DNA of 64,000 nucleotides from contig NZ_CP042412.1 in the NCBI RefSeq assembly GCF_007954505.1, forward strand, positions 2,976,001-3,040,000, read 5' to 3'. This document shows, in pieces, positions 1 through 64,000 of the stretch. Both the position numbers and the translations under genes were made by a program. The stretch's first letter is position 1; every line of letters begins with the position of its first letter. The stretch comes from Microbacterium sp. CBA3102 (GTDB lineage Bacteria; Actinomycetota; Actinomycetes; Actinomycetales; Microbacteriaceae). The notes below the pieces were generated by a model that was not told the DNA's origin, ran no database searches, and saw nothing but the letters and a program-made list of their open reading frames with translations.

Positions 1-909
1 ATACTCCCACGCGAAGGTATAGGAGACCGTGTCACCCCGACGGAAAGACAGCTCCAGCACGGCATGAGGTGCGGGCAGCGCAGGCAGTTCGACACGGTCT
101 GCGGAGCGCACGGTGATCCGACGCCCGAGCAGCGGATACGCATCCTGGAAGAACGCCGCTTCGTCGCCCGCCGGAACCTCGAGACCCGCCGCGGGACCGA
201 TCAGGGCGTGGACGGGCTCGCTGAGCGGCACCTCCGCCAGTGTCACGTGCAGGCGCGTGCCGTGCTGCGCGATCTCGTACACGCCGCTGCGACCGATCGC
301 CCGGACGTCCCGGGGCTCGACCTCGCGGCCGTCGATCGTGATGTCGGGGCGCACCACGAGTCCTCCGTCCTCGGCGCGTCCGATCGTCGCGCCGATGGTG
401 GCCTGCTCCGCCACGGCGACGCTCGTGTTCTTCTGCGTGGCGACGAGCGGTATCCCGAGGTCCGCAGCGGTTCGCAGGTGCCCCCACAGCAGGCCGGATT
501 CGATCAGATCCGCGACCAGCCAGTCACCGGCGGTACCCGACAAGAGAGTGTCCCGGGCGATGCTCAGCAGGTCGGCGAACCACCGTGATCGATCCCGCCC
601 GTACTGCGAAGACGAACGCCGCACCGCGTCCCACGTCGCAGACCCCTGCACCCAGGCATCCGTCGCGGCGCTCCGCTCGAGCGGGCGGATCCCGAGAAGG
701 ATCTCCCCCGTGCGCTTCGCCACGTCGCGGGCTGTGGCCGTACGCTGCGGGCGCGAGGCCCAGGGGTTCGCCCCGCGTCCGTCGCGCACCCGCAACTCGA
801 CACCGAGCGCGAGGGGCGTCTTCGCGTCGTCACGCGAAGGACCGAGGATCGTACGCCAGTCTGCGTACGGCGGCCCCTCGGATCGGGACGGTTCGAACGG
901 AAGAGCCAT
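1..909 (-). CDS. SNF2-type DEAD/DEAH-box helicase, N-terminal part (cut by window start)
   Basis: About 303 N-terminal residues are visible, starting at ATG 907-909 behind a GGAGAGG Shine-Dalgarno; the rest lies outside the window. The visible part shows the accessory region that precedes the ATPase core in actinobacterial SNF2 proteins: a TPLALGVELRVRD stretch near residue 30, WVQGSATWDAV near 85, then a YEI segment after a LVVRPDI block. No Walker motifs are visible because they would lie beyond base 1. I see no SWIM zinc finger ahead of this start, although many relatives carry one. The family remodels protein-DNA complexes using ATP. The assignment rests on resemblance of the N-terminal region only. 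A long frame on the opposite strand here is a GC-bias shadow. Confidence 0.6.
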   Translation of the reverse strand, partial: MALPFEPSRSEGPPYADWRTILGPSRDDAKTPLALGVELRVRDGRGANPWASRPQRTATARDVAKRTGEILLGIRPLERSAATDAWVQGSATWDAVRRSSSQYGRDRSRWFADLLSIARDTLLSGTAGDWLVADLIESGLLWGHLRTAADLGIPLVATQKNTSVAVAEQATIGATIGRAEDGGLVVRPDITIDGREVEPRDVRAIGRSGVYEIAQHGTRLHVTLAEVPLSEPVHALIGPAAGLEVPAGDEAAFFQDAYPLLGRRITVRSADRVELPALPAPHAVLELSFRRGDTVSYTFAWEY

Positions 910-956
910 GCTTCCATCCTCTCCGCCACCGCCGACAGTACGACGCGTCGGACGGG

Positions 957-1367
957 TCAGGCTGCGCGAGCCACCCGGGCGAGGACGCCGTGCACGAACG
1001 CCCCGGAGTCGTCGGTGGAGAACTCCTTCGCGAGTTCGACGGCCTCGTCGATCGCAACCGCAGTCGGCACTTCGTCGTTGTACAGGATCTCCCACACCGC
1101 GATCCGGAGCAGCGCGCGATCGACCGCGGGCATGCGCTCCAGCTTCCAGTCCCGACTGTGCGTCGTGATCTGCTCGTCGATCTCGTCGCGGGTGTCGATG
1201 ATGCCGTCGACGATCTCGCGCGCGTAGAGCCACGAGGCCTCGCGTGCGGGCTCACTCGCGGCACGCTTGGCCTCGGCGGCCAGGGTCACGGCGAGGTCGT
1301 CCCCGCGCACATCGGAGGAGAAGAGGATGTCGAGAGCGCGCTTGCGCGCCTTCGTCCGGGCGCTCAC
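957..1367 (-). CDS. nusB: Transcription antitermination protein NusB
   Basis: A 136-residue all-alpha RNA-binding protein matching NusB length. NusB pairs with S10 (NusE) on boxA RNA and supports antitermination in rRNA operons. The sequence shows the family start ARKRALDILFSSDVRG, the central RDWKLERMPAVDRALLRIAVWE helix and the C-terminal VAIDEAVELAKEFSTDDSGAF block with the GVL end. It lies 3 bases after efp on the same strand, so the two are probably co-transcribed at the end of the aro cluster, a common actinobacterial arrangement (aro-efp-nusB). I see nothing unusual. Confidence 0.96.
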   Translation of the reverse strand: MSARTKARKRALDILFSSDVRGDDLAVTLAAEAKRAASEPAREASWLYAREIVDGIIDTRDEIDEQITTHSRDWKLERMPAVDRALLRIAVWEILYNDEVPTAVAIDEAVELAKEFSTDDSGAFVHGVLARVARAA

Positions 1368-1370
1368 GCC

Positions 1371-1931
1371 TTACTTCTCGCGGCCGAGGTAGTCACCCGT
1401 GCGGGTGTCGACCTTGACCTTGGTGCCGGCCTCGACGAACAGCGGCACCTGGATCTCGTAACCGGTCTCGAGCGTGGCGGGCTTGGTGCCTGCCGACGAG
1501 CGGTCACCCTGCAGGCCGGGCTCGGTGTAGGTGATCTCCAGGATCACGGAGGCCGGGAGGTCGAGGTACAGGGGGTTGCCGTTGTTCAGGGCGATCGTGA
1601 CGGCCTGGTTCTCGAGGAGGAAGTTCTTCGCGTCGCCGACCGTGGCGGCCCCGACCGTGATCTGGTCGAAGTCCGTCTGGTCCATGAACACGTACCCGTC
1701 GCCGTCCGTGTACAGGTAGGTGTAGTCGCGGCGGTCGACGTTCTCGATCTCGATCTTGGCGCCGGCGTTGTAGGTGCGGTCGACGACCTTCCCCGACACG
1801 ACGTTCTTCAGCTTGGTGCGCACGAACGCGCCACCCTTGCCGGGCTTCACATGCTGGAACTCGATGACGCTCCAGAGCTGCCCGTCGATGCTGAGGACGA
1901 CGCCGTTCTTGATGTCTGCGGTAGATGCCAT
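1371..1931 (-). CDS. efp: Translation elongation factor P
   Basis: 186 residues with the three-domain EF-P architecture: N-terminal KOW-like domain (about 1-65), central OB domain (66-128) and C-terminal OB domain (129-186) with the [11 protein letters not shown] and TGDYLGREK signatures. EF-P binds beside the P-site tRNA and relieves stalling at polyproline. The tip loop reads K-P-G-K32-G-G-A, with K32 at the position modified in other bacteria. The start ATG 1929-1931 gives the usual [11 protein letters not shown]-terminus; in-frame codons further upstream belong to no recognisable sequence. It sits between aroQ and nusB on the same strand. The residue after K32-G is Gly, not the Pro described for a K32-unmodified actinobacterial subfamily (see findings). 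Confidence 0.97.
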
Positions 1932-1986
1932 GCGCTGCGAGTTCCGTTCGTGTGTCTGCGGGGTCGGACGAGACCGACAGTCGATT

Positions 1987-2424
1987 CTACGGGATGAGTG
2001 CGGCGAGCTGTCGCACAGCGTCTGCGTAGCCGTCGACGCCACGGCCGGCGACCCGCACGGCCGCCACATCTTCCAGGTAGGAATGGTGGCGGAAGGCCTC
2101 ACGCGCGAGCACATCGGAGATGTGGACTTCCGCGAACGGCAGCGCCACCCCGGTGAGCGCGTCACGCAGCACCACCGAGGTGTGCGTGAGCCCGCCCGGA
2201 TTGATCACGATCCCGGCGCAGTCCTCCCGTGCCGCATGGATCGCGTCGACCAGCACGCCCTCGTGGTTGCTCTGCAGCGCCCGGACCTCGAATCCGACCG
2301 CGGCTGCGGCCTCGGTGGTGATCCGTTCCACGTCCGCGAGAGTGGCCGTGCCGTACACGTCAGGCTCGCGGGTACCGAGGAGATTCAGGTTCGGCCCGTT
2401 GACCAGGAGGATCCGGCGGCTCAC
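1987..2424 (-). CDS. aroQ: 3-dehydroquinate dehydratase, type II
   Basis: 145 residues, the length of type II dehydroquinases, which form dodecamers and convert 3-dehydroquinate to 3-dehydroshikimate. Visible motifs are [12 protein letters not shown] at residues 10-21 with the catalytic Tyr24, the flexible-loop Arg19, the QSNHEG block and the [11 protein letters not shown] substrate-binding segment, followed by EVHISD. The start ATG overlaps the stop of aroB (ATGA, bases 2421-2424), so translation of the two genes is probably coupled. It is the shikimate-pathway step directly after AroB. Confidence 0.97.
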
Positions 2425-3509
2425 TCCCCGACCTCCTGATAGGCGGCGAACAGCAGCGACTCGTCAGGAGCCTGCAGGACGGTGGGCTTCGCGAGGTCGT
2501 CGAGGAGGATGAAGCGCAGTATCCCGCCGCGGCTCTTCTTGTCGCGCTGCATGGTGGCGAGCAACTGCGGCCATGCCCCCGCACGGTACGAGGTCGGAAG
2601 GCCCAGCGACTCCAGGATCGTCCGGTGCCGCTCGGCAGCGGAGTCGGACAGACGACCCGCGAGCCGCGAGAGCTCGGCGGCGTAGAGCATCCCGACCGAG
2701 ATCGCGGCGCCGTGCCGCCAGCGGTACCGTTCCGCATGCTCGATCGCGTGTCCGAGCGTGTGCCCGTAGTTGAGGATCTCGCGGAGTCCGGCCTCGCGGA
2801 AGTCGTCCGAGACGACCTTCGCCTTCATGTCGATCGCCAGTTCGACCGCGCGGCGGAACTCCTCGGATGTCGTGTCGACGGCGCGGAGCGGATCGGCCTC
2901 GATGATGTCCAGGATCTCCGGAGCCCAGATGAATCCGGCCTTGACGACCTCGGCGAATCCTGCGGTCGCCTCGTTGGGACTCAGGCTGGCGAGCTCGTCG
3001 AGGTCGCCGACCACGGCGCTCGGCGCCCAGAACGCCCCCACGAGGTTCTTGCCCTCCGCGGTGTTGACACCGGTCTTGCCACCGACCGACGCATCGACGA
3101 GGCCCAGTACCGTGGTCGGCACCTGGATCAGCTGCACGCCTCGCAGCCAGGTCGCGGCGACGAACCCGGCGAGGTCGGTCACCGCTCCCCCGCCGTATCC
3201 GATGACCGCATCGCTGCGGGTGAAGTCCGCCTGGCCCATCACCTGCCAGCAGAAGGCCGCCACCTCGATCCGTTTGCCCTGCTCGGCATCCGGGATCTCC
3301 GCGAGCAGTACCTCGCGCGGACCGTCGGTGGTGTCGGCGAGGAGTCTGTCGCGCAGTTCGGCAGCGCGGGACGCGAGCGTGGGCGGATGCACCACCAGCA
3401 CCTTGCGGACGCCCGGCGCGAGCGCGGCGGAGACCCGATCCAGGATTCCGCGTCCGATCGTGATGTCGTAGGCGTCGTTCCCCGTGACGCCGATGGTCGT
3501 CGTGCTCAT
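2421..3509 (-). CDS. aroB: 3-dehydroquinate synthase
   Basis: 362 residues. It uses NAD and a divalent metal to cyclise DAHP to 3-dehydroquinate. It shows the NAD-binding [19 protein letters not shown] segment near residue 100, the [19 protein letters not shown] motif and the [10 protein letters not shown] metal-ligand motif in the C-terminal half. I place the start at ATG 3507-3509, with GGAGGAG seven bases upstream and the ATGA overlap with aroK; an in-frame ATG six codons earlier lies ahead of that ribosome binding site and is less likely. It belongs to the overlapping aroC-aroK-aroB-aroQ set. Confidence 0.97.
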
Positions 3510-4027
3510 CGCTGTTCTCTCCTCCATGTCACGATGTCATCCGCGATCTTCTGCATCGGACGACGTGAGGTGTCGAAGGTGGTCGAGGCGACCTCGGCGT
3601 ACCACCCCCGGCGTTCCTCGAAGATCTTCTTCCAGCGCTCCACCGGATCCTCATCCCCTGACAGGAGGGGGCGGTTGCTGCCGCGGAGCCTGTCCGCCAC
3701 TGCGTCTGGGTTCACCGTCAGGAAGACGACCGGATGCGCTTTCAGGAGTTCGCGGGTGGCCGCCTGCGTGACCGCGCCTCCACCGAGGGAGATCACGCCC
3801 CCGTCGGCGAGGGCCTGGGCGACCGCGGCGCGTTCGAGCTCCCGGAAGTGCGCCTCTCCGTACTCGGCGAAGATGCCGGAGATCGGACCGTGTTCCGCCA
3901 CGATGCGTTTGTCCGTGTCGACGAAAGCGACGCCGAGTCGCCGAGCGACGCGGCGTCCGACGCTGGTCTTGCCTGCGGCCATCGGGCCGACCAGCACCAG
4001 CGTCAGCGGATCAGCCGCGCTCGTCAT
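3506..4027 (-). CDS. aroK: Shikimate kinase
   Basis: 173 residues, standard for AroK. It phosphorylates shikimate at the 3-hydroxyl using ATP. The Walker A loop GPMAAGKT is at residues 14-21, the shikimate-binding DTDKRI is near 38, and GGGAVT is near 81. The lid region with RPLLSG follows around residue 119. The start ATG 4025-4027 lies inside the end of aroC (17-base overlap), and the stop overlaps the aroB start, so all three genes are tightly coupled. A longer upstream in-frame extension matches no family sequence and is excluded. Confidence 0.96.
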
Positions 4028-5240
4028 GCGCGATGAGCGCCGCCTCGGACGCCGGTGTCGTCCGCAGCCCCGCCGGGATGCCTTCGAGGTAGCCCTCGAG
4101 GTTGCGACGGGTCTCGCGGATGCTGTCGCCACCGAACTTCTCGAGCACGGCGTTCGCGAGCTCCACGGCGACCATCGCCTCGGCGACCACTCCGGCGGCG
4201 GGCACAGCGCACACGTCGGAGCGCTGGTGGTGAGCGGTGGCGTCGTCACCCGTGGCGGTGTCGATCGTGCGGAGGGCATGCGGAACGGTCGCGATCGGCT
4301 TCATCCCGGCGCGGACGCGCAACACGGTTCCGGTGGACATGCCGCCTTCCGTGCCTCCGGCCCTGTCCGAGCCGCGCGTGATGCCGTCCGCGGTGGCGAA
4401 GAGCTCATCGTGGGCGGCCGAACCTCGGCGGCGCGTGGTCTCGAAGCCGTCGCCGACCTCGACGCCCTTGATCGCCTGGATGCTCATGAGCGCCTGAGCG
4501 AGACGCGCGTCGAGGCGTCGGTCCCAGTGCACGTGGGAGCCGAGTCCCGGAGGAAGGCCGTACGCGAGCACCTCGACGATGCCGCCCAGCGTGTCGCCGT
4601 CCTTCTTCGCGTCATCGACCTCGGCCACCATCAGAGCGGAGGTCGCGGTGTCGAAGCACCGGAGCGGATCGGCATCGAGCGCCTCGACATCGTCGGGCGT
4701 GGGGAGCGGAGACCCCTCGGGCACCCGCACCGGCCCGATCGACAGGGTGTGGCTGACCAGGCGGATACCGAGCTCACCGAGGAACGATCGGGCGATCGCC
4801 CCGAGCGCGACACGCGCAGCCGTCTCCCGAGCACTCGCTCGTTCGAGGATCGGACGCGCCTCGTCGAAGTCGTACTTCTGCATGCCCACGAGGTCGGCGT
4901 GCCCCGGACGTGGACGGGTGAGGGGCGCGCTGCGCCCACGGGACTTGTCGGTGAGCTCTACGGGCTCGGGGTTCATGACCTCGATCCACTTCGGCCACTC
5001 GGTGTTGCCGATGCGCAGAGCGATCGGGCTGCCGAGGCTCTTGCCGTGCCGCACACCGCCGGAGATGGTCAGCGCGTCCTGCTCGAACTTCATGCGCGAG
5101 CCACGGCCATAGCCCAGCTTGCGACGAGCGAGATCGGCCTGGATGGCCTCGGAGGACACAGGGACGCCGGAGGGCAGGCCCTCCATGACGGCGATGAGTT
5201 CTGGGCCGTGCGATTCGCCGGCCGTGAGCACGCGGAGCAT
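4011..5240 (-). CDS. aroC: Chorismate synthase
   Basis: 409 residues. It catalyses the FMN-dependent anti-1,4 elimination of EPSP to chorismate, the last common step to aromatic amino acids. The GESHG motif lies at residues 8-12. The basic [12 protein letters not shown] segment is near 39, RPRPGHADL is near 110, [13 protein letters not shown] is near 135, and the GIKG-equivalent VGDGFE block and [12 protein letters not shown] follow in the C-terminal half. It is first of the overlapping aroC-K-B-Q block and lies 57 bases downstream of aroE. Length and motifs are all typical. Confidence 0.97.
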
Positions 5241-5297
5241 TGCTCCAGTCTCCCACGGGTTGGCCCCCTCGCCGCGCCGCGTTTCGACGCCGTCCGC

Positions 5298-6110
5298 TCA
5301 GAGCGCGGCGCGCATGGCCGAGACGACCTCTGCTTCGGCGGGCAGCGGGAGCGCCGGATCCCCGTGCCGGAAGATCCGGATCTGGCGCACGGCCTGATGC
5401 AGCAGCATCCCCAAGCCGGACACCACCGTGCCGTCGCTCCAGCGGGACGCGAGGGCGGAGGGCCAGGGCGCATAGGCAGCATCGAACAAGGCTCCGCCGG
5501 TCTCGGCCAACCCCACCGCGGTTTCGACAGGAAGGGCGGTCGCACTGGGCAAGGTCGAGAGGGTCAGGTCGACCGCGTCGCGCCCGCCGTCGAGGGAGCG
5601 TACTTCGACCGGAATACCCAAGCGGTCGCCGAGGGCGACGAGTGCCTTCGCCCGCTCCGGGCGTCGAGCCCGCACCTCCACGTGCTTCACCCCGATCTCG
5701 GAGGCGGCGACGAGCGCGGACGCGGCAGTGGCGCCGGCACCGATGATGCGCGCCGTCTCCGCAGCGGTGATCCCCGCCTCCGACAGCGCGTCGATGATCC
5801 CGCCGACATCGGTGTTGAAACCGGCGGGCGCCGCCCCGAGCAACAGGGTGTTGACGGCGCCCGTGAGGTCTGCGTGGCGATCCCTCGTCGCAGCGGCGCG
5901 GTAGCCCTCCCCCTTCAACGGCATGGTCAGCGACAAACCGCGCCACGTGTCGTCGAGTCCACCGAGTGCGACGGTGAAGGCCTCCGCAGAGACCTGACGC
6001 CGTCCGTACTCCCAGTCCAGACCGAGGACCCGATACGCGGCGGCATGCAGGTGAGGGGACTTGGAGTGCGCGATCGGGTCCCCCCAGATCGCGAGTCGCG
6101 TGCGCGTCAC
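5298..6110 (-). CDS. aroE: Shikimate dehydrogenase
   Basis: 270 residues from the GTG at 6108-6110. It reduces 3-dehydroshikimate with NADPH. Visible features are GDPIAHSKSP at the N-terminus, a TMPLKG segment carrying the catalytic Lys, AVNTLL and NTDVGG shikimate-binding motifs, the nucleotide-binding GAGATA loop near residue 126 and a C-terminal HQAVRQ. The start follows the mltG stop by four bases, so the two are almost certainly one transcript. In-frame codons further upstream lie inside mltG and match nothing. Confidence 0.95.
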   Translation of the reverse strand: MTRTRLAIWGDPIAHSKSPHLHAAAYRVLGLDWEYGRRQVSAEAFTVALGGLDDTWRGLSLTMPLKGEGYRAAATRDRHADLTGAVNTLLLGAAPAGFNTDVGGIIDALSEAGITAAETARIIGAGATAASALVAASEIGVKHVEVRARRPERAKALVALGDRLGIPVEVRSLDGGRDAVDLTLSTLPSATALPVETAVGLAETGGALFDAAYAPWPSALASRWSDGTVVSGLGMLLHQAVRQIRIFRHGDPALPLPAEAEVVSAMRAAL

Positions 6111-6114
6111 CGAG

Positions 6115-7611
6115 TCAGCACCCGGCGTCGGGGTTCGCGCGGCACCATTCGCGCCACTTCTCGATCCCCTGCTCGTGCTCGGCCATGGTCTCGGAGAACT
6201 GCGTCTCCCCCGTGCTGAGGTTGATCGTGACGAAGTAGAGCCACGGGCCATCGACGGGGTTCATCGCCGCCGAGATCGCGGCGTCACTCGGGCTCGCGAT
6301 CGGCGTCGCGGGGAGGCCCTCCCGGACGTATGTGTTCCAGGCGTTGTCGTCTTCCAGCGCTTCCTTGGAACTCGAGACGACGCCCTCGTGCAGCGAGCCG
6401 TAGCCGTACTGTGCGGTCGAGTCCATCTGCAGCTTCATATTGATATCGAGACGGTTCTGGATCACGCGCGAGACCTTCGCGAAGTCGTCGAGCCGACCTT
6501 CTCGCTGGATGATCGAGGCGATGGTCAGTATGCGCTCCTCGTCACCGGCGGGGAACCCCGCAGCGGCCAGCGATTCGCGGGTGCGATCGACCATGCGCTG
6601 GATGACCTGCGTGGCCGTGACCTCGGGATCGAACGTATAGACGGCCGGGAACAACCAGCCTTCGAGGCTCTGTGCTTCCACCCCGTACTGCGAAGGATCC
6701 TTGACGGCCGCCTCGAAGTCCGCCAGCGGCAGACCGAGGGTCTCGGCCATGGCAGGGAGGGAGGAGACGATGGTTCCACCTTCAGCGACGGAGACTGTGT
6801 TCTCGAGCTTGTTCGCGTCGTCCCGGAGCGCCGCGAGGGCGGCCTCGGCCGTCATCTTCGTCTGCAGCTTGTACACGCCCGGGTAGAAGATCACGGCGAT
6901 GTTCTCGTCGACGAGGTAGTCGTAGAAGACGCTCTCGGTCTTCGTCACCCCCGCCTCGTACAGTGCGGTCGACACGGGAGAGCCGGTGTCGCCCTCCTTG
7001 ATCGTGACGAAGGCCTCGCCGGTCGCCAGACCCGGCTCCCAGTCCTTCGAATCGCCCCAGCCCATCGCGTCACTGATCTTCTCGCCGTAGGTGTTCGCCA
7101 CCCAGACTCCGGCCGCCGCGATACCACCGAAGATCACCAGAACGATGATCAGCGCGATCAAGCACCCCTTGCGGCGCTTCTTCTTCGGCGCGGCGTCGAT
7201 GTGATCGTCATGGGGGACGAAGAGGTCGTCCAGCCCACCGCCGAGCACAGGCTCCGGTGTCGCCGCGGCACCCGAGGGCGACTCGATCCGGGGCACGGCA
7301 CGGGTGGGGGTGTCCGCGGCATCCGCCGAGGCACGGACCGGAGTCGGCGAGGGCACCGCACCGGCGGCGGCGACGGCGTCGTCCGCAGAAGCGCGAACCG
7401 GCACGGGAGAAGCCTCGGCCGGAGTATCGGCACCGGTGACGGGGCGGGACTCCCCCTCGGCCGCTTCTCTGGCCGCCCGACGCGAGCCCGGAACGGGCGC
7501 GCTGTTGTCGACCGTGGGAATCTGCGCGGTCGGCTCGGGCAGGTTCTCGAAGAGATCCCCCAGGCGGGAATCTGCGTCGTGCCGCGGCGTTTCGTTGTCG
7601 CGTTCGGACAT
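6115..7611 (-). CDS. mltG: Endolytic murein transglycosylase MltG (YceG family)
   Basis: 498 residues. A long cytoplasmic Pro/Ala-rich acidic tail (about 1-145) is followed by a basic KKKRRKG stop-transfer and one transmembrane helix (about 150-172). A LysM-like subdomain comes next, then the YceG catalytic domain with ASIIQREG, whose Glu corresponds to the catalytic residue, and the NRLDINMKLQMDSTAQYGYG signature. MltG cleaves nascent glycan strands and is thought to terminate peptidoglycan polymerisation. It starts three bases after the ruvX stop; aroE follows. The alaS-ruvX-mltG-aroE order is common in actinobacteria. The long tail may serve regulation by partners, which is inference. Confidence 0.94.
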   Translation of the reverse strand: MSERDNETPRHDADSRLGDLFENLPEPTAQIPTVDNSAPVPGSRRAAREAAEGESRPVTGADTPAEASPVPVRASADDAVAAAGAVPSPTPVRASADAADTPTRAVPRIESPSGAAATPEPVLGGGLDDLFVPHDDHIDAAPKKKRRKGCLIALIIVLVIFGGIAAAGVWVANTYGEKISDAMGWGDSKDWEPGLATGEAFVTIKEGDTGSPVSTALYEAGVTKTESVFYDYLVDENIAVIFYPGVYKLQTKMTAEAALAALRDDANKLENTVSVAEGGTIVSSLPAMAETLGLPLADFEAAVKDPSQYGVEAQSLEGWLFPAVYTFDPEVTATQVIQRMVDRTRESLAAAGFPAGDEERILTIASIIQREGRLDDFAKVSRVIQNRLDINMKLQMDSTAQYGYGSLHEGVVSSSKEALEDDNAWNTYVREGLPATPIASPSDAAISAAMNPVDGPWLYFVTINLSTGETQFSETMAEHEQGIEKWREWCRANPDAGC

Positions 7612-7613
7612 CG

Positions 7614-8087
7614 TCAGGCGTGCTCCTCGTCAGGCGAGATGACGGCACCGGCCGGGTTTCCGGTGCTCTTCTCCATATCGATCGCCTGCTGCAGAAGCAC
7701 CACGGCGGCGACCTGATCCACAATGCTACGAGACTTCTTCTGAGATCTCCCGGAACTGCGCAATGCGGCATGCGCCGTCACGGTGCTCAACCGCTCGTCC
7801 ACGAGCCGCACCGGAGTGCCGCTGCGCCGGCAGAGCTCGGCGGCGAACTCCCGCGCGTCCGTGGTCGACGCAGTATCCGCACCCTGCATGTTGACCGGCA
7901 GACCGACCACGAACTCCAACGGGTCGTACTCGCTCGCGATCTGAAGGATCCGGGCGATCGAGGCCTCGTCGCGAGGCACTGTCTCCACGGGGACGGCCAG
8001 CATCCCGTCGGGGTCGCAGCGCGCGACACCGACCCGCGCGCGCCCCACGTCGATGCCGAGCCGCACACCGCGGCGGAAAGTGCTCAC
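7614..8087 (-). CDS. ruvX: Holliday junction resolvase-like protein RuvX (YqgF)
   Basis: 157 residues with an RNase H-like fold. It shows the GIDVGRARVGVARCD catalytic-Asp motif at the N-terminus, VVGLPVNMQG in the middle, VDERLST with the second acidic residue, and the final SIVDQVAAVVLLQQAID containing the third. Family members process 16S rRNA ends and have been proposed to resolve Holliday junctions. The start is GTG 8085-8087, overlapping the alaS stop (GTGA). Confidence 0.93.
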   Translation of the reverse strand: MSTFRRGVRLGIDVGRARVGVARCDPDGMLAVPVETVPRDEASIARILQIASEYDPLEFVVGLPVNMQGADTASTTDAREFAAELCRRSGTPVRLVDERLSTVTAHAALRSSGRSQKKSRSIVDQVAAVVLLQQAIDMEKSTGNPAGAVISPDEEHA

Positions 8088-10744
8088 GCGCCGCGCAGCT
8101 CCTGTGCGATGGCTTCGAGCGCCGCCGGCAGAGCCGCCGTGTCGGCGCCGCCACCTTGCGCGACATCATCGCGCCCGCCACCGCCGCCGCCGAGCACCCC
8201 GGCCGCCCGCTTCGCGAGCGCACCGGCCTTCGCTCCCGCCGAGCGTGCCGCGTCATTGGTCGCGACGACGACGACGGGCCGCCCGCCCACGACCGCGCCG
8301 AGTGCCACCACAGCGGCATCCGAGCCGAGCCGATCGCGCACGCCGTTGACGAGGTCTCGCACGTCATCCGCCGATGCGACTTCGCCCAGACTCTGCGCGG
8401 CCAGTCGGAACGCACCGACGCGCGTCGCGGCGTCGACGATGGCCGGCACCTGTCCGGCTCTCTCCTTCGCCTCGAACTGCGCGATGCGCTTCTCGGCAGC
8501 CTTCAGGCTGGCCGTCAGGTCGGCGATCCGCTCCGGCAGCTGCTCACGCGGCGTCTTGAGGGAACTCGTCAGCTGCGACACGATCGCCCGCTCAGCCGCG
8601 AGCTCACGGAAAGCATCGGCGCCGACGAGAGCTTCGATACGACGGTTGGAGGCGCCCACCGAGGACTCCCCGACCAGGCTGACCAGCCCGATCTCGGCAC
8701 TGGTGGTCACGTGCGTCCCGGCGCAGAGTTCCCGCGACCATGGCCCACCGATGTCGACCATGCGCACGACGTCGCCGTACTTCTCGCCGAACAGCGCCAT
8801 GGCGCCGGCTTCCTTGGCCTCGTCGAGCGAGACGATACGCGTGGTCACCTCCAAGGCGTCCTGCACTGCGCGGTTGGTGATCTCCTCGATCTCGCTGCGC
8901 GTATCGGTCGAGAGCGCCTGCGACCAGGCGAAGTCGAAGCGCATGTAGCCGGCACGATTCAAAGAACCGGCCTGCGTCGCCGTCGGACCGAGGGTGTCAC
9001 GGAGCGCGGCGTGCACGAGGTGCGTGGCCGAGTGCGCCTGGCGGGCTGCACGGCGGTTCGCCGCGTCCACCACCGACGTCGCGACGTCGTCGACGGCCAC
9101 ACTTCCGCGCGTGACTTCGACGGTGTGGCTGATGAGTCCGGGGACCGGCTTCTGAACGTCGAGCACTTCGAGCGCGTAGCCCGGGCCGACGATCGTGCCC
9201 TTGTCGGCCACCTGACCACCGGACTCGGCATACAGCGTCGTCTCGGCGAGCACGACCTCGGCGATCTGCCCTTCGGATGCGCTGCGCACAGGCACTCCGT
9301 CGACGAGGAGGCCGAGCACGCGGGACTCGACCTCGAGCGCGGTGTATCCGTCGAAACCGGTCTCGCCCAGGGAGCGCAGCTCCCGGTAGACCGATACGTC
9401 GGCGAGCTGACGCTTGCGGTTGCGGGCGTCGTCCTTGGCCCGCTGACGCTGCTCCTGCATGAGCGTGTCGAAAGCGGCGCGGTCGACGTCCAGTCCCGCT
9501 TCCTCAGCGACTTCGAGCGTGAGGTCGATCGGGAAGCCGTAAGTGTCGTGGAGCAGGAACGCCTCGGGACCGCTGAGCGTCTTCCCCCCGCCCTTCCTGG
9601 TCTCGTCGAGGGCGAGATCGAGGATCGTGGAACCGGCCACGAGGGTCCGGCGGAACGTCTCCTCTTCGGCGAACGCCGACGCGGACAGTACGGCCCAGTC
9701 CCTCTCGAGTTCCGGATAGGTCGTCTTCATCACATCGCGCGATGCGGCGAACAGCTCGGGGAACACCGGCTCATCGACGCCAAGCAGTCGCATCGAGCGG
9801 ACCGTGCGGCGCATCAGACGGCGGAGGATGTACCCACGCCCCTCGTTGGATGGACGCACCCCGTCGGACAGAAGCATGAGGGAGGAACGCACATGGTCGG
9901 CGACCACGCGGAATCGCACGTCGTCCTCATGCTGCGCACCGTACGGGCGGCCGGAGAGCTCGACGGCGCGATCCAGCACCGGACGCACCTGATCCGACTC
10001 GTACATGTTGTCGACGCCCTGTTTGAGGAACGCGACACGCTCGAGTCCCATCCCGGTGTCGATGTTCTTCATCGGCAGCTCGCCGACGATGTCGAACTCC
10101 GTCTTGCTGCGGATGTTCTCGATGAAGTCCTGCATGAACACGAGGTTCCAGATCTCCAGGAACCGTGAGTCGTCGACGGCGGGACCGCCGTCCTTCCCGT
10201 AGGCCGGCCCGCGGTCGAAGAAGATCTCGGAATCAGGACCGCCGGGTCCGGGCTGCCCTGTGTTCCAGTAGTTGTCCGCGCGCCCGAGGCGCTGGATGCG
10301 CTCCGGCTTGAGACCGATGATGTCGCGCCAGATGGCTTCGGCCTCGTCGTCCGTCTCGTAGACGGTGACCCACAGGTCCTTCTCGTCGAAGCCGAGCCCC
10401 CCGTCCGACTCGGAACCCGTCAGAAGCTCCCAGGCGTATCGGATCGCGCCTTCTTTGAAGTAGTCGCCGAACGACCAGTTGCCCAGCATCTGGAAGAAGG
10501 TGCCGTGACGGGCGGTCCGGCCGACCTCTTCGATGTCGTTGGTGCGAATGCACTTCTGCACGTCGGCGATCCGCGGATGCGGCGCAGGGACGACGCCCGT
10601 GAGGTACGGGATCATCGGCACCATGCCGGCGACCGTGAACAGCAGCGACGGGTCGTCGCTGACGAGCGAGGCCGAGGGGACGATGAGGTGGTCGTTCTTC
10701 TCGAAGTAGTCGAGGTAACGCTGCGCGATCTCCGCAGTTTTCAT
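8084..10744 (-). CDS. alaS: Alanyl-tRNA synthetase
   Basis: 886 residues with a class II aminoacylation domain first (RYLDYFEKNDHLIVPSAS at the N-terminus, GNWSFGDYFKEGAIRYAWE). The editing domain follows, with HSATHLVHAALR and CAGTHV zinc-ligand motifs. The C-Ala domain ends in GGGGGGRDDVAQGGG. It charges tRNA-Ala and hydrolyses mischarged Ser and Gly. The start ATG 10742-10744 gives the family N-terminus MKTAEIAQRYL; an open extension upstream is not conserved-looking. The 62-residue membrane protein lies just upstream on the same strand. Confidence 0.97.
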   Translation of the reverse strand: MKTAEIAQRYLDYFEKNDHLIVPSASLVSDDPSLLFTVAGMVPMIPYLTGVVPAPHPRIADVQKCIRTNDIEEVGRTARHGTFFQMLGNWSFGDYFKEGAIRYAWELLTGSESDGGLGFDEKDLWVTVYETDDEAEAIWRDIIGLKPERIQRLGRADNYWNTGQPGPGGPDSEIFFDRGPAYGKDGGPAVDDSRFLEIWNLVFMQDFIENIRSKTEFDIVGELPMKNIDTGMGLERVAFLKQGVDNMYESDQVRPVLDRAVELSGRPYGAQHEDDVRFRVVADHVRSSLMLLSDGVRPSNEGRGYILRRLMRRTVRSMRLLGVDEPVFPELFAASRDVMKTTYPELERDWAVLSASAFAEEETFRRTLVAGSTILDLALDETRKGGGKTLSGPEAFLLHDTYGFPIDLTLEVAEEAGLDVDRAAFDTLMQEQRQRAKDDARNRKRQLADVSVYRELRSLGETGFDGYTALEVESRVLGLLVDGVPVRSASEGQIAEVVLAETTLYAESGGQVADKGTIVGPGYALEVLDVQKPVPGLISHTVEVTRGSVAVDDVATSVVDAANRRAARQAHSATHLVHAALRDTLGPTATQAGSLNRAGYMRFDFAWSQALSTDTRSEIEEITNRAVQDALEVTTRIVSLDEAKEAGAMALFGEKYGDVVRMVDIGGPWSRELCAGTHVTTSAEIGLVSLVGESSVGASNRRIEALVGADAFRELAAERAIVSQLTSSLKTPREQLPERIADLTASLKAAEKRIAQFEAKERAGQVPAIVDAATRVGAFRLAAQSLGEVASADDVRDLVNGVRDRLGSDAAVVALGAVVGGRPVVVVATNDAARSAGAKAGALAKRAAGVLGGGGGGRDDVAQGGGADTAALPAALEAIAQELRGA

Positions 10745-10799
10745 AGAGTGCCGGGTGTCCTTGCGTGAAGATGCCGCGCCGGGGCGCTGCTGCGGTGGT

Positions 10800-10988
10800 T
10801 CAGTTGTCGCCCGGCTCCGTGAGCCGTGCCTCCTGCTCGCGGTAGGCGTCGCCGAGGATCGCGGTGAATCCGTTGATCCGGGCGTCGACCTCGGCGAGGA
10901 TGTCGTGACCACGCGGGTCCTTGTTCATGAAGTGAGCCGCGACGAAGCCGCCGATCACGCCGATCAGGAACCACAGCACGTTCTTCAT
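10800..10988 (-). CDS. Small conserved membrane protein of unknown function
   Basis: 62 residues: one N-terminal hydrophobic helix (MKNVLWFLIGVIGGFVAAHF) followed by a polar region with GHDILAEVDARINGFTAILG and an acidic tail. The helix could be a membrane anchor with a short cytoplasmic tail. I recognise this as a small protein commonly placed between rpsD and alaS in Microbacteriaceae, but its function is unknown. It lies 55 bases upstream of alaS on the same strand and downstream of the rpsD terminator. Confidence 0.75.
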   Translation of the reverse strand: MKNVLWFLIGVIGGFVAAHFMNKDPRGHDILAEVDARINGFTAILGDAYREQEARLTEPGDN

Positions 10989-11047
10989 GTCGTCATCCTT
11001 GCCTTTGACCCGCGAAGGCGCGGTGTCACCATCGTATGCGGAAACGA

Positions 11048-11078
11048 CAGGAGGCGTCGGGAATCCCGACGCCTCCTG
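11048..11078 (-). terminator. Terminator hairpin after rpsD
   Basis: A perfect 14-bp inverted repeat, CAGGAGGCGTCGGG / CCCGACGCCTCCTG, with a 3-base loop lies 22 bases after the rpsD stop. The T-run on the minus strand is weak (TCGTTT), but stem length and position favour an intrinsic terminator separating rpsD from the small membrane protein and alaS. Confidence 0.7.
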
Positions 11079-11099
11079 CCTGATTGCTCTTTCGCTGTA

Positions 11100-11729
11100 T
11101 CAGCGAGCTGCGTAGTACTCGACGACGAGCTGCACTTCACAGGTCACGGGGACCTCGGCGCGCTTCGGGCGACGGACAAGACGCGACTGGAGCTTGTCGA
11201 GCTCGACCTCGAGGTAGCCGGGAACGGGGGGCAGAACCTCGGCGTGACCGCCGGCTGCTGCCACCTGGAAGGGCTCGGTGCCCTCGCTCTTGGCCTTGAC
11301 GTGGATGAGCTGACCCGGCTTCACGCGGAAGGACGGGCGGTCGACGAGCTGGCCGTCGACGAGGATGTGACGGTGCACGACGAGCTGACGAGCCTGCGCG
11401 GTGGTGCGGGCGAAGCCCGAACGCAGAACCAGAGCGTCGAGACGCATCTCGAGGAGCTCGACCAGGTTCTCACCGGTCAGGCCGTCGTGACGACGGGCCT
11501 CGTTGAACGTGTTGCGCATCTGCTTCTCGCGGATGCCGTACTGCTCGCGAAGACGCTGCTTCTCACGCAGACGGACGGCGTAGTCGCTGTCTGCCTTGCG
11601 CTTGGTGCGGCCGTGCTCGCCGGGAGCGTAGGGACGCTTCTCGAGGTAGCGGGCGGCCTTCGGGGTGAGCGGGATACCGAGGGCGCGGCTCAGACGAACC
11701 TTGCGACGGTCCTGGGACTTCGTGGTCAC
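11100..11729 (-). CDS. rpsD: 30S ribosomal protein S4
   Basis: 209 residues, the size of S4, which nucleates 30S assembly on 16S rRNA and in many bacteria autoregulates translation. The N-terminal domain (about 1-90) carries KAARYLEKRPYAPGEHG; the S4 RNA-binding domain (about 98-160) carries LEMRLDALVLRSGFARTTAQ and VVHRHILVDG. No Cys zinc ligands are present, so this is the zinc-free form. It is a single-gene unit, not in the alpha operon, typical of some actinobacteria. A possible -10 (TAGACT on minus, 11874-11879) lies about 145 bases upstream. Confidence 0.97.
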   Translation of the reverse strand: MTTKSQDRRKVRLSRALGIPLTPKAARYLEKRPYAPGEHGRTKRKADSDYAVRLREKQRLREQYGIREKQMRNTFNEARRHDGLTGENLVELLEMRLDALVLRSGFARTTAQARQLVVHRHILVDGQLVDRPSFRVKPGQLIHVKAKSEGTEPFQVAAAGGHAEVLPPVPGYLEVELDKLQSRLVRRPKRAEVPVTCEVQLVVEYYAAR

Positions 11730-11910
11730 GAAGCTTTCCTTCCGATGACGTGGTCGCGTCTTTCACGACTCACGGACGTATCGTCCGCGTTCTGCCTTGG
11801 AGCGCACGCCGGGGCGCCAGCAAGGTGGGGTGTGAACGAGGAGATGCCCGAAAACTCGGTTTCGAGCCGCTCAAGTCTAACAGATCGCGGTTCCGCAGCT
11901 GCGTGGCGGC

Positions 11911-13293
11911 TCAGCGGTCGCCGAGGATGCGGCGGATGCGCTCGAGTCGCGCGGCGATGTCACGCTCAGCACCGAGATTCTTCGGCTCGTAGTAGTGCTT
12001 GCCGTCGAGCTCGTCGGGCAGGTATTGCTGCGGCACCACGCCGTACTCGCTGTCGTGGGAGTACACGTATCCCTTGCCGTGTCCGAGACGCTTCGCTCCC
12101 GGATAGTGGGCATCGCGCAGGTGCAGCGGCACCCGTCCGAACCCGCCGGAGCGGATGTCGGCGATCGCCGCGTCGATGCCCACGTAGGCCGCATTGGACT
12201 TCGCCGTGGTCGCGAGATACACCGTCGCCTCAGCGAGCGGGATGCGCCCCTCCGGCATGCCGATGAAGGCGACCGCATCTGCCGCCGCGACGGCGATGCC
12301 GAGAGCCTGGGGATCGGCGAGGCCCACGTCTTCCGAGGCCGAGATGACAAGACGCCGAGCGATGAAGCGGGGGTCCTCCCCTGCTTCGATCATGCGAGCG
12401 AGGTAGTGGAGTGCGGCATCGGGGTCGGATCCTCTGATCGACTTGATGAACGCACTGATGACGTCGTAGTGCTCGTCACCCTGACGGTCGTATCGCAGCA
12501 GAGCCTTGTCGACGGCTTGCGCGATGTGGTCGGCGGTGATCTCCGCGGCGCCCGACGACGCATGCGCCGCTGCGGCTCCGTCGTCCGACTCGTCCTCTTC
12601 GCCGGTGTCGGCCGCGTGCGAGACGGCGACCGCCGCGCCTGCTTCGAGACCCGTGAGGGCACGCCGGGCATCCCCCGACGCGAGCCGGATCAAGGATGCA
12701 CGCGCCTCGGGGCTCAGGACCACGGCGCCGTTCAGCCCCCGCGCGTCCGTCACCGCACGATCGACGAGCACCCCGATGTCCTCATCGGTGAGGGGCTGGA
12801 GCGTGAGCAGCAAGGAGCGCGAAAGCAGCGGCGAGATCACCGAGAAGGAGGGGTTCTCGGTCGTCGCCGCGATCAGGATGACCCAACCGTTCTCGACACC
12901 GGGAAGCAGCGCGTCCTGCTGCGCCTTGGTGAAGCGGTGGATCTCGTCGAGGAAGAGGATCGTCGTCTGCCCGTAGAGATCGCGCTGCGTGATCGCCTCC
13001 TGCATCACCTCCCGGACGTCCTTCACACCAGCGGTGATCGCCGAGAGCTCGACGAAGCGGCGCCCTGAGGACCGTGCGATCGCCTGAGCGAGCGTGGTCT
13101 TGCCCGTGCCCGGTGGACCCCACAGGATCATCGACACGGCACCCGGCGAGGTCGCCTGCGGGTCGGCGAGGGCCACGATGGGGGAACCGGCTCGCAGAAG
13201 ATGACGCTGCCCCGCGACCTCATCGAGGGAGACCGGGCGCATGCGCACGGCGAGGGGCGTCTGCCCGGAGAGCAGCGCGGCGGGGGACGTCAT
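11911..13293 (-). CDS. rarA: Replication-associated recombination protein A (MgsA/RarA AAA+ ATPase)
   Basis: 460 residues. The AAA+ core has Walker [10 protein letters not shown] near residue 58, Walker [10 protein letters not shown] near 115 and sensor-1 ATTENPSF. The C-terminal tetramerisation domain includes [29 protein letters not shown] and the [18 protein letters not shown] end. It acts at stalled forks and single-strand gaps, associating with SSB. An acidic Asp/Glu/Ala insert lies between the ATPase and C-terminal domains (about 230-250). It is downstream of nothing obvious on minus and probably has its own promoter in 13294-13396. Confidence 0.94.
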
Positions 13294-13396
13294 CCATCCA
13301 GGCTACCGGCGGGCTCGGACACTTCGGGCGACCGCGCGCATCCCGGTAGGCTCTCAGGCGACGTCGTGTCATGACGTCGGGATGGGAGATCGAGGC

Positions 13397-13699
13397 ATGG
13401 CCGCACGCGGTTCCAAGAAGGCACAGTCGCGCACGTCAGCCGAGCGCGCACGGCTGCACGCCGCCCGCACGCAGTGGCACGAGGGCCAGATCCGTCGTCG
13501 CGTCCGGGACAACACGATCGCCGCGGTCGCCGCGAGCCTCATCGTCGTCGCCGCGATCGGTAGCCAGGTCGTGCATGCACAGGTCACCGCACCCGAGCCG
13601 GAACCCACGCCCGCTCCCACCGTGGAACCGACGACCCCTCCCACGGACGCCCCGTCGGAGACTCCCACGCCGCTCCCCTCCGACACCCCGGCCGGATAG
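13397..13699 (+). CDS. Small membrane protein with proline-rich tail, unknown function
   Basis: 100 residues from ATG 13397, preceded by GAGG. The N-terminal 40 residues are basic (SKKAQSRTSAERARLHAAR, then QIRRRVRDN). One transmembrane segment follows (TIAAVAASLIVVAAIGSQ), then a low-complexity Pro/Thr/Glu extracytoplasmic tail of about 35 residues. No domain is recognised. It is transcribed toward the convergent NnaR-like gene, whose stop is 18 bases away. A longer frame starting upstream within the rarA region is unlikely. Homologs are expected mainly in Microbacteriaceae. Confidence 0.6.
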   Translation: MAARGSKKAQSRTSAERARLHAARTQWHEGQIRRRVRDNTIAAVAASLIVVAAIGSQVVHAQVTAPEPEPTPAPTVEPTTPPTDAPSETPTPLPSDTPAG

Positions 13700-13716
13700 C
13701 AGGTTCCGCGACCTGA

Positions 13717-14475
13717 TCACTGCTCGGTGACGGCCAAGCGATAGCCGCGCTTGACGACGGTCTGCACCAGATCGATACCGTCGAGCGACTCGCGAAGGCG
13801 CGCCACGGCGACCTCCACCGCCCGGCCGCTGCGTTCCCCACCCGGGAGACCTCGGCCGAGTTCGGCGCGCGAGAGGACCCGACCACCTGCGAGGAACAGC
13901 GCTTCCATGACGCCCGTGGCCCCACGAGAGAGGGGGATGAACCGCTCGTCGACGACGACACCACCGCTGCGGACCTCGAGGCGGCCCGCGTCGGTGACCA
14001 GCGCTGCCGTACCGCTGTCGTAGTGCGCGACCACCCCCCGGGCGAGTGCTGTGACGCTCGATCCCTCCGTGCGCATCACGGTGAGGCCGGCGAGGCGCAG
14101 TCGGTCCGCATCTTCCCGATGGAGCGCTCCGAGCAGCAACCTCCCCGAATCCGATCTTCGGCGGATGGCCTCGAGCGCTCCGGTGCTCTCGGCCGTCTCG
14201 AGCCAGGGAGCTGTCGGGGCCAGGAACAGCACGGCGTCGATCCCGCCTCGCGCCGCACGTTGGACGACGCTCCGCAGCGAGGCGGACGTCCGCGCGCCCC
14301 CTCGCGGCACCGCGACGCGGAACAACGCCGCCCCCGCATCCGTCAACACCCCGATGAGACCTTCCGATCGTCCGTCGGCAACCCCATCGCGCGGGGGCTC
14401 CGCAGATCTCGCATCATCCGACACGATGATCCTGCATCCCGCGAGCGGCGGGCGTCGACCGGTCACCGGGGTCAT
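13717..14475 (-). CDS. NnaR-like regulator: shortened HemD-like domain plus winged helix
   Basis: 252 residues. Residues about 1-160 resemble a shortened uroporphyrinogen-III synthase (HemD) fold: RSVVQRAARGGIDAVLFLAPTAP, then RLAGLTVMRTEGSSVTALA. Residues about 165-250 form an OmpR-type winged helix (RFIPLSRGATGVMEALFLAGG, RAVEVAVARLRESLDG, VKRGYRLAV). This pairing is the architecture of NnaR, the nitrate/nitrite assimilation regulator that cooperates with GlnR in Streptomyces and mycobacteria. The start ATG overlaps the stop of the NirB-like gene (ATGA), so the two form one operon. The HemD part is much shorter than a catalytic HemD (about 250 residues) and is probably a sensor, which is inference. 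Confidence 0.7.
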   Translation of the reverse strand: MTPVTGRRPPLAGCRIIVSDDARSAEPPRDGVADGRSEGLIGVLTDAGAALFRVAVPRGGARTSASLRSVVQRAARGGIDAVLFLAPTAPWLETAESTGALEAIRRRSDSGRLLLGALHREDADRLRLAGLTVMRTEGSSVTALARGVVAHYDSGTAALVTDAGRLEVRSGGVVVDERFIPLSRGATGVMEALFLAGGRVLSRAELGRGLPGGERSGRAVEVAVARLRESLDGIDLVQTVVKRGYRLAVTEQ

Positions 14476-16346
14476 GAGGCAGGACTCCCCACTCGACGAA
14501 GCGGCACTCGGCGGGCGCTCCCCTCGCCCGCGCGAGCTTTCCCCGGCTTCCCCTGATGCGGCAGGCCCTTCTCCTGCACGTCCGATGCCACGCGCGGATC
14601 GTCCAGCCGCGGCAGATCCTCGGCGACGAGGAGCACCGCTTGTTCGCCGGCGCCGGACGCCGACGCGAGTCCCACCGCAGCCAGACCGGCACGCACGGAC
14701 CGCAGGTGCTCGGTCCGCACCCCTCGCAACTCGATCCGCGCGTCCGTGATCCGTGCTCGCAATCCGTACCGCTCGGCGAGCTCCCCGATGGCCAGCAGCT
14801 CCTTCGGGGTGAGCGTGCCGTCGCGCATCACCGGTGAGACGACGTGCGTTCCGTCCGCCAGGACCCGGCTGTGACCCTCCCTCTGCGCCTCGGGCGCCGC
14901 CGTCGCATGCCGGAGATCCCGCTGGACGGCGATCTGCAGGAGAACTCGAGCGATCGCCAGTGTGCATCGCCGACAGCCACGTGCGAAGCCGAAACGGTCG
15001 CGGATCGACGTGAACGTCGCCTCGCCGGCTCCAGCCGCGGTAGCAAGGAGGTCCTGCGCGCTCAGGGTGGCGTGATCGCAGATCTCCACCGCATCCGCGC
15101 CACCGACCGCCGAGAGCAGGCGTGCGGCGTGAGCGGGCCGCCACGCTTCTCCGACCAGGGCCCGGAGCGCCGCATAACCGCTCGTGTCGCCGACCAGGAT
15201 CCCCCCGACCACCGTGCGTCCGTCTTCGGAGACCACGAGCTTGCGATAGATCCCCGCCTGGGGATCATCGTGGGTGACGATCTCGACCGCGGATGCCGGC
15301 GAGGCGAGCGGATCGCCGAACGTCGCGATGTCGACCCCGGCGACCGCGACGTTCCCGCCTTCGAGGTCGCGCGGGAGACGTGCGTCCCTGCCTCGCACGT
15401 GCGCTGCGGCGACGTCAGCCGTGACCCGCACCGCGCCGACGTACCCGGGACCTCGTCCTTCGAGGCGCGCCACCTCTCCGATCGCGAGGATGCTCGGAAC
15501 CGAGGTCTCACCTCTTTCGTCGACGAGCACGCCCCCTTCAGGATGCACACCGAGACCGGCGTTGCGGGCGAGCTCATCGCGGGCACGCACCCCGACGGTG
15601 AACACCACCACGTCGGCGCGTTGGAACGAGCCGTCCTGAAACTCCAGCGAGGCGACCGAGCCCGACTCGTCCGGATCGAGTCGCGTCGTGCGGACGCCCG
15701 TGCGCACCGGTATGCCTCGTTTTCGGAAGACGCCCTGCACCACGGCTGAGGCCGACCGATCGAGTTGGCGGGGCATCACGCGGTCCGAGAACTCGATCAC
15801 CGTCGTGTCGACCCCCAGCTCGCTCAACGCCTCGGCGGCCTGAAGACCGTGCAACCCCGCACCGACCACGGTCCCGCGCAAAGGACGCCCGAGTTGCCGG
15901 GACCTCGACCCCACGAACGCTCGGATCGACTCGACGTCTTCGACGGTGCGGAACCCGAAGCACCCGGGAAGGTTCGCGCCGTCCACGGCGACCTTCGCCC
16001 CGAAGGAACCGGTCGCCAGCACGAGCGTGTCGTAGGCGTAGGTGCGCCGTGCTCGCGTCCGCACGGTCTGTCCCGAAGGGTCGATCCGGAGAACCCGGTC
16101 GTCGCGGATCAGCCGAACCCGGTCGTCGCGGAACACGCTTCGCTCGAGTTGGATCTCCTCCGCACCGACACCCGAGAACACGCGTACCAGCGCCGAGCGG
16201 TCGTACGGGCCCGATCCTTCGTCACCGATAACGGTCACCCGCACCGGCGCATCGGGATCGCGGAGCAGCTGTTCGACGAACCGATGGGCTGCGACACCTG
16301 CTCCGACGACCAGGATCTCGCTCGCCGCGGGTGCCGTGCCGTTCAT
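14472..16346 (-). CDS. NirB/NasB-like NAD(P)H-FAD oxidoreductase without siroheme domain
   Basis: 624 residues from ATG 16344-16346 behind AGGAG. The N-terminal pyridine nucleotide-disulfide oxidoreductase region (about 1-390) has the FAD loop VVGAGVAAHRF and the NAD loop GTVVGAGLHGLQAAEAL. A BFD-like [2Fe-2S] region follows (about 430-475), with only one Cys in EICDHATLS plus GCRRC instead of the usual four. A nitrite/sulfite reductase ferredoxin-like half-domain comes next (DGTHVVSPVMRDGTLTPKEL). The siroheme/4Fe-4S catalytic domain of NirB is absent; the protein ends in about 55 basic unrelated residues. It could be an electron-transfer subunit like NasB, or a decayed NirB. A GlnR-like box lies 53-80 bases upstream. 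Confidence 0.75.
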   Translation of the reverse strand: MNGTAPAASEILVVGAGVAAHRFVEQLLRDPDAPVRVTVIGDEGSGPYDRSALVRVFSGVGAEEIQLERSVFRDDRVRLIRDDRVLRIDPSGQTVRTRARRTYAYDTLVLATGSFGAKVAVDGANLPGCFGFRTVEDVESIRAFVGSRSRQLGRPLRGTVVGAGLHGLQAAEALSELGVDTTVIEFSDRVMPRQLDRSASAVVQGVFRKRGIPVRTGVRTTRLDPDESGSVASLEFQDGSFQRADVVVFTVGVRARDELARNAGLGVHPEGGVLVDERGETSVPSILAIGEVARLEGRGPGYVGAVRVTADVAAAHVRGRDARLPRDLEGGNVAVAGVDIATFGDPLASPASAVEIVTHDDPQAGIYRKLVVSEDGRTVVGGILVGDTSGYAALRALVGEAWRPAHAARLLSAVGGADAVEICDHATLSAQDLLATAAGAGEATFTSIRDRFGFARGCRRCTLAIARVLLQIAVQRDLRHATAAPEAQREGHSRVLADGTHVVSPVMRDGTLTPKELLAIGELAERYGLRARITDARIELRGVRTEHLRSVRAGLAAVGLASASGAGEQAVLLVAEDLPRLDDPRVASDVQEKGLPHQGKPGKARAGEGSARRVPLRRVGSPAS

Positions 16347-16398
16347 CGTGCTCCTGTCGACCGGAAGACTGTCGTCCTGGTGACGATAGGAGCGTCGT

Positions 16399-16426
16399 GT
16401 TTCCCGGAGGTGACGTCGAATGTTTC
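16399..16426 (-). promoter_or_regulatory. Candidate GlnR box upstream of the NirB-like/NnaR-like operon
   Basis: Read on minus: GAAAC, 7 bases, GTCAC, 6 bases (CTCCGG), GAAAC. The second pair is an exact GTnAC-n6-GAAAC match to the actinobacterial GlnR half-site; the first GAAAC is one base out of register. It lies about 53-80 bases upstream of ATG 16346, with a possible -10 TATCGT (16383-16388) between. The link to a nitrite-assimilation-type operon supports it. Binding is inferred. Confidence 0.5.
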
Positions 16427-16562
16427 CTCCGTCGAACTTTCTGCTCACAGAACGGTAACGACGCGGCATCGGGGACGACGGCCTCACCCCCGGTGCTCGG
16501 GCGTACTAGGCTGAGCCTCGTCCTTTCCGCCTCCCGCGGCCCTACCGCGCAAGGAGAATCAC

Positions 16563-17915
16563 GTGTCTGCCACCGAGCCTTCGAAGCCGACTCCCCCCGT
16601 CCCCGGACCACCCGCCGTGCCGATGCCGCGAAAGGCGCCGACGCCGGCCGCCGTCGCGCCCGTCGCCTCGGTGCCGGCCGCATCGTCGACATCCGCCGAA
16701 TGGGGCCGCGTCTCCGACGACGGAACCGTCGAGGTCCGCGAAGGCGACGCCTGGCGCGTCGTCGGACAGTACCCCGACGGCACACCGGAGGAGGCTCTCG
16801 CCTACTTCGTGCGCAAGTTCGACGACATCGCTTTCAAGGTGCACACGCTCGAACAGCGCCATCAGTCCGGTGGCGCATCGGCCGCCGACCTCGTCAAGCA
16901 GGCGGGTCACCTGATCGATGAAGCGACGGATGCCGCCGCGGTCGGCGACCTCGAAGGACTCCGCGACCGCCTGAACGCCCTCACCTCTTCACTGTCCGAG
17001 GCCACCGAGCAGGAGGCACAACAGGCCAAGGCGCTCGTCGACCAGGCGATCGCCGAGCGCACCGCCCTGGTGGAGAAGGCGGAGGCGATCGCCGCCCGCG
17101 ATCTCAGCAAGGTGCAGTGGAAGCAGGTGACCGCCGAGCTCGGGGAACTGTTCGACGCCTGGCAGGCCCAGCAGCAGAACGGCCCTCGTCTGTCGAAGGG
17201 CGTTTCGCAGCAGCTGTGGAAGCGTTTCCGAGACGCACGCGCCGTGGTCGACAAGCAGCGCCGGGCCTTCTACTCGGAGCTCGACGATGCGCACAAGCTC
17301 GCTCGCGACGCGAAGACACGTCTCGTCGAGCGCGCCGAGGCTCTCGCCCCGCGCGGAACCGACGGCATTCCGGCGTACCGCACTCTGCTCGACGAGTGGA
17401 AGGCCGCCGGACGCGCAGGACGCAAGGCGGACGACGCACTCTGGGCCCGGTTCAAGGCTGCAGGCGACGCCCTGTATGCCGCCCGCGCGGAACAATCCGC
17501 CGCCGAGGAAGCCGAGTCCGCGCCGAAGATCGAAGCACGCGAAGCTCTCCTCGAAGAGGCCAAGGCTGTCGCTGACGAGTCGAACATCAAGCGCGCTCGC
17601 GCCCTTCTCACGCGTATCCAGCGGCAGTGGGACGAGATCGGTCGCATTTTCCCCCGCGAGAAGGAGCGTGCTCTCGACGACAAGCTCCGCACCATCGAGC
17701 AGGCGCTCAAGGCCCGCGAGGACGTCGACTGGAAGAAGAACAACCCCGAGACCAAGGCGCGCGCGAACGACATGAGCTCGCAGCTGCTCGAGGCCATCGA
17801 GAAGCTCGAGGCCGAGGTGGCCGCAGCCGAGAAGGCCGGTGACAAGAAGGCCGCGAAGGAAGCGACGGACGCCCTCGAGGCTCGTCGCGCCTGGCTGAGC
17901 GCTCTCGGGGGCTGA
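16563..17915 (+). CDS. DUF349 domain coiled-coil protein
   Basis: 450 residues starting at GTG 16563 with AAGGAG upstream. The first 60 residues are Pro/Ala-rich. Residues about 60-100 hold a conserved GRVSDDGTVEVREGDAWRVVGQYPDG block. The remainder is mostly charged helix with DUF349 repeats (LWKRFRDARAVVDKQRRAF, DALWARFKAAGDALYAAR, IQRQWDEIGRIFPRE). DUF349 proteins are widespread in Actinobacteria; no biochemical function is established to my knowledge. It is monocistronic; a TACTAGGCT sequence at 16504-16512 could be its -10 region. A large inverted repeat lies 37 bases after the stop. Confidence 0.9.
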   Translation: MSATEPSKPTPPVPGPPAVPMPRKAPTPAAVAPVASVPAASSTSAEWGRVSDDGTVEVREGDAWRVVGQYPDGTPEEALAYFVRKFDDIAFKVHTLEQRHQSGGASAADLVKQAGHLIDEATDAAAVGDLEGLRDRLNALTSSLSEATEQEAQQAKALVDQAIAERTALVEKAEAIAARDLSKVQWKQVTAELGELFDAWQAQQQNGPRLSKGVSQQLWKRFRDARAVVDKQRRAFYSELDDAHKLARDAKTRLVERAEALAPRGTDGIPAYRTLLDEWKAAGRAGRKADDALWARFKAAGDALYAARAEQSAAEEAESAPKIEAREALLEEAKAVADESNIKRARALLTRIQRQWDEIGRIFPREKERALDDKLRTIEQALKAREDVDWKKNNPETKARANDMSSQLLEAIEKLEAEVAAAEKAGDKKAAKEATDALEARRAWLSALGG

Positions 17916-17951
17916 TCGGTTTCTCCACAGTTCTCCGCGCCCACGGCGCAG

Positions 17952-17990
17952 GCGGGGTGCAAGACGTCAGACTGACGTCATGCACCCCGC
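17952..17990. repeat. Near-perfect 39-base palindrome covering the start codon of the next gene
   Basis: The left arm is GCGGGGTGCA (17952-17961) plus GACGTCAG (17963-17970). The right arm is CTGACGTC (17972-17979) plus TGCACCCCGC (17981-17990). Eighteen base pairs are interrupted by a single A-A mismatch, with one central base. It sits 37 bases after the DUF349 stop, so it may be its terminator, but it also includes the ATG (17980-17982) of the AbiEi-like gene. It could act as an operator or occlude translation of the downstream gene. Confidence 0.85.
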
Positions 17991-18531
17991 TTTCCTCTAC
18001 TTACCCGGCGAACGTCTGAGCGAGAGCGAGCTCAGCGCCGCACGGATCGACGGCCATGTCGTCGAGGTGGGTGACGCCTACATCCCGGCCGACCTGGTCG
18101 CAGGACCCGACGTCCGCGCGAGCTCGGTGGCCGCGCTCGTCCAGCCGGGCACGGCCGCCTGCACGCAGACGGCCGCATGGATCCACGGCGCCGGAGACGC
18201 TCCCCCGGTCGTTCATCATGTGAGGCGCTGTATCGAACGTCGGATCCGACCGATCACGAGTGCGCGCCTGGTCTTCCACGACACCGTGCTGCCTGACGCC
18301 GATGTCGAGCTGATCGGCGGCGTTCCGGTCTCGACACCGGGGCGCACGATGCTCGACCTCGCCACGACCCTCCATCGCGACCCCCGCGTCCTGGTCTGGA
18401 TGGACCGACTCGCCGTCGCGGCCCCCGGTACTGCGGAGCTGGCTGTCGCCGCGCTGCGCGATCTGCGGAGGGTACCGGGGAGCCGTGTCGGGCTGGCCGC
18501 GCTGGAGCGACTCGCGCTCAGGAGGAGGTGA
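17980..18531 (+). CDS. AbiEi-like antitoxin-family protein, function unproven
   Basis: 183 residues. The segment [19 protein letters not shown] near residue 110 and the preceding VFHDTVLP resemble the C-terminal part of AbiEi-type proteins (type IV antitoxin family, often annotated as transcriptional regulators). No helix-turn-helix is obvious in the first 60 residues. No AbiEii nucleotidyltransferase toxin lies nearby, so this is not a complete toxin-antitoxin pair. The start ATG 17980 lies inside the palindrome, leaving no free Shine-Dalgarno; a GTG around 18067 is an alternative. Its last 14 bases overlap the convergent rel gene. Confidence 0.5.
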
Positions 18532-20770
18532 CGCGATAGACGTCGTAGACGGCGTCGATACGTCGGACGGCGTTGAGCACGCGGTCCAGGTGCACCGCGT
18601 CACCCATCTCGAACACGAAGCGGCTGAGTGCCAACCGCTCGTCCGTCGTCGTCACCGTGGCGGAGAGGATGTTGACGTGGTGTTCGCTGAGGACACGCGT
18701 CACGTCGGAGAGGAGCCCCGACCGGTCGAGAGCCTCGACCTGGATCTGGACGCGGAACACGCTCTTCGTGGTCGGAGCCCAGGACACCTCGACGAAACGA
18801 TCCTGCTCGGATTCCAACGCCTTCACGTTCACGCAGTCCGCCCGGTGGACCGACACTCCGCTGCCGCGAGTGACGAAGCCGACGATCTGGTCACCGGGCA
18901 CCGGGGTGCAGCACTTCGCGAGCTTCACGAGGATGTCGTTGGCTCCCCGGACGAGCACGCCCGAATCACCGGAACGCGGCTCCCGGCTCGGTACGCTGCG
19001 CGGCAGGTCGATGGCACCGGTCGTCGGGTCGTTCGCCGCCACCAGAGCGGTGACCTTCTCCAGGACCGACTGCGTCGAGACATGACCCTCACCGACGGCG
19101 GCGTAGAGCGCGGAAACGTCTTCGTAGTGCATCCCCCGAGCCACCTCGGCGAAAGAGTCGTGGCTCATCAGACGCTGCAGCGGCAGGTTCTGTCGACGCA
19201 TCGCCCGTGCGATGGCCTCCTTGCCCTGCTCGATCGCTTCCTCGCGGCGCTCTTTCGTGAACCAGCCACGAATCTTGTTGCGGGCGCGCGTGCTCGCGAC
19301 GAACCCGAGCCAATCCTGGCTGGGGCCGGCGTCGGGGTTCTTCGACGTGAAGACCTCGACGACGTCGCCGCTCTTGAGCTCGGACTCCAGCGGCACGAGT
19401 CGGCCGTTGACCTTGGCCCCCATGGTGCGGTGGCCGATCTCAGTGTGGACGGCGTACGCGAAGTCGACCGGAGTGGCACCCGACGGGAGACCGATCACGC
19501 GCCCCTTCGGCGTGAAGACGTACACCTCCTTCGCGCCGATCTCGAAACGCAGGGACTCGAGGAACTCGCCCGGGTCGGCGGTCTCCGCCTGCCAGTCCGA
19601 GATGTGGGCGAGCCACGCCATGTCGGTGTCGGAGGCGCGCACCTCAGTCTTGCCGCCGCCGTTCATCCGCTCCTTGTACATCCAGTGCGCGGCCACTCCG
19701 TACTCGGCCTGCTGGTGCATCTCGTGGGTGCGGATCTGGATCTCGACGGTTCGGCCCGACGGACCGATCACCGTCGTGTGGAGCGACTGGTAGAGGTTGA
19801 ACTTCGGCGTGGCGATGTAGTCCTTGAACCGTCCGGGCAGCGGTGTCCACCGTGCGTGGATCGCGCCGAGGACCGCATAGCAGTCGCGCACGGACGCGAC
19901 GAGCACGCGGATGCCGATCAGATCGTAGATGTCGTCGAACTCCCGGCCGCGGATGACCATCTTCTGGTAGACCGAGTAGAGCTGCTTCGGACGGCCGACG
20001 ACCTTGCCGCGGATGCGGAGGTCGCGCAGGTCTTCGTCGATCTCCTCGACGACCTGGTTCAGGTACTTCTCCCGCTGAGGCGTGCGCTGGGCGATGAGAC
20101 TGTGGATCTCGTTGTAGATCTTCGGGTGCAGGACCGCGAAGGAGAGATCCTCCAGTTCCGACTTGATCGCCTGGATACCGAGTCGATTCGCCAGCGGCGC
20201 GTAGATCTCGAGGGTCTCCTTGGCCTTCTTCGCCGCCTTCTCCGGCGGGACGAAGCCCCAGGTGCGCGCATTGTGCAGGCGGTCGGCGAGCTTGATCAGC
20301 AGGACGCGGATGTCTTTCGACATCGCCACGATCATCTTACGGACGGTCTCCGCCTGGGCGCTCTCACCGTACTTGACCTTGTCGAGTTTGGTGACGCCGT
20401 CGACGAGCATCGCGACCTCGTCGCCGAACTCGGCAGTCAGATCAGTGAGCGCATAGCCCGTGTCCTCGACCGTGTCGTGCAGAAGGGCGGCCGCGATCGC
20501 TCGGGGGCCGAGACCGAGCTCCGCGAGGATCTGAGCGACCGCGAGAGGGTGGGTGATGTACGGCTCACCGCTCTGACGCTTCTGCCCCTCGTGCTTCTCC
20601 TTGGCGACGGCATAGGCCCGCTCGATGACCGAGAAGTCACCCTTGGGGTGGTTCACACGCACCGTACGGATCAGATTGTCGAGGTCGTTGATCCTCGACG
20701 CGCGGGAGAAGATCCTGGGAACCAGTCGTCGCAGACTAGAACCCTGCGTCGACGTCTGCGGTTCCGCCAT
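18518..20770 (-). CDS. rel: Bifunctional (p)ppGpp synthetase/hydrolase Rel
   Basis: 750 residues in the long RSH order. The HD hydrolase comes first ([24 protein letters not shown], about 70-170). The synthetase follows with [13 protein letters not shown] and the GRFKDYI motif; its RFKD residues are those of bifunctional Rel rather than the EFDD-type of RelA. The TGS domain has [23 protein letters not shown], and a C-terminal ACT domain has [18 protein letters not shown]. The start ATG 20768-20770 has GGGAGG upstream; a TTG directly before it is less likely. It is last in the yebC-ruv-yajC-secDF-rel set, an order common in actinobacteria. It controls the stringent response. Confidence 0.95.
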
Positions 20771-20838
20771 CAACTCACCTCCCGATCAGTTCATCCTACG
20801 CGTGCTGTGCGGGCCGAGCTCCCGCTGCGGGCAGCCGA

Positions 20839-21828
20839 TCAGGCTTCGACGGACGCCCTGCTGCGGGCGTCGCGGATGCGCGCGTCCCGCTCCTTGAGCT
20901 GCGGCTCGTTCTCGCGGAACAGCGAGTAGAGCGGCGCGGCCACGAACAGCGTCGAGTAGGTGGCCACCAGGATGCCGACGAAGATCGACAGGGAGATGTC
21001 GGTGAGCGATTCCGCACCGAGCCAGAAGGCACCGATGAAGAGCACCGCGCCGACCGGAAGGGCGGCGACGACAGACGTGTTGATCGAGCGCACGAGCGTC
21101 TGGTTCACCGCGAGGTTCACCGACTCACCGAACAAGCGGGCAGACTTCTCCCCGTCCTCCGTCGTGTTCTCTCGAATCTTGTCGAAGACGACGGTGGTGT
21201 CATACAGGGAGTAGGCGAGGATCGTCAGGAAGCCGATCACCGCCGCCGGCGAGATCTCGAATCCGGCCAGGGCGTAGACGCCCACCGTGATCACGAGCAC
21301 GTCGAGCAGACCGATGATCGCCGCGGCCGACATCTTCCACGTGCGGAAGTAGATCGCCAGGATCAGGAAGGTCAAGGCGAGGAAGATCGCGAGACCCCAC
21401 AGTGACTGCTTGGTGACGTTCTCACCCCACGCCGGACCGATGAACGACGACGTGACGTTGGCGGCCTCGACGCCGTAGGCGTCTGCGAGTGCGTCGGCGA
21501 CCTGCTGCGTCTCGGCGGCGCTCATCTGGTCGGTCTGCACGCGGATGTCGGCGCCGTTCACGACGACGACCTTGGTCGAAGCGCCGGGCACGACCGACTG
21601 GACGGCCTCGGTCGCGGCGCCCTGGTCGAGCGTCTCGGGGGCCTGCACCGTGAACTGCGACCCGCCGGTGAACTCGATCGAGAACTGGATGGGACGGAAC
21701 AGCGGAACGAGCGCGGAACCGACCACGAGGGCGATCGCGATGATGAACCAGAGCCGACGCTTGCCGACGAACGGGAAGGAGGTCTTCCCCGAATACAGAT
21801 TGTTGCCGAACTCATTCATGGAAGGCAT
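20839..21828 (-). CDS. secF: Protein-export membrane protein SecF
   Basis: 329 residues with six transmembrane helices: the first near 25-45, the rest clustered from about 140. The SecF signature FTGGSQF follows helix 1, then a periplasmic P4-like domain (about 60-135). AVIGFLTILAYSLYDTTVVFDKIRE and NQTLVRSINTSVVAALPVG are conserved SecF blocks. With SecD it uses the proton motive force to aid late stages of Sec translocation. The secD stop and secF start overlap by one base (TGATG). A shorter start three codons in is possible. Confidence 0.96.
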   Translation of the reverse strand: MPSMNEFGNNLYSGKTSFPFVGKRRLWFIIAIALVVGSALVPLFRPIQFSIEFTGGSQFTVQAPETLDQGAATEAVQSVVPGASTKVVVVNGADIRVQTDQMSAAETQQVADALADAYGVEAANVTSSFIGPAWGENVTKQSLWGLAIFLALTFLILAIYFRTWKMSAAAIIGLLDVLVITVGVYALAGFEISPAAVIGFLTILAYSLYDTTVVFDKIRENTTEDGEKSARLFGESVNLAVNQTLVRSINTSVVAALPVGAVLFIGAFWLGAESLTDISLSIFVGILVATYSTLFVAAPLYSLFRENEPQLKERDARIRDARSRASVEA

Positions 21829-23576
21829 CAGGCGTCTCCCTCACTTCCGGCGTTGGTCTGTCTGTCGCCCGCGAGCGCCTCCGCGCGTTTGCGTTCGGCG
21901 ATGGTCTGTCGACGTTCTGCTTCGCCGCGGGACCGCGAGTTCTTCGCGCCGCGCCCGGCCGAGGCCGTCGAGACCTCCCGGTACTGGGAGCGACTCCGAT
22001 AGACGGCGCCGAGCGCCTCGGGGTCGAGCCCCGACAGCTTGTGTCCCCCGCCGAAGAAGCGCGTGCGGGCGAGCAGTTGCATCACCGGGTGCGTGAAGAT
22101 CACGAAGATGAACACGTCGATCAGCGTCGTGAGTCCGAGCGTGAACGCGAAGCCCTTCACGGTGGCGTCGGCGAGGATGTACAGCACGACAGCGGCGAGG
22201 ACGTTGATCGACTTCGAGATGTAGATCGTCCGCTTCGCGCGACCCCAGCCGTCTTCCACGGCAGCCGTGATGGACTTGCCGTCGCGGAGTTCATCTCGTA
22301 TTCGTTCGAAGTAGACGATGAACGAGTCGGCCGTGAAGCCGATCGAGACGATGAGACCCGCGACACCGGCGAGCGACAGGCGGAAGCCGATGCGCCAGGC
22401 CAGGATGCAGATGATGATGTAGGTCAAGATCGCCATCACCGCGATGGAGGCGATGATCACCGATCCGAGCGCGCGATAGACGATGAGTGAGTAGATCGCG
22501 ACGAGGGCGAGACCGATGAGACCGGCGATCAGACCGATCTGCAGCTGCTGGGTACCGAGCGTCGCGGAGATCGTGTCGGAGCTCTGCACGGTGAAGCTGA
22601 GCGGCAGCGCACCGAACTTGAGCTGATCCGCGAGGGTGGTCGCGGTCTCCTGCGTGAAGCTGCCCGAGATGCTGGGACGTCCGTCGAGGATGACGCCGTT
22701 CATGCGCGGCGCGCTGATCACGTCTCCATCGAGCACGAAGGCGAACTGATCGCGCGGCGAGAGCCCATCGATGCGGTTCTGGTTCAGGCGCGTGCTGACC
22801 TTGCCGAAGGCGTCTCCGCCCTCGCCGTTCATGGTGAGCTGGACGATCCAGGCGCCGGACTGCTGGTCGCGACCGGCGGAAGCGTCGGTGATGGCGGTGC
22901 CGTCGAGCTCGGCCGGACCGAGCAGGAACTTCTGCGTGTCATCCGGCGAGCAGGCGATGACCGGCTCATCCTTCGGCGCCCGGGCCGGGTCGTTGTCGGG
23001 GTTCGCGCAGTCGTATGCCTGGAACTCCGCCGCGAGCTTCTCGGTCACCCAGGAGAGATCGCTCGCATCGGTCGGCGTCGCGGTCGGCGTCGCGTTCAGG
23101 GTGGGATCGGGGCTCGGGAACGGCGTGGAGTTCCCATCCTCCCCGACGAACTCGGTGCCCGCCGCGTTCGTGTAGAGCACGGGCCGAAGCTCGAGCTGTG
23201 CACTCGCCTGAATCCGCTCACGGGTCTGCGCGTCGGCCTCGCCCGGGATCTGGACGACGATGTTCTGCCCGCCCTCGGTCGTGATGTCGGCCTCAGCCAC
23301 ACCTGACGCGTCGACACGTTGCCGGATGATCGCCGCGGCCTGGTCGAGCTGTTCCTGCGTGGGAGCAGCTCCGTCTTCCGTCTCGGCGCTCAGGACGATC
23401 TGGGTGCCGCCCTGGAGGTCCAGCGCGAGCTCGGGCGTCCACGAACTCGCCGGCGCCCCCTCAGCGTCCTTGAAGACGTACACACCGAGCGAGTTGATGC
23501 CGAAGAGCACGCCGGTCACGAGGAGCAGGCCGAGGAGGACCCGCCAGGCGTGACGGACGGGAGAGGATGAAGCCAC
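21828..23576 (-). CDS. secD: Protein-export membrane protein SecD
   Basis: 582 residues from GTG 23574-23576. Transmembrane helix 1 is at about 12-32. The large periplasmic P1 region carries DLQGGTQIVLSAE, then a P/T-rich insert and the ILDGRPSISGSFTQETA block. Five helices follow from about 345, with YSLIVYRALGS and GFTADSFIVYFERIRDE. The tail is charged and Arg-rich with SRSRGEAERRQ. It works with SecF and YajC. No clear Shine-Dalgarno precedes the GTG, so the exact start is uncertain; ATG codons nearby do not give a better N-terminus. Confidence 0.95.
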   Translation of the reverse strand: MASSSPVRHAWRVLLGLLLVTGVLFGINSLGVYVFKDAEGAPASSWTPELALDLQGGTQIVLSAETEDGAAPTQEQLDQAAAIIRQRVDASGVAEADITTEGGQNIVVQIPGEADAQTRERIQASAQLELRPVLYTNAAGTEFVGEDGNSTPFPSPDPTLNATPTATPTDASDLSWVTEKLAAEFQAYDCANPDNDPARAPKDEPVIACSPDDTQKFLLGPAELDGTAITDASAGRDQQSGAWIVQLTMNGEGGDAFGKVSTRLNQNRIDGLSPRDQFAFVLDGDVISAPRMNGVILDGRPSISGSFTQETATTLADQLKFGALPLSFTVQSSDTISATLGTQQLQIGLIAGLIGLALVAIYSLIVYRALGSVIIASIAVMAILTYIIICILAWRIGFRLSLAGVAGLIVSIGFTADSFIVYFERIRDELRDGKSITAAVEDGWGRAKRTIYISKSINVLAAVVLYILADATVKGFAFTLGLTTLIDVFIFVIFTHPVMQLLARTRFFGGGHKLSGLDPEALGAVYRSRSQYREVSTASAGRGAKNSRSRGEAERRQTIAERKRAEALAGDRQTNAGSEGDA

Positions 23577-23631
23577 GTGTGTTCAGCTTTCTGAAAGGAC
23601 GGAGATCCGGCGGGCCGTGTCGGCCGCGGAC

Positions 23632-24033
23632 TTACTTGTCGTCGGCGTCCCGCTCGAGGCGGGCGCGGGTCTCCTCGGGGGTCTCGACCGGAGGCGCGGC
23701 CGGCTCGTCCGCATCCTGCTCCTCGACGGCGTCGACGGGCGTCTCGACGACGGCGTCCTTCGGTTCGACGACGCGCAGGATCGCCTGGCTGTGGACGTCG
23801 ATGATCGTGCCGGGCGCAATCTCGACGAGCGCCGGGGTGTCGAGGTCCTCGGGGTCGTAGGAGACGATCGTGCCGTAGATGCCACCCTGCAGGAGCACCT
23901 TGGCGCCGGGAACGGTCTTGGTCGCCTTCTCCTCCTGCTCGGCCTTCATCTGCTTCGTGCGCTTGCGCGTGTTGAAGATCATGAAGACGAGGAGGACGGC
24001 AAGAAGGCCGAAGAGCAGGAATTCCATGGGCAT
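23632..24033 (-). CDS. yajC: Preprotein translocase subunit YajC
   Basis: 133 residues. One N-terminal transmembrane helix (EFLLFGLLAVLLVFMIF) precedes a basic RKRTKQMKAEQ segment and the compact domain VPGAKVLLQGGIYGTIVSYD typical of YajC. An acidic Pro/Glu tail of about 45 residues follows, longer than in E. coli but usual for actinobacteria. It associates with SecDF and SecYEG. It lies 55 bases upstream of secD on the same strand. An ATG two codons in (24025-24027) could also be used. Confidence 0.93.
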   Translation of the reverse strand: MPMEFLLFGLLAVLLVFMIFNTRKRTKQMKAEQEEKATKTVPGAKVLLQGGIYGTIVSYDPEDLDTPALVEIAPGTIIDVHSQAILRVVEPKDAVVETPVDAVEEQDADEPAAPPVETPEETRARLERDADDK

Positions 24034-24105
24034 GGGGGAAGCGCCTTTCTCAGGTGCACGCTCCAGCCTTTGGGCGCGCGAAGGTATCCGGGAAGTCTTC
24101 AGTGA

Positions 24106-25131
24106 TTATAGGTCATCCAACTTAAGCATCCCGTCCGGATGAGGAACGCCCAGGTGGGTGTATGCGTCGGGCATCGCCACACGGCCGCGCGGAGTCCGGC
24201 CCAGGAAGCCGATGCGCACGAGATACGGCTCGACCACGCTCTCCACGGTCTCGCCCTCTTCTCCGACGGCCACGGCGAGGGTACTCAGGCCGACCGGACC
24301 TCCACGGAAGCGCCGCACGAGGGCATCGAGGACCGCCCGGTCGAGCCGATCGAGGCCGATCGCGTCCACGTCATAGAGCTCCAGCGCCGCCCGCACCTCG
24401 CCGATCGTGGCCGCGCCGTGGCCGTGCACGAGCGCATAGTCCCGGACTCGGCGGAGCAGACGGTTCGCGATACGCGGTGTGCCCCGAGAACGGCGCGCGA
24501 TCTCGGACAGCGAGTCGGTCGGCAGATCGACGCCCAGCACCGCGGCGGAGCGCGCGATGACCTGTTCCAACTCGGACTCCTCGTAGAACTCCAGGTGCCC
24601 CGTGAACCCGAAGCGGTCCCGCAGCGGGTTGGGCAGCAGGCCGGAGCGGGTCGTCGCCCCCACGAGAGTGAACGGCGAGAGCTCGAGCGGGATGCTGGTC
24701 GCGCCCGCGCCCTTCCCGACCATGATGTCGATCCGGTAGTCCTCCATCGCGAGGTAGAGCATCTCTTCCGCCGAGCGGGCCATGCGATGGATCTCGTCGA
24801 TGAAGAGCACTTCCCCCGGGACCAGGCTCGACAGCAGCGCCGCCAGGTCGCCCGCGTGCTGGATCGCGGGGCCGCTCGAGAGACGCAGCGGCCGCTCGCT
24901 CTCGTGCGCGACGATCATCGCGAGGGTCGTCTTCCCGAGCCCCGGCGGGCCCGCCAGAAGGATGTGATCGGCCGGCCGGCTCTGGAGTCGCGCCGCTTCG
25001 AGGAGCAGCTGCAGCTGTCCTCGGACTTTCTGCTGCCCGACGAAATCTCCGAGGCTCGTGGGGCGCAGTGCGCCCTCGATCGCGAGTTCGGTCTCGTCCG
25101 AGGGTTCCGACGCGTCGAGAGGGTCAGACAT
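24106..25131 (-). CDS. ruvB: Holliday junction DNA helicase RuvB
   Basis: 341 residues. AAA+ motor with Walker [10 protein letters not shown], Walker [10 protein letters not shown], the beta-hairpin region [26 protein letters not shown] and the Arg finger block NPLRDRFG. A winged-helix DNA-binding domain is at the C-terminus ([19 protein letters not shown]). It drives branch migration of Holliday junctions with RuvA. The start ATG 25129-25131 overlaps the end of ruvA by 8 bases; the longer open frame upstream reads through ruvA in a non-coding frame. Confidence 0.97.
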
Positions 25132-25744
25132 GCGGCTGGGCTCCCTTCGCCGGGCCCAACAGGGCGAGGGTGCGTCGGAGCAGCGCCGCGACAGATGCAC
25201 GCTCCGCCTCCGTGGCCTCCTCCGCCGTCTGGGCTGCCGCTTCGGTGGCGATCTTCTCCGACCACCCCAAGCCGACCAGGGCGGCGGAGACCTGGGTGAC
25301 GACATCGGTGTTCCCCGCGGCGACGGACGTGGACGGGGCGGCGAACGCCTGCACCTTGCCCGCGAGCTGGAGCACGATGAGCTTGGCCGTCTTCGGCCCG
25401 ATCCCGGAGACACGCCGGAACGGCGCATCGTCCTCGGCGGTGACGGCCTCCGCGATCTGATCGGTGGTGAGGTGCGACAGCACGCCGAGCGCCGACTTCG
25501 GCCCGACTCCGGTCACCCCGATCAGGAGGCCGAAGATCTCGAGTTCGCCGCGGTCCGCGAAGCCGAACAACGACAGGGAGTCCTCTCGCACGATGAGACT
25601 CGTGTGCAGGAGGAGCTTCTCCCCCACCGTGGCGGTGTGCGCGACATCGGCCGGGACGGCGACGGCGAACCCGACCCCGCCCACATCGATGACGACCTGA
25701 TCGGACGTCGCGTGCAGAACGACGCCGTGCAGAGAGGAGATCAT
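25124..25744 (-). CDS. ruvA: Holliday junction DNA helicase subunit RuvA
   Basis: 206 residues. The N-terminal OB fold begins [12 protein letters not shown]. Two helix-hairpin-helix units follow ([19 protein letters not shown] and [16 protein letters not shown]). A flexible acidic/Ala-rich linker leads to the C-terminal UBA-like domain III ([18 protein letters not shown]) that contacts RuvB. The tetramer holds the junction. A hairpin carrying a LexA-like box lies 22-37 bases before the start, so ruvAB may be SOS-inducible apart from ruvC. Confidence 0.96.
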
Positions 25745-25765
25745 CGTCTCAGCCTACGGTGTCGC

Positions 25766-25781
25766 TCGTAGCTATGTTCGA
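25766..25781 (-). promoter_or_regulatory. Candidate LexA (SOS) box before ruvA-ruvB
   Basis: The plus strand reads TCGTAG-CTAT-GTTCGA, matching 10 of 12 specified positions of the actinobacterial TCGAAC-n4-GTTCGA LexA site. It sits in the loop region of a perfect 10-bp inverted repeat (GTGTCGCTCG 25759-25768, CGAGCGACAC 25779-25788) that spans the ruvC stop codon (25772-25774). Its position 22 bases upstream of ruvA suits repression. Not proven. Confidence 0.5.
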
Positions 25782-26335
25782 GCGACACGCTCCGCCGCCG
25801 CCCAGGCTCGTTGCGCGGGCGTCAACGCGCTCTGACCGGATGCGGTCGGTCCTCCGCGACGCCAGGCATGACAGAGCGCGATCGCCAGAGCATCCGCCGC
25901 GTCGGCGGGCTGGGGCAGCGCATCCAGACGCAGGATCCGCGCGATCATGGTCTGCACCTGCCGCTTGTCGGCGGCACCGTACCCGGTGACGGCCGCTTTC
26001 ACTTCACTCGGGGTATGCGTGGCGGCCGGCAACCCGGACTCGGACGCGATCAGCAGCGCGACCCCACTGGCCTGCGCCGTGCCCATCACCGTGTGCGTGT
26101 TCTGCTGAGCGAACACCCGCTCGACGGCGACGGCATCGGGCCGGTGCTCAGCGATCACGGCGCGGATCCCTGCGGCGACGATCGCGAGGCGATCACCGAT
26201 CTCCGTATCCAGCGACGATCGGATGACCCCCACGTGCACGAGGGTTCCCCGACGGGAACGGTCGACGTCCACGACACCGACACCGCACCGGGTCAGGCCC
26301 GGGTCGATGCCGAGCACGCGCAGAGAGGAAGCCAC
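25772..26335 (-). CDS. ruvC: Crossover junction endodeoxyribonuclease RuvC
   Basis: 187 residues with an RNase H fold. Catalytic Asp is in LGIDPGLTRCG near the N-terminus, Glu in VAVERVFAQQNTHTVMG, and the C-terminal acidic pair in PADAADALAIALCHAW. It cuts Holliday junctions symmetrically after RuvAB migration. It lies 45 bases downstream of yebC and 27 bases upstream of ruvA; that short gap holds the LexA-like box. Length and motifs are standard. Confidence 0.96.
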   Translation of the reverse strand: MASSLRVLGIDPGLTRCGVGVVDVDRSRRGTLVHVGVIRSSLDTEIGDRLAIVAAGIRAVIAEHRPDAVAVERVFAQQNTHTVMGTAQASGVALLIASESGLPAATHTPSEVKAAVTGYGAADKRQVQTMIARILRLDALPQPADAADALAIALCHAWRRGGPTASGQSALTPAQRAWAAAERVART

Positions 26336-26380
26336 TCCCCCAGGCTAGGCGGCGGAGCGGACACCGCGGGTCCGGCGCGC

Positions 26381-27142
26381 CTAGGCCTCGTCGTTCTCCA
26401 GCTCGGCCTGGACCTCGGTGCTCAGGTCGAAGTTCGTGAAGACGTTCTGCACGTCTTCACTGTCTTCGAGCGCATCGATGAGACGGAAGACCTTGCGTGC
26501 GGTGTCGGCGTCGATCTCGACCTTGAGGTTCGGAACGAACTCGACGTCAGCGGATTCGTAGTCGATCCCCGCTTCCTGGAGCGCGGTGCGCACGGCCACC
26601 AGGTCGGTCGCCTCGGTGATGATCTCGAAGCCCTCCGCGTGCGGCTCGATCTCCTCGGCGCCCGCCTCGAGCGCGGCCATCATGACGTCATCCTCGGTGG
26701 TGCCCTCGGAGCCGACGACGATGACGCCCTTACGGCTGAAGTTGTAGGCGACGCTACCCGGATCGGCAAGCGTGCCGCCGTTGCGGCTGAGAGCCGTACG
26801 CACCTCTGCAGCCGCACGGTTCTTGTTGTCGGTCAGACACTCGATCATGAGGGCGACGCCGTTGGGTCCATAGCCTTCGTACATGATCGAGAGGTATTCG
26901 ACGGCCTCGCCGCCGATGCCCGCACCGCGCTTCACCGCACGGTCGATGTTGTCCTTGGGGACCGAGGTCTTCTTGGCCTTCTGCACCGCGTCGAAGAGCG
27001 TCGGGTTGCCCGCAAGATCGGGTCCGCCGAGCTTCGCCGCGACCTCGATGTTCTTGATGAGCTTGGCCCAGGACTTCGCGCGCCTGGAGTCGATGATGGC
27101 TTTCTTGTGCTTCGTGGTCGCCCACTTGGAATGCCCGGACAT
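26381..27142 (-). CDS. yebC: YebC/PmpR family protein
   Basis: 253 residues from ATG 27140-27142, with GGAGA upstream; the family signature [18 protein letters not shown] fixes this start. It shows [11 protein letters not shown], the IERAxKRG-equivalent [11 protein letters not shown], and [19 protein letters not shown]. Members act in gene regulation and, as shown for several, relieve ribosome stalling at proline stretches. It heads the yebC-ruvCAB cluster. A TAGAAT at 27192-27197 (minus) is a possible -10 for the operon. Confidence 0.94.
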
Positions 27143-27344
27143 AAGTCTCCGCTCGTCGTATCCGCCCCGGAGCGTGCCCAGGGCATCGACCATTCTATCG
27201 AAAAGCCACGGTTGCCCGAGTGGCGACCACCGCGGCCGACCGCGCGGCCGTCACTCGCGCGAGTCTCGCGCGGGCAGCCACTGCGACCGTGTCAGCCTCG
27301 CGTGACCACTGGTGCGATGGGGCCTCCGGGTGTAGGCCTGAGGC

Positions 27345-28739
27345 ATGAAAGAGACGGCTCCCGACGACCGGACCCGCGCACTCGAGACCGCGCACGATGC
27401 CGCGCTCCGCTTCCTGGACTCGGTGGCCGAGCGGCCGGTGTGGCCGAGGGCTTCGCTCGACGAGATGCTCACCGCCTTCGGGGGTCCGCTCCCGGAACAT
27501 GGCGTGGACGCGGCGGCAGTGGTGGAGGAGATGTCCGTGCTCGCCGACCCCGGACTCGTCGCGATCCCCGGCGGCCGGTTCTTCGGTTTCGTGATCGGCG
27601 GAACCCATCCGGCAGCCCTGGCCGCGGACTGGCTCGTCTCGGCGTGGGATCAGAACTCGGGCTCGTCGACTCTCACGCCGGCCACTGTGGCGATGGAACG
27701 CATCGCCGGGCAATGGATGCTCGAGGCCTTCGGGCTCCCCGCGACCGCCAGCGTCGGCTTCGTCACGGGCGGGCAGCTCGCCAACTTCACGTGCCTCGCC
27801 GCCGCGCGACACTCTGTGCTGGCGGGCGCGGGGTGGGACATCGCCGAGCAGGGATTCCACGGGTCTCCGCCGCTGCGTTTCGTCGTCGGCAGCCACCGGC
27901 ACGGGTCCATCGACCGCGCCGCCCGGTTCCTCGGGGTCGGGCGGGCGGAACTCACGATCGTCCCGACCGACGGCCAAGGGCGCATGAGCCCGGAGGCGCT
28001 CGATCAGGCACTCGTCGGCGCGGAGGGACCCCTCATCGTGTGCCTGCAGGCGGGAGAGGTGCACACCGGCGCCTTCGACGACTTCGCGGCGTTGATCCCC
28101 CTCGCACGCCGGCACGGTGCATGGATCCACGTCGACGGCGCGTTCGGACTGTGGGCTGCGGCGTCTCCCGGGCTGAGCCACCTCACCGCCGGCATGGCGG
28201 ACGCCGACTCCTGGGCGACCGACGCGCACAAGACGCTCAACGTGCCGTACGACTGCGGCATGGCGATCGTGCGCGACCCGGCCGACTCGATCGCCGCATT
28301 CCGCACCGGAGGCGATTATCTGATCTATTCGGGGCTCGACCCATGGGATGTCACCCCGGAACTCTCTCGACGCGCCCGCGGGGTTCCCGCGTGGGCCGCA
28401 CTGCGCAGTCTCGGTCGGTCGGGCATCTCGGACCTGATCGACCGCCTGCATGCGAACGCCGTCGCGATGGCGGCGGGACTGCGAACCGTGGAGTCGGTGG
28501 AAGTCATCAACGACGTCGACTACACACAGGTGATGTTCCGCCTCGGCTCCGACGAAGCGACGCGTGCGCTCGGCGCGGCGATCCTCGTCGACGGGACGGC
28601 CGCGATGACGGGTGCCGAATGGGAAGGTCGTGCGGCTCTGCGGTGCTCGATGTCGTCCTGGGCGACCACCCCGGAAGACATCGTCCGCACGGTCGAAGCC
28701 ATCCGCGGCCTGGTCGCCGCAGGGTCACCCGCCGGTTGA
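27345..28739 (+). CDS. PLP-dependent decarboxylase of the group II/aromatic amino acid decarboxylase family
   Basis: 464 residues. The fold-type I PLP enzyme shows TGGQLANFTCLAAARH (phosphate loop), HVDGAFGLWAAAS with the PLP-binding Asp, and SWATDAHKTLNVPYDCG with the Schiff-base Lys. These are the marks of pyridoxal-dependent decarboxylases acting on amino acids. The substrate cannot be read from sequence; aspartate/glutamate or aromatic amino acids are possible. It stands alone on plus between yebC and an esterase gene, with about 200 bases of non-coding DNA before it containing only short GC-rich repeats. Confidence 0.85.
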   Translation: MKETAPDDRTRALETAHDAALRFLDSVAERPVWPRASLDEMLTAFGGPLPEHGVDAAAVVEEMSVLADPGLVAIPGGRFFGFVIGGTHPAALAADWLVSAWDQNSGSSTLTPATVAMERIAGQWMLEAFGLPATASVGFVTGGQLANFTCLAAARHSVLAGAGWDIAEQGFHGSPPLRFVVGSHRHGSIDRAARFLGVGRAELTIVPTDGQGRMSPEALDQALVGAEGPLIVCLQAGEVHTGAFDDFAALIPLARRHGAWIHVDGAFGLWAAASPGLSHLTAGMADADSWATDAHKTLNVPYDCGMAIVRDPADSIAAFRTGGDYLIYSGLDPWDVTPELSRRARGVPAWAALRSLGRSGISDLIDRLHANAVAMAAGLRTVESVEVINDVDYTQVMFRLGSDEATRALGAAILVDGTAAMTGAEWEGRAALRCSMSSWATTPEDIVRTVEAIRGLVAAGSPAG

Positions 28740-28822
28740 CCGAGACCGTGGGCTCCACATCCGGCTGCCCGCTCCGCACATCGTTCCCTCGGAAGACGGC
28801 ACACATGGCGCAGGATGGACAC

Positions 28823-29509
28823 ATGCGCAGATCGCGACACATCACTCCTGCCTCCCGCTCTTCGGACGTGCGGAACGGCGAGCCGACGCCGGCCGACTCC
28901 CTGCTGTACCTGCTCCATCTCCCGGACGACTACGACGCCGACCCCGACCGACGGTGGCCACTCGTCCTGTTCCTGCATGGTTCGGGTGAGCGCGGTACCG
29001 ACGTCGAGCTCGCCGCCGTGCACGGTCCGCCGAGTCTGGCGGATGCCGGGCAGGAGTTCCCCTTCGTCCTCGTCACGCCTCAGTGTGGCGAATCGAGCCA
29101 GTGGGTCGCGGAGCTCTCGACGTTGTCCGTGCTGCTCGACGAAGTCGTCGCAGAGCACCGCATCGATGCGTCCCGCATATCGGTGACAGGACTCAGCATG
29201 GGCGGATTCGGGGCCTGGAGCCTGGCGGTGCGCTATCCCGACCGGTTCGCGTCGATCGCGCCGATCTGCGGAGGACTCTGGATGCAAAGCGCTGCGCCGC
29301 TCCGTGACGTCCCCGTCTGGGCTTTCCACGGTGATGCCGACGATGTCGTGCCGTTCTCCGCCACGGAACAGATCATCAGCGAACTCCGAGGCCTCGGTGC
29401 CGACGCCCGGTTCACTCGATACGCAGGCGTCGGTCACGATTCCTGGACCGAGACCTATGAGAACCCCGAGCTGTACGACTGGCTCCTCTCCCACCGGCGC
29501 CACGTCTGA
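28823..29509 (+). CDS. Alpha/beta hydrolase, esterase/PHB-depolymerase-like
   Basis: 228 residues from ATG 28823 (AGGA upstream); an in-frame ATG at 28805 would add six residues. WPLVLFLHGSGERG forms the oxyanion region, GLSMGGFGAWSLA the nucleophile elbow, HGDADDVVPF the acid and VGHDSW the catalytic His. No signal peptide is seen, so it is probably cytoplasmic. The closest family is the predicted-peptidase/esterase group often annotated as phospholipase or dienelactone hydrolase-like. Substrate unknown. It converges with pdxT, 19 bases away. Confidence 0.8.
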   Translation: MRRSRHITPASRSSDVRNGEPTPADSLLYLLHLPDDYDADPDRRWPLVLFLHGSGERGTDVELAAVHGPPSLADAGQEFPFVLVTPQCGESSQWVAELSTLSVLLDEVVAEHRIDASRISVTGLSMGGFGAWSLAVRYPDRFASIAPICGGLWMQSAAPLRDVPVWAFHGDADDVVPFSATEQIISELRGLGADARFTRYAGVGHDSWTETYENPELYDWLLSHRRHV

Positions 29510-29528
29510 CCGCGACGCTCGGACGGAC

Positions 29529-30149
29529 CTAGGCGCTCTGCGGCGCCCTCGTGCGGTGCCGCGACTCCACCCGTGCGAGGAAGCGTTCGTGAAAACGGCG
29601 CTCCCCCGTGATCTCGGGGTGGAAGCTCAGTCCGAGCAGATTCCCCTGCTCCACCGCGACCACACGCCCGTCGGGCAGCGCCGCGAGCACGGTCGCGCGC
29701 GGACCGACCGACTCGACCACGGGCCCACGGATGAAGGCCGCCGACACCGGGCCCCCGCCGAACGCAGGGACCTCGAGTTCCGCCTCGAACGACTCGACCT
29801 GGCGACCGAAGGCGTTCCGGCGCACGACGACGTCGAGCCCTCCGAACGACTCCTGCCCGTCGATCGCGTCGACGATGTCATCCGCGAGCATGATCAAGCC
29901 CGCGCAGGTGCCGAGCACCGGCATGCCCGAGGCGATCGCGTCGCGGATCGGCTCCTGCATGCCGAAGATCCGGGAGAGCTTGTCGATCACGCTCGACTCG
30001 CCCCCCGGGATCACGAGTCCGTCGACCGCGGCGAGCTCGTCGGGGCGACGCACCGGAGTGGCATCGGCGCCGAGTTCCGTCAGCAGGGCGACATGCTCGC
30101 GCACGTCGCCCTGCAATGCGAGGACGCCGACCTTGCCTCTACCAGCCAC
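29529..30149 (-). CDS. pdxT: Pyridoxal 5'-phosphate synthase glutaminase subunit PdxT
   Basis: 206 residues of the class I glutamine amidotransferase fold. [13 protein letters not shown] is at the N-terminus, [12 protein letters not shown] near 47, the nucleophile Cys in [12 protein letters not shown] near 83, and the catalytic His-x-Glu in [15 protein letters not shown]. It hydrolyses glutamine and channels ammonia to PdxS for PLP synthesis. The start overlaps the end of pdxS by 11 bases. Confidence 0.97.
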
Positions 30150-31032
30150 GCTCGGCGAGTCGGTGAGGTGCCGGGAGGTCGCTCACGTTGATGCCGACCA
30201 TCGCCTCGCCCAGCCCACGCGAAACCTCGGCGATGACCTTGGCGTCGTCATAGAAGGTCGTCGCCTTGACGATGGCCTTGGCCCGCTCTGCCGGGTTGCC
30301 CGACTTGAAGATGCCGGAGCCGACGAAGACGCCGTCAGCACCGAGCTGCATCATCATGGCGGCATCGGCGGGGGTCGCGACCCCTCCGGCCACGAACAGC
30401 ACGACCGGGAGCGTGCCGGTCTCAGCGATCTCGGCGACGAGTTCGTACGGCGCCTGCAGCTCCTTCGCCGCGACGAAGAGCTCGTCCTTGGGAAGCGCGG
30501 TGAGCGCGGCGATCTCTCCGCGGATCTTGCGGATGTGCTTCATCGCCTCGGAGACGTCGCCGGTCCCGGCCTCTCCCTTGGAACGGATCATCGCCGCTCC
30601 CTCATTGATGCGGCGGAGCGCCTCGCCGAGGTTCGTCGCACCGCACACGAACGGGACGGTGAAGCCGTACTTGTCGATGTGGTTGACGTAGTCGGCCGGT
30701 GAGAGCACCTCGGACTCGTCGATGTAATCCACGCCGAGCTCCTGCAGCACCTGCGCCTCGACGAAGTGCCCGATGCGGGCCTTGGCCATCACGGGGATGG
30801 AGACGGCGTCGATGATGCTGTCGATCATGTCGGGGTCGCTCATGCGGGAGACACCGCCCTGCGCACGGATGTCCGCCGGCACACGCTCGAGAGCCATCAC
30901 GGCGACGGCGCCCGCGTCTTCGGCGATCTTCGCCTGCTCTGCCGTGACGACGTCCATGATGACGCCGCCCTTGAGCATCTCGGCGAGACCGCGCTTGACG
31001 CGCGCGGATCCGGTGGTTGTCTGCTCTGCCAT
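30139..31032 (-). CDS. pdxS: Pyridoxal 5'-phosphate synthase subunit PdxS
   Basis: 297 residues from ATG 31030-31032, TIM barrel. Signature segments are [58 protein letters not shown] with a catalytic Lys, and [26 protein letters not shown]. It builds PLP from ribose 5-phosphate, glyceraldehyde 3-phosphate and ammonia. It is divergent from pdxR across 90 bases holding an inverted repeat that is a likely PdxR operator. Confidence 0.97.
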
Positions 31033-31067
31033 GGGGAACTCCTGTCGGATGCACCGAAGTCGGGTTT

Positions 31068-31109
31068 GATCTAGGTCAAACATAGCACTGTCCGATTCGA
31101 CCTAGAATC
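31068..31109. promoter_or_regulatory. Candidate PdxR operator in the pdxS-pdxR intergenic region
   Basis: GATCTAGGTC (31068-31077) and GACCTAGAATC (31099-31109) form an inverted repeat matching 10 of 11 positions with one inserted base. The right arm includes TAGAAT (31104-31109), a good -10 for pdxR about 13 bases before its ATG. The left arm overlaps sequence that could serve the pdxS promoter on minus. Its place between divergent pdxST and a MocR regulator makes PdxR the natural ligand. Confidence 0.55.
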
Positions 31110-31122
31110 ACAGAGGAGGACC

Positions 31123-32430
31123 ATGAGCGACCAGATCACCGGGACGACCGCAGCGGACATCGCCGACAGCGTGCGTTCCTTGCGCGACCGCGGAATCCTC
31201 CGGGTCGGTGCTGTCCTCCCCCCGGTGCGCGAGCTCGCTGCCACGCTCGGCGTCAACCGCAACACGGCTGTGGCCGCGTACCGGCAGCTCGCCCAGGCCG
31301 GCCTCGTCGTCTCGCGCGGGCGTGCGGGCACCGTCGTGGCGGGTCTCGAATCGGTGGCCCAGGAGGGATACGCGCCCGACACGGTCCTTCGCGACATCGG
31401 CACGGGTAACCCCGATCCCCGGCTCATCCCCGACCCGGCACCCGCGCTGATGACGATCGCCTCCCGTCCCGTGCTCTACGGCGAGCCCGTGATCGATCGT
31501 GGCCTCGAAGAATGGTCCCGGCAGTGGATCTCGTCCGATCTCCGCGCCGACGACTTCCGGATCACGGTGACGAGCGGTGCCGTCGACGCGGTCGAGCGTC
31601 TGCTCGCGCAGGCACTCATGCGCGACGACGCCGTGGCGCTCGAAGACCCCTGCTTCCTCGCGAGTATCCACACGGTGCGTCTGGGCGGCTACCGGGCGGT
31701 CCCCGTGCCCGTCGACGGCGAAGGCATGACCGTCGACGGACTGCGAGCGGCGCTGGACGCGGGCGTCCGTGCCATCATCTGCACCCCGCGCGCACAGAAC
31801 CCGACCGGGGCGAGCCTCACGGCGACGCGGGCGACCGAGCTCCGCGCGATCCTCGCCGACCATCCGTACGTGCTGATCATCGAGGACGACCACTTCTCGA
31901 TGCTGTCGCAGCGGCCCTACGAGTCCCTCATCGGCGCCGAGCACAGACGGTTCGCCCTCGTGCGGTCGGTGTCGAAGTTCCTCGGACCCGACATGTGCCT
32001 CGCGATCGCAGCGACGGATGCCGAGACCGCGGAACGGCTCGCGATGCGCCTGAGCCCGGGAACCACGTGGGTCAGTCACCTCCTGCAACGCCTCGCGCTG
32101 ACGCAGCTGACCGACGAGACGGTCAGGACCGAGGTCGCCGCGGCGGCTGCGCACTATGCCGAGCGGAATGCGTCGTTCGTCGAGAGACTGCGCGCGAACG
32201 GGATCGACGCGACCGAGTCCGACGGTCTCAGCCTGTGGGTCGAGCTGTCGCGACCCGCGCGGACGGTTGCCGATCGACTCATGCGACGCGGGTGGCTGGC
32301 CCGCACCGGAGACGATTTCGCGCTCGACGAACGCGCGGAGCCCTCGCACCACCTGCGTCTGACCGTTCACGACCTGTCCGATGCCGACGCGGAGACGCTC
32401 GTCGCTGACCTCGTCGCCGCCGGACGATGA
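31123..32430 (+). CDS. pdxR: PdxR-like MocR transcriptional regulator
   Basis: 435 residues. A GntR-type winged helix comes first (about 15-80: LPPVRELAATLGVNRNTAVAAYRQLAQAG) and an aminotransferase-like PLP domain follows (about 100-435). That domain contains CTPRAQNPTGAS, EDDHFSML and RSVSKFLGPDM, whose Lys would bind PLP. PdxR activates pdxST when PLP is scarce in Corynebacterium and Listeria. The divergent pdxS and downstream pdxY support this role. The start ATG 31123 is behind GGAGGA. The DNA-binding domain begins slightly nearer the N-terminus than in many MocR proteins. Confidence 0.88.
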   Translation: MSDQITGTTAADIADSVRSLRDRGILRVGAVLPPVRELAATLGVNRNTAVAAYRQLAQAGLVVSRGRAGTVVAGLESVAQEGYAPDTVLRDIGTGNPDPRLIPDPAPALMTIASRPVLYGEPVIDRGLEEWSRQWISSDLRADDFRITVTSGAVDAVERLLAQALMRDDAVALEDPCFLASIHTVRLGGYRAVPVPVDGEGMTVDGLRAALDAGVRAIICTPRAQNPTGASLTATRATELRAILADHPYVLIIEDDHFSMLSQRPYESLIGAEHRRFALVRSVSKFLGPDMCLAIAATDAETAERLAMRLSPGTTWVSHLLQRLALTQLTDETVRTEVAAAAAHYAERNASFVERLRANGIDATESDGLSLWVELSRPARTVADRLMRRGWLARTGDDFALDERAEPSHHLRLTVHDLSDADAETLVADLVAAGR

Positions 32431-32479
32431 CCACCACCTGTCGCGGGCAACGCCCCGCCCTGAACGAAAGGGTCGGAGA

Positions 32480-33331
32480 ATGAAGATCCTCTCCATCCAG
32501 TCCGCCGTCGCTTACGGACACGTCGGCAACTCGGCGGCCGTGTTCCCGCTGCAGCGCATCGGCGTCGAAGTGCTGCCGGTCTACACGGTGAACTTCTCCA
32601 ACCACACCGGCTACGGCGCGTGGCGCGGACCGCTGATCGCCCCCGATGACGTGCGTGAGGTCATCACCGGGATCGAAGAGCGTGGCGTCTTCGGGGGCAT
32701 CGACGCGATCCTCAGCGGCTACCAGGGCGGAGAGGGCATCGGCGACGTGATCATCGACGCCGTCGCGCGGGTGAAGTCGGCGAACCCGAACGCCGTCTAC
32801 GCGTGCGATCCGGTCATGGGCAACGCCAAGTCGGGGTGCTTCGTGGCCCCGGCCATCCCCGTACTCCTGCGCGAGCGCGTGGTGCCGGTCGCGGACATCA
32901 TCACGCCGAACCAGTTCGAACTGGGTTTCCTCACCGACACCGAGCCGGACACGCTGGAGTCCACGCTCGCTTCGGTCGACCTCGCCCACGCGATGGGTCC
33001 GCGGACCGTCCTCGTGACGAGCGTCGAACGACCCGACCGCGAAGAGGGCACGATCGAGATGCTCGCCGCCGACGAGAAGGGTGCCTGGGTCGTGCAGACC
33101 CCGCACCTTCCGATGAAGGCGAACGGCTCCGGTGACGTGACGGCAGCACTGTTCACCGCGCATTACGTCGAGACCGGGAGCGCGAAGGTCGCGCTCGAAC
33201 GCACGGCGTCCAGCGTGTACGACCTGCTGAAGGCGACGCTGGAGTCCGGCGAGCGTGAGCTCCAGTTGGTCGAGGCGCAGGAGTTCTACGCGAACCCGCA
33301 GATGCAGTTCACGGCGCGTCAGGTGCGCTGA
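32480..33331 (+). CDS. pdxY: Pyridoxal kinase PdxY
   Basis: 283 residues from ATG 32480 with CGGAGA upstream. A ribokinase-fold kinase with SIQSAVAYGHVGNSAAVFPLQ at the N-terminus, DPVMGN near 113, TPNQFELGFL, TSVER, and the catalytic NGSGDVTAAL near 218. It phosphorylates pyridoxal to PLP for salvage. It lies 49 bases after pdxR on the same strand, so B6 synthesis, control and salvage sit together here. Its last 23 bases overlap the convergent HIT gene. Confidence 0.94.
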   Translation: MKILSIQSAVAYGHVGNSAAVFPLQRIGVEVLPVYTVNFSNHTGYGAWRGPLIAPDDVREVITGIEERGVFGGIDAILSGYQGGEGIGDVIIDAVARVKSANPNAVYACDPVMGNAKSGCFVAPAIPVLLRERVVPVADIITPNQFELGFLTDTEPDTLESTLASVDLAHAMGPRTVLVTSVERPDREEGTIEMLAADEKGAWVVQTPHLPMKANGSGDVTAALFTAHYVETGSAKVALERTASSVYDLLKATLESGERELQLVEAQEFYANPQMQFTARQVR

Positions 33332-33896
33332 CCTTCTCGGTAGGCCCTTCCGGCTGCGGCCACGCGGCAGCCACGGCGTGACGCACCTCGCCGAGGAGCT
33401 GCGGCAGCGCCTTGGTCTTCGCGATGATCGGGAAGAAGTTGGCGTCCGACGTCCACCGCGGCACCACGTGCTGGTGCAGATGGGCATCGACACCGGCTCC
33501 TGCCACCGCACCTTGATTCATGCCGAGGTTGAAGCCGTCGCACCGGGAGACCTCCCGCAGCACGCGCATCGCGGTCTGCGTGAGAGCACCGATCTCGGCG
33601 ACCTCCTCCGGCGTCGCCTGGTCGTAGGTGGCGATGTGACGGTACGGGCAGACGAGCAGATGGCCCGAGTTGTACGGGAACAGGTTCAACAGCACGTAGG
33701 CGGTCTCGCCGCGAGCGACCACGAGGCGCTCGGTGTCCGGGAACTTCGGCGCCTCGCAGAACGGACATTCCTCACGGAGGGGTTCAGGCCCGGCCTGGAT
33801 GTACGCCATCCGATGCGGGGTCCACAGCCGCTGGAACTCGTCGGGCACACCGGCCAGATGTCCGGCGTCCTCCAGCGGCTGCTCCCCCTCGGTCAC
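33309..33896 (-). CDS. HIT domain protein (AP4A phosphorylase-like)
   Basis: 195 residues. A CPFCEAP zinc motif near residue 43 is followed by [19 protein letters not shown] and the HIT triad [11 protein letters not shown] near 143. This matches the actinobacterial HIT group that includes an ATP/AP4A phosphorylase of Mycobacterium. The likely role is cleavage of dinucleoside polyphosphates, but the substrate is inferred. The start overlaps the thrS stop (ATGA), so the two are co-translated; linkage of an AP4A-degrading enzyme to a tRNA synthetase is suggestive because synthetases make AP4A. Confidence 0.88.
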
Positions 33897-35881
33897 GCCA
33901 GGTCCCCTGCTGTCTGCACCAGGGCGTGGCTGTCGATGGCTGCGCGGATCCGAGCCACGGCGTCCGCGATCGGAACCCCGTTCTCCTGGGCGCCGTCGCG
34001 GTAGCGGAACGAGACGGTGCCGGCGTCACGGTCCTTCTCCCCCGCGATCAGCAGCAGCGGCACCTTGCCGGTCGTGTGCGTGCGGATCTTCTTCTGCATG
34101 CGGTCGTCCGAAGTGTCGAGCTCCGCGCGCACACCCTCGGCGCGCAGCGTGTCGACGACCTCGCCCAGGTAGTCGGCGAAGTCTTCGGCGACCGGGATGC
34201 CCACGACCTGCACCGGCGAGAGCCACACCGGGAAGTCGCCCGCGTAGTGCTCGAGCAGGATCGCGAAGAACCGCTCGATCGAGCCGAACAGCGCGCGGTG
34301 GATCATGATCGGGCGCTTCTTCTGCCCGTCCTTGTCCATGAACTCGAGGTCGAAGCGCTCGGGCAGGTTGGGGTCGACCTGCACGGTGGAGAGCTGCCAG
34401 GTGCGACCGATCGCATCGCGCGTCTTGAGGTCGATCTTCGGACCGTAGAACGCGGCCTCACCGGGGACCTCGGTCAGCTTGAGGCCGGAGGCGACGGCGA
34501 CGCGGCGCAGCGCATCGGTGGACGACTCCCAGAACTCGTCCGTGCCGATCCACTTCGACTTCTCGTCGTCCTTCATCGAGAGCTCGAGCTCGAAATCGGT
34601 CAGACCGAAGTCGCGCAGCATCGAGAGGATGAACTCGAGGACCTTGGCGACCTCGGCCTCGAGCTGATCGGGGGTCACGAACAGATGCGAATCGTCCTGG
34701 GTGAAGCCCCGCACGCGGGTGAGGCCGTGCAGCGCGCCGGAGAGCTCGTTGCGGTAGACCGTGCCGTTCTCGGCGAACCGCAACGGCAGGTCACGGTAGC
34801 TGCGCGCGCGCTCCTTGTAGATGAGGATGTGCATCGGACAGTTCATGGGCTTCAGGTAGTAGTCCTGGCCCTGCTTGGTGACGTTGCCTTCGTCGTCGCG
34901 CTCCTCGTCCATCACGATCGGCGGGAACATGCCCTCCTTGTACGTGACGAGATGGTTCGACGTGAGGAACAGGTCTTCCTTCGAGATGTGCGGCGTGTAC
35001 ACGTAGGTGTAGCCGCCCTCGATGTGGCGCTTGCGCGCGTGCTGCTCCATCTCGCCACGGATGACGCCGCCGCGCGGGTGCCAGACCGAGAGGCCGGAGC
35101 CGATCTCCTCGGGGAACGAGAACAGGTCGAGCTCCTTGCCGAGGCGACGGTGGTCGCGCTTGGCGGCCTCCTCCAGCCGGTGCTGGTACGCGCGCAGCTC
35201 GTCCTTGGTGGGCCACGCCGTGCCGTAGATGCGCTGCAGCTGCGGGTTCTTCTCACTGCCCCGCCAATACGCGGCGGCGATGCGGGTGAGGTCCCAGCCG
35301 TTGCCGATCATGCGCGTGTTGGGCAGATGAGGGCCGCGGCAGAGGTCCTTCCAGACGACCTCGCCGTCGCGGGTGGTGTTGTCGTAGATCGTCAACTCGC
35401 CCTCGCCGACCTCGACGGAGGCACCCTCCGCCGCTTCCTTCCCGCCCTTGAGCCCGATGAGCTCCAGCTTGAACGGCTCGTCGGCGAGCTCGGCGCGCGC
35501 CTCGTCGTCCGTCACCACCCGGCGGACGAAGCGCTGGCCCTCGCGGACGATTCGCTGCATCTCCTTGGTGATGGCCTTGATGTCTTCGGGCGTGAACGGG
35601 GTCTCGACGCCGAAGTCGTAGTAGAAGCCGTCGGTGATGGGCGGACCGATGCCGAGGTTCGCCTGCGGGTTGATGCGCTGCACCGCCTGTGCCAGCACAT
35701 GGGCCGCGGAGTGGCGGAGGATGTTCAGCCCGTCCTGACTGTCGATCGTGATCGGCTCGACCTCGTCGGTGTCGGTCAGGGTCGTGGCGAGATCCTTGAG
35801 TTCGCCGTTGACGCGCATCGCGACGACGTTTCGGTCAGTGAACAGGGCGAAGCCGTCATTCGGCCGGGCGTTTTCAGGCAC
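33893..35881 (-). CDS. thrS: Threonyl-tRNA synthetase
   Basis: 662 residues. A TGS domain comes first (about 15-60), then the editing domain with [13 protein letters not shown] and the class II core: [14 protein letters not shown] supplies the zinc Cys, [21 protein letters not shown] is motif 2, and [11 protein letters not shown] is motif 3. The anticodon-binding domain ends the protein. It charges tRNA-Thr. The first gene of a thrS-HIT unit; the gap to the DUF2807 gene is only 88 bases and no leader-type attenuator is evident. Confidence 0.97.
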
Positions 35882-35969
35882 AGAAACTCTCCATCTGGGT
35901 CGGTACCCAGGTTACCGGTACGGTCGGGCGCTCCGGACCGCTACGCGACGGCGTCGCACCCGCTCTTCG

Positions 35970-36740
35970 TCATCGGCGCCGGACATCTCCCGATCCTGCG
36001 ATCTCCTGGGTGACACGGGCTTCACCGCCATAGGAGACGTCGCCGCTGCCGTCGATGACGACCGCGAGGTTTCCGTCCACGGTCACATCTGCGCTCCCTG
36101 AACCGCGGATCGAGACGAAAGCGTCCTCACTGCGCAGATCCTCGGCCGTGTGTTCGCCGGAACCGCGGATCGAGACGTCCTGGGAGCGCGCCGTGCCGTC
36201 GATCGCCACCGTGCCGGAGCCGTCGATGCGCACGGTCAGGTCCTCGACGACGGTGTCATGGGCGACGATCTCGCCGGCGCCGTCGACCCGGAGCACAGCC
36301 GTCGCAGCATCGATCCCCGTGGCCTCCACGTCGCCCGAGCCGCGCACGGTCACCGTCGGGGCGATCGCACCGGACAGGTCGATGCGGGCATCGCCTGACC
36401 CCTGCACCACGAGCGATTCGAGAGACGACACGGTCAACTCGTAGCGGATCTCGCCGTTCCGGAGCACCGGCTCGCCGTTCATCCCGAGCCGCAGGACGCC
36501 GCCTTCGACGTGGGCGGTCAGGTGCTCGATGACCCGCTCGCCCGCCGTCACGGTGAGTGCGGGCGTCGCGCCGAGAGTCACGGTCAGATCGCCGGAGGTG
36601 TCGAGCTCGACCGCGGCGACATCCGGCACCGCACGCTCCTGCGAGACGACCGGTCCCGCGTCGAACGACGCGCACCCCGTCAGCGCCGATGCGGAGAGGG
36701 CGAGGAGGAGGACGGAAGAACCGACGAGACGTGAGCGCAT
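35970..36740 (-). CDS. DUF2807 lipoprotein
   Basis: 256 residues from ATG 36738-36740. The N-terminal lipoprotein signal has a lipobox LTGC near residue 22. Residues about 45-256 are a repetitive beta-helical DUF2807 (GIN/head domain) with recurring GSGD turns such as VQGSGDARIDLSG, VRGSGDVEATG and IDGSGDVSYGG. It is probably anchored outside the membrane. The biochemical role of DUF2807 is unknown. It is single, and an upstream in-frame extension to 36821 shows no signal and is rejected. Confidence 0.85.
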   Translation of the reverse strand: MRSRLVGSSVLLLALSASALTGCASFDAGPVVSQERAVPDVAAVELDTSGDLTVTLGATPALTVTAGERVIEHLTAHVEGGVLRLGMNGEPVLRNGEIRYELTVSSLESLVVQGSGDARIDLSGAIAPTVTVRGSGDVEATGIDAATAVLRVDGAGEIVAHDTVVEDLTVRIDGSGTVAIDGTARSQDVSIRGSGEHTAEDLRSEDAFVSIRGSGSADVTVDGNLAVVIDGSGDVSYGGEARVTQEIAGSGDVRRR

Positions 36741-36859
36741 GGTCTCAGCGTACGAAGCGTCCGGCGGAGTCCGCCACCCACCGGGGTACGGACCTCGTAT
36801 GCCCCCTCGGTATGAGTTCACAGGGCGCGGATCGCCGGACCATCACGTAGCGTGAGGGC

Positions 36860-37255
36860 ATGAGAGCAGTCGCCCGATGGATCCTTGCGATCGCGCTGGG
36901 CGCGATCGGCATCATGCACTTCACTTCGACCCGCGGCTTCCGTATCGTCGTGCCCGACTGGGCGGTGCAGGTGACGAAGCTCGACAAGAACGACATCGTC
37001 CTCGCTTCCGGTGCCGCCGAGATCGCCCTGTCCGCCGGCCTCATCGCGCTCCCCCGCGAACGTCGCCGGATCGGCTGGGCGACCGCCGCGTTCTTCGTCG
37101 CCGTCTTCCCCGGGAACGTCCATCAGTGGCGGACCGGACGATCCACCCCGGGACTCGATACGGATGCCCGACGACTCGGGCGCCTCTTCCTGCAGCCGCT
37201 GCTCGTGCTGTGGGCGCTCTGGGCGACGGACGAGCGTCCCCCGCGCGGCCGCTGA
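36860..37255 (+). CDS. DoxX-like four-helix membrane protein
   Basis: 131 residues with four predicted hydrophobic helices: WILAIALGAIGIMHF, IVLASGAAEIALSAGLIAL, GWATAAFFVAVFPGNVHQW and LFLQPLLVLWALWA. The FPGNVHQW motif is typical of DoxX-like small membrane proteins in actinobacteria. Function is unknown. It lies 53 bases upstream of the photolyase gene on the same strand and may be co-transcribed. Confidence 0.75.
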   Translation: MRAVARWILAIALGAIGIMHFTSTRGFRIVVPDWAVQVTKLDKNDIVLASGAAEIALSAGLIALPRERRRIGWATAAFFVAVFPGNVHQWRTGRSTPGLDTDARRLGRLFLQPLLVLWALWATDERPPRGR

Positions 37256-37308
37256 ACCCGCCTCCGCGGACAGCGCCCATCGTCCTCGGGGTCAGGGACA
37301 ATGGGGCG

Positions 37309-38685
37309 ATGTCCTCTCCTTCGATCGTCTGGTTCCGTGACGACCTTCGCCTGGCAGACAATCCTGCACTCCGTGCGGCGATCGAGCACGGCGAGCCGAT
37401 CATCGCGCTGTTCGTGCTCGATGAGGAATCCGAGGGGCTCCGTCCGCTCGGCGGCGCAGCCCGGTGGTGGCTGCACCACTCGCTCGCCTCCCTCGCGGAA
37501 CGCCTGCATGACAAGGGGGCGACGCTCGTCTTGAAGCGGGGCGCTGCAGCCGGCGTCTTGAGAGAGCTCGTGACGGATGCCGGAGCCGGGGCCGTGTTCT
37601 GGAACCGTCGTTACGGCGGCCCGGAACGCGCCGTCGACGCGGGCATCAAGTCGGCCCTCCGCGCGGAGGGCGTCACGGTCGCGTCTTTCGCCGCGTCGCT
37701 CCTCCACGAACCGTGGACGGTCACGACCGGCAGCGGCACCCACTACTCGGTCTTCACGCCGTTCTGGCGCGCGTGCCTCGCCCTCCCTGCGCCTCGCGCT
37801 CCCCTCCCCGAGCCCCGGGAGATCCCGGGAGCACCGCGTCCGCCGGCATCCGACGCCCTCGACGACTGGGCGCTTCTCCCCACGACACCGGACTGGGCAG
37901 CGGGACTCCGCGAGACGTGGGAGCCGGGTGAGCCGGCCGCGCGGCGCCGTGTGAAGGAGTTCCTCGAGAACGACCTTCCCGGCTACGACAGCGCCCGTGA
38001 CGAGCCGTCTGCGGGCGTCACCTCGCTGCTGTCACCGCGGCTCCGCTGGGGCGAGGTGAGCCCGTTCACGGTCTGGCACGAGGCAGTCGGCGTCGACGGC
38101 AGCGGCCGCTTCCTCTCGGAGCTCGGCTGGCGCGAGTTCGCCTGGCACACGCTGTACCACTTCCCGGATCTGGCGGCGAAGAACCTGCGGCCGGAGTTCG
38201 ACGCCTTCCCCTGGCCGCCGCTCGACCCGTCGCAGTTGGATGCCTGGCAGCACGGGGAGACGGGTGTGCCGCTCGTGGATGCAGGGATGCGAGAGCTCTG
38301 GCATACCGGCTACATGCACAATCGGGTGCGGATGGTGGCGGCGTCGTTCCTCATCAAGAATCTGATGATCGACTGGCGACTCGGCGAGGAGTGGTTCTGG
38401 GACACGCTCGTCGACGCCGACGAAGCCAGCAATCCCTTCAACTGGCAGTGGGTAGCGGGTTCCGGAGCGGATGCCGCGCCGTACTTCCGCGTGTTCAACC
38501 CCGAACTGCAGGCCAAGAAGTTCGACCCGCAGGGCGTCTACATCTCGCGTTGGGCATCGAAGGCGCCGACCGAGCCGATCGTCGACCTCGCGGAGACACG
38601 GAAGGCTGCGCTCGCAGCCTACGACGTCGTCAAGCGGGCCCCGAAGACACGGCGCGAGGGGAACGACGGCGTCCGCGATCGGTAG
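37309..38685 (+). CDS. phrB: Deoxyribodipyrimidine photolyase
   Basis: 458 residues from ATG 37309. The N-terminal alpha/beta antenna-binding domain starts SIVWFRDDLRLADNPAL. The C-terminal FAD domain has LSPRLRWGEVSP, LGWREFAWHTLYHFPD, TGYMHNRVRMVAASFLIKN and EASNPFNWQWVAGSGADAAP, all hallmarks of CPD photolyase class I. It repairs UV dimers using light. A longer frame running in from upstream overlaps the DoxX-like gene out of its frame and is rejected. Confidence 0.95.
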   Translation: MSSPSIVWFRDDLRLADNPALRAAIEHGEPIIALFVLDEESEGLRPLGGAARWWLHHSLASLAERLHDKGATLVLKRGAAAGVLRELVTDAGAGAVFWNRRYGGPERAVDAGIKSALRAEGVTVASFAASLLHEPWTVTTGSGTHYSVFTPFWRACLALPAPRAPLPEPREIPGAPRPPASDALDDWALLPTTPDWAAGLRETWEPGEPAARRRVKEFLENDLPGYDSARDEPSAGVTSLLSPRLRWGEVSPFTVWHEAVGVDGSGRFLSELGWREFAWHTLYHFPDLAAKNLRPEFDAFPWPPLDPSQLDAWQHGETGVPLVDAGMRELWHTGYMHNRVRMVAASFLIKNLMIDWRLGEEWFWDTLVDADEASNPFNWQWVAGSGADAAPYFRVFNPELQAKKFDPQGVYISRWASKAPTEPIVDLAETRKAALAAYDVVKRAPKTRREGNDGVRDR

Positions 38686-38727
38686 GCGTGCGACGGTGGT
38701 TCGCGCCGTCCGTGCCAGACTGGAAGC

Positions 38728-39333
38728 GTGACCGAATCCAGAAAGCCAGCCGTCATCCGCGGCTTCGCTGCGTCGTCACTCGCGATCTTCGTCGCACTCG
38801 CCGGCCACGTGACCGGCGGCGGGGAGGTGCCCGGCGCGCTCGGCATCCTCGTCCCGTGGATCTTCTCGTTCATGGTCTGCGTCCTCCTCGCCGGGCGCTC
38901 TCTGTCACTCATCCGCCTCGGAGTGTCCGTCGCAGTGAGTCAGTTCCTGTTCCATGCGCTGTTTGTGCTCGGCACCGTCACACCCTCCGGAGTCTCGACG
39001 CCGCACGTGCACGGTGGACCGCTCGTGATCCCCGCGGGGCCCGGCATCCCGGAGGCGGTCGCCGCTGACACCTCGATGTGGCTCGGCCACACGGTCGCGG
39101 CACTGCTGACGGTGGCCGCGCTGTACCGGGGCGAGCGTCTGGTCCTCGCCGTGCGAGACCTCGCCCGGCAGCTGAGTCGATGGCTGCGCCGCCGTGTCGA
39201 TCACGTCCTGCTCATCCCGGCGCTCCGTCTGCCCCGCCGTCTGCGCGGCGTCTTCGACCTCGCCTGCAGCCGCGGCCTCATCCTTCTGGCGACCCTTCGG
39301 GGCCGCGCTCCTCCTCTCTCCGCTGCGATCTGA
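38728..39333 (+). CDS. Membrane protein of the copper/peroxidase cluster, unknown function
   Basis: 201 residues from GTG 38728. Four to five hydrophobic helices occupy the first 135 residues (GFAASSLAIFVALAGHVTGGG, ILVPWIFSFMVCVLLAG, VSVAVSQFLFHALFVLGTV, HTVAALLTVAALY). A His-containing loop STPHVHGGP lies between, and the C-terminal 70 residues are basic. The His/Met-bearing loop and gene order suggest a role with the copper proteins that follow. No family name is secure. The stop is 117 bases before copC. Confidence 0.65.
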   Translation: MTESRKPAVIRGFAASSLAIFVALAGHVTGGGEVPGALGILVPWIFSFMVCVLLAGRSLSLIRLGVSVAVSQFLFHALFVLGTVTPSGVSTPHVHGGPLVIPAGPGIPEAVAADTSMWLGHTVAALLTVAALYRGERLVLAVRDLARQLSRWLRRRVDHVLLIPALRLPRRLRGVFDLACSRGLILLATLRGRAPPLSAAI

Positions 39334-39341
39334 TCCGTGCC

Positions 39342-39360
39342 CTGGACCCTCCCGGTCCAG
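39342..39360. repeat. 7-bp hairpin between the membrane protein and copC
   Basis: CTGGACC and GGTCCAG flank a 5-base loop, directly after the membrane-protein stop. It could be a weak terminator or an mRNA end. Two further short inverted repeats follow before copC (GCGCGA/TCGCGC at 39377-39391; ACGCCG/CGGCGT at 39415-39432). No CsoR-type operator is apparent. Confidence 0.4.
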
Positions 39361-39450
39361 AGGCGCGTCACACCGTGCGCGATCGTCGCGCGCGGGTTCT
39401 GAACGCATGCATGAACGCCGCACACACGGCGTCTGATGAGAGGCCATCCC

Positions 39451-40038
39451 ATGTCCCCTGTCCGCAGGATTGCGGCCGGGTTGGCGTTGGCGACGATCGC
39501 GACCCTCGCGATCGCCACGCCCGCGTCCGCCCACGACCAGTTGGTATCCAGTTCCCCGGCCGCTGACGAGCAGTTGGCGGCCGCGCCGGAAGACATCACG
39601 ATGTCGTTCTCCGGTGAGCTCCTGGTCCTCGATGAGTCGCTGACCGGGGCTGTCGTCATGGTCGTCGACGCCTCGGGGAAGGACTGGGTCTCCGGCGACG
39701 TCACGGTCGCCGGGCGCACGGTCACGGCAAGGCTCGAAGCGGGGATGCCCGTTGCCGGCTATCAGGTGCGATGGCAGGTGGTGTCGGAAGACGGTCATCC
39801 GATCGCCGGGGTCATCCCCTTCACGGTCGGCGATGCCGAACCGATGCAGGTCCCGACATCCGGTGACACGGCGACGACATCCTCCGCAGGCGAAGAACAA
39901 CCGGATCAGAACGCCACAGGTTCGAGCACCACCCTCCGGGTGCTGCTCATCGGCGCAGGGGGAGCGGCTGTGGCCGTCCTCCTCCTCGTGCTCATTCGAT
40001 TCCTTCGTCGTCCCCGGACGACAGCAGATGACCTGTGA
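39451..40038 (+). CDS. copC: CopC domain copper-binding protein, membrane-anchored
   Basis: 195 residues from ATG 39451, behind GAGAGG; an upstream ATG at 39436 is less well placed. A Sec signal peptide ends at ASAHD, leaving the mature N-terminal His used by CopC to bind Cu(II). The CopC beta-sandwich follows (HDQLVSSSPAADEQL, WQVVSEDGHPIAGVIPFTVG with the second His). A Thr/Ser linker and one C-terminal transmembrane helix (LLIGAGGAAVAVLLLVLI) end the protein. It acts outside the membrane in copper handling. The stop overlaps the region just before PCuAC. Confidence 0.9.
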   Translation: MSPVRRIAAGLALATIATLAIATPASAHDQLVSSSPAADEQLAAAPEDITMSFSGELLVLDESLTGAVVMVVDASGKDWVSGDVTVAGRTVTARLEAGMPVAGYQVRWQVVSEDGHPIAGVIPFTVGDAEPMQVPTSGDTATTSSAGEEQPDQNATGSSTTLRVLLIGAGGAAVAVLLLVLIRFLRRPRTTADDL

Positions 40039-40049
40039 AAGGCACCATT

Positions 40050-40583
40050 GTGAACACCACCAAGAACCTCCCCCGACTCGCCGCTGTGATCGCGGTCTCC
40101 CTGCTCGCGCTCACCGGGTGCGCTCCTGAGAGCCCCACGAGTGAGCCCACGACGCGTCCCGCCGGTGACACCGTAACCATCGAGGATGCGTGGGTGAAGT
40201 CGGCCGAAGAGGGAATGTCCGCCGGTTTCGGAACCCTCGTCAACAGCGGAGACGACGACGTGACGGTCGTGTCGGTGACGTCCGAGGCGTCGCCGATGAT
40301 CGAGCTGCACGAGACCGTCGAGAACGAGGCAGGCGAGATGGTCATGCGCGAGAAGGCCGGCGGATTCTTCATTCCCGCCGGAGGGACGCTCGCGCTGGAG
40401 CCGGGAGCGAACCACATCATGCTGATGGATCTGAGCACCCCGCTCACCGCCGGCAACGACGTCACCTTCACCGTGACTTTCTCGGACGACTCCACCTACG
40501 AGTTCACGGCCCCGGTGAAGGACTACTCCGGCGCGAACGAGAACTATGAGGATGGCGAAGAGCACGAGGGTATGGATCACTGA
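40050..40583 (+). CDS. PCu(A)C-type copper chaperone lipoprotein
   Basis: 177 residues from GTG 40050, with AAAGG upstream; an in-frame GTG at 40035 overlaps the copC stop and is an alternative. The lipobox LTGC is near residue 25. The PCuAC (DUF461) domain has the Cu(I) ligands as MIELHETVENEAGEMVM and, further on, ANHIMLMDL, giving the H-Mx10-M...H-x-M pattern. An acidic His/Met-ending tail follows. Such proteins deliver copper to cytochrome oxidase or other exported cuproproteins. The stop and the DyP start share one base (TGATG). Confidence 0.9.
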   Translation: MNTTKNLPRLAAVIAVSLLALTGCAPESPTSEPTTRPAGDTVTIEDAWVKSAEEGMSAGFGTLVNSGDDDVTVVSVTSEASPMIELHETVENEAGEMVMREKAGGFFIPAGGTLALEPGANHIMLMDLSTPLTAGNDVTFTVTFSDDSTYEFTAPVKDYSGANENYEDGEEHEGMDH

Positions 40584-41809
40584 TGTCGGCGCCCTCTGAG
40601 GGCGCCCGCTCCCGACGCTCCGGGTCGACCCGGCGACAGTTCCTTCTCGGAGGAGCTGTCGCCGGTGTCGGCGCGGTCGCTGCCGTCGGAGTGGATCTCG
40701 CCCTGAACCGCGCGGATGCTGATCAGGCACCCGCCTCCACCCCGATGAACGGTGAGCAGACCGTACCGTTCTTCGGCGACCATCAAGCGGGCATAGACAC
40801 GGCTGCGCAGGCGCACGGGCTCTTCGTCGCCCTCGACCTGCATGACGACGTCGATCGCGACGGGCTCGCCCGGCTGATGGGACTCCTGACCGATGACGCC
40901 GCACGCCTGACGCAGGGCCGCGCCGCGCTCGCCGACTCCGAGCCGGAGCTCGCGCTCGCTCCGGCGAGGCTGACCGTGACATTCGGCTTCGGCCCGAACT
41001 TCGTCGCGCGTGCAGGCGGCGTGGGTCCATCGTGGCTCGCCACCTTGCCTGCTTTCGGGGTGGACCGGTTGCAAGCGGAATTCTCCGACGGCGACCTCCT
41101 CCTGCAGATCGCCGCCGATGACCCGCTGACCGTGGCCCACGCGACCCGGATGCTGTTGAAGGACGCCCGGGGCTTCGCCGACGTCCGGTGGACGCAGCAG
41201 GGTTTCCGCCGCGCGTACGGAACGGAGCGCCCCGGCACGACGATGCGGAACCTCTTCGGCCAGGTGGACGGCACGACCAACCCGGAACCCGGCACGGCGG
41301 ACTTCGATGAGGTCGTGTGGAGTGCGGACGGCTGGCTCGCCGGCGGGACGGGCATGGTGCTCCGACGCATCCACATGGACCTCGACAAGTGGGACCGGCT
41401 GGATCGCAGCGGACGGGATGCATCGGTGGGGAGGACACTCGCCAATGGAGCGCCGCTGACCGGCGCCGAGGAGTTCGATGAACCGGACTTCGAGGCGAAG
41501 ACATCCCTCGGCTTCCCCGTCATCCCGCAGTTCGCTCACATCCGCCGTGCCCGCGGCGACGGTGCCGAACGGATCTTCCGGCGCGGGTACAACTACGACG
41601 AACGCCCTTCGGGCGCTTCCGTCTCGGAGTCGGGCCTGCTCTTCGTCTCTTTCCAGGCCGACGTCGACGCGCAGTTCGTCCCGATGCAGCGGAGGCTCGA
41701 CGAACTCGACCTGCTCAACGAGTGGACGGTCCCGATCGGCTCGGCCGTCTTCGCGATCCCGCCGGGTTGCGCGGAGGGCGGGTTCATCGGTGAGACGCTC
41801 CTGACATGA
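40583..41809 (+). CDS. Tat-exported DyP-type peroxidase
   Basis: 408 residues. The Tat signal is STRRQFLLGGAVAGVG near residues 15-30. The peroxidase domain contains GFGPNF, the GxxDG motif in NLFGQVDGTTN with the catalytic Asp, and the proximal heme His in PQFAHIRRA. It matches the EfeB/DtpA class that folds with heme in the cytoplasm before export. EfeO/EfeU iron partners are not in the window; the neighbours are copper proteins instead. A strong terminator follows at 41892-41927. Confidence 0.93.
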   Translation: MSAPSEGARSRRSGSTRRQFLLGGAVAGVGAVAAVGVDLALNRADADQAPASTPMNGEQTVPFFGDHQAGIDTAAQAHGLFVALDLHDDVDRDGLARLMGLLTDDAARLTQGRAALADSEPELALAPARLTVTFGFGPNFVARAGGVGPSWLATLPAFGVDRLQAEFSDGDLLLQIAADDPLTVAHATRMLLKDARGFADVRWTQQGFRRAYGTERPGTTMRNLFGQVDGTTNPEPGTADFDEVVWSADGWLAGGTGMVLRRIHMDLDKWDRLDRSGRDASVGRTLANGAPLTGAEEFDEPDFEAKTSLGFPVIPQFAHIRRARGDGAERIFRRGYNYDERPSGASVSESGLLFVSFQADVDAQFVPMQRRLDELDLLNEWTVPIGSAVFAIPPGCAEGGFIGETLLT

Positions 41810-41891
41810 GGCGACGTTCTGGAGTGAGCGCATGGCGCACGTAGGAGGGTCGACCCACGCGGGTGTGCAGCCTGCGATCGACTCGCGAGAG

Positions 41892-41927
41892 AGACCCCCA
41901 CCTAGGCTTTCGCCCGGGTGGGGGTCT
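41892..41927. terminator. Bidirectional terminator between the DyP and M23 genes
   Basis: An 11-bp stem (AGACCCCCACC / GGTGGGGGTCT) with a 14-base loop, followed by TTTCGT on plus. It lies 82 bases after the DyP stop and 15 bases after the M23 stop on the other strand, so it can serve both. Confidence 0.8.
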
Positions 41928-41942
41928 TTCGTCACGCCTAGG

Positions 41943-43241
41943 TCAGGCGATCAGTCGGTGGATGTTCCAGCCGTGTCCGACCTTGATGCGAGTGCCGAAG
42001 CCGGATCCACCGAGCCCTGGGTAGAGCCAGAGATCGCCTGCTTCGTCACGCGAGAGGACGTCGGCATAGCCGTCCGCACCGAAGTCGACGCCACCCGTGA
42101 TCGCCGTCATGGTGTTCCAGCCGTGACCGACCTGGTAAGGGTTGTTGAGCGTTGACCCGTTGCCAGGATAGAGGAGAAGTTTGCCGCTGGTGTCACGTGC
42201 GAGGATGTCACCCTTGCCGTCAGTCCCGAAGTCTCCCGCGAGGATCATGCTGAAATTGCCCCAGCCGTTTCCGATCTGTATAGCTCCGCCGTTGAACCCG
42301 CCCGCGCCGTTCCCCGGATACAGATAGAGGTTGGCGTCATTGCCGATGGCGACGAGGTCGGCCCGTCCGTCACTGTTGAAGTCGGCACCCCCTGTCACTA
42401 GCCGCATGGTTCCCCAGCCGTGCCCAACCTGAGAGGCCTGGAACGAGTTGCCTCCTACGCCTCGGTAGAACCAGAGGGTGCCGTCGTCCCGCACAGCGAT
42501 CGCGTCCCCCTTGCTATCCCCGTTGTAGTCACCGTGGATAAGAGCGCGAGTCGTTCCCCAGCCGCCGCCGAGTGTGTCGGTGGCCCACCCACCGTTGCCA
42601 TTGCCGTTGTAGGCGGTCATCTGACCGGTGGTCGACACTGCGAGCACGTCGGCCTTGCCATCCCCGTTGTAGTCAGCATTGACGCCGGTACTGCTGCCTC
42701 CGAGACCCGGAAAGTCCATGGGGATCGCGGCGCCTCGTGTGACGTTCGTCTTGCAGGTGTACCCCTGGTTGGCGACGTTGGTACCGTTGCGATAGATCTC
42801 GAAGTGAAGGTGGGCTCCTGTTGAGTTTCCGGTGCTTCCCACGACGCCGATCTGCTGGCCCTTCGTCACCGTCTGCCCAGGGTTCACTGAGCCGGGGGAC
42901 GCCATGTGCGCATACAACGTGGTGTATCCACTCGGGTGGGAGATCACCACATAATTGCCATACCCGCTGCTAAACGTGCGAGTGCTGACCGTCCCACCGT
43001 AGGCGGCAACGATCGGCGTTCCTCCGTTGTGCGAGATGTCGATGCCAGTGTGGCTGGGCCGCTCGCCTCCGCAGCCATCGGCGACGCGGGACACGATGTA
43101 TCCGGTTGCCGGTTGAATCATCACGCCGTATGCGGCTTGCGCAGCGGGCGGTGCCGCAAAGGGTACGAGCGCACCGACGACGACCGCGAGAGCCGTCATG
43201 ATTCCGATTCGGGCGCGACGAAGCGCCTGGGTTCTCTTCAT
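41943..43241 (-). CDS. Secreted M23 metallopeptidase with C-terminal FG-GAP/VCBS repeats
   Basis: 432 residues. A Sec signal peptide (about 1-36, ending AAQA) precedes the M23 peptidase (about 37-165). The zinc ligands appear as HTGIDIS (His, Asp) and GAHLHFEI; TTLYAHMASPG is also present. Five FG-GAP-like repeats follow, each around a DxNxDGxxD calcium-type loop (DYNGDGKADVLA, DYNGDSKGDAIA, DFNSDGRADLVA, DFGTDGKGDILA, DFGADGYADVLS), probably a beta-propeller. It would cut peptidoglycan cross-links outside the cell. Codon use is less GC-biased than neighbours. A 27-bp element shared with the next unit lies 76 bases upstream. Confidence 0.9.
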   Translation of the reverse strand: MKRTQALRRARIGIMTALAVVVGALVPFAAPPAAQAAYGVMIQPATGYIVSRVADGCGGERPSHTGIDISHNGGTPIVAAYGGTVSTRTFSSGYGNYVVISHPSGYTTLYAHMASPGSVNPGQTVTKGQQIGVVGSTGNSTGAHLHFEIYRNGTNVANQGYTCKTNVTRGAAIPMDFPGLGGSSTGVNADYNGDGKADVLAVSTTGQMTAYNGNGNGGWATDTLGGGWGTTRALIHGDYNGDSKGDAIAVRDDGTLWFYRGVGGNSFQASQVGHGWGTMRLVTGGADFNSDGRADLVAIGNDANLYLYPGNGAGGFNGGAIQIGNGWGNFSMILAGDFGTDGKGDILARDTSGKLLLYPGNGSTLNNPYQVGHGWNTMTAITGGVDFGADGYADVLSRDEAGDLWLYPGLGGSGFGTRIKVGHGWNIHRLIA

Positions 43242-43317
43242 TTTCAGTTCCTAAAGTTGGATGGGTACCCGCGGCCGAGGGCGTTTCACGTTCACGCTAC
43301 CGATCGGCGTGCACGCG

Positions 43318-43344
43318 GCGCTGTCCCCTCTTCTGCCTACAGAC
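43318..43344 (-). repeat. 27-bp repeat element, copy 1 (upstream of M23 gene)
   Basis: The plus-strand segment begins GCGCTGTCCCCTCTTCT and ends GCCTACAGAC. It is identical to the copy at 45236-45262 except one base (T versus G at the centre). It ends 76 bases before the M23 ATG. It is not a known riboswitch or promoter that I recognise. Confidence 0.75.
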
Positions 43345-43608
43345 ATGCCATGCGACGCGAGATACGTTGAGAGATCCCCACGCGCGCTCCGGCACGCACA
43401 GGTTCTTTCGTACCGGCGCCCGCGCCGCGATCCTCGTGTCGCCCTTTCGCGTTCTTGAGCCAGCGTGAGAAAGCGCGAAATCAATTGGTTCGGTCGATCT
43501 GTGATTGCTGTCACCGATGGGATTGGAGGTCAGAGAAGCCCCGCAAACACGCTCCAACCGCGGCGCCGCATGCGGACCCCTCCGCGCCGATCCGGCACCA
43601 ATGAGCAA

Positions 43609-43640
43609 CGGCCCCACCCAACCGAAGTTGAATGGGGCCG
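43609..43640 (-). terminator. Probable terminator after the VanY-like gene
   Basis: An 8-bp stem CGGCCCCA / TGGGGCCG with a 16-base loop, 12 bases beyond the VanY-like stop. No strong T-run follows, so it is moderate evidence. Confidence 0.5.
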
Positions 43641-43652
43641 CCGATGCGCTCT

Positions 43653-44675
43653 CTAGACGGAGCCGTAGTTTAGGCTCATTTTGGCAACTCGGGTCTGGTT
43701 GACGCCACCTTGCGGGGATCGCGCCGCCACGAACAAGTAGTTTCCCGCCGGCACCGGAATGATCGTGCTGAATTCGATCTGTGCGACGCCATCCGTCACG
43801 CCCGGGAATGTTGCCGCGAACCCACCGCTGTACACGCCAGTGCTAGCGTGCAGAAGGTAGTACTGGAGCATGAGCGTCTTTTCGGGCGTAAGACCCGTGA
43901 AGTAGGCATGGGTGGTGATCTGATAGAGTCCCGCGCCTCCGGCTCCCCCGGCCATATCGAACACACCCGATGAGAAGTACAGGCGAGTGTTCGATGTCGT
44001 ACCAATCGGCACGGTGTAGTCGCCTTGCTTGCGGTGGTAAATCGGCACGTCATCCTCCGGTAGTGGTGTGGGCGTGGTTGATCCTGAGTACTCCCAGTGC
44101 CACGCCTCTGGGTGAGCTCCGTTCGGTTCCGCCCAGGAGGGATGGAACCATCCGAACTTTTGCGCATTGGCCTTCATCCACACGTAGATGGGATTACTCC
44201 AATCCGTGCGTCCGACGCCGATATCGATCGCGAGTGCCCAGCCGTGGTTGGATGTCCCCGGCACGGCTGCCAGCCCGCAGTTCCCCTGACCGCACCAGTA
44301 ATTGCGGGCTTCAACCTGGCCCGCGAAATCGCGGTAGGCATCGCTTAGCGGCAGGTCTCGTCCCAATGCGGCCCGGAAGGCCTTATTCAAGGCGATCAAT
44401 GCCGTCACAGCATCCGAACGCAACCGTCGGGCAGTGTTCCACGGCACGGTGGACAGCGCTGACAGTGGGATCCTGCCGTTCGCATGCCCGCCCCATGCGC
44501 CCGCCTTGACCACGAGAGAGGCTGCGCTCGCGCTCGTAGGTCTGGAGAAGAGGTCTGCTCCGACTGACGATGCGGCGACGAAAACCCCGGCAGACGATAG
44601 GAGCGTTCGACGCGAGATCCCGTGCGCGCTCATCATCGGGATGTCAGGGGACACAGGTGCGCTCGATTCAGTCAT
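43653..44675 (-). CDS. Tat-exported VanY-like D,D-carboxypeptidase (M15 family)
   Basis: 340 residues. The twin-arginine signal SRRTLLSSAGVFVAASSVG lies at about 21-40. The M15 domain (about 55-200) shows GRDLPLSDAYRDFAGQ, the zinc motif SNHGWALAIDIG and the third ligand in EAWHWEYSG. A short PTPLPED linker leads to a beta-rich C-terminal domain (about 215-340) without a clear name, perhaps for cell-surface binding. It should trim or cleave peptidoglycan stem peptides. It lies 43 bases after the unknown 161-residue gene and is probably co-transcribed with it. Its GC content is lower than the core. Confidence 0.88.
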   Translation of the reverse strand: MTESSAPVSPDIPMMSAHGISRRTLLSSAGVFVAASSVGADLFSRPTSASAASLVVKAGAWGGHANGRIPLSALSTVPWNTARRLRSDAVTALIALNKAFRAALGRDLPLSDAYRDFAGQVEARNYWCGQGNCGLAAVPGTSNHGWALAIDIGVGRTDWSNPIYVWMKANAQKFGWFHPSWAEPNGAHPEAWHWEYSGSTTPTPLPEDDVPIYHRKQGDYTVPIGTTSNTRLYFSSGVFDMAGGAGGAGLYQITTHAYFTGLTPEKTLMLQYYLLHASTGVYSGGFAATFPGVTDGVAQIEFSTIIPVPAGNYLFVAARSPQGGVNQTRVAKMSLNYGSV

Positions 44676-44718
44676 GCTCTCGATCTCGCTGTTCGAAGGA
44701 TGTGAGTTTCTTTGACCG

Positions 44719-45204
44719 TCATACGTCTCCGTAGTCGAAGGCGGGCGCTTGGATGTGAGTTACCTGATCGCTGCTGAAGCGAAGCCTCACGAAGTCGAGT
44801 CCCACTTCGCCTGGCCTCGTGAGCGATTGAGTGTTCGTTGCCTCACGGGCGGTGATGCCGAGGAAGTCCGCGCCCTCTCCGACGTCACGCGCCTCACCTG
44901 CCAGCGCCGAAGCACGATCCGAACCGACTTTGATCCCCTCGAGCGTTGCGGCGTTCACACCACCCACAACCGGAGCGGAGATCGTAATGCTCGCACGAGC
45001 GTCAGTTAGGCGCAGCACCCGCGCGCCTTGCCAATCGTAGAAAGTCACTTCGTATCCGTTCGGATCCTCAGTGATGCTCGGTGAGGATCCGAACGCATCG
45101 GTGAGCGCCTGAATCAGCGCGTCAGGATCGTTGTAGCTGAAGGTGGTCAACTGGTCACCGTCCATCACGGTTACCGCGCTGACGCCAATCGTTAGGTCGC
45201 TCAT
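44719..45204 (-). CDS. Hypothetical protein upstream of the VanY-like gene
   Basis: 161 residues from ATG 45202-45204; the frame remains open upstream through the 27-bp repeat, so a longer start (GTG near 45270) cannot be excluded. No signal peptide, membrane segment or known domain is visible. It contains FSYNDPDALIQALTDAFGSS and DWQGARVLRLTDARASITI, compatible with a small alpha/beta protein. The Shine-Dalgarno is poor. It might encode a modulator of the adjacent hydrolase, but this is only guilt by position. Confidence 0.55.
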   Translation of the reverse strand: MSDLTIGVSAVTVMDGDQLTTFSYNDPDALIQALTDAFGSSPSITEDPNGYEVTFYDWQGARVLRLTDARASITISAPVVGGVNAATLEGIKVGSDRASALAGEARDVGEGADFLGITAREATNTQSLTRPGEVGLDFVRLRFSSDQVTHIQAPAFDYGDV

Positions 45205-45235
45205 GGTCTGAAGCCTACGAACAGATGAGCGCCGA

Positions 45236-45262
45236 GCGCTGTCCCCTCTTCGGCCTACAGAC
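45236..45262 (-). repeat. 27-bp repeat element, copy 2 (upstream of the unknown-VanY unit)
   Basis: 26 of 27 positions match copy 1 at 43318-43344, in the same orientation. It ends 31 bases before ATG 45204. Flanking bases differ, so similarity is confined to the element. A TACACGTGTA palindrome (45266-45275) lies next to this copy only. Confidence 0.75.
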
Positions 45263-45433
45263 GCGTACACGTGTAGCCCACTAGACTGCCCTCCCCCCGA
45301 GGCATGCGGGAGCGAGTGATAGACAGGGTGAGCCGCCACGCCCGGCGGGTAGTTTCGAACCCACAGTCCGTCGCGGGAGACGCGCAGGTTCTTATTCCCC
45401 AGATGTTGCCCAACTCGGTGGGAACACGAAAAA

Positions 45434-45454
45434 ACCCCCGGAAATCCCGGGGGT
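45434..45454 (-). terminator. Terminator of the tRNA cluster
   Basis: An 8-bp stem (ACCCCCGG / CCGGGGGT) with a 5-base loop, followed on minus by a run of six T. It lies 7 bases beyond the tRNA-Val(GAC) 3' end. A textbook intrinsic terminator. Confidence 0.9.
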
Positions 45455-45461
45455 TTGTCTG

Positions 45462-45533
45462 TGCGCGATACTGGGATCGAACCAGTGACCTCTTCCGTGT
45501 CAGGGAAGCGCGCTACCGCTGCGCCAATCGCGC
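45462..45533 (-). tRNA. tRNA-Val (GAC)
   Basis: 72 bases. The acceptor GCGCGAT pairs with ATCGCGC plus discriminator A. The anticodon loop CTGACAC is closed by CTTCC/GGAAG, giving GAC. The T arm is ACTGG-TTCGATC-CCAGT. CCA is not encoded. Last of three tRNAs before the terminator. Confidence 0.95.
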
Positions 45534-45560
45534 CCGTTGGGGCTATTCAGTTTTCCCGTG

Positions 45561-45631
45561 AGGTGGCGACGGGATTCGAACCCGTGTAAACGGCTTTGCA
45601 GGCCGGTGCCTAGCCGCTCGGCCACGCCACC
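45561..45631 (-). tRNA. tRNA-Cys (GCA)
   Basis: 71 bases. The acceptor GGTGGCG pairs with CGCCACC plus discriminator T. The anticodon loop CTGCAAA gives GCA. The T arm is CGGG-TTCGAAT-CCCG. CCA is not encoded. Middle gene of the minus-strand Gly-Cys-Val set. Confidence 0.95.
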
Positions 45632-45685
45632 GTGTGGATTGACCCCACGTGCGAAGGACCTTCCGAAGAAGATCCTCTGCACTCG

Positions 45686-45758
45686 AGCGGATGACGAGAC
45701 TCGAACTCGCGACCCCAACCTTGGCAAGGTTGTGCGCTACCAACTGCGCTACATCCGC
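45686..45758 (-). tRNA. tRNA-Gly (GCC)
   Basis: 73 bases. The acceptor GCGGATG pairs with CATCCGC plus discriminator T. The anticodon loop TTGCCAA closed by CAACC/GGTTG gives GCC. First of the three minus-strand tRNAs. Confidence 0.95.
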
Positions 45759-45909
45759 ATTTCGTTCCCGGTTGTCCCGGGCACTCATGAAACATTAGCC
45801 GAAGATTTCCCGTCCGCCAAACCCGTTGCGAATCTCGCGCGTGTCTCGCTGACTGGTCCGCGAGGGCTCCGAGCGTCGGGTAGTATCGGTTGACGTACCC
45901 CGCGGGTAT

Positions 45910-45985
45910 GGGCGATTGGCGCAGTTGGTAGCGCGCTTCCTTCACACGGAAGAGGTCATCGGTTCGAGTCCGGTATCGCCCACCA
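45910..45985 (+). tRNA. tRNA-Val (CAC)
   Basis: 76 bases including an encoded CCA (45983-45985). The acceptor GGGCGAT pairs with ATCGCCC plus A. The anticodon loop TTCACAC gives CAC. It is on the opposite strand to the other three and close in sequence to tRNA-Val(GAC). Confidence 0.95.
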
Positions 45986-46002
45986 TAACCTCCGATTCGC
46001 CG

Positions 46003-47064
46003 CTACTCCAGCATCATGCGGATGACTCTGTCGTCGCCGGACGCAGGCCGACCCCGGCCATCCGTGTTGTTGGTCAGAACCCAGAGCGCGCGATCCGGAG
46101 CCACCGCCACATCGCGGATCCGACCGTACTCGCCCGAGAAGAACGCGGTGGAGGCGGACAGGTCATCCAGCGGTACACGACGCACTCGCTCGCCGCGAAG
46201 GTTGGCGACGAAGATCGCACCGTCCGCGATCGCGATCCCACTGGGACTCGCCGCATCCGGGGCCCACTGCTGCACGGGATCGATGAAGGTGCCACGATCT
46301 CCGGCGCCCTCGACCTCCGGCCACCCGTAGTTGCCGCCCGCCTCGATGACGTTGAGTTCATCCCAGGTGTCCTGGCCGAATTCGCTCGCGTACATCGTGC
46401 CGCGATCGTCCCAGGCCAGTCCCTGCGGGTTGCGGTGGCCGAGGCTGTACACGGGTGAGCCCTCGAACGGGTTGTCCTCGGGTATGCCGCCGTCCGGTGC
46501 GATGCGGAGGATCTTCCCCGAAAGACTCCTCGGATCCTGTGCGCTCTCGCGATCGCCGGCGTCGCCGACGGTCACGTACAGCATGCCGTCCGGACCGAAC
46601 GCGATGCGGCCTCCGTTGTGATTCGTCGCGGCCGCGAGTCCCGAGAGAACCATCTCGGGATCACCGAGCTCGATCGATCCCGGGGAGCCGGACAGCGGAA
46701 ACCGCTGCACCCGGTTCTCGTCCGCCGCTGTGGAGTACGCGTAGAGCCATCCCTCCTGGACGGCGATGCCCAGGAGACCGCCTTCGCCTCGTGGCTCCAC
46801 TCCGTCGATCACCGCGACCTCACGCACGTCCCCGTCGTCGGAGACCTCCAGCACCCGCGCGGTGTCGCGCTCGCTGATCAGCGCGGCCCCCTCATGGAAA
46901 GCGATGGACCACGGCGCGGCCAGATCTTCGACGACCGTCGAGGTCTCCCCCGTGGCTTCGCCCTCAGAGACGCTGTGAGGTAGCGGCGCGCAGGCGCTCA
47001 GAAGCAACGAGGACAACGACGCGATGCCCAACGCGCACAGGACACGTCGCACCTTCGACTCCAT
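46003..47064 (-). CDS. PQQ-dependent sugar dehydrogenase-like lipoprotein
   Basis: 353 residues from ATG 47062-47064 (AGGAG five bases upstream; a GTG directly before is less likely). The lipobox LLSAC is near residue 25. The beta-propeller of the soluble glucose/sorbosone dehydrogenase family follows, with PWSIAFHEG, GEGGLLGIAVQ, NHNGGRIAFGPDGMLYVTVGDAGD, LGHRNPQGLAWD and GGNYGWPEV. Family members oxidise sugars with PQQ, but PQQ genes are not visible here and many actinobacterial members have unproven substrates. Surface-anchored. It runs convergent to tRNA-Val(CAC), 17 bases away. Confidence 0.88.
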   Translation of the reverse strand: MESKVRRVLCALGIASLSSLLLSACAPLPHSVSEGEATGETSTVVEDLAAPWSIAFHEGAALISERDTARVLEVSDDGDVREVAVIDGVEPRGEGGLLGIAVQEGWLYAYSTAADENRVQRFPLSGSPGSIELGDPEMVLSGLAAATNHNGGRIAFGPDGMLYVTVGDAGDRESAQDPRSLSGKILRIAPDGGIPEDNPFEGSPVYSLGHRNPQGLAWDDRGTMYASEFGQDTWDELNVIEAGGNYGWPEVEGAGDRGTFIDPVQQWAPDAASPSGIAIADGAIFVANLRGERVRRVPLDDLSASTAFFSGEYGRIRDVAVAPDRALWVLTNNTDGRGRPASGDDRVIRMMLE

Positions 47065-47192
47065 CACCGCTCCTTCCGGACCGTACGCTTCCCCTCGAGG
47101 CTAAACGCACGACCACGCAGGCAGAAGACCCGGGGGCACCGTTCCTCGGTCGCATCGTCGGTTCTGTCCGACCGTGCGCGTATTCTGCCCCG

Positions 47193-47645
47193 GTGTCGAT
47201 GACTCACGCTCTCCCCGGTCCGTGCACGCTCTGCGGCGACGGTACGGGGTTCCGCACCGAGGAGCACTGGTGCTGTGCGGCGTGCGGCTGGCGCTACGGT
47301 GATGTACCGGACGCCGACCTCCCGCTCCCCCGCGTCGACGTCGTCTACTACATCCGCTTCGACGAGCGCGTGAAGATCGGGACGAGCAGCAACCCCCGCA
47401 GACGCCTCGCCGCGCTCCGGCACGACGAGCTCCTCGCCTTCGAACGAGGAGGGCGGTCCCTGGAGCAGCAGCGACACCGCGACTTCGCCTCCATCCGCGA
47501 GGGCGGCGAATGGTTCACCCTCACCGCGGCTCTGCGCGCGCACGTCTCGCACCTCCGCCACGAGGGAGAACCCTGGGTGCTCTACGCGCGTTGGCTGAGC
47601 GCAGCGCTACGCGGAGACGATGACCGCGGGTGGGCCGTCACATGA
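47193..47645 (+). CDS. GIY-YIG (Mug113/T5orf172-like) protein with N-terminal zinc ribbon
   Basis: 150 residues. Residues about 11-33 hold CTLCGDG and WCCAACGWRYGD, a CxxC...CxxC zinc ribbon. Residues about 50-125 match the short GIY-YIG group: DVVYYIRFDERVKIGTSSNPRRRLAAL, LEQQRHRDF, and EGGEWFTL. Mug113/T5orf172 domains occur in phage and stand-alone nucleases of unclear role. It stands alone between the sugar-dehydrogenase-like gene and an SPW gene, and a 13-bp terminator follows the stop. Confidence 0.7.
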   Translation: MSMTHALPGPCTLCGDGTGFRTEEHWCCAACGWRYGDVPDADLPLPRVDVVYYIRFDERVKIGTSSNPRRRLAALRHDELLAFERGGRSLEQQRHRDFASIREGGEWFTLTAALRAHVSHLRHEGEPWVLYARWLSAALRGDDDRGWAVT

Positions 47646-47648
47646 CGA

Positions 47649-47686
47649 TGCCGGGCGACTGCTTCGGGAAGTCCAGTCGCCCGGCA
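47649..47686. terminator. Terminator between the GIY-YIG and SPW genes
   Basis: A perfect 13-bp inverted repeat TGCCGGGCGACTG / CAGTCGCCCGGCA with a 12-base loop, 3 bases after the GIY-YIG stop and 18 bases beyond the SPW stop on the other strand. Probably bidirectional. Confidence 0.75.
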
Positions 47687-47704
47687 CCGCGTATCGGGGC
47701 GTGA

Positions 47705-48091
47705 TCAGGCCGTGGCTGCGCGTCCTCGTGCGTTCGCAGGCTCCGGCTGCGAGAAGAGGACGACGACGATCACCGCTGCCCCCACCACGACGTGCGGCAG
47801 CCAGACGTTGAGAGCCTCTCCGGAGAAGCCGAAGATCCAGGGCGACAGCGCGAGGAACAGGCTGGCGACGATGTCGAACACGAGATGCACGGGCATCGGG
47901 ATGAAGCCGAACGGACCCCACTCGTACTTCGTGAACAGGCTGTAGACGATGAGCCCGATGCCGAGGACGATCGGGATGATGACCGCGGGTCCGCCCATGC
48001 TCGCGAAGCCGAACAGCCAGGGCGCGGCGATCAGGGCGATGCCGACGATGTAGTCGAGAGCTCCGTGGACCTTGGTGGGGATGAAACGCAT
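47705..48091 (-). CDS. SPW-repeat membrane protein
   Basis: 128 residues, four hydrophobic helices in two repeats marked by AAPWLFGFASMGG and LSPWIFGFSGEA, the SPW motif. The N-terminus RFIPTKVHGALDYIVGIALI is typical. Function is unknown; SPW proteins are small integral membrane proteins. Followed by nothing on minus. The 244 bases upstream of it (48092-48335) are non-coding, with no clear regulatory site. Confidence 0.85.
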   Translation of the reverse strand: MRFIPTKVHGALDYIVGIALIAAPWLFGFASMGGPAVIIPIVLGIGLIVYSLFTKYEWGPFGFIPMPVHLVFDIVASLFLALSPWIFGFSGEALNVWLPHVVVGAAVIVVVLFSQPEPANARGRAATA

Positions 48092-48335
48092 GATTCCTCC
48101 TTGTGTGGCGCCGCTGAACGCGACTCACCACTGGTTCGAAGCCCTCCTCGCATCGGATTGCCCGCGGCGCGAGGAAGGGTGACGGGCGAGTGTTCGCGGC
48201 TCGGTCCCAGGCGGCGCTGCTACGGTGAGCACTGTCGGCAACTCGCCGGCATCAGGGAAGACTTCTCGTCGACCAACGGGCCTCATCGGTCATTTCGTTC
48301 TCCGTCGCCTCCTCTGTGTGAGCCCGAGGAGCGTC

Positions 48336-49493
48336 ATGCCCATCCCGTCAACCCCTGCTTTCCGAGACCCTGCGCACGCATGGGCCGCACCCATCGCCCT
48401 CCCGAGCGGCTCGACGGCGATCGTCTACTGCGAAGGTCAATTCGGGGAGCAGGACGGCAAGACGGCGAACGGACTGGTCCGCCACTCCGAGAAGTACGAG
48501 ATCCTCAGTGTCATCGACAGCACCCGCGCCGGTGCGGATGCCGGCATGCTGCTGGACGGCACCGCGAACGGCCTCCCGATCGTCAGTGATCTCGTCACGG
48601 GCATCGCGCACGCCGGTCACGTCCCGGACTACCTGATCTGCGGCGTCGCACCGGCAGACGGCCTCCTCTCGGCGGGTCAGCGCACCGTACTCCTCGACGG
48701 GATCGCTCGAGGCATGCACATCATCAACGGTCTGCACGAGTTCCTCACCGACGACGCCGAGTTCGTGGCCGCCGCGCTGCTGGCCGGAGTGACGATCACC
48801 GACATCCGTCGCCCGCGCGAGAAGAAGGACCTCCACCTGTTCTCCGGGCGGATCTTCGACGTGACCTGCCCGCGCATCGCGATCCTCGGCACCGACGGAG
48901 CCATCGGCAAGCGCACCACCGCGACGATCCTGGTTCGTGCGCTGAACGAACGCGGCATCCATGCCGTCATGGTCGGCACCGGACAGACCACGATCATCCA
49001 GGGCGGCCGCTACGGCGTGGCGCTCGACGCACTCGTCCCGCAGTACTGCTCAGGTGAGGTCGAGAACCAGGTGGTCGCGGCGTTCGAGGGCGAAGACCCG
49101 GACGTGATCATCGTCGAGGGGCAAGGCGCGCTCAGCCACCCGGCGTACATCACGTCGGCGCACATCCTCCGTGGGAGCCGGCCTGCCGGAGTGATCGTGC
49201 AGCATGCCCCGGGCCGCACGGTGCTCGGAGACTTCCCGATGGTCGCGATGCCGACGGTCGACAGCGAGATCGCTCTCATCGAGGCCTTCGCCGACACGCG
49301 TGTGATCGGTGTGACCGTGAATCACGAGAACCTCTCCGCGGATCAGCTCACAGCGGCGATCGACGGGATCGAGATCGACACCGGCCTCCCCGCCACGGAT
49401 CCGCTGACCCGCCCGCTGGGGGAACTCGTCGACATGGTGCTGCAGGCGTTCCCTGCCCTCACCCCGCGGCCGACCATCCGTAGCGTCGTGTGA
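48336..49493 (+). CDS. DUF1611 protein (DgcN-like N-acetyltransferase family)
   Basis: 385 residues from ATG 48336, behind GAGGAG. An N-terminal DUF1611_N Rossmann-like region (about 15-150) precedes a P-loop region with GTDGAIGKRTTATILVRAL near 185, and later IVEGQGALSHPAY and VIVQHAPGRT. A relative (DgcN) has been reported as a D-glutamate N-acetyltransferase acting with the epimerase-like DgcA. No DgcA homolog follows here, so substrate and pathway are uncertain. Its last 35 bases overlap the convergent MazF/PemK gene. Confidence 0.8.
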   Translation: MPIPSTPAFRDPAHAWAAPIALPSGSTAIVYCEGQFGEQDGKTANGLVRHSEKYEILSVIDSTRAGADAGMLLDGTANGLPIVSDLVTGIAHAGHVPDYLICGVAPADGLLSAGQRTVLLDGIARGMHIINGLHEFLTDDAEFVAAALLAGVTITDIRRPREKKDLHLFSGRIFDVTCPRIAILGTDGAIGKRTTATILVRALNERGIHAVMVGTGQTTIIQGGRYGVALDALVPQYCSGEVENQVVAAFEGEDPDVIIVEGQGALSHPAYITSAHILRGSRPAGVIVQHAPGRTVLGDFPMVAMPTVDSEIALIEAFADTRVIGVTVNHENLSADQLTAAIDGIEIDTGLPATDPLTRPLGELVDMVLQAFPALTPRPTIRSVV

Positions 49494-50043
49494 GAGCGGC
49501 ACCGACCCGGTCGTAGCGGCGTCGGTCGAGGACGGCGGCTTCTCGACGGAGTCCTCCCTCGTGCACGCTGTAGAGCTGTTCGATGTCGACCCAGGATTCG
49601 CGTCTCTGCGCGTCCCACTCCCCCGTGCCGATCGAGAGATAGTCGCGGTCGCCGTCATGGGGTCTGCTCGTCATGCGCACGGCGTACACGCGCTCAGCGG
49701 ACTCGCGTCCGATCACGAGAACGGGACGATCCTTGCCGCGTCCGTCGTTCTCCTCATACGGCACCCAGGTCCAGACGATCTCCCCCGCATCCGGCGCCCC
49801 GTCGCGCTGCGGCGCGTAGGCGACCTCCAGACGTGTGATCCGGTCCGGATCGACGCGAACGGTCTCGCTGCCGCTCATCCGCCCCCGCTCCACCGTCGAC
49901 GACGACGGCGCGGGCCGTTGCTCCTCGGTGCGCAAACGCGCGGCCGGGCGCCTCGGACCTGATGTCCGAGGCGCCCGGCCGGAACCCACTGCCTTGCGCA
50001 GGATGTCCAGGAGTGATGTCAGGATGCTGTTGCTCTTGCCCAC
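49459..50043 (-). CDS. PemK/MazF family toxin-like protein, no antitoxin adjacent
   Basis: 194 residues from GTG 50041-50043. The first 60 residues are basic and Pro-rich and look unrelated to MazF. The core (about 75-190) has IVWTWVPYEENDGRGKDRPVLVIG, AVRMTSRPHDGDRDY and the final YDRVGAALTRRYGW. MazF toxins are mRNA endoribonucleases. Neither side holds an antitoxin: amtB lies upstream and DgcN-like converges. An ATG at 49876-49878 with a GGAGCGGG stretch before it would give a 139-residue protein without the extension; a strong hairpin lies inside the extension. Which start is used is open. It may be a domesticated RNase. Confidence 0.72.
   Translation of the reverse strand: MGKSNSILTSLLDILRKAVGSGRAPRTSGPRRPAARLRTEEQRPAPSSSTVERGRMSGSETVRVDPDRITRLEVAYAPQRDGAPDAGEIVWTWVPYEENDGRGKDRPVLVIGRESAERVYAVRMTSRPHDGDRDYLSIGTGEWDAQRRESWVDIEQLYSVHEGGLRREAAVLDRRRYDRVGAALTRRYGWSAAG
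49942..49980 (-). terminator. 17-bp perfect hairpin within the MazF N-terminal extension (possible amtB terminator)
   Basis: GGCCGGGCGCCTCGGAC (49942-49958) and its exact complement (49964-49980) flank a 5-base loop. It lies about 85 bases beyond the amtB stop and 60 bases into the annotated MazF frame. No long T-run follows, so it is less certain as a terminator. Confidence 0.55.
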
Positions 50044-50063
50044 TCGGTCACCCTAACCGCAGT

Positions 50064-51302
50064 TCACGCGTCGACGAGTGCGTATCCCTCCTCGCCGTGG
50101 ACGACCTGGTCGACACCGGCGATCTCGTCCTCGCTCGTGACGCGGAATCCGATCGTCTTCTCGATCGCGAAGCCGATGAGGAAGGCGACCACGAAGGAGT
50201 AGATCAGCACGCCGACCGCGGCGATGACCTGCACGGCGAGCTGGCGGGCGTCGCCGCCGACGAACAGACCCGTGTCGGTGGCGAAGAAGCCGAGGTACAG
50301 GGTTCCGATCAGACCGCCGACGAGGTGGATACCGACCACATCGAGCGAGTCGTCGAAGCCGAGACGGAACTTCAGCTCGACAGCGAGGGCGCAGACGATA
50401 CCGGCTACGGCACCGAGCAGGAGGGACCAGCCCGGGGTGAGGTTGGCGCAGGCCGGGGTGATGGCGACGAGACCGGCGACGGCACCGGAGGCTGCACCGA
50501 CCGAAGTCGCCTTGCCGTCCTTGATGCGCTCGATGAGGATCCAGCCCAGGATCGCGGCCGCGGTGGCGCCGAGCGTGTTCAGCCCGATGAGTCCGACTCC
50601 GCCCATGTCCTCAGCGAGCCACTCCGCACCGGCGTTGAAACCGAACCAGCCGAACCACAGCAGTGCGGCACCGAGGAGGGTCAGCGGCACGTTGTGCGGC
50701 TTCAGGATGCCCTTCTGGAAGCCGATGCGCTTTCCGAGGACCAGAGCGAGCGCCAGGGCGGCTGCACCCGCGTTGATGTGGACCGCAGTACCGCCGGCGT
50801 AGTCGATCACGCCGATGCCGCTGTCCTCACCGAAGAGCGTCGTGCCGAGGTTCATGATCCAGCCGCCACCCCAGACCCACGCGGCGACCGGGAAGTAGCC
50901 GACCGTGGCGAAGATGCCGGCGAAGATCAGCCAGCTGCCGAACTTGGCACGATCCGCGATCGCTCCGGAGATCAGCGCGACGGTGATGATCGCGAAGGTC
51001 GCGCCGTAAGCGACGCCCAGGAGCGCGACGTTCGATCCCTCACCGGACGCCAGGCTGGACAGCCCGAAGTCGGCGAAGGGGTTGCCTGCGAAGGCGGTCG
51101 GGCTGTCGACGGCGCTCATCGAGAAGCCGAAGAGAATCCACAGCACGGCGACAAGTCCGATCGAGCCGAAGCTCATCATCATCATGCTGACGACGCTCTT
51201 CGCCTTGACGAGACCTCCGTAGAAGAAGGCGACGCCGGGCGTCATGAGCAGAACGAGCGCTGTCGCGGTGATCGCCCACGAGATGTTGCCGGGAGCATCC
51301 AT
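50064..51302 (-). CDS. amtB: Ammonium transporter AmtB
   Basis: 412 residues with eleven hydrophobic helices. The pore twin His are in DYAGGTAVHINAG (near residue 155) and DVVGIHLVGGLIGT (near 300); GATFAIITVALISGA and the TPGVAFFYGG start are family signatures. It moves ammonium/ammonia across the cytoplasmic membrane. No glnB/glnK or glnD gene follows, unlike the usual amtB-glnK pair. The upstream 134 bases hold GlnR-like half-sites, which fits nitrogen control. Confidence 0.95.
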   Translation of the reverse strand: MDAPGNISWAITATALVLLMTPGVAFFYGGLVKAKSVVSMMMMSFGSIGLVAVLWILFGFSMSAVDSPTAFAGNPFADFGLSSLASGEGSNVALLGVAYGATFAIITVALISGAIADRAKFGSWLIFAGIFATVGYFPVAAWVWGGGWIMNLGTTLFGEDSGIGVIDYAGGTAVHINAGAAALALALVLGKRIGFQKGILKPHNVPLTLLGAALLWFGWFGFNAGAEWLAEDMGGVGLIGLNTLGATAAAILGWILIERIKDGKATSVGAASGAVAGLVAITPACANLTPGWSLLLGAVAGIVCALAVELKFRLGFDDSLDVVGIHLVGGLIGTLYLGFFATDTGLFVGGDARQLAVQVIAAVGVLIYSFVVAFLIGFAIEKTIGFRVTSEDEIAGVDQVVHGEEGYALVDA

Positions 51303-51353
51303 AGGAAAACCTCACATCCGAAGTAATTGAGAGCTTCAGTGTGACGACGCGCC

Positions 51354-51422
51354 GTTTCGCGCATGCGTGAGGTTTGTTTCCCCGCCGTTACAGCGCCGCT
51401 CCTGGTGTGAACATCGCGTTAC
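51354..51422 (-). promoter_or_regulatory. GlnR-like half-site array upstream of amtB
   Basis: On minus: GTAAC-n6-TTCAC (51407-51422), then an exact GTAAC-n6 (GGCGGG)-GAAAC at 51376-51391, then a further GAAAC at 51354-51358. The exact pair is 74-89 bases upstream of ATG 51302. The consensus half-site is GTnAC-n6-GAAAC. Occurrence before an ammonium transporter strongly favours GlnR. Confidence 0.55.
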
Positions 51423-51436
51423 GCGGCCCTTCGGGG

Positions 51437-52462
51437 TTACGCAGAATGCGTCAAGGCGTTGAGTCGAGAGACGGCGCGCAGGTACTTCTTGCGGTATCCG
51501 CCGGCCAGCATCTCCTCGGAGAACACCGAATCGAGCCCGAGCCCGGTCGCGATGACGGGGATCTGGGCGTCGTACACGCGGTCGACGAAGGCGACGAAGC
51601 GCAGCGCCTCGGACTGATCGGTGAGCTGATGCACGTCGCGCAGCCCGACCTGGTCGAGACCTTCGATCACACGGATGTAGCGAGACGGGTGCACCTGGGC
51701 GAGGTGACGGATCACATCGTCGAAGCGGTCGTCGGATGCCGTGCCGTCCGCCGTCGCTGCTGCCGCTTCATAGGCGTCGTCATCCAGGACGACGGCGTGT
51801 CCGTCGATCGCCCGCTGGCGGAAGTCCACTCCGTCGATGCGGAGGGTCTGGAAGCTGTCGGACATGGCGTGGATCTCGCGGAGGAAGTCCTGTGCGGCGA
51901 ATCGTCCCTCGCCGAGTGCGTTCGGTGGGGTGTTGGAGGTCGCCGCCAGGCGGGTCCCCGTGGGAACGAGCTCTCCGATGAGGCGGGTCATGACCATGGT
52001 GTCGCCCGGATCGTCGAGCTCGAACTCATCGATGCACAGCAGATCCGCGCCCTTGAGCAGGTCGACGGTGTTCTTGTATCCGAGGGCGCCGACCAGGGCG
52101 GTGTACTCGATGAAGGAACCGAAGTACTTCCGTCGGGCCGGCATCGCGTGATAGATGGAAGCGAGCAGGTGGGTCTTGCCGACACCGAAGCCGCCGTCGA
52201 GGTAGACACCGGGTTTGAGCTCGGGTTCCTTCTTCGCGCGGCTGAAGAGGCCGCCGCGCTTCACCGCGGGGCCGCGGCCCGCGAAACGCATCAACGTCTC
52301 CTTCGCCTCCTCCTGCGAAGGATAGGCAGGATCCGCGCGATAGCTGTCGAAAGTCGCCGTGTCGAACTGGGGCGGCGGCACCAGGCTCGCCAGCATCTCG
52401 GGTCCGGTGACCGTCGGCTGACGATCGGTGAGGTGCACGGTGCGGCTGGTCGTGTCGGTCAT
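51437..52462 (-). CDS. zapE: ZapE/AFG1-like ATPase
   Basis: 341 residues from ATG 52460-52462. Walker A is GVYLDGGFGVGKTHLL near residue 88; LLCIDEFELDDPGDTMVM is Walker B; ATSNTPPNALGEGRF is the sensor block and FRQRAIDG follows. The C-terminal PVIATGLGLDSVFSEEMLAGGYRKKYLRAVSRL matches AFG1/ZapE. In E. coli ZapE affects Z-ring stability; in mitochondria AFG1 acts in protein quality control. The actinobacterial role is not established. It is divergent from sseA. Confidence 0.88.
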   Translation of the reverse strand: MTDTTSRTVHLTDRQPTVTGPEMLASLVPPPQFDTATFDSYRADPAYPSQEEAKETLMRFAGRGPAVKRGGLFSRAKKEPELKPGVYLDGGFGVGKTHLLASIYHAMPARRKYFGSFIEYTALVGALGYKNTVDLLKGADLLCIDEFELDDPGDTMVMTRLIGELVPTGTRLAATSNTPPNALGEGRFAAQDFLREIHAMSDSFQTLRIDGVDFRQRAIDGHAVVLDDDAYEAAAATADGTASDDRFDDVIRHLAQVHPSRYIRVIEGLDQVGLRDVHQLTDQSEALRFVAFVDRVYDAQIPVIATGLGLDSVFSEEMLAGGYRKKYLRAVSRLNALTHSA

Positions 52463-52608
52463 CACGGTCCTGAATCGGGTGCTGGCCTGTGTCGAAGTCT
52501 TACGAATCGGGCGCAGGGTGCTCGGCGGGGATCTATCGTCGAAGGGACGGATCAACACTACGCCGTCCGCACTCACCCCCTCGTCCGCTCACACGCTTCG
52601 GAGATCCC

Positions 52609-53502
52609 ATGGCCATCGAGTTCGATTCCTCCTCCCCCAAGTTCGCCGAGTACGCCGAGCCCGGTCGCCTCGTGACCACGGAGTGGCTCGCCCAGCGGCT
52701 CGGAACGCCCGGACTCGTCGTCGTCGAGTCGGATGAGGACGTGCTTCTCTATGAGACGGGCCACATCCCGGGTGCGGTGAAGGTCGACTGGCACACCGAG
52801 CTCAACGACCCCGTCGTCCGCGACTACGTCGACGGCGAGGGCTTCGCGGAACTGCTGAGCCGCAAGGGCATCTCCCGTGACGACACCGTCGTGATCTACG
52901 GCGACAAGAACAACTGGTGGGCGGCCTACGCCCTCTGGGTCTTCTCCCTGTTCGGCCATGAAGACGTCCGCCTTCTCGACGGCGGACGCGATCGCTGGAT
53001 CGCCGAGGGCCGAGAGATCACCCGCGAGGCGACCAGCCGCCCAGCGACCGAGTACCCGGTGGTCGAGCGCGATGACTCGGTGCTCCGCGCCTACAAGGAG
53101 GACGTCCTCGCCCACATCGGCAACCCGCTGATCGATGTCCGCTCCCCCGAGGAGTACAACGGAGAGCGCACGACGGCTCCCGCATACCCCGAAGAGGGTT
53201 CGCTCCGTGCCGGCCACATCCCGACCGCGCAGAGCGTACCGTGGGCGAAGGCTGTCGCGGAAGACGGCGGTTTCCGCAGCCGCGCCGAGCTCGATGAGAT
53301 CTACCGCGACGGAGCAGGCCTGAACGATGGCGATGAGATCGTCGCCTACTGCCGCATCGGCGAGCGGTCGAGCCACACCTGGTTCGTCCTCAAGCACCTC
53401 CTGGGCTTCGAGAACGTGCGCAACTACGACGGCTCCTGGACCGAGTGGGGTAGCGCTGTACGTGTTCCCATCGTCACCGGATCCGAGCCCGGCACGCTCT
53501 GA
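52609..53502 (+). CDS. sseA: Rhodanese-type thiosulfate/3-mercaptopyruvate sulfurtransferase
   Basis: 297 residues with two rhodanese domains (about 18-145 and 165-290). The first is catalytically inactive (no Cys at the loop); the second carries the active-site Cys in [11 protein letters not shown] near residue 246. RSPEEYNGE and [14 protein letters not shown] are typical of actinobacterial SseA/CysA. It transfers sulfane sulfur from thiosulfate to thiol acceptors. It lies 19 bases upstream of sufE, so both probably work in sulfur trafficking toward Fe-S clusters, though SufE usually takes sulfur from a desulfurase. Confidence 0.92.
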
Positions 53503-53521
53503 GCATGTGACAATGACAGGG

Positions 53522-53953
53522 ATGAGCACAAGCGACGTTCCTGAGGCCCTCGCCGACATCCGCGACGGATTCCTGGAGATTCCCGAAGCCGACCGTCTCC
53601 TGCTGCTGCTCGAGTTCTCGGACGAGCTTCCCGACGTGTCCGCAGAGGTCGCGGCGCACCCGGAGATGTACGAACGGGTCGCCGAGTGCCAGTCGCCGGT
53701 GTACATCCACGTCGAGGTCGACGACGACATCGTCACCATGCACGCCTCAGCGCCGCCCGAGGCGCCGACCACGCGTGGGTTCGCGAGCATCCTGGTCCAG
53801 GGCCTGACCGGCCTCACCACCGATGAGGTGCTCGCGATACCGAACGACTACCCGCAGTCGATCGGGCTCACCAAGGCCGTATCGCCGTTGCGGATCGGGG
53901 GCATGACCGGAATGCTCATGCGCGCGAAGAACCAGGTCATTCAGAAGCGGTGA
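53522..53953 (+). CDS. sufE: SufE family sulfur acceptor protein
   Basis: 143 residues from ATG 53522; ATG 53513 in frame is an alternative. It shows LLEFSDELP near residue 29, the acceptor Cys in RVAECQSPVYIHVEV near residue 58, and the C-terminal IPNDYPQSIGLTKAVSPLR. It activates SufS desulfurase and carries persulfide. The pairing with a rhodanese gene is frequent in actinobacteria. The last 17 bases overlap the convergent hydrolase gene. Confidence 0.92.
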   Translation: MSTSDVPEALADIRDGFLEIPEADRLLLLLEFSDELPDVSAEVAAHPEMYERVAECQSPVYIHVEVDDDIVTMHASAPPEAPTTRGFASILVQGLTGLTTDEVLAIPNDYPQSIGLTKAVSPLRIGGMTGMLMRAKNQVIQKR

Positions 53954-55091
53954 AGCCCTGAGCCTCGAGCCAGTCCGTGATCGCAGTCGTCCAGCCGACC
54001 TGATCGTAGTTCCACAGCTTCGTGTGGCGGGCGACCGTGAACCGCGGCATGGTCACGAGGTCGGGGCGCACCTCCTGCAACGCATGTGAGGAATCCGCCG
54101 GCACGAATCCGTCGTCGTCGCTGTGCAGGATCAGCACCGGCGCGGTGAGTTCGTCCGCACGAGCGACCATGTCCAACCGGTCGAACGGGATCGGCGCATC
54201 CGCTCCGCTGAGGCGTGCGGTGAGGGGCATCTGCAGCGCCCCCATGGCCAGCTCCGGAAGCGGCGCCCGTACGCGGGCGAGCTTCGCCTGGAATCTCAGC
54301 ACCGTGCGCCAGTCGACGACCGGCGATTCGAGGATGATCCCGGCGATGCGATCGCGGTGCCCGGAGGTGACCGCTGCCTGCAGCGACACCGCACCTCCCA
54401 TCGACCAACCCATCAAGATGACGCGTTCGGCACCGTGCCGCAACGCATAAGCGATCGCGGCATCGACGTCACGCCACTCCGAGGCACCGAGGGCGTACGC
54501 ACCCGCCTTCGTGCGCGGGGCCTCGCCGTCGTTGCGATAGGACACGACGAGGTTGGGAAGGCCGGCGGCATGCAGCACCGGCACCGCACGGAGACACTCG
54601 GCGCGTGTCGCCCCACGGCCGTGCACCTGGACCACCCAGGTCTTCGACGACGCCGGGAAATACCAGGCCGGGCACGGCCCCGCGGGCGAACCGATCAGCA
54701 GGTTCTCCCACCGCAGATGAAGCTCACTCGGCGAGGAGTAGTAGTAGCCGCTGAAGGCCGCGGCGCGGTCGACGCGAGCACCCGGCTCGATCTGTGTCAG
54801 GAGCTTGCGACGCACCGTCCCCGCGTCCGCGCTGAGCACGGCGCCGAGCTTGACATAGCCGTAGGTGCCCGTCGTGAACAGGCCGTAACGACCGGGAAGC
54901 TCGGTGTCGGGAGTGCGCTGCAGCTCGATGGTCTGTGCGCCGGTGTCGACGGCGAGGATCTCGGTGTCGGTCGCGCGACGCATGGGGGTGACCACTCGCC
55001 GGGCCACGGCGAACACGACGAGAGCGAACGCCGCCCCGAAAGCGAACAGGGCGGGGACAAGGAGGGTAACGGCGTGCCTGAGACTCTTCAT
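53937..55091 (-). CDS. Membrane-anchored alpha/beta hydrolase
   Basis: 384 residues. One N-terminal transmembrane helix (about 8-30: LLVPALFAFGAAFALVVFAV) is followed by a beta-rich stem (about 40-140). The hydrolase domain follows with VVQVHGRGATRAEC, the nucleophile in ILMGWSMGGAVSLQ near residue 238, Asp in ILHSDDDGFVP and His in VARHTKLWNYD. It resembles the peptidase S15/lysophospholipase-like hydrolases of actinobacteria. Substrate unknown. It starts 25 bases from the divergent DUF3000 gene. Confidence 0.82.
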   Translation of the reverse strand: MKSLRHAVTLLVPALFAFGAAFALVVFAVARRVVTPMRRATDTEILAVDTGAQTIELQRTPDTELPGRYGLFTTGTYGYVKLGAVLSADAGTVRRKLLTQIEPGARVDRAAAFSGYYYSSPSELHLRWENLLIGSPAGPCPAWYFPASSKTWVVQVHGRGATRAECLRAVPVLHAAGLPNLVVSYRNDGEAPRTKAGAYALGASEWRDVDAAIAYALRHGAERVILMGWSMGGAVSLQAAVTSGHRDRIAGIILESPVVDWRTVLRFQAKLARVRAPLPELAMGALQMPLTARLSGADAPIPFDRLDMVARADELTAPVLILHSDDDGFVPADSSHALQEVRPDLVTMPRFTVARHTKLWNYDQVGWTTAITDWLEAQGFTASE

Positions 55092-55116
55092 CGCTTCCTG
55101 ACTCTAGCCTGTTGCC

Positions 55117-55698
55117 GTGACCGCACCCCCCGAAGCCGGGACGCCCTTCGAGAGCGCCGTGGCCGAACTGCGCGCGACCGAGTTCCGCGATGACATCACG
55201 GTGCGCGAGATCGCCACACCGCAGGGCCTCGCGCCCTTCGCCATCGCCCTCGCCGCCGATGTGCGCCCGGAGGGTGATGGCGAGTCCGTGTACGGCACCG
55301 GCCGGTTCGTCCTGCTGCACGATCCGGAGGAACCAGGGGCATGGGGCGGCTCCTGGCGCATCGTCATCTTCGCGCAGGCCCCGCTCGAGACCGAGATCGG
55401 CACCGACCCCCTCCTGGCCGATGTGACGTGGTCGTGGCTGGTCGATGCGCTCGACTCCCGTCAGGCCGTCTACCACTCGGAATCGGGCACCTCGACCAAG
55501 ACGCTGTCGAAGGGATTCGGCGGGCTCGCCATCGAGGGCGACGGGGCCCAGATAGAATTGCGGGCGTCCTGGACTCCGGAAGGCCCGTTCCGACCCCACG
55601 TCGAAGCATGGGCCGAGCTGGTCGGAATGCTGGCGGGACTTCCGCCCGGCTCCGAGGGCATCGCCGTGATCGGCGCGCGAAAGGCTGTACGTGACTGA
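55117..55698 (+). CDS. DUF3000 family protein
   Basis: 193 residues from GTG 55117. It matches actinobacterial DUF3000: FESAVAELRATEFRDDITVREI at the N-terminus, GRFVLLHDPE, GSWRIVIFAQAPLETEIGTDPLLADVTWSWL, and a C-terminal WAELVGMLAGLPPG. Function is unknown. It overlaps the RNase D start by 8 bases, and the DUF3000-rnd pair is a conserved actinobacterial arrangement, suggesting a link to RNA processing by association only. Confidence 0.92.
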   Translation: MTAPPEAGTPFESAVAELRATEFRDDITVREIATPQGLAPFAIALAADVRPEGDGESVYGTGRFVLLHDPEEPGAWGGSWRIVIFAQAPLETEIGTDPLLADVTWSWLVDALDSRQAVYHSESGTSTKTLSKGFGGLAIEGDGAQIELRASWTPEGPFRPHVEAWAELVGMLAGLPPGSEGIAVIGARKAVRD

Positions 55699-56883
55699 AT
55701 ACTCCGTGATCTCGGATGCTGGGGAGTTCCGCGCGGCGTGCGCCGTGCTCGCCGCCGGTACCGGGCCCGTGGCCGTGGACGTGGAGCGCGCGTCCGGCTT
55801 CCGATACTCGCAACGCGCCTACCTCGTGCAGGTCTTCCGTCGCGACGCGGGGGTCTTCCTGTTCGATCCGCCTGCGATCGGTGACTTCGCTCCGCTCCAG
55901 GACGCGATCGGCGACGTGGAGTGGGTACTGCATGCCGCGAGTCAGGACCTCCCGTCCCTTCGGGAGCTCCACCTGGAACCGCGGACCATCTTCGACACCG
56001 AACTCGCCTCCCGCCTGCTCGGTCACGAGCGCGTCGGGCTCGGGGCGGTCGTCGAGGACACCTTGGGCATCACGCTCAAGAAGGAGCATTCCGCCGCCGA
56101 CTGGTCGACGCGTCCGCTTCCGGACTCCTGGCTGGAGTATGCCGCTCTCGACGTCCTGCATCTGATCGACGTCCGCGACGTCCTCGTCCTGGAGCTCGAG
56201 GAGCAGGGCAAGACGGAGATCGCGGCGGAGGAGTTCGCCGCCACCCTGACACGCGCACCCAAACCCCCGAGAGAAGACCCCTGGCGCCGACTCAGCGGCC
56301 TGCATCAGGTGCGCGGCGCCCGCAACCTCGCGGTCGCCCGTTCTCTGTGGCAAGCCCGCGAGGCATACGCGCAGGACCAGGACGTCTCGCCCGGACGACT
56401 CGTGCCGGACCGCTCCCTGGTGGCGGCGGTGATGGCGAACCCGCCGTCGAAGCAGGCTCTGGCCGGCGTCAAGGAGTTCCAGGGGCGCGCCAGTCGCACA
56501 CAGCTCGACCGCTGGTGGCAGGCCATCGTCGAGGGCAGGGCGACGGAAGACCTCCCCCGTGAGCGCGTGCCGAGTGACAGCCTTCCCCCGCCCGCGCGTG
56601 GGCAGACCGGAACCCCGAAGCGGATGCGCGACTCAAGGCTGCGCGACCCGTCGTGGAGGCCACGGCCGAAGAGCTGGGGATGCCGACGGAGAACCTCCTG
56701 ACGCCGGAGTATCTGCGCCGCGTGGCCTGGGAGCTGCCGGGAGAGACCCCGGAGGAGATCGGCGCTGCGTTGGCCGCACTGGGCGCCCGCCCCTGGCAGA
56801 TTGCACAGACTGCACAGAAGATCGCTGCGGCCTTTGTAGAAGCCGCGCAAACGCCCGACGCGACCCCCGCGACCGCTTCGTAG
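55691..56883 (+). pseudogene. rnd: RNase D, C-terminal HRDC end shifted out of frame by one base
   Basis: Starting at GTG 55691, residues 1-298 follow RNase D/3'-5' exonuclease: DEDD motifs in VAVDVERASGFRYSQ, ASQDLPSLRELHLEP and LEYAALDVLHLID, then the first HRDC domain (PWRRLSGLHQVRGARNLA). At about 56582-56600, after SDSLPPP, the coherent protein continues in the -1 frame (RAWADRNPEADARL, then VVEATAEELGMPTENLLTPE, RRVAWELPGETPEEIG) to 56883. The zero frame instead ends at 56701 with an unrelated Arg/Pro tail. One missing C in the CCCCCGCCC run explains it. It may be a true mutation, a sequencing error, or (least likely) programmed slippage. The catalytic domain is intact, so activity may persist. 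Confidence 0.85.
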
Positions 56884-56956
56884 GTTCGATCCAACCGATT
56901 CCTCCCGGTTTTCACGGGCTTCGTAGACTGAGGCCACGCACTAACTTGGAGGCAGA

Positions 56957-58162
56957 GTGGCCGAGATCTCGGACGTCTTCTTCGTCGATGGAGTACGCAC
57001 CCCTTTCGGGCGCGCCGGCGAAAAGGGCATGTACTGGAACACCCGCGCGGATGACCTCGCCGTCAAGGCGACCATCGGCCTGATGGAGCGCAACGCCGCC
57101 GTGCCGGCCGACCGCATCGACGATGTCGCGATCGCGGCGACGAGCCAGACCGGCGACCAGGGGCTGACGCTCGGGCGATCCGTGGCGATCCTCGCCGGCC
57201 TTCCGCAGACCGTGCCCGGTCTCGCGGTGGAGCGCATGTGCGCAGGCGCGATGACGAGCGTGACGACCATGGGCGCGTCGATCGGCGTCGGCATGTACGA
57301 CTTCGCCCTCGCCGGCGGCGTCGAGCACATGGGCCACCACCCCATCGGTGGCAACGCGGACCCGAACCCGCGCTTCGTCGCCGAGAAGATGGTCGATCCC
57401 GGCGCGCTCAACATGGGCGTCACCGCGGAGCGGATCTTCGACCGTTTCCCGCACCTCACGAAGGAGCGCTCGGACCGATTCGGCATGCTCAGCCAGCACA
57501 AGGTGCAGGCAGCGTACGACGCCGGCAAGATCCAGCCCGACCTCGTCTCGGTCGCCACCAAGGGTCCGGATGGCGCCTGGGGTCTCGCGACCGAGGACGA
57601 GGGCCGCCGCCCGCAGACCACGATGGAAGATCTCGCATCCCTCAAGACGCCGTTCCGCCCGCACGGGCGCGTCACCGCCGGCACTTCCTCCCCGCTCACC
57701 GACGGCGCGACGATGTCGCTGCTCGCCGGGGGCGGAGCGGTGAAGGAGTTCGGACTCGCGCCGAAGATGCGGATGGTCTCGTTCGCCTTCGCCGGTGTGC
57801 AGCCCGAGATCATGGGGATCGGACCGATCCCGTCGACCGAGAAGGCCCTCAAGAAGGCCGGACTCACGATCGACGACATCGGCCTGTTCGAGCTCAATGA
57901 AGCGTTCGCCATCCAGGTGATCTCTCTGCTCGACCACTTCGGCATCGCCGACGACGACCCCCGCGTCAACCAGTGGGGCGGCGCGATCGCGCTGGGACAC
58001 CCGCTCGCGGCGTCCGGGGTGCGTCTGATGATCCAGCTCGCGGCCCAGTTCGCCGAGCGCCCCGATGTCCGCTACGGTCTGACCGCCATGTGCGTCGGCC
58101 TCGGTCAGGGCGGTTCGGTCATCTGGGAGAACCCGCACTACGACGGCAAGAAGAAGAAGTGA
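56957..58162 (+). CDS. fadA: Acetyl-CoA C-acyltransferase (thiolase) FadA
   Basis: 401 residues from GTG 56957 with GGAGG upstream. The nucleophile Cys is in VERMCAGAMTS near residue 93; NEAFAIQV, the catalytic His in ALGHPLAASG near 354, and the second Cys in AMCVGLGQGG near 384 complete the thiolase set. It performs the last step of fatty acid beta-oxidation. The stop overlaps the fadB start. TAGACT at 56924-56929 may be the -10 of the operon. Confidence 0.95.
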   Translation: MAEISDVFFVDGVRTPFGRAGEKGMYWNTRADDLAVKATIGLMERNAAVPADRIDDVAIAATSQTGDQGLTLGRSVAILAGLPQTVPGLAVERMCAGAMTSVTTMGASIGVGMYDFALAGGVEHMGHHPIGGNADPNPRFVAEKMVDPGALNMGVTAERIFDRFPHLTKERSDRFGMLSQHKVQAAYDAGKIQPDLVSVATKGPDGAWGLATEDEGRRPQTTMEDLASLKTPFRPHGRVTAGTSSPLTDGATMSLLAGGGAVKEFGLAPKMRMVSFAFAGVQPEIMGIGPIPSTEKALKKAGLTIDDIGLFELNEAFAIQVISLLDHFGIADDDPRVNQWGGAIALGHPLAASGVRLMIQLAAQFAERPDVRYGLTAMCVGLGQGGSVIWENPHYDGKKKK

Positions 58163-60315
58163 GCGCCACTGTGACCAACTACGACGAGATCGACTTCTCC
58201 CCCATCCAGGCGCTCACCGAGGGCGAGGTCATCACGCAGTCGCCCGTGCGCGACATCCGTCTCGCCTCCGGCAAGGTGCTCGCCCTGATCACCCTCGACA
58301 ACGGCCGCGATCACACGCGTCCGAACACACTGGGTCCGGCGACCCTCACTCAGCTGGGTGAAACACTCGACGCTCTCACGGCACGAGCGGCCGCGGGCGA
58401 GATCCAGGCGGTCGGCATCACGGGAAAGCAGTACATCCTCGCCGCGGGCGCCGATCTGTCCGACATCAGCAAGGTCGGCTCGCGTGACAACGCCCGCCTG
58501 ATCGCGCAGCTCGGCCACAAGGTGCTCGGCAAGCTCGGCGATCTCGGTGTGCCCTCGTTCGCGTTCGTGAACGGCCTCGCTCTGGGCGGCGGCCTGGAGA
58601 TCGCTCTGAACTCCAGCTACCGCACAGTCGACGCCTCGGCGGCGGCAGTGGCCCTGCCCGAGGTCTTCCTCGGCATCATCCCGGGCTGGGGTGGCGCATA
58701 CCTCCTGCCGAACCTGATCGGCATCGAGAACGCGCTCGAGGTCGTCATCTCCAACCCGCTCAAGCAGAACCGCATGCTCAAGCCTCAGCAGGCATTCGAT
58801 CTGGGCATCTTCGACGCGATCTTCCCCGCGGCGAACTACCTCGAGAACTCCCTGTCGTGGGCGGACGCCGTTCTCGGCGGCAAGAAGGTCGAGCGCAAGA
58901 ACGAGCCCGGCAAGATCGAACGCCTCACCAAGTGGCCGATCGCCATCAAGATGGCACGCGGGATGCTCGAGTCGAAGATCGGCACCGTGCCGAAGTCGCC
59001 TTATGCCGCACTGGACCTGCTTGACAAGGCCAAAGCCGGAACCAAGGCAGAGGGCTTCGCCCGCGAGGACGAGGCGCTCGCCGAACTCGTCACGGGCGAT
59101 CAGTTCGCGGCGTCCATGTACGCGTTCGACCTCGTGCAGAAGCGCGCGAAGCGTCCTGTCGGCGCTCCGGACAAGCAGCTCGCGAAGAAGGTCACCAAGG
59201 TCGGCATCATCGGCGCCGGTCTCATGGCGAGCCAGTTCGCGCTGTTGTTCGTGCGCAAGCTACAGGTGCCCGTGCTCATCACCGACCTGGACCAGGCGCG
59301 CGTCGACAAGGGCGTCGCGTACATCCACGAGGAGATCGGCAAGCTCGAGGCGAAGGGACGCCTGGACGCCGACTCGGCCAACAAGCTGCGCGCGCTCGTC
59401 ACCGGCACCACCGACAAGAGCCTCTACGCGGACTGCGACTTCGTGATCGAGGCCGTGTTCGAAGAGGTCGGCGTCAAGCAGCAGGTGTTCGGCGAGATCG
59501 AGAAGGTCATCGCCGAGGACGCGATCCTCGCGACCAACACCTCGTCGCTGTCCGTCGAGGAGATCGGCTCCAAGCTGGCGCACCCCGAGCGTCTCGTGGG
59601 CTTCCACTTCTTCAACCCGGTCGCAGTGATGCCGCTGATCGAGATCGTGAAGACACCGGCGACGGACGATGCCGCGCTGTCGACGGCTTTCGTCGTCGCG
59701 AAGAATCTCGGGAAGAACGCGGTGCTCACCGCCGACGCGCCGGGCTTCGTCGTGAACCGACTGCTCGCCAAGGTCATGGGCGAGGCGGCCCGCGCGGTCT
59801 ACGAGGGCACGCCGATCGCCGACGTCGAGAAGGCGTTCGGCCCGCTCGGTCTCCCGATGGGGCCGTTCCAGCTGATCGACCTGGTCGGGTGGAAGGTCGC
59901 CGCCCACGTGCAGGACACGATGGTCCACGCCTTCCCCGACCGGTTCTACGCCAACGAGAACTTCCATGCGCTCGCGAAACTCGACGCGGTCGTGGAGAAG
60001 GACAAGGGCGGACGCGTCATCGGCTGGACCAAGCAGGCCGAGAAGGTGCTGAAGCCGGCGGTCGGCAAGGCCCCTGCCTCCGCAGCGACCATCCTGCAGC
60101 GCGTTCAGGACGGCCTGGCACAGGAGATCAAGCTGATGCTGGACGAAGGCGTCGTGCCCGAGGTCGAGGACATCGATCTGTGCCTCATCCTCGGCGCCGG
60201 CTGGCCGTTCATCGACGGGGGCGCCTCGCCGTACCTCGACCGTGAGGGAGCGTCCGAGCGGGCCTTCGGCAGCTCGTTCCACACTCCGCAGATCCGCGGC
60301 GTCGAGAGCCGCTGA
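58159..60315 (+). CDS. fadB: Multifunctional fatty acid oxidation protein FadB (enoyl-CoA hydratase/3-hydroxyacyl-CoA dehydrogenase)
   Basis: 718 residues from GTG 58159 (overlaps the fadA stop, GTGA); GTG 58171 is a possible later start. The enoyl-CoA hydratase domain occupies about 15-250, with ITGKQYILAAGADLSDI, NGLALGGGLEIAL and LPEVFLGIIPGWGG. The dehydrogenase NAD domain begins near 340 with VGIIGAGLMASQFA and continues through NTSSLSVEEIGSKL and VGFHFFNPVAVMPLIEI; the C-terminal domain runs to the end. It forms the trifunctional complex with FadA for beta-oxidation. Confidence 0.95.
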   Translation: MSATVTNYDEIDFSPIQALTEGEVITQSPVRDIRLASGKVLALITLDNGRDHTRPNTLGPATLTQLGETLDALTARAAAGEIQAVGITGKQYILAAGADLSDISKVGSRDNARLIAQLGHKVLGKLGDLGVPSFAFVNGLALGGGLEIALNSSYRTVDASAAAVALPEVFLGIIPGWGGAYLLPNLIGIENALEVVISNPLKQNRMLKPQQAFDLGIFDAIFPAANYLENSLSWADAVLGGKKVERKNEPGKIERLTKWPIAIKMARGMLESKIGTVPKSPYAALDLLDKAKAGTKAEGFAREDEALAELVTGDQFAASMYAFDLVQKRAKRPVGAPDKQLAKKVTKVGIIGAGLMASQFALLFVRKLQVPVLITDLDQARVDKGVAYIHEEIGKLEAKGRLDADSANKLRALVTGTTDKSLYADCDFVIEAVFEEVGVKQQVFGEIEKVIAEDAILATNTSSLSVEEIGSKLAHPERLVGFHFFNPVAVMPLIEIVKTPATDDAALSTAFVVAKNLGKNAVLTADAPGFVVNRLLAKVMGEAARAVYEGTPIADVEKAFGPLGLPMGPFQLIDLVGWKVAAHVQDTMVHAFPDRFYANENFHALAKLDAVVEKDKGGRVIGWTKQAEKVLKPAVGKAPASAATILQRVQDGLAQEIKLMLDEGVVPEVEDIDLCLILGAGWPFIDGGASPYLDREGASERAFGSSFHTPQIRGVESR

Positions 60316-60336
60316 CCGCGAACACCATCACGCGAC

Positions 60337-60373
60337 GCGCCCCACGGGATTCCCCGCGAATCCGGTGGGGCGC
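60337..60373. terminator. Terminator after fadB
   Basis: GCGCCCCAC (60337-60345) pairs with GTGGGGCGC (60365-60373), extended inward by GGATT/AATCC after one G-G mismatch, loop of 7 bases. It lies 21 bases after the fadB stop and 53 bases beyond the convergent GMC stop. A weak T-run follows (TTCGTCGTCCGTTCT). Confidence 0.75.
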
Positions 60374-60425
60374 TTCGTCGTCCGTTCTGCGATGACGTGG
60401 CACCGCAGATTCCCGTCGCCGAGGC

Positions 60426-62057
60426 TCAGCCGGCGGACTGAACCGGTCGGCCGTCGACCTCACCGTACCGAGGCCAGTACGACAGTGCCCTCTCCGCAAG
60501 CGCGGTGATCGTGAGCGAGGGGTTCACCCCGGGATTGGCGGGCACAGCGGCACCGTCGACGACGTGCAGCCCGGGATGCCCCCAGACGCGGTGGTACGCG
60601 TCGATGACCCCGTGTGCCGGCGATGCGGAGATCACGGCACCTCCGAGGAAGTGCGCCGTGAGTGGGATGCCGAACACCTCCGGCCAGGATCCGCGCGGAG
60701 CTGCGGGCACCCCGCCCTCGGCCTCGACCCGCGCGGCGATCGCCGCAGCCGCGGTGTGAGCTTGGGGCAGGTAGCTCGGGTTCGGCGATCCGTGACCCTG
60801 CGCACTCGTCATCACGAGGCGACCGAAGCGGCGGCGTAGCGAGAGGGTGAGCGAGTTGTCCGCCGTCTGCATCACCAGCGCGATGATCCCCCGCTCACTC
60901 CAGCGCCGGAGGCTCCCCAGACGGAACTGCCGCAGCGGGGAGCGGAGCACCTGCGCGACGAGGCTGCGCAGCCGCACCCCCAGCGGCCGCCCTCCGGGGA
61001 CGATGACCGTCGCCAGCGCCCCCATCAGGTTCGAGCCCGGCCCGTAGCGGACGTTCTCGACGTGCGTGCGCTCGTCGATGTGGAACGAGGTCGTGATCGC
61101 GACGCCGCGAGCGAGCTGGAGAGACTCCGGGACGTCCGTGGCGACCGCGCCGTCCAGCGCTTCCGAATTGGTGCGAGTGAGACGGCCGATCGACCCCGAG
61201 ATCCGCGGCAGTGCGCCGGACTCCTTCATCCGATGCAGGAGCTGCTGCGTGCCCCATGTGCCTGCCGCCAGCACCACCTGCCTGGCGGTCACCGTCCTCC
61301 GCGCGTGCCGGAGCCACGCCCCGCTGCGCTGTGTCGTGACCGCGAACCCCCCGCTGGGGAGCTCCCGCACCTCGCTGACCGTGCGCAGCGCCTCGATCGC
61401 GACCCCGCGGCGTTCCGCGAGAGCGAGGTAGTTCTTCATCAGTGTGTTCTTCGCGCCGACACGACAACCCACCATGCAGTTCCCGCAGAGGGTGCATCCG
61501 GTGCGATCGGGGCCCTCGCCGCCGAAGAAGGGGTCTGGTGTGCGCTCCCCCGGCTTTCCGAACCAGACGCCGACCGGCGCGCGCCGGAAGGTGTCGCCGA
61601 CGCCGAGGTCCTCCGCGGCACCGGCCATGATCCTCTCCACAGGTCCCGTATGCGGGTAGTGCTCGACGACGCCGAGCATCCTCTTCGCCGTGGCGTAGTG
61701 CGGTGCGAGCTCCGTCTCCCAGTCCGCGATACCGTGCCATTGCGGGTCCGCGAAGAAGGCCGATCCGGGCTGGTACAGCGTGTTCGCGTAGTTGAGCGAT
61801 CCGCCTCCCACGCCTGCCCCGGCCAGGATCAGCACATGCGGCAGTCGGTGGATGCGCTGGATCCCGTAGCAGCCCAGGGCCGGTGCCCACAGGTACCGGC
61901 GGACGTTCCAGTTGGTCTTCGCGAAGTCGTCGTCCTCGAAGCGACGCCCCGCTTCGTAGACGCGCACACGGTATCCCTTCTCCGCCAGTCGCAGTGCGGC
62001 AACGGAACCGCCGAATCCGGAACCCACGACCACGACATCTTCATCGAACTCAGTCAT
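60426..62057 (-). CDS. GMC-type FAD oxidoreductase (cholesterol oxidase-like)
   Basis: 543 residues. The FAD loop VVVVGSGFGGSVAALRLAEKG is near residue 8. LAGAGVGGGSLNYANTLYQP is a GMC-type signature and a CTLCGNCMVGC cluster near residue 190 gives a CxxCxxCxxxC pattern, as in the actinobacterial sterol-oxidase-like subgroup. The C-terminus has HVVDGAAVPANPGVNPSLTITALAERA. Substrate is probably a hydroxyl-bearing lipid or sterol; unproven. The start overlaps the end of the diacylglycerol kinase by 8 bases, so the minus-strand lipid genes form one unit. Confidence 0.87.
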   Translation of the reverse strand: MTEFDEDVVVVGSGFGGSVAALRLAEKGYRVRVYEAGRRFEDDDFAKTNWNVRRYLWAPALGCYGIQRIHRLPHVLILAGAGVGGGSLNYANTLYQPGSAFFADPQWHGIADWETELAPHYATAKRMLGVVEHYPHTGPVERIMAGAAEDLGVGDTFRRAPVGVWFGKPGERTPDPFFGGEGPDRTGCTLCGNCMVGCRVGAKNTLMKNYLALAERRGVAIEALRTVSEVRELPSGGFAVTTQRSGAWLRHARRTVTARQVVLAAGTWGTQQLLHRMKESGALPRISGSIGRLTRTNSEALDGAVATDVPESLQLARGVAITTSFHIDERTHVENVRYGPGSNLMGALATVIVPGGRPLGVRLRSLVAQVLRSPLRQFRLGSLRRWSERGIIALVMQTADNSLTLSLRRRFGRLVMTSAQGHGSPNPSYLPQAHTAAAAIAARVEAEGGVPAAPRGSWPEVFGIPLTAHFLGGAVISASPAHGVIDAYHRVWGHPGLHVVDGAAVPANPGVNPSLTITALAERALSYWPRYGEVDGRPVQSAG

Positions 62058-62955
62058 CGCCCTCCTTCGGCACCATCATCGTGAGCGCTCCCGGAATGAC
62101 CGAGATCGTGCACTCATCCTCGCCGATCCGCTCGCCGTCGGCGTAGACCACGAGACCCGGGGCCGACACCGTGACCGACTGCGCGCGACGATGCGCGACC
62201 TCACCGCGCGCGAGATGCGTTCCGCGGAGCAGCAGCGGAAAAAGCCGCAGCAGGCGCAGTCGGCCCAGCGGAGCGACATGAACGATGTCGAGGAACCCGT
62301 CGTCCGGCACAGCCCCGGCGCAGATCGGCATCCCGCCCCCGTAGCTGGAGGTGCTGCCGGCAGCGATGAGCGTCCCCGGCGACCTCCTGGCGGGTTCACC
62401 GTCCACCGCGAGCGTGAAGTCCATCGGCTTCAGTCGCAGGAGCTCGATGAGCAGTGCGAGGTAGTAACGCGGCGCGCCGTGCGGCCAGCGGAGCCGGTTG
62501 GTGCGATCACTGACTTTCGCGTCGAAGCCCAGCGCCGCGATGGTCAGGAACCTCCGGCTGCCCTCCGCGGTGCGGACCACGCCGACATCGATCGCTCGTG
62601 GCACGCCCCTGAGGGCGAGTTCGGCGGCAGCCCGGGCGTCTCCGCGCGGGAGCCCGAGCGCCCGGGCGAGATCGTTCCCTGTGCCCGCGGGCACGAGGAC
62701 GATGGGGACGGCGGCGTCGCACACCGTGTCGAGCACGCCGGAGAGCGTGCCGTCACCCCCCACTACCACGAGGACACGCGGCTCATCCGCCAGCGCGGCC
62801 ACGGCGAGCTGGGCGGTATCCGTTGCCGAGACACCCGCGTAGGTGCGCACGTCGACGCCGTGCTCCCGGAGGAGACGGACGGCCGTCTCGGTCGCCCGCT
62901 CGCCTCGGCCTTTGCCTGCGTACGGGTTCGCGAGCACGGCGATGTGCTCGGACAC
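62050..62955 (-). CDS. Diacylglycerol kinase family lipid kinase
   Basis: 301 residues from GTG 62953-62955. The catalytic domain has AVLANPYAGKGRG at the N-terminus, the GGDGT motif in VLVVVGGDGTLSGVLDTV near 65, and VPAGTGNDLARALG near 95. The C-terminal beta-sandwich ends DECTISVIPGALTMMV. It phosphorylates diacylglycerol or a related lipid. It starts one base after the stop of the AGPS-like oxidase (stop 62957) and overlaps the GMC gene. Confidence 0.92.
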   Translation of the reverse strand: MSEHIAVLANPYAGKGRGERATETAVRLLREHGVDVRTYAGVSATDTAQLAVAALADEPRVLVVVGGDGTLSGVLDTVCDAAVPIVLVPAGTGNDLARALGLPRGDARAAAELALRGVPRAIDVGVVRTAEGSRRFLTIAALGFDAKVSDRTNRLRWPHGAPRYYLALLIELLRLKPMDFTLAVDGEPARRSPGTLIAAGSTSSYGGGMPICAGAVPDDGFLDIVHVAPLGRLRLLRLFPLLLRGTHLARGEVAHRRAQSVTVSAPGLVVYADGERIGEDECTISVIPGALTMMVPKEGDD

Positions 62956-62956
62956 G

Positions 62957-64000
62957 TCAGTGCATCCGCTCGAGAGGGAGCACAGCGCCGGGGTTGAGGA
63001 CACCGGCGGGGTCGAGTTCGCGCTTGATGGCGGAGAGGATGCGGATGCCGGTCTCGCCGATCTCCTGACGGAGCCAGGGCGCATGATCCCTGCCGACCGC
63101 ATGGTGGTGGCTGATGGTCCCGCCCGAGCTGATGATCGCATCGTTGACGCGCGCTTTCACCGCGTCCCACACCCGGAGCGGCTCTGCACGGAGGGCGGCG
63201 AGCACCGTGAAGTACAGCGACGCCCCACTCGGATAGATGTGGGACACATGGCACATGACGTACGACTTCGCACCGACGTCGGCGAAGCCGGCCTTGAGCG
63301 CCGATTCGACGGCCGAACGCAGCGTCTGCAGGTTCGACCAGGTCGTCGCGGTCTCGAGCGTCTCGCAGAAGACCCCGGCGTCGAGCAGCGAATCGCGCAG
63401 GTAGGGCCCGTCGAATCGGCCCTTCCGCCACTCCTCGGCCGGACCTTCGCCCGCAGAGACCCCTCCAGCGGCAGCGAGTCGGGCTCCTGTCCGGGCGCGC
63501 CGCTCGGCGATGTCCTCTCCTTCGTAGACCGTCACCACGCTCGCGCCCTTCGCGAGGGCCTTGCCGATCCTGCCGACCTGGGCGAGACTCACCGCGGTCT
63601 CCGCCTCATCCGACAGCCGGATGACGGTGGGGCCGCCACCCTGCTGGGCGACCCCGCGGAGTCCCTCCGCACCGCTCGCGAAGTCAGGGAAGGACCACGA
63701 CTCGAACAACCGGTCGCGCGGGATCGGGTGCACACGTACCCGCACCTCGGTGATCACACCGAAGATGCCCTCCGAACCGAGGAAGATCCTGATCAGGTCG
63801 GGCCCCGCCGCGGACCCCGGAGAGCGTCCGAGTTCGATGTCACCCGTGGGTGTCGCCACCCTGATCCCGGTGACCATCGTGTCGAAGCGCCCGTTGCCCG
63901 CGGAGTTCTGCCCCGAGGACCGCGCCGCCGCGAATCCGCCGATCGTGGCGTAGCGGAAGCTCTGGGGGAAGTGGCCGAGCTCGTATCCGCGCGCAGACAG
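62957..64000 (-). CDS. FAD-binding oxidase, alkyldihydroxyacetonephosphate synthase-like (cut by window end)
   Basis: 347 C-terminal residues are visible; the start lies beyond 64000. The FAD-binding domain end (GHFPQSFRYATIGGFAAARSSGQNS, then GRFDTMV, IFLGSEGIFGVITEV) and the FAD-oxidase C-terminal domain (MCHVSHIYPSGASLYFTVLA, TISHHHAVGRDHAPWL, LDPAGVLNPGAVLP) match the AGPS family. That enzyme makes the ether bond of plasmalogen precursors in eukaryotes. Actinobacterial homologs are common, with unproven substrates. Internal Met at 63877 is not the start. Confidence 0.9.
   Translation of the reverse strand: MSARGYELGHFPQSFRYATIGGFAAARSSGQNSAGNGRFDTMVTGIRVATPTGDIELGRSPGSAAGPDLIRIFLGSEGIFGVITEVRVRVHPIPRDRLFESWSFPDFASGAEGLRGVAQQGGGPTVIRLSDEAETAVSLAQVGRIGKALAKGASVVTVYEGEDIAERRARTGARLAAAGGVSAGEGPAEEWRKGRFDGPYLRDSLLDAGVFCETLETATTWSNLQTLRSAVESALKAGFADVGAKSYVMCHVSHIYPSGASLYFTVLAALRAEPLRVWDAVKARVNDAIISSGGTISHHHAVGRDHAPWLRQEIGETGIRILSAIKRELDPAGVLNPGAVLPLERMH

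Follow-up and report, generated by a model that had tools for sequence, protein, structure and literature searches.

Why should two cell-wall hydrolase units of Microbacterium sp. CBA3102 be preceded by nearly the same 27 bp? The window, a 64,000-nucleotide stretch of contig NZ_CP042412.1 (positions 2,976,001 to 3,040,000), holds two copies of a 27-bp element that are identical at 26/27 positions, with a single difference, and that form a direct repeat in one orientation, 1918 bp apart. One copy lies 76 bases from the start codon of an M23 peptidase gene (ATG 43241) and the other 31 bases from that of a second unit (ATG 45204), which encodes a protein of no known family followed by a VanY-type carboxypeptidase (Table 1). 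Length, identity, positions and gaps are as the original prediction had described them. Its spelling of the element, with two variable letters (28 letters), finds no match, and both copies match once a single variable letter is allowed. Two matches occurred in 0/100 shuffles of the window. A search of the complete genome (one contig, 3,886,003 bases), which had been proposed as a check, returned the window's two copies alone when up to 3 mismatches were allowed (0 for the reversed pattern), both before hydrolase units, and a looser pattern that included a -10 box again found just these two (reversed control, 1). Judged by the comparisons set out below, the element reads as a promoter element, neither a transposon end nor a leader peptide.

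Table 1. Genes, element copies and predicted promoter boxes of the two hydrolase units in the window
Feature	Position	Strand	Details
M23 peptidase with FG-GAP repeats and signal-like N-terminus, 432 aa	41943..43241	-	Pfam PF01551 (E 1.1e-31), PF13517 (E 4.9e-18)
VanY-type carboxypeptidase, second gene of second unit	43653..44675	-	Pfam PF02557 (E 5.6e-11); twin-arginine-like start (by eye)
161-aa protein, first gene of second unit	44719..45204	-	No family match; not signal-like
Element copy 1	43318..43344	-	GCGCTGTCCCCTCTTCTGCCTACAGAC forward, GTCTGTAGGCAGAAGAGGGGACAGCGC gene sense; upstream of M23 gene
Element copy 2	45236..45262	-	GCGCTGTCCCCTCTTCGGCCTACAGAC forward, GTCTGTAGGCCGAAGAGGGGACAGCGC gene sense; upstream of second unit
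Predicted -10 box TAGCGT	43294..43299	-	21 bp after ACAG of copy 1
Predicted -10 box TAGGCT	45212..45217	-	21 bp after ACAG of copy 2
Mirror box TACGTT	43363..43368	+	Outward-facing, 20 bp beyond copy 1
Mirror box TAGACT	45282..45287	+	Outward-facing, 21 bp beyond copy 2

For the 161-aa protein, Pfam and NCBIfam searches gave no hit and PDB sequence matches appeared only at E 0.17 and above. Just past the second unit lie four tRNA genes (45462-45982), three on the minus strand and one on the plus strand.

Across the genus, the element was found at up to 3 mismatches in 14/295 genomes (reversed control, 0), most of which carry one copy each. The exact 23-letter core occurred in a single record, from Microbacterium oxydans, in a scan of one genome per species that may leave out records near our own genome. 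When the -10 box was included in the pattern, 47/366 genomes matched, against 10/366 for the reversed pattern, so weak hits of this search can be chance. Reading the 47 identified 19 genomes with clear sites of the window's type, hereafter the CTGTAGG class, and most of the others carried a palindromic form described below. In other genera of the family the CTGTAGG form was found in 0/196 genomes (reversed control, 3/199). The larger set drawn from these searches comprises 27 distinct CTGTAGG-class sites. Two of them (L048 and L071) look like chance hits, with neither a mirror box nor a signal-like product; they were dropped to give 25 sites but are still counted in the 27 used for the mirror-box and signal counts. 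The 25 include orthologues and hence are not independent.

An M23 or VanY unit lies downstream of 16/25 of these sites. M23 is the first gene in 10 of the 13 M23 units and the second in 3, and VanY is first in 2 of the 3 VanY units and second in 1, the window's own. The remaining 9/25 sites precede signal-like proteins whose Pfam match is absent or below the cut-off (two of the nine, L083 and L085, are assigned through L057, the scanned member of their cluster), and the target group is therefore wider than the hydrolases. By a crude test, 24/27 first downstream open reading frames (ORFs) have a signal-like start, compared to 45/312 background ORFs; the first gene of the window's second unit does not. 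The original prediction, that secreted peptidoglycan hydrolases share a control element upstream, would have fallen had no further copies lain near envelope genes; it is supported by sites before M23 and VanY units elsewhere in the genus, with the control itself being the probable explanation of this arrangement. In one genome (G312, locus L052), three promoter copies lie within ~4 kb, before one M23 and two VanY genes.

The element does not follow the M23 protein family as a whole. Relatives of the window's M23 protein were found in 103/366 genomes, and the element was present in 4/29 upstream regions (30 loci given, G186 left out), so only part of this family carries it. The four bearers are our own genome, G253 (70% identity), G060 (65%) and G280 (56%), and the upstream region of a relative with 59% identity (G001) is without the element. 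Four other M23 relatives (L097, L098, L099, L100) have a different shared upstream sequence, approximately GGATGTTTGCGGATCA in three of the four, and all four have TACGTTTGTA shortly before the ATG; a second kind of control site, with a leaderless start, may lie here.

The anatomy of the sites is that of a promoter with an unusual upstream half. In gene sense, a CTGTAGG-class site reads GTCTGTAGG-N3-AAGAGGGGACAG-CG, with a -10 box of the form TANNNT after a gap of 21 bp. Spacing was measured in a set of 16 sites (consensus GTCTGTAGG-N3-AAGA-GGGGACAG-CG) collected with a pattern that allowed up to 3 mismatches and did not include the -10 box; the copies in G186, a genome of the same species, were left out, sites that share a core entered the set once, and one site that looks like chance (L015, in G191) was nevertheless kept. 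TANNNT stands at exactly 21 bp in 14/16 of these sites and at 20 bp in 1 more, and at none of the other 20 spacings between 12 and 33 bp, which puts the dyad where a -35 box would lie, with a fixed spacing to the -10 box, as in a class-II promoter. The -35 hexamer is poor or absent, as is also typical of that promoter type: no TTGACA-like sequence was found at spacers of 16-19, where the best agreement was 3 of 6 bases, in 2/25 sites, below shuffles. The strongly conserved columns are those of the dyad and the -10 box and, in the CTGTAGG class, of a GT before and a CG after the dyad. The first base of the -10 box lies 6-13 nt from the first start codon in 17/25 sites, a distance that fits leaderless mRNAs, and sites with a start codon at 6 nt mostly have a second in-frame start at 12. 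In the window's second unit the ATG comes 7 bases past the predicted -10 box, making a leaderless unknown-VanY mRNA likely. The other 8/25 sites have their first start codon 21-60 nt away, among them the window's M23 gene at 58.

CTGTAGG-class sites also carry a second, outward-facing TANNNT (ANNNTA in gene sense) on the far side of the dyad. In the 16-site set this mirror box lies at 20 bp in 6 sites and at 21 bp in 9, and none was found at other spacings within 12-33 bp. It is present in 23/27 sites of the larger set, or 23/25 once the two chance-like hits are left out, and in 0/66 sites of the palindromic class, hits at 3 mismatches included. The CTGTAGG class thus has outward -10 boxes on both sides, as a bidirectional promoter does, and we infer transcription from the mirror box as well. 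Among the neighbours listed, no consistent divergent gene was seen on the leftward side. Several sites have a C-rich start there, and at one a nearby hairpin may be the neighbouring gene's terminator.

The palindromic form reads CTGTCCCC-N6-GGGGACAG and keeps the -10 spacing of the CTGTAGG class. The pattern TGTCCCC-N2-AA-N2-GGGGACAGCG-N19-TANNNT, at up to 3 mismatches, matched 120/366 genomes (reversed pattern, 1); 12 of the 120 match solely through CTGTAGG-class sites at 2-3 mismatches, leaving ~108. With a 2-mismatch pattern the form was found in 4/13 genomes of the genus and 2/284 other genomes of the order (reversed control, 0), and both forms seem almost confined to Microbacterium among the genomes sampled. 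In our own genome the looser pattern that included the -10 box did not find it. Palindromic sites lie upstream of predicted small RNAs, of WXG100 genes and of genes whose products are secreted or belong to the cell surface. The genes downstream include polyprenyl sugar transferases (L149, L166), a SpaA-fold surface protein (L060), a CAP-domain protein (L089, where the -10 box is imperfect) and a short NucA/NucB match (L167); the WXG100 match is clear at L186, below the cut-off at L185 and absent at L151. At palindromic sites without a small RNA and with at most 1 mismatch, 5/10 first ORFs are signal-like. Viral contigs gave 0 hits to the exact CTGTAGG form and 26 matches, in 23 contigs, to TGTCCCC-N2-AA-N2-GGGGACA, mostly without a -10 box in the right place. 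Two of these contigs (L137 and L143) do have TANNNT at 21 bp; at L143 the site precedes a protein with a signal-like start (by eye), and at L137 a clear gene is absent. In another (L124), three copies of TGTCCCCCAAAAAGGGGACA lie within a coding repeat of one ORF and, judged by their location, are unrelated to a promoter.

Behind 34 of the 66 palindromic sites read, a TCCCCAGC-type motif occurs within 120 bases downstream. The stretches that bear it are of several kinds, with hairpins and, in many cases, a terminator-like end (by eye), and the small RNAs predicted from them carry UCCCC loops. One such RNA (L041, 1551-1705) is predicted to be ~140 nt long and structured, with UCCCCAGC loops and a strong terminator-like hairpin; it has relatives at L021, L043, L061, L064, L065, L068, L069, L070, L090, L091, L156 and L176 and often adjoins a gene that we take, from its sequence, to be alpha/beta-hydrolase-like. 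Thirteen sequences of one RNA kind align over 147 columns, and at 9 of the 44 predicted pairs both sides have changed with pairing kept; one RNA sequence folds with a z of -4.5. A covariance model (R1) built from the RNA alone, with promoter sequence excluded, matched 13/79 genomes under strict filters, which did not find this RNA in our own genome. Each of the ten strongest of its 16 matches (at least 76 bits) is preceded by the dyad in the same position, and TANNNT follows at 21 bp in 9 of them and at 20 bp in 1. Three of these ten were members of the model, and neither promoter pattern had picked up two of the ten (in G012 and G017). The six weaker matches (60 bits and below) have no dyad upstream.

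Other kinds of predicted small RNA or leader with TGTCCCCAGC-type loops also stand behind palindromic promoters (L066, L047, L165, L170, L174, L175, L178 and L179, and likewise L145, L164, L168, L171, L181, L184 and L192); several lie near a gene that is presumably RadA-like, judged by its sequence, and a conserved 135-aa protein. At L213 and L214 the RNA model matched TGTCCCCAGC-hairpin stretches from which the dyad is absent upstream, and this RNA kind may therefore use other promoters too. 6C RNA is an actinobacterial small RNA with C-rich hairpin loops, a feature that the predicted RNAs share. They are not 6C RNA as far as Rfam can tell: for six loci the search left the RNAs without a match, and no 6C hit appeared at E up to 1. 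The name 6C RNA of Actinobacteria is used in PMC6789036.

We consider it likely that the element is the site of a sequence-specific class-II activator standing in place of the -35 box. Two half-sites would face each other in a 22-bp dyad, CTGT...ACAG, centred ~43 bp upstream of the expected start, and the bound activator would bring RNA polymerase to the TANNNT box that follows after 21 bp. A dyad that replaces the -35 box at base-fixed spacing from a normal -10 box is what one expects where an activator touches RNA polymerase beside sigma. The M23 mRNA and the unknown-VanY mRNA, the latter probably leaderless, would then arise from co-regulated promoters, and the two window units would be local members of a genus-wide envelope regulon, a reading that draws on the same class of site before M23, VanY and signal-bearing genes elsewhere and on the palindromic form before surface genes and small RNAs. 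The element, its conservation and fixed spacing, the classes of gene behind it and the missing -35 box can be read from the sequences themselves; from these we infer that a protein binds, that it activates and does not repress, and that both forms answer to a single regulator. The right half GGGGACAG, the central AA at the same place and the spacing are common to both forms, which suggests a single regulator; a second protein or a heterodimer is possible because the classes share neither their left halves nor the mirror box. By eye, no regulator was seen among the neighbour families common to at least 3 of 38 loci; what these loci share are the targets themselves, genes beside the small RNAs and some common families of metabolic genes. 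At L188, among the neighbours listed, one gene that runs divergently from the site has an HTH_24 match below threshold.

Several other explanations would account for part of these observations. Palindromic sites beside a -10 box suit a repressor equally well, and the dyad might bind one at a promoter that is active without an activator, but a -35-like hexamer is missing at the usual distance and the spacing is fixed to the base. Fixed spacing without a -35 box is expected of an activator that replaces the -35 contacts and less of a repressor, whose site may slide; a repressor operator is worth keeping in mind but unlikely. An alternative sigma factor that reads GGGGACAG as its -35 element would explain the fixed distance to the -10 box and the strong conservation of the right half in both forms. 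This we hold to be quite improbable, however: the -10 box is an ordinary TANNNT, conservation extends to the left half, which in the palindromic form mirrors the right, and the 21 bp that separate ACAG from the -10 box exceed the -35/-10 spacers that we know of.

The remaining two explanations place the element outside transcription control. As a mobile-element end or attachment site, the copies would bracket the 1.9-kb unknown-VanY unit, and their arrangement as a direct repeat beside tRNA genes is in keeping with this. Neither copy overlaps a tRNA gene, though, and between them lie just VanY and the protein without a family match, with no recombinase gene; most element-bearing genomes are single-copy with the -10 box fixed in place, and the viral contigs lack the exact form, leaving such an origin scarcely credible. 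The original prediction had also pointed to a minus-strand frame coding SVGRRGDSA as a possible leader-peptide remnant. The frame exists, open in both copies with a synonymous difference, but 14 distinct related elements differ from the commonest form 4, 14 and 7 times at codon positions 1, 2 and 3, so the third-position bias expected of coding selection is not seen. Most of these differences alter the peptide, and the element sits upstream of the predicted -10 box; we give the leader-peptide option practically no weight.

Returning to the activator reading, its more elaborate version is possible but on the whole doubtful: a single Microbacterium regulator would bind one dyad in two layouts, a one-way CTGTCCCC-N6-GGGGACAG before surface genes and UCCCC-loop small RNAs and a two-way CTGTAGG...GGGGACAG before secreted wall hydrolases, where the hydrolase promoters would also fire backwards, yielding a short non-coding transcript, and the balance of directions would depend on the sequence of the half-sites. 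The 27-bp coincidence has become a testable control element for which the bases to mutate can be named. It picks out, in a common genus, a set of secreted hydrolases that may answer one signal together with further surface genes and with small RNAs predicted here.

Judged by the titles listed, searches of open-licence literature found no paper on this motif. Among known systems, class-II activator-dependent promoters of the LuxR and FNR/CRP type likewise have a dyad over the -35 region, a fixed distance to TANNNT and no -35 hexamer. To our knowledge, no described site combines half-sites CTGTCCCC or CTGTAGG with an N14 that separates CTGT from ACAG, and we know of no promoter design elsewhere with mirrored -10 boxes around a long dyad. 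Bidirectional promoters of Escherichia coli have shared or overlapping core elements, whereas in Microbacterium a regulator-like dyad occupies the symmetry centre and the -10 boxes are ~64 bp apart. PMC12825309 describes bidirectional promoters of E. coli, with pseudo-symmetric DNA expected to start transcription both ways.

The closest working analogue that we found is the CiaR regulon of Streptococcus pneumoniae, in which, according to PMC6560143, TTTAAG-N5-TTTAAG-N22-TSS serves csRNAs and other genes and the regulon is tied to cell-wall integrity. The Microbacterium sites do not belong to that regulon: they do not contain TTTAAG-N5-TTTAAG and are inverted repeats of another sequence. CiaR sites are direct repeats in another phylum, whereas the Microbacterium site is a dyad with a control function predicted from sequence. 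The palindromic form stands before predicted small RNAs and some surface genes, and the wall hydrolases mostly have the CTGTAGG form. What the two systems would have in common is one site at a fixed distance from the start that serves small RNAs together with other genes and is linked to the cell wall (PMC6560143).
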